Below, in pieces: positions 1 to 7,443 of a DNA stretch of 7,443 bases. How positions within the stretch are numbered: position 1 is the stretch's first letter; each line of letters opens with the position of its first letter. Origin of the DNA: Pseudomonadaceae bacterium UBA5811 (lineage in GTDB: Bacteria; Pseudomonadota; Gammaproteobacteria; Pseudomonadales; Pseudomonadaceae); contig DIDB01000019.1 of the NCBI GenBank assembly GCA_002417905.1, forward strand, positions 1 to 7,443, in the 5' to 3' direction. The notes beneath the pieces are model-generated. The model saw nothing but the letters and a program-made list of their open reading frames with translations, ran no database searches and was not told where the DNA came from. The translations under genes and the position numbers were made by a program.

Positions 1-734
1 TCACGGATGCGCTGCCAGTAGCTGTCCGGACGCACAATCACCCCGCCCGCCCCCTGGATCGGCTCGGCCACAAAGCCCGCCACCCGGCCCTCGCCCAGTC
101 CAAGGATTTTTTGCTCCTCCTGCTCGGCCACCCGGATGCCAAAGGCCTCCGGATCTTCATCGCCACCCTCGCCATACCAGTACGGCTGGTCAATATGGGC
201 AAAGCCGGGCAGCAGGCCGGCCTGCTGGTGCATGGCCTTCATCCCGCCCAGGCTGGCCCCGGCCAGGGTGGAGCCGTGATAGCCATTCCAGCGGCTGATG
301 ACCACCTGCTTCTCCGGACGGCCCAGGGTCGCCCAGTAATGGCGCACCATCCGCAGGGCCGTATCGTTGGCCTCTGAGCCGGAGCTGGTGAAGAACACAT
401 GATTCATGCCCTCCGGGGCCAGCCGGGCGATTTCCCGGGCCAGCTCCAGGGCCGGGGCGTGGGCCGTCTGGAAAAACAGGTTGTAGTACGGCAGCTCACG
501 CATCTGCCGGCTGGCCGCCTCCACCAGCTCCTCGCGGCCATAGCCGAGGTTGACGCACCACAGCCCGGCCATGCCGTCCAGGATGCGGTTGCCTTCGCTG
601 TCCCACAGGTAGACCCCGGAGGCCCGGGTGATGATACGGGCTCCTTTGGCATTCAGGGTCCGGTAATCGGTAAAGGGCGACAGCAGATGGTCGCGCCCCA
701 GCTCCTGCCAGTAACGGGTGTTATTCGCGCTCAT
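1..734 (-). CDS. spuC: Putrescine aminotransferase, class III PLP-dependent (SpuC-like), 3' end outside window
   Basis: This enzyme likely transfers an amino group from putrescine (or a related diamine) to pyruvate, giving 4-aminobutanal and alanine in the cytoplasm. The window holds the N-terminal 244 codons, a little over half of a family length of about 455 residues. Visible class III features are the N-terminal 'LDGMAGLWCVNLGYG' block (52-66), the PLP-phosphate motif TSSGSEANDT (116-125), the WNGYHGST segment (149-156) whose aromatic residue stacks on PLP, and AEPIQGAGGV (223-232). The PLP-aspartate and Schiff-base lysine lie beyond the left edge, so catalytic completeness cannot be judged. 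The start ATG at 734 has GGAGAG seven bases upstream and lies 12 bp after the synthetase stop, so it is the third gene of the operon. A different omega-amine:pyruvate specificity is possible, but the neighbours favour putrescine. Confidence 0.9.
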   Translation of the reverse strand, partial: MSANNTRYWQELGRDHLLSPFTDYRTLNAKGARIITRASGVYLWDSEGNRILDGMAGLWCVNLGYGREELVEAASRQMRELPYYNLFFQTAHAPALELAREIARLAPEGMNHVFFTSSGSEANDTALRMVRHYWATLGRPEKQVVISRWNGYHGSTLAGASLGGMKAMHQQAGLLPGFAHIDQPYWYGEGGDEDPEAFGIRVAEQEEQKILGLGEGRVAGFVAEPIQGAGGVIVRPDSYWQRIR

Positions 735-746
735 GATGGACTCTCC

Positions 747-2102
747 CTACACCGACAGCATCAGGAACTCCCGTTCCCAGGAGCTTATAATCCGGTTAAA
801 GTTTTCCTGCTCGGCCCGCTTGACGGCAATATAGCCGGCCAGAAACTGCGGACTCAGATAGGTTTCCAGCGCCTGGCAGCCTTCCATGCGGTCAAGGGCG
901 GAGGGCAGGGACAGCGGCAGGCGCAGGCTGCGCCGTTCGTGGCTGCGGCCCTGGACCGGCGGGCTGGGCGTCAGCTGCTCGACCATGCCGATATAACCAC
1001 ACAGCAGGCTGGCGGCAATCGCCAGATAGGGATTGGCATCAGCCCCCGGCAGACGGTTTTCCACCCGGCGGTTCTGCGGACCGGATTCCGGCACCCGCAG
1101 GCCGGCGGTGCGGTTTTCCTCACCCCACTCCACGTTGACCGGTGCCGAAGTCCCGGGCTGGAACCGGCGGAACGAATTGACATTGGGGGCAAACAGCGGC
1201 AGCAGCTCCGGAATGTATTTCTGCAGGCCACCCACATGCTGCAGAAACAGCCGGCTCATCGAGCCATCCGGATTGGAAAACACGCTCTGCCCTTCGGCAT
1301 CCACCACGCTCTGGTGCAGGTGCATGGCACTGCCCGGCTCGCCGGTCATCGGCTTGGCCATAAAAGTAGCGGCCACATTGTGCTTGAGCGCCGCTTCGCG
1401 CATGGTGCGCTTGAATACCAGGATCTGGTCGGCCAGATGCAGCGGATCACCATGACGGAAGTTGATTTCCATCTGGGCGGTGCCTTCCTCATGGATCAGG
1501 GTATCCAGATCCAGCCCCTGGGCCTCGCACCAGTCGTACATATCCTCGAACAGCGGATCAAATTCGTTGGCCGCATCAATGGAGAACGACTGTCGGCCGG
1601 TCTCCTGGCGGCCCGAGCGGCCCACTGGCGGCTGGAACGGCAGGTCCGGATCACCGCAGCGCCGGGTCAGGTAAAACTCCATCTCCGGTGCCACCACCGG
1701 CTGCCAGCCCTGCTCGGCATACAGGCGCAGCACTTTTTTCAGCACATTGCGCGGTGACAGTTCAATAGGCAGGCCGCGCTTGTCATAGGTATCGTGAATC
1801 ACCAGTGCCGTGGGTTCGGCCGCCCAGGGCACCAGAAAGGCCGCGGCCGGATCGGGCCGGCAGAACATGTCGATATCCGCCGGGTCCAGCAGCTGGTAAT
1901 ACAGCCCGGAATCCACCGGATCGCCGGTCACAGTCTGCAGCAGAACCCCCTCCGGCAGGCGCATGCCCTGCTCGACCAGGAATTTGCTGGTGGGGGCAAT
2001 CTTGCCCCGGGCAATGCCGGTCTGGTCACAGATCACACACTCCACCTCGGTGATCCGGCGCTCGCGCAGCCAGCCGGCCAGCTGTTCAAAGGGTGCGTTC
2101 AT
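747..2102 (-). CDS. puuA: Gamma-glutamylpolyamine synthetase, glutamine-synthetase family (PuuA/SpuI-like)
   Basis: A 451-residue glutamine-synthetase-fold enzyme that likely joins glutamate to putrescine (or another polyamine) using ATP, the first step of the gamma-glutamylated route. Family motifs occur in order: an N-terminal beta-grasp segment with CDQTGIARGK (25-34), metal-binding EMEFYL (140-145), HEEGTAQMEIN (204-214), MHLHQS (260-265), NVEWGEENRTAGLRVP (323-338) and RVENRLPGADANPYL (346-360). No NLYDLP adenylylation motif of ammonia-assimilating GlnA is seen near the C-terminus, and the flanking polyamine genes point the same way. The frame stays open upstream to 2216, but the start at 2102 is preferred. 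It has GGGAGGG a few bases upstream, it begins the conserved domain, and its ATG shares one base with the stop of the upstream hydrolase (TGATG), which suggests translational coupling. Whether putrescine, spermidine or diaminopropane is the best substrate cannot be read from the sequence. Confidence 0.9.
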   Translation of the reverse strand: MNAPFEQLAGWLRERRITEVECVICDQTGIARGKIAPTSKFLVEQGMRLPEGVLLQTVTGDPVDSGLYYQLLDPADIDMFCRPDPAAAFLVPWAAEPTALVIHDTYDKRGLPIELSPRNVLKKVLRLYAEQGWQPVVAPEMEFYLTRRCGDPDLPFQPPVGRSGRQETGRQSFSIDAANEFDPLFEDMYDWCEAQGLDLDTLIHEEGTAQMEINFRHGDPLHLADQILVFKRTMREAALKHNVAATFMAKPMTGEPGSAMHLHQSVVDAEGQSVFSNPDGSMSRLFLQHVGGLQKYIPELLPLFAPNVNSFRRFQPGTSAPVNVEWGEENRTAGLRVPESGPQNRRVENRLPGADANPYLAIAASLLCGYIGMVEQLTPSPPVQGRSHERRSLRLPLSLPSALDRMEGCQALETYLSPQFLAGYIAVKRAEQENFNRIISSWEREFLMLSV

Positions 2103-2866
2103 CAAGCCCTCCCGGCCTGCTGGCGATGTCCGGCCCGGGCCTGGCAGGCCCGGGCAAAGCCCTGAAATATGGCCAGATAATGCGGATGCTGCTGCACCTG
2201 CCATTCCGGATGCCACTGTACGCCCAGGGCAAAGCCTTGCGCCGTACTGACGCTAAACGCCTCCACCAGACCATCCGGGGCCAGTGCTTCAACCCGCAGC
2301 CCTTCGGCCAGCCGGTCCACCCCCTGGCCATGCACGGAGTTGACCTGGAAATGCGCCGGCAGACCCAGTCGCTCCAGGACACCACCGGGCTGGCGCTGTA
2401 CCGGGTGGCGGGCGGCATACTGCAGCGCTACCGGATCCGCCGGATTTTCCCGGTGATCCTGGTAAGGCCCAACCTCATGAACCTGCTGGTGCAGGGTGCC
2501 ACCAAAGGCCACGTTCATTTCCTGAAAGCCCCGGCAGATCCCCAGCAGCGGCACACCGGCCACCACTGCCGCCCGGATCAGGGGCAGGGTCAGCGCGTCC
2601 CGCTGCGGATCGTGCAGCGTTCCCGGTGCGCTGGGGGTGCCCCGGTAGTGCTGGGGCTCCACATTGGACGGCGAGCCGGTCAGCAGCAGGCCATCCAGCT
2701 GCGCCAGCAGGTCCGGCGGCTCCATCAGCCCGGGCAGCGCCGGGATGATCAGGGGCATTCCGGCCAGGGCTGCCGCCCGCAGGTACTTGTCACCGGCCAT
2801 ATGGAACAGGTGCTGGCCGGCCTGGTGGGTACAGGCTGAAACGCCAATCAGTGGCACAGGGGTCAT
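2102..2866 (-). CDS. puuD: Gamma-glutamyl-GABA hydrolase, class I glutamine amidotransferase-like (PuuD/SpuA-like)
   Basis: A 254-residue cytoplasmic peptidase C26 / class I glutamine amidotransferase-like protein that likely cleaves gamma-glutamyl-GABA to glutamate and GABA, closing the gamma-glutamylated putrescine route. The nucleophile elbow is LLGICRGFQEMN with Cys111. The second half of the triad is VQWHPEW with His219 and Glu221. The oxyanion-side LLLTGSPSNVEP (60-71) and the FQVNSVHGQGVDRLAEGL segment (173-190) are typical of PuuD proteins. Length matches E. coli PuuD. The ATG at 2866 has AAGGAA about eight bases upstream and is the first gene after the divergent control region, so it should lead the minus-strand operon. 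Its stop overlaps the synthetase start by one base. The Ala/Gln/Arg-rich last 15 residues look like an unconserved tail. Confidence 0.92.
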   Translation of the reverse strand: MTPVPLIGVSACTHQAGQHLFHMAGDKYLRAAALAGMPLIIPALPGLMEPPDLLAQLDGLLLTGSPSNVEPQHYRGTPSAPGTLHDPQRDALTLPLIRAAVVAGVPLLGICRGFQEMNVAFGGTLHQQVHEVGPYQDHRENPADPVALQYAARHPVQRQPGGVLERLGLPAHFQVNSVHGQGVDRLAEGLRVEALAPDGLVEAFSVSTAQGFALGVQWHPEWQVQQHPHYLAIFQGFARACQARAGHRQQAGRA

Positions 2867-3082
2867 GGGGCCGTTTCCTTTTCCGCGAAGCCATTGACTG
2901 AGGTTAGTGGGCGACCGGCGTTTTACAACCGGCGTACCAGTCTGCCCGCACTTCGTGAATAACCGGTGACGGGCGGGCTGGTCCGGCGGCCATGGGCCCG
3001 TTACCCTGACGGATACACCGTCCTGGTGCTGTAAAAGTACCGGCGTTTACTCTGCAGACCGATTCCAGACTCCGGAGCCCAC
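2867..3082. promoter_or_regulatory. Divergent intergenic control region between puuD operon and aguBA
   Basis: This 216-bp gap is the largest in the window and must hold the promoters for the minus-strand puuD operon and the plus-strand aguBA genes. No strong sigma-70 promoter stands out. A weak plus-strand candidate is CTGACG (3006-3011) and TGTAAA (3030-3035) with an 18-bp spacer. The same TGTAAA hexamer occurs on the minus strand (2927-2922), facing puuD, without a clear -35 box. Other visible structure is a 5-bp inverted repeat GACGG-ATACA-CCGTC (3008-3022), a GTAAA/TTTAC inverted pair (3031-3050), and three copies of ACCGGCG. The region is presumably where a polyamine- or agmatine-responsive regulator acts, but no regulator gene is in the window. 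Confidence 0.55.
2914..2934. repeat. Direct repeat ACCGGCG-N7-ACCGGCG, possible operator
   Basis: Two identical ACCGGCG heptamers start 14 bp apart (2914-2920 and 2928-2934), separated by TTTTACA. A third copy lies at 3039-3045 in the aguB leader, followed by TTTAC much as the first copy is followed by TTTTAC. The placement between divergent genes suits a regulator site. However, CCGG words are very common throughout this genome segment, so chance recurrence is a real alternative. Confidence 0.3.
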
Positions 3083-3964
3083 ATGACCCGAACCGTCAGC
3101 GTTGCCGCCACCCAGATGGCCTGCACCCCGGATACCCGGCAGAATATCGCCCGCGCCGAACAGCTGGTTCGCCAGGCCGCCGCGCAGGGCGCCAGGATCA
3201 TCCTGCTGCAGGAGCTGTTCGAAACCCCCTATTTCTGCCAGAAACCGGAAGCGGGCCATCTGGCGCTGGCCACCACACTGGAAGACAACCCGGCCATCCG
3301 GCATTTCCGCCAGCTGGCCGCCGAACTGCAGGTGGTGCTGCCGGTCAGCTTCTTCGAACGCTGCGGCCAGGCCCGCTTTAACAGCGTGGCGGTGCTGGAT
3401 GCCGATGGCCGCTGCCTCGGCCTGTACCGCAAAAGCCATATTCCGGATGGCCCCGGCTACCATGAAAAATATTATTTCAGCCCCGGTGATACCGGCTTCC
3501 GGGTCTGGCAGACCCGTTATGCCCGGATCGGCGTCGGCATCTGCTGGGACCAGTGGTTTCCCGAGTCGGCCCGCTGCATGGCCCTGCTGGGTGCCGAGCT
3601 GCTGTTTTACCCCACTGCCATTGGCAGCGAACCCCATGATCCGTCCATCCAGTCCCGTGATCACTGGCAACGGGTCCAGCAGGGCCACGCTGCTGCCAAC
3701 CTGATGCCACTGATTGCCAGTAACCGTACCGGTACCGAACACCAGCAGGACTACCAGATCACCTTTTATGGCTCCTCCTTTATCACCGACGCCAGCGGCG
3801 CCCGGCTGGCCTGTCTGGACGAGGATGAGGAAGGGGTGCTGGTCCAGGCCTTTGATCTGGAGCAGCTGGAAAAAAACCGCAGCGCCTGGGGCGTGTTCCG
3901 CGACCGGCGGCCCGGACTGTACGGCCCGCTGAATACCCTGGACGGCCAGCGGCCTTCGGTCTGA
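3083..3964 (+). CDS. aguB: N-carbamoylputrescine amidohydrolase, nitrilase superfamily (AguB)
   Basis: A 293-residue carbon-nitrogen hydrolase that converts N-carbamoylputrescine to putrescine, CO2 and ammonia, the second step of the agmatine deiminase route. The nitrilase catalytic set is complete: Glu44 in LLQELFET, Lys117 in LYRKSHIP, and Cys154 in [10 protein letters not shown]. AguB-type features include [19 protein letters not shown] (121-139), [10 protein letters not shown] (175-184), [13 protein letters not shown] (194-206) and SNRTGTE (213-219). Length matches the family. The ATG at 3083 has GGAG with a 5-bp gap, and the reading begins directly with the conserved first strand. It is the first plus-strand gene after the divergent region and lies 13 bp upstream of aguA, so the two form an operon. 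Function is very secure because both enzymes of the pathway are adjacent. Confidence 0.96.
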
Positions 3965-3977
3965 GCGGAGACCGGCC

Positions 3978-5084
3978 ATGATGACCCTGAACACCACGCC
4001 CCATGATGACGGCTTTTACATGCCCGCCGAATGGGCGCCCCACCGCCAGACCTGGATGCTCTGGCCCGAGCGGCCGGACAACTGGCGGCTGGGCGCCAAG
4101 CCCGCCCAGGCCGCGTTTGCGCGGGTAGCGCTGGCCATTGCCCGCTTCGAGCCGGTCAGTGTCGGCGTGTCTGCCGCCCAGTACGCCAATGCCTGTGCCC
4201 GGCTGGCGCACCCGGCCATCCGGGTGGTGGAGCTGTCCAGTGATGATGCCTGGATCCGGGATACCGGCCCGACCTTTGTCATCAACCGGCGCGGCAACGT
4301 GCGTGGTGTGGACTGGACCTTCAACGCCTGGGGCGGCCTGCAGGGCGGGCTGTACTGGCCGTGGCAGCGTGACGACCAGCTGGCCGGCAAGATCCTGCAG
4401 CTGGAAGGCTGTCCCCGCTACCGTACCGGGCACTTTGTGCTGGAAGGCGGCGCCATCCATGTGGACGGCGAGGGCACCCTGCTGACCACTGAAGAATGCC
4501 TGCTCAACCCCAACCGCAATCCGCAGTACAACCGCGGGCAGATCAGCCGGCAGCTGGCCAGCCAGCTGGGCGTGGAACGGATCATCTGGCTGCCCCGGGG
4601 ACTGGCCGATGATGAAACCGATGGCCATATCGACAACTTCTGCTGCTTTGTCCGGCCCGGTGAAGTGCTGCTGGCCTGGACCGATGACCCGGCCAGTCCC
4701 AATTACCGGCGCTGCCGGGAAGCCCTGGCGGTACTGGAGCGCAGCCGGGATGCCCGGAACCGGCCCCTGCAGGTCCACCGGCTGCCCCTGCCAGTCCCCC
4801 TGCTGGCCAGCGAAGACGAGTGTGCCAGCATCGACCCGGTTCCCGGCAGCCAGCCCCGCCGGCCCGGCCAGCCGCTGGCGGCCTCTTACGTGAACTTCCT
4901 GATCGTCAATGGCGGCATCATCGCCCCGGCCTTTGCTGATCCGGCCGACCTGCAGGCCGCGCAGATCCTGCAGCGCTGCTTTCCCGGACGGGAGGTGGTG
5001 ATGCTGCCCGGCCGGGAAATCCTGCTGGGCGGCGGCAACATTCACTGCATTACCCAGCAGCAGCCGGCTGGCCAGCCCGGCTGA
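3978..5084 (+). CDS. aguA: Agmatine deiminase (AguA)
   Basis: A 368-residue guanidine-modifying enzyme (peptidylarginine-deiminase fold) that hydrolyses agmatine to N-carbamoylputrescine and ammonia. Family signatures are [20 protein letters not shown] (11-30), the substrate-binding [12 protein letters not shown] (89-100), FNAWGG (115-120), [25 protein letters not shown] starting at 152, and [10 protein letters not shown] (212-221), which contains the catalytic His217. The nucleophile is Cys357 in [13 protein letters not shown]. Length equals the usual family size. Two ATGs are in tandem. The first (3978) has GGAG with a 7-bp gap and gives the N-terminus expected for the family. The gene follows aguB by 13 bp, and a GC-rich inverted repeat covers its stop codon. 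Confidence 0.96.
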
Positions 5085-5091
5085 GCCGGGC
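5075..5091 (+). other. GC-rich hairpin spanning the aguA stop codon
   Basis: GCCCGG (5075-5080) and CCGGGC (5086-5091) can pair around a 5-base loop that includes the aguA TGA. No run of T follows, so it is not a standard intrinsic terminator. It could slow 3' decay of the aguBA message or reduce read-through into the cytochrome gene 46 bp downstream, but a chance GC-rich palindrome is equally possible. Confidence 0.25.
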
Positions 5092-5130
5092 CAGACTATG
5101 CCGGACATCCAGCCAAGAGGAGTAATCCCC

Positions 5131-5583
5131 ATGAAAGCACTGATCACCGGCAGCCTGCTGCTCGGCACCGTCCTGCTGGCCCGGGCAGACAGCCTGGCTC
5201 CGGAAAAACAGGTGGAGTACCGCCAGGCCGGCTACCGCTATATGGCCTGGAATATGGGCCGGATCAAGGAGCAGCTGGATGGCGGCCACTACGATGCCAG
5301 GCAGGTACAGGCCGCCGCCGGAGCCATTGCGTCCATCGCCAGCTCCGGCATGGGTGCCCTGTATGGCCCCGGCACGGCAACGGACAAACTGGGCGACAAA
5401 ACCCGGCTGAAACCGGAGTTTTTTGCCCAGCGGGACAAGGCCGCCCAGCTGGCCGGCGAGCTCAACACGGCTACCCGGAAACTGGCCAGCGCAGCGGCCA
5501 AAGGCGACAGGGATGCCCTCAGGATCGCCTTCGGTGAAACCGGGGCCGCCTGCAAGGCCTGCTACAGCGCCTTCCGCAACTGA
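5131..5583 (+). CDS. Periplasmic cytochrome c' with variant heme motif (CxxCY instead of CxxCH)
   Basis: A 150-residue exported protein of the cytochrome c' family: four-helix-bundle, high-spin heme proteins known to bind NO and CO. Residues 1-19 form a signal peptide (KAL, hydrophobic core, ARA|D cleavage site). Helix A carries EYRQAGYRYMAWNMGRIK (29-46), which aligns with the YRQ...M...GR helix of known members. The C-terminal motif is CKACYSAFRN (141-150). Both heme-linking cysteines (141, 144), the inner Lys-Ala and the following Arg149 fit the family, but the axial His is Tyr145 (codon TAC, 5563-5565). The only His in the mature chain is His53, far from the motif. The ATG at 5131 is chosen over the in-frame ATG at 5098 because it has AAGAGGAG with an 8-bp gap and starts the signal peptide. 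It follows aguA by 46 bp on the same strand and may be co-transcribed. Family assignment is firm; heme ligation and maturation are in doubt. Confidence 0.88.
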   Translation: MKALITGSLLLGTVLLARADSLAPEKQVEYRQAGYRYMAWNMGRIKEQLDGGHYDARQVQAAAGAIASIASSGMGALYGPGTATDKLGDKTRLKPEFFAQRDKAAQLAGELNTATRKLASAAAKGDRDALRIAFGETGAACKACYSAFRN

Positions 5584-5586
5584 GGC

Positions 5587-6282
5587 TTACCAGTCCGGCA
5601 CTCCGGCGGCCGGGGGCGGTACAGCCACCCGCCACTCCGGCCACATCTGGACCGCCATCACCAGCAGCGCCGCCAGCAGCAGGGCCAGGCTGGCCCGGCT
5701 CCAGCCACCCCCACGGGCATCCTGCTGGCCGGCCCCCGTCTTCGGCATCCGGCCGGTCAGCATGGCCCGCAGCAGGGGCCGTCGCCTGATCCGGACATAA
5801 AACAGGATGGCCAGCAGATGCAGACTGATCATCCCCAGCAGCCAGGGCCAGAGCTGCCGGTGCAGCCGGGTCAGCGCCTGGCTGGTATCCGGACTGGCCA
5901 GCGGCTGCAGCGGGCCGTGAAAGGCAATCTCATCATCGGCCAGCAGACCCGTGGCCAGTTGCAGGGCCAGCAGCCCCAGCAGGGCCAGAACGGCCAGCAC
6001 TCCCGCCGGACTGTGGCCCGGCCGCCGCCAGCGACCCTGCAGCTCCTCCCGGAGACCGGGCAGCGTGGCCAGCAGGTAACGCCAGCGGGCATAGCCGGAA
6101 CCCCATAACCCCCAGAGCAGCCGGAAAACCAGCAGGCCCAGAACGGCCAGCCCCAGCCGTCCGTGCCAGGGCATCAGGTTGCCGCCCAGCCAGCCCGTCA
6201 GCAGGGCTCCGCCGACACTGGCAGCCAGCAGCCAGTGGAACAGGCGCAATGGCCCGTCCCAGACCCGGAATGATTCGGACAT
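5587..6282 (-). CDS. Cytochrome b561, inner-membrane diheme electron carrier
   Basis: A 231-residue membrane protein of the bacterial cytochrome b561 / Ni-Fe hydrogenase b-type family, which passes electrons between quinol and periplasmic acceptors. Hydrophobic segments lie near residues 14-33, 42-60, 94-114, 145-163 and a C-terminal 197-214. Candidate heme-iron histidines are His16 (LFHW), His40 (PWHGRLG), His141 (RLHRQLW) and His155 (SLHLLAI). The GHSPAG (89-94) and TGLLADDEIAFHGPL (111-125) segments are characteristic of this family. The start at 6282 has GGGGGAG with a 9-bp gap. It lies 19 bp after the aldehyde dehydrogenase stop on the same strand, so it is probably the last gene of that operon. 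It converges on the cytochrome c' gene with 3 bp between stop codons. Cytochrome b561 is a plausible electron donor to cytochrome c', but this is inference. Confidence 0.9.
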   Translation of the reverse strand: MSESFRVWDGPLRLFHWLLAASVGGALLTGWLGGNLMPWHGRLGLAVLGLLVFRLLWGLWGSGYARWRYLLATLPGLREELQGRWRRPGHSPAGVLAVLALLGLLALQLATGLLADDEIAFHGPLQPLASPDTSQALTRLHRQLWPWLLGMISLHLLAILFYVRIRRRPLLRAMLTGRMPKTGAGQQDARGGGWSRASLALLLAALLVMAVQMWPEWRVAVPPPAAGVPDW

Positions 6283-6301
6283 GGCACGGTACTCCCCCGG
6301 G

Positions 6302-7443
6302 CTACAGCTGAATCCAGGTGGCTTTCAGCTCGGTGTACTTGTCAAAGGCATGCAGGGATTTATCCCGGCCATTACCAGACTGTTTGTAGCCCCCGAAGGG
6401 CGCCGTCATGTCACCACCGTCGTACTGGTTAACCCAGACACTGCCCGCCCGCAGCGCCCGGGCCACCCGGTGGGCCCGCCCCAGATCGCGGGTCCAGACC
6501 GCAGCCGCCAGCCCGTAGTGGCTGTCGTTAGCCATGGCCACAGCCTCCTCGTCCGTGGCAAATTCCAGCACGGACAGCACCGGGCCAAAAATCTCCTCCC
6601 GGGCAATCCGCATCCCGTTGTGCACTCCCTCAAACAGGGCCGGCGCCATATAAAAACCACCGCCTTCCGCCCATACCGGCTCACCCCCCTGCCGCAACCG
6701 GGCCCCTTCGGCCAGCCCGGCCCGGATATAGCCCTGTACCGTCTGCAGCTGCTGCCCGTCCACCAGGGCGCCCAGCCGGGTCTGCGGGTCCAGCGGATGC
6801 CCCGGCTGCCAGGCCTGCAGGGCCTCGGCCACCATGGGTACAAAACGCTCACGGAGACGATGCTCAACCAGCAGCCGCGAACCGGCCGTACAGACCTGGC
6901 CCTGGTTGAAGGCAATGGCACTGGCGGCTGCTTCGGCAGCAGCCGCCAGATCCGGCGCATCGGCAAAGACGATATTCGGGCTTTTGCCACCCGCTTCCAG
7001 CCAGACCCGCTTCATATTGGATTCACCGGCATAAACCATCAGCTGGCGGGCCACCCGGGTCGAGCCGGTAAACACCAGACAGTCCACATCATCATGCAGG
7101 CCCAGGGCACGGCCTACCTGGTTGCCAAAACCTGGCAGCACATTGAGCACACCAGGTGGCAGCCCGGCCTCCAGCGCCAGGGCGGCCAGACGGATGGCGG
7201 TCAGCGGTGATTTTTCCGAGGGTTTCAGCACCACCGAGTTGCCACAGGCCAGTGCCGGGCCCAGTTTCCAGCAGGCCATCAGCAGCGGAAAATTCCAGGG
7301 CACAATGGCGGCCACCACCCCGACCGGCTCCCGGGTCACCAGCCCCAGCTGATCGGCTGGCGTGGGAGCCACCTCACCATACAGCTTGTCGATGGCCTCG
7401 CCACTCCAGCGCAGGGCGCGGGCGGCAGCCGGCAGGTCGATTT
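6302..7443 (-). CDS. puuC: Gamma-glutamyl-gamma-aminobutyraldehyde / aminobutanal dehydrogenase (PuuC/KauB-like), 5' end outside window
   Basis: An NAD(P)-dependent aldehyde dehydrogenase of which the window holds the C-terminal 379 residues. Roughly 118 N-terminal residues of a 495-500 residue family lie past the right edge. The frame is open to the edge with conserved sequence, so the GTG at 7372 is internal, not a start. Motifs are the cofactor-site VPWNFPLL, LKPSEKSPLTA, FTGSTRVARQL, the general-base segment WLEAGGKSPN, the nucleophile segment FNQGQVCTAGS (Cys codon 6892-6890), EEIFGPVLSV, and the PuuC/KauB-type end VNQYDGGDMTAPFGGYKQSGNGRDKSLHAFDKYTELK. This tail is characteristic of PuuC/KauB enzymes acting on aminoaldehydes from polyamines. 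The enzyme would oxidise gamma-glutamyl-aminobutyraldehyde or 4-aminobutanal produced by the other operon. Cytochrome b561 follows 19 bp downstream. Confidence 0.93.
   Translation of the reverse strand, partial: IDLPAAARALRWSGEAIDKLYGEVAPTPADQLGLVTREPVGVVAAIVPWNFPLLMACWKLGPALACGNSVVLKPSEKSPLTAIRLAALALEAGLPPGVLNVLPGFGNQVGRALGLHDDVDCLVFTGSTRVARQLMVYAGESNMKRVWLEAGGKSPNIVFADAPDLAAAAEAAASAIAFNQGQVCTAGSRLLVEHRLRERFVPMVAEALQAWQPGHPLDPQTRLGALVDGQQLQTVQGYIRAGLAEGARLRQGGEPVWAEGGGFYMAPALFEGVHNGMRIAREEIFGPVLSVLEFATDEEAVAMANDSHYGLAAAVWTRDLGRAHRVARALRAGSVWVNQYDGGDMTAPFGGYKQSGNGRDKSLHAFDKYTELKATWIQL

Follow-up and report, generated by a model that had tools for sequence, protein, structure and literature searches.

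A cytochrome c' is expected to carry a C-terminal CxxCH motif whose histidine is the axial heme ligand. The locus studied here encodes Cys-Lys-Ala-Cys-Tyr in that place, raising the question of whether the tyrosine serves as ligand of a covalently bound heme, whether the protein has lost its ligand, or whether the organism really has a histidine at this position. The window (the whole stretch of DNA analysed) is 7,443 bases long and corresponds to an entire contig (C58) of a draft genome (G000) of 1.88 Mb in 241 contigs, which is 70% complete and 1.6% contaminated. The features of the window are collected in Table 1.

Table 1. Genes of the window and positions discussed in the cytochrome c' gene.
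Feature	Position	Strand	Basis
Aminotransferase end	3-734	-	named by eye
Glutamine-synthetase-like	747-2108	-	Pfam scan
C26 peptidase	2102-2866	-	Pfam scan
Carbon-nitrogen hydrolase	3083-3964	+	Pfam scan
Agmatine-deiminase-like protein	3978-5084	+	PAD_porph
Cytochrome c' gene (class II c-type cytochrome, 150 aa, stop codon within span)	5131..5583	+	PF01322 profile match; AlphaFold model
Likely signal peptide, cleavage after Ala-Arg-Ala	5131..5187	+	read by eye
Heme-attachment motif, Cys-Lys-Ala-Cys-Tyr instead of CxxCH	5551..5565	+	sequence; homologue comparison
Tyr145, TAC, axial-ligand position	5563..5565	+	relatives' loci: CAC 38/42, CAT 4/42
Ser146, AGC, mostly Asp in close relatives (= Asp121 of Alcaligenes cytochrome c', which pairs with the axial His)	5566..5568	+	alignment
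Arg149, CGC, retained counterpart of Arg124 in Alcaligenes cytochrome c'	5575..5577	+	alignment; numbering by position after motif
Cytochrome b561, tail to tail with cytochrome c' gene	5587..6282	-	PF01292, 71.8 bits
Aldehyde dehydrogenase, open at contig end	6302-7441	-	Pfam scan

The preliminary description of this DNA had called the gene a cytochrome c' with an intact reading frame, and both points were confirmed. In a profile search of the window ORFs the protein matched PF01322 with 99.8 bits (cut-off 26.5), residues 27-149 aligning with positions 2-121 of the 121 in the profile, an extent that makes a chance assignment untenable. The AlphaFold model (mean pLDDT 87, pTM 0.79) shows the four-helix bundle of the family, and its closest PDB structures, 3vrc and 1bbh, are both cytochromes c'. 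The frame is open from the ATG at 5131 to the stop at 5581-5583, with no frameshift, premature stop or truncation, so that the disrupted frame expected of a pseudogene is absent; a ribosome-binding-like AAGAGGAG, read by eye, lies upstream at 5115-5122. By sequence, the window protein is a cytochrome c' homologue, its standing as a cytochrome being only putative.

Positions 5551-5580 read TGC AAG GCC TGC TAC AGC GCC TTC CGC AAC, that is CKACYSAFRN, followed by the stop, and the tyrosine noticed earlier is therefore what the sequence encodes. The rest of the motif had been described as intact, and this holds for both cysteines, Lys142 and Arg149 (the alignment to the PDB sequences ends on it), but not for the residue after the axial position, which is an unusual serine. 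The invariant Tyr35 is kept too; its counterpart in the Allochromatium chain is residue 16, a position that presumably has the distal role in cytochromes c'. At the position of Ser146, 35 of the 36 other family sequences have Asp, and of the 138 His-bearing homologues 132 carry Asp directly after the axial histidine, with Glu and Lys in 3 each. Overall, Ser-Ala follows the motif of the window protein where close relatives mostly have Asp-Lys or Asp-Gln. The available text of PMC4163637 describes a hydrogen bond between the axial His120 of the Alcaligenes xylosoxidans cytochrome c' and Asp121 when NO is bound, and has Arg124 shaping the proximal pocket; the window protein has lost the equivalents of both His120 and Asp121 and retains that of Arg124. 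The Asp-to-Ser change was considered as proof of a long-standing ligand loss, an argument weakened by the finding that serine directly follows the histidine in 3 of the 110 phylum loci read, which indicates that the Asp can go before the His.

To what extent the tyrosine is shared was judged on overlapping sets of homologous proteins and of relatives', family and phylum loci. Among 141 homologous proteins (31 plus the best 120 of 3817 from two overlapping protein searches), 138 had CxxCH, 2 lacked the motif region and the single CxxCY was that of the window itself. CxxCH was also found in all 42 relatives' loci read among the 59 matches besides the window's, in 30 of 30 further family loci (drawn from 352 genomes with a PF01322 match, some repeating the same genes) and in 110 of 110 phylum loci, mostly the higher-scoring among PF01322 matches listed from 299 genomes of the phylum, with at least one locus repeating a family locus. 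Conservation of CxxCY among relatives was thus seen in none of the 138 homologues, 42 relatives' loci or 110 phylum loci.

When residues 106-150 were used as a protein query, the only CxxCY retrieved, one of five candidates, was the window protein itself. In a genome collection of 84,980 species the GC-preferred pattern CK[small]CYxx[FY]R matched 21 times, and going by frame, context and length of the ORF none of these is a cytochrome c'; this pattern is about half sensitive, since its His counterpart would recover 20 of the 42 known loci. The His counterpart of a fully degenerate pattern recovers 42 of 42, and the pattern itself matched in 9 of the 398 family genomes scanned (PF01322 being present in 352 of them), the 8 besides the window's not being cytochromes c' on the same grounds. 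When a slightly narrower pattern was applied to the class, 20 places were found in 18 of 369 genomes, with a cytochrome c' only at the window's. All these patterns demand Lys at place 2 of the motif, limited residues at place 3 and Phe or Tyr at place 8. No confirmed relative appeared among the 204 pattern matches of a protein-based search of the genome collection, viral contigs held no relatives of the window protein, and plasmids gave two distant matches (42.9% and 29.5% identity). At 90% identity the window protein falls in a cluster (P0001) of 5 member sequences, of which the representative alone was examined. A literature search of one open-licence library found neither CXXCY together with heme nor "tyrosine-ligated" with a c-type heme. 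In the sets and pattern scans examined, the sole genome with a CxxCY cytochrome c' was therefore this 70%-complete draft.

A variant from one draft metagenome assembly could be a base or consensus error in an organism that really has CxxCH, an explanation that we consider rather unlikely, albeit a serious contender. It would suit an assembly that is 70% complete and split into 241 contigs, one of which makes up the whole window, as well as a gene that is otherwise unbroken and in which a single base separates TAC from the relatives' commonest codon. The adjacent codons, however, differ too, and a single wrong base would not account for those differences; this weighs mildly against an isolated error, an argument that the phylum loci with Ser beside His soften in turn. 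Also speaking against an error, the six other scanned genes of the contig have open frames over their Pfam domains.

Same-genus genomes provided closer comparisons. The G001 protein (57% identity) has CKACHDQFR and the G002 protein (51% identity) CKSCHDKFR, the latter gene lying at the same place, between an agmatine-deiminase-like gene and cytochrome b561; other named close homologues come from Azotobacter, Stutzerimonas, Halopseudomonas and also Thauera. The preliminary description held that histidine in close relatives, or a variant confined to a single isolate, would refute its reading of the tyrosine, and both turned out to be the case: G001, G002 and all motif-bearing homologues read have His, and CxxCY occurs, as far as searched, in one draft genome. 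The window's genome has one PF01322 match, and a second PF01322 protein of G002 (paralogue L034, contig C30) has the motif CEGCHKEFR. The 99%-complete G003 has no PF01322 match, and the cytochrome c' gene accordingly looks dispensable in the genus.

The genes at 3-5084 look like polyamine/agmatine degradation. G002 has the same order (aminotransferase, glutamine-synthetase-like, C26, hydrolase, deiminase, cytochrome c', b561); a further glutamine-synthetase-like gene separates its C26 and hydrolase genes, and the stretch read gave no match to an aldehyde dehydrogenase. Cytochrome b561 adjoins cytochrome c' in 17 of 19 cytochrome c' loci of relatives, tail to tail in 15 of the 19, which suggests that the two may form a conserved functional pair. 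The b561 of the window keeps all five histidines that are invariant in 17 homologues.

In the cytochrome c' tree the window protein has the longest end branch of the family (0.67). Smaller trees gave the window 0.50 vs 0.15 (G001) and 0.17 (G002) for cytochrome c', 0.31 vs 0.10 and 0.16 for the deiminase, and 0.66 vs 0.33 and 0.33 for cytochrome b561; ratios of window to same-genus branches were 2.9 to 3.4 in cytochrome c' and 2.0 to 3.0 in the other two. With branches roughly two to three times as long as in the same-genus genomes, the three genes indicate that the window lineage is evolving fast, and because the deiminase and b561 branches are long too, most of the excess in cytochrome c' belongs to the lineage, with a modest extra excess left in this gene. 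In cytochrome c' the window sequence departs from 2 of the 26 columns invariant in 36 other sequences; the corresponding figures are 13 of 218 for the deiminase, set against 4 others, and 2 of 34 for b561, set against 17, a rough comparison across sets of different size. The carbon-nitrogen hydrolase, glutamine-synthetase-like and C26 genes, with one homologue each, were left out of it, as was the aldehyde dehydrogenase, whose matches were distant (159 of 293 columns). Neither measure demonstrates decay specific to the cytochrome c' gene, the branch excess being mostly lineage-wide and the invariant-column departures within the range of the neighbours. Among 37 sequences, however, the window protein has the most departures at columns that are at least 95% conserved (6 of 41; the next sequence has 4 of 38), and likewise at columns conserved at 90% (7 of 50). 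Differences at third vs second codon positions were 0.56 vs 0.27 against G001 and 0.41 vs 0.24 against G002, and the codon-position GC of the gene resembles that of its neighbours. We read this as a protein that has apparently been under constraint for most of the time, within a lineage that evolves fast, the loss of the ligand being either recent or tolerated; a mild relaxation of constraint on the gene may have occurred as well.

The explanation that we favour, giving it about an even chance, is a real and probably recent loss of the axial ligand that leaves a likely heme-free protein; that it is probably recent is suggested by the columns invariant in the family, which are otherwise mostly kept. 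The His-to-Tyr change would then be no base error, and the Ccm machinery of the cell would fail on CxxCY, as published work on other His-less motifs leads us to expect. The exported protein would stay apo, its two cysteines probably oxidised to a disulfide, and would no longer bind NO or carry electrons. Alteration of the adjacent second-shell residue (Ser for Asp) argues for such a loss, whereas the lack of any lesion, a share of invariant-column departures in line with the neighbours' and a codon-position GC like theirs argue against it.

Whether CxxCY could be matured bears directly on this. In the window's genome PF01578 is matched three times and CcmH once, counts that G001, G002 and G003 share. 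Two of the PF01578 matches are CcmF and a CcmC-like ORF on contig C240, and the third is a 162-residue ORF on C214; the WGGWWFWD signature of CcmF is the same as in G001. No second CcmF- or CcmH-type protein was found in the assembled 70% of the genome. The PF00034 cytochromes found in it, a diheme protein (C87) and a 110-residue ORF (C195), keep CxxCH. PF00034 is matched 3 times in this 70%-complete genome, and the same-genus genomes have 8, 8 and 12 such matches, so that the organism may possess fewer c-type cytochromes; PF13442 has one match, below the cut-off. Next to the diheme cytochrome c lies a protein (L153, contig C87) with CPHCY, which we take to be DsbA-like; in such proteins CxxCY is presumably commonplace and has nothing to do with heme.

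The available text of PMC4158909 states that residues other than His are recognised solely by specific variants of Systems I or II, and that of PMC8112865 reports H19A and H19K peptides as not attached by HCCS or CcsBA and H19M as attached weakly by HCCS. According to the portion available of PMC12285233, CXXCK sites mostly require special maturation proteins, NrfEFG or NrfI, and a Shewanella CXXCK site may be served by ordinary CcmF with CcmI. In the available text of these biogenesis studies the substitutions covered are Ala, Lys, Met and Arg; tyrosine is not among them, and this, like the weak attachment of Met by HCCS and the possible service of a CXXCK site by ordinary CcmF in Shewanella, counts against the favoured reading.

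The preliminary description had put forward a Tyr-ligated covalent heme, that is, a protein matured by ordinary Ccm in which both cysteines attach heme and Tyr145 is axial, an outcome that we judge improbable. The heme would in that case be ferric and of low potential, ligated as in catalase or HasA but carried by a cytochrome c' fold. The proposal draws on the kept cysteines, Lys142, Arg149, Tyr35 and fold, on the 24 of 26 family-invariant columns retained and on the invariant histidines of the adjacent b561, and joint loss of Asp and His would suit a phenolate with no need of an imidazole partner. Its structural premises, both cysteines and the fold, stand; positive support for the ligation itself did not emerge, the variant being known from one assembly. 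The histidines of G001 and G002, the single CcmF and CcmH in the assembled 70% of the genome and, within the text available of PMC4158909 and PMC12285233, the rule on His and the special proteins mostly needed by CXXCK sites all go against it. The fallbacks offered in the same description, an inactivating mutation or a base error, are both likelier.

Slightly less probable again is a repurposed, heme-free four-helix bundle in which the CxxC would be a disulfide or a metal- or heme-sensing site. Retention of the CxxC pair and fold after loss of the ligand is consistent with it, as is the competition between CXXC oxidation and heme attachment in apocytochromes described in the available text of PMC3420020. 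On the other side, no relative has the change in common with the window protein, and its family-invariant columns are still largely kept.

Among known proteins, the nearest are the cytochromes c' of Allochromatium vinosum (which we take to be the organism of 1bbh) and Thermochromatium tepidum (3vrc), with 54-55% identity over 128-129 columns and the same four-helix fold as the window model (TM to target 0.89-0.90). Both sequences have a tyrosine at the same distal position as the window protein, but CxxCH with a His axial ligand in place of its CxxCY. The Alcaligenes xylosoxidans cytochrome c' has the same fold at 32-36% identity, and its engineered pocket variants in the PDB comprise D121A/Q/I and the R124 and L16 series; among the 50 PDB matches listed, none is by title an axial-His variant of a cytochrome c'. 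Catalase and HasA contain b-type hemes with a Tyr ligand, not known to be covalently bound via CxxC, on unrelated folds; a proximal phenolate would be common to them and the window protein if the latter were Tyr-ligated. In cytochrome c nitrite reductase (NrfA), as in the window protein, position five of the motif is naturally occupied by a residue other than His. That residue is Lys, a usual NrfA feature matured by NrfEFG or NrfI in the species investigated, with CcmF and CcmI as possible substitutes in Shewanella, according to the available text of PMC12285233, whereas the window protein has Tyr and a genome in whose assembled part no second CcmF or CcmH was found.

If the protein did hold a Tyr-ligated c-type heme, it would contradict the rule by which ordinary biogenesis takes CxxCH alone and would offer a natural test of the effect of the proximal ligand on the NO, CO and peroxide chemistry of cytochrome c'. 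If the ligand has been lost, the likelier case, the locus would represent a clean natural ligand loss in a gene otherwise open, beside a b561 that keeps its histidines, and would be a caution against annotating the window protein as a working cytochrome.
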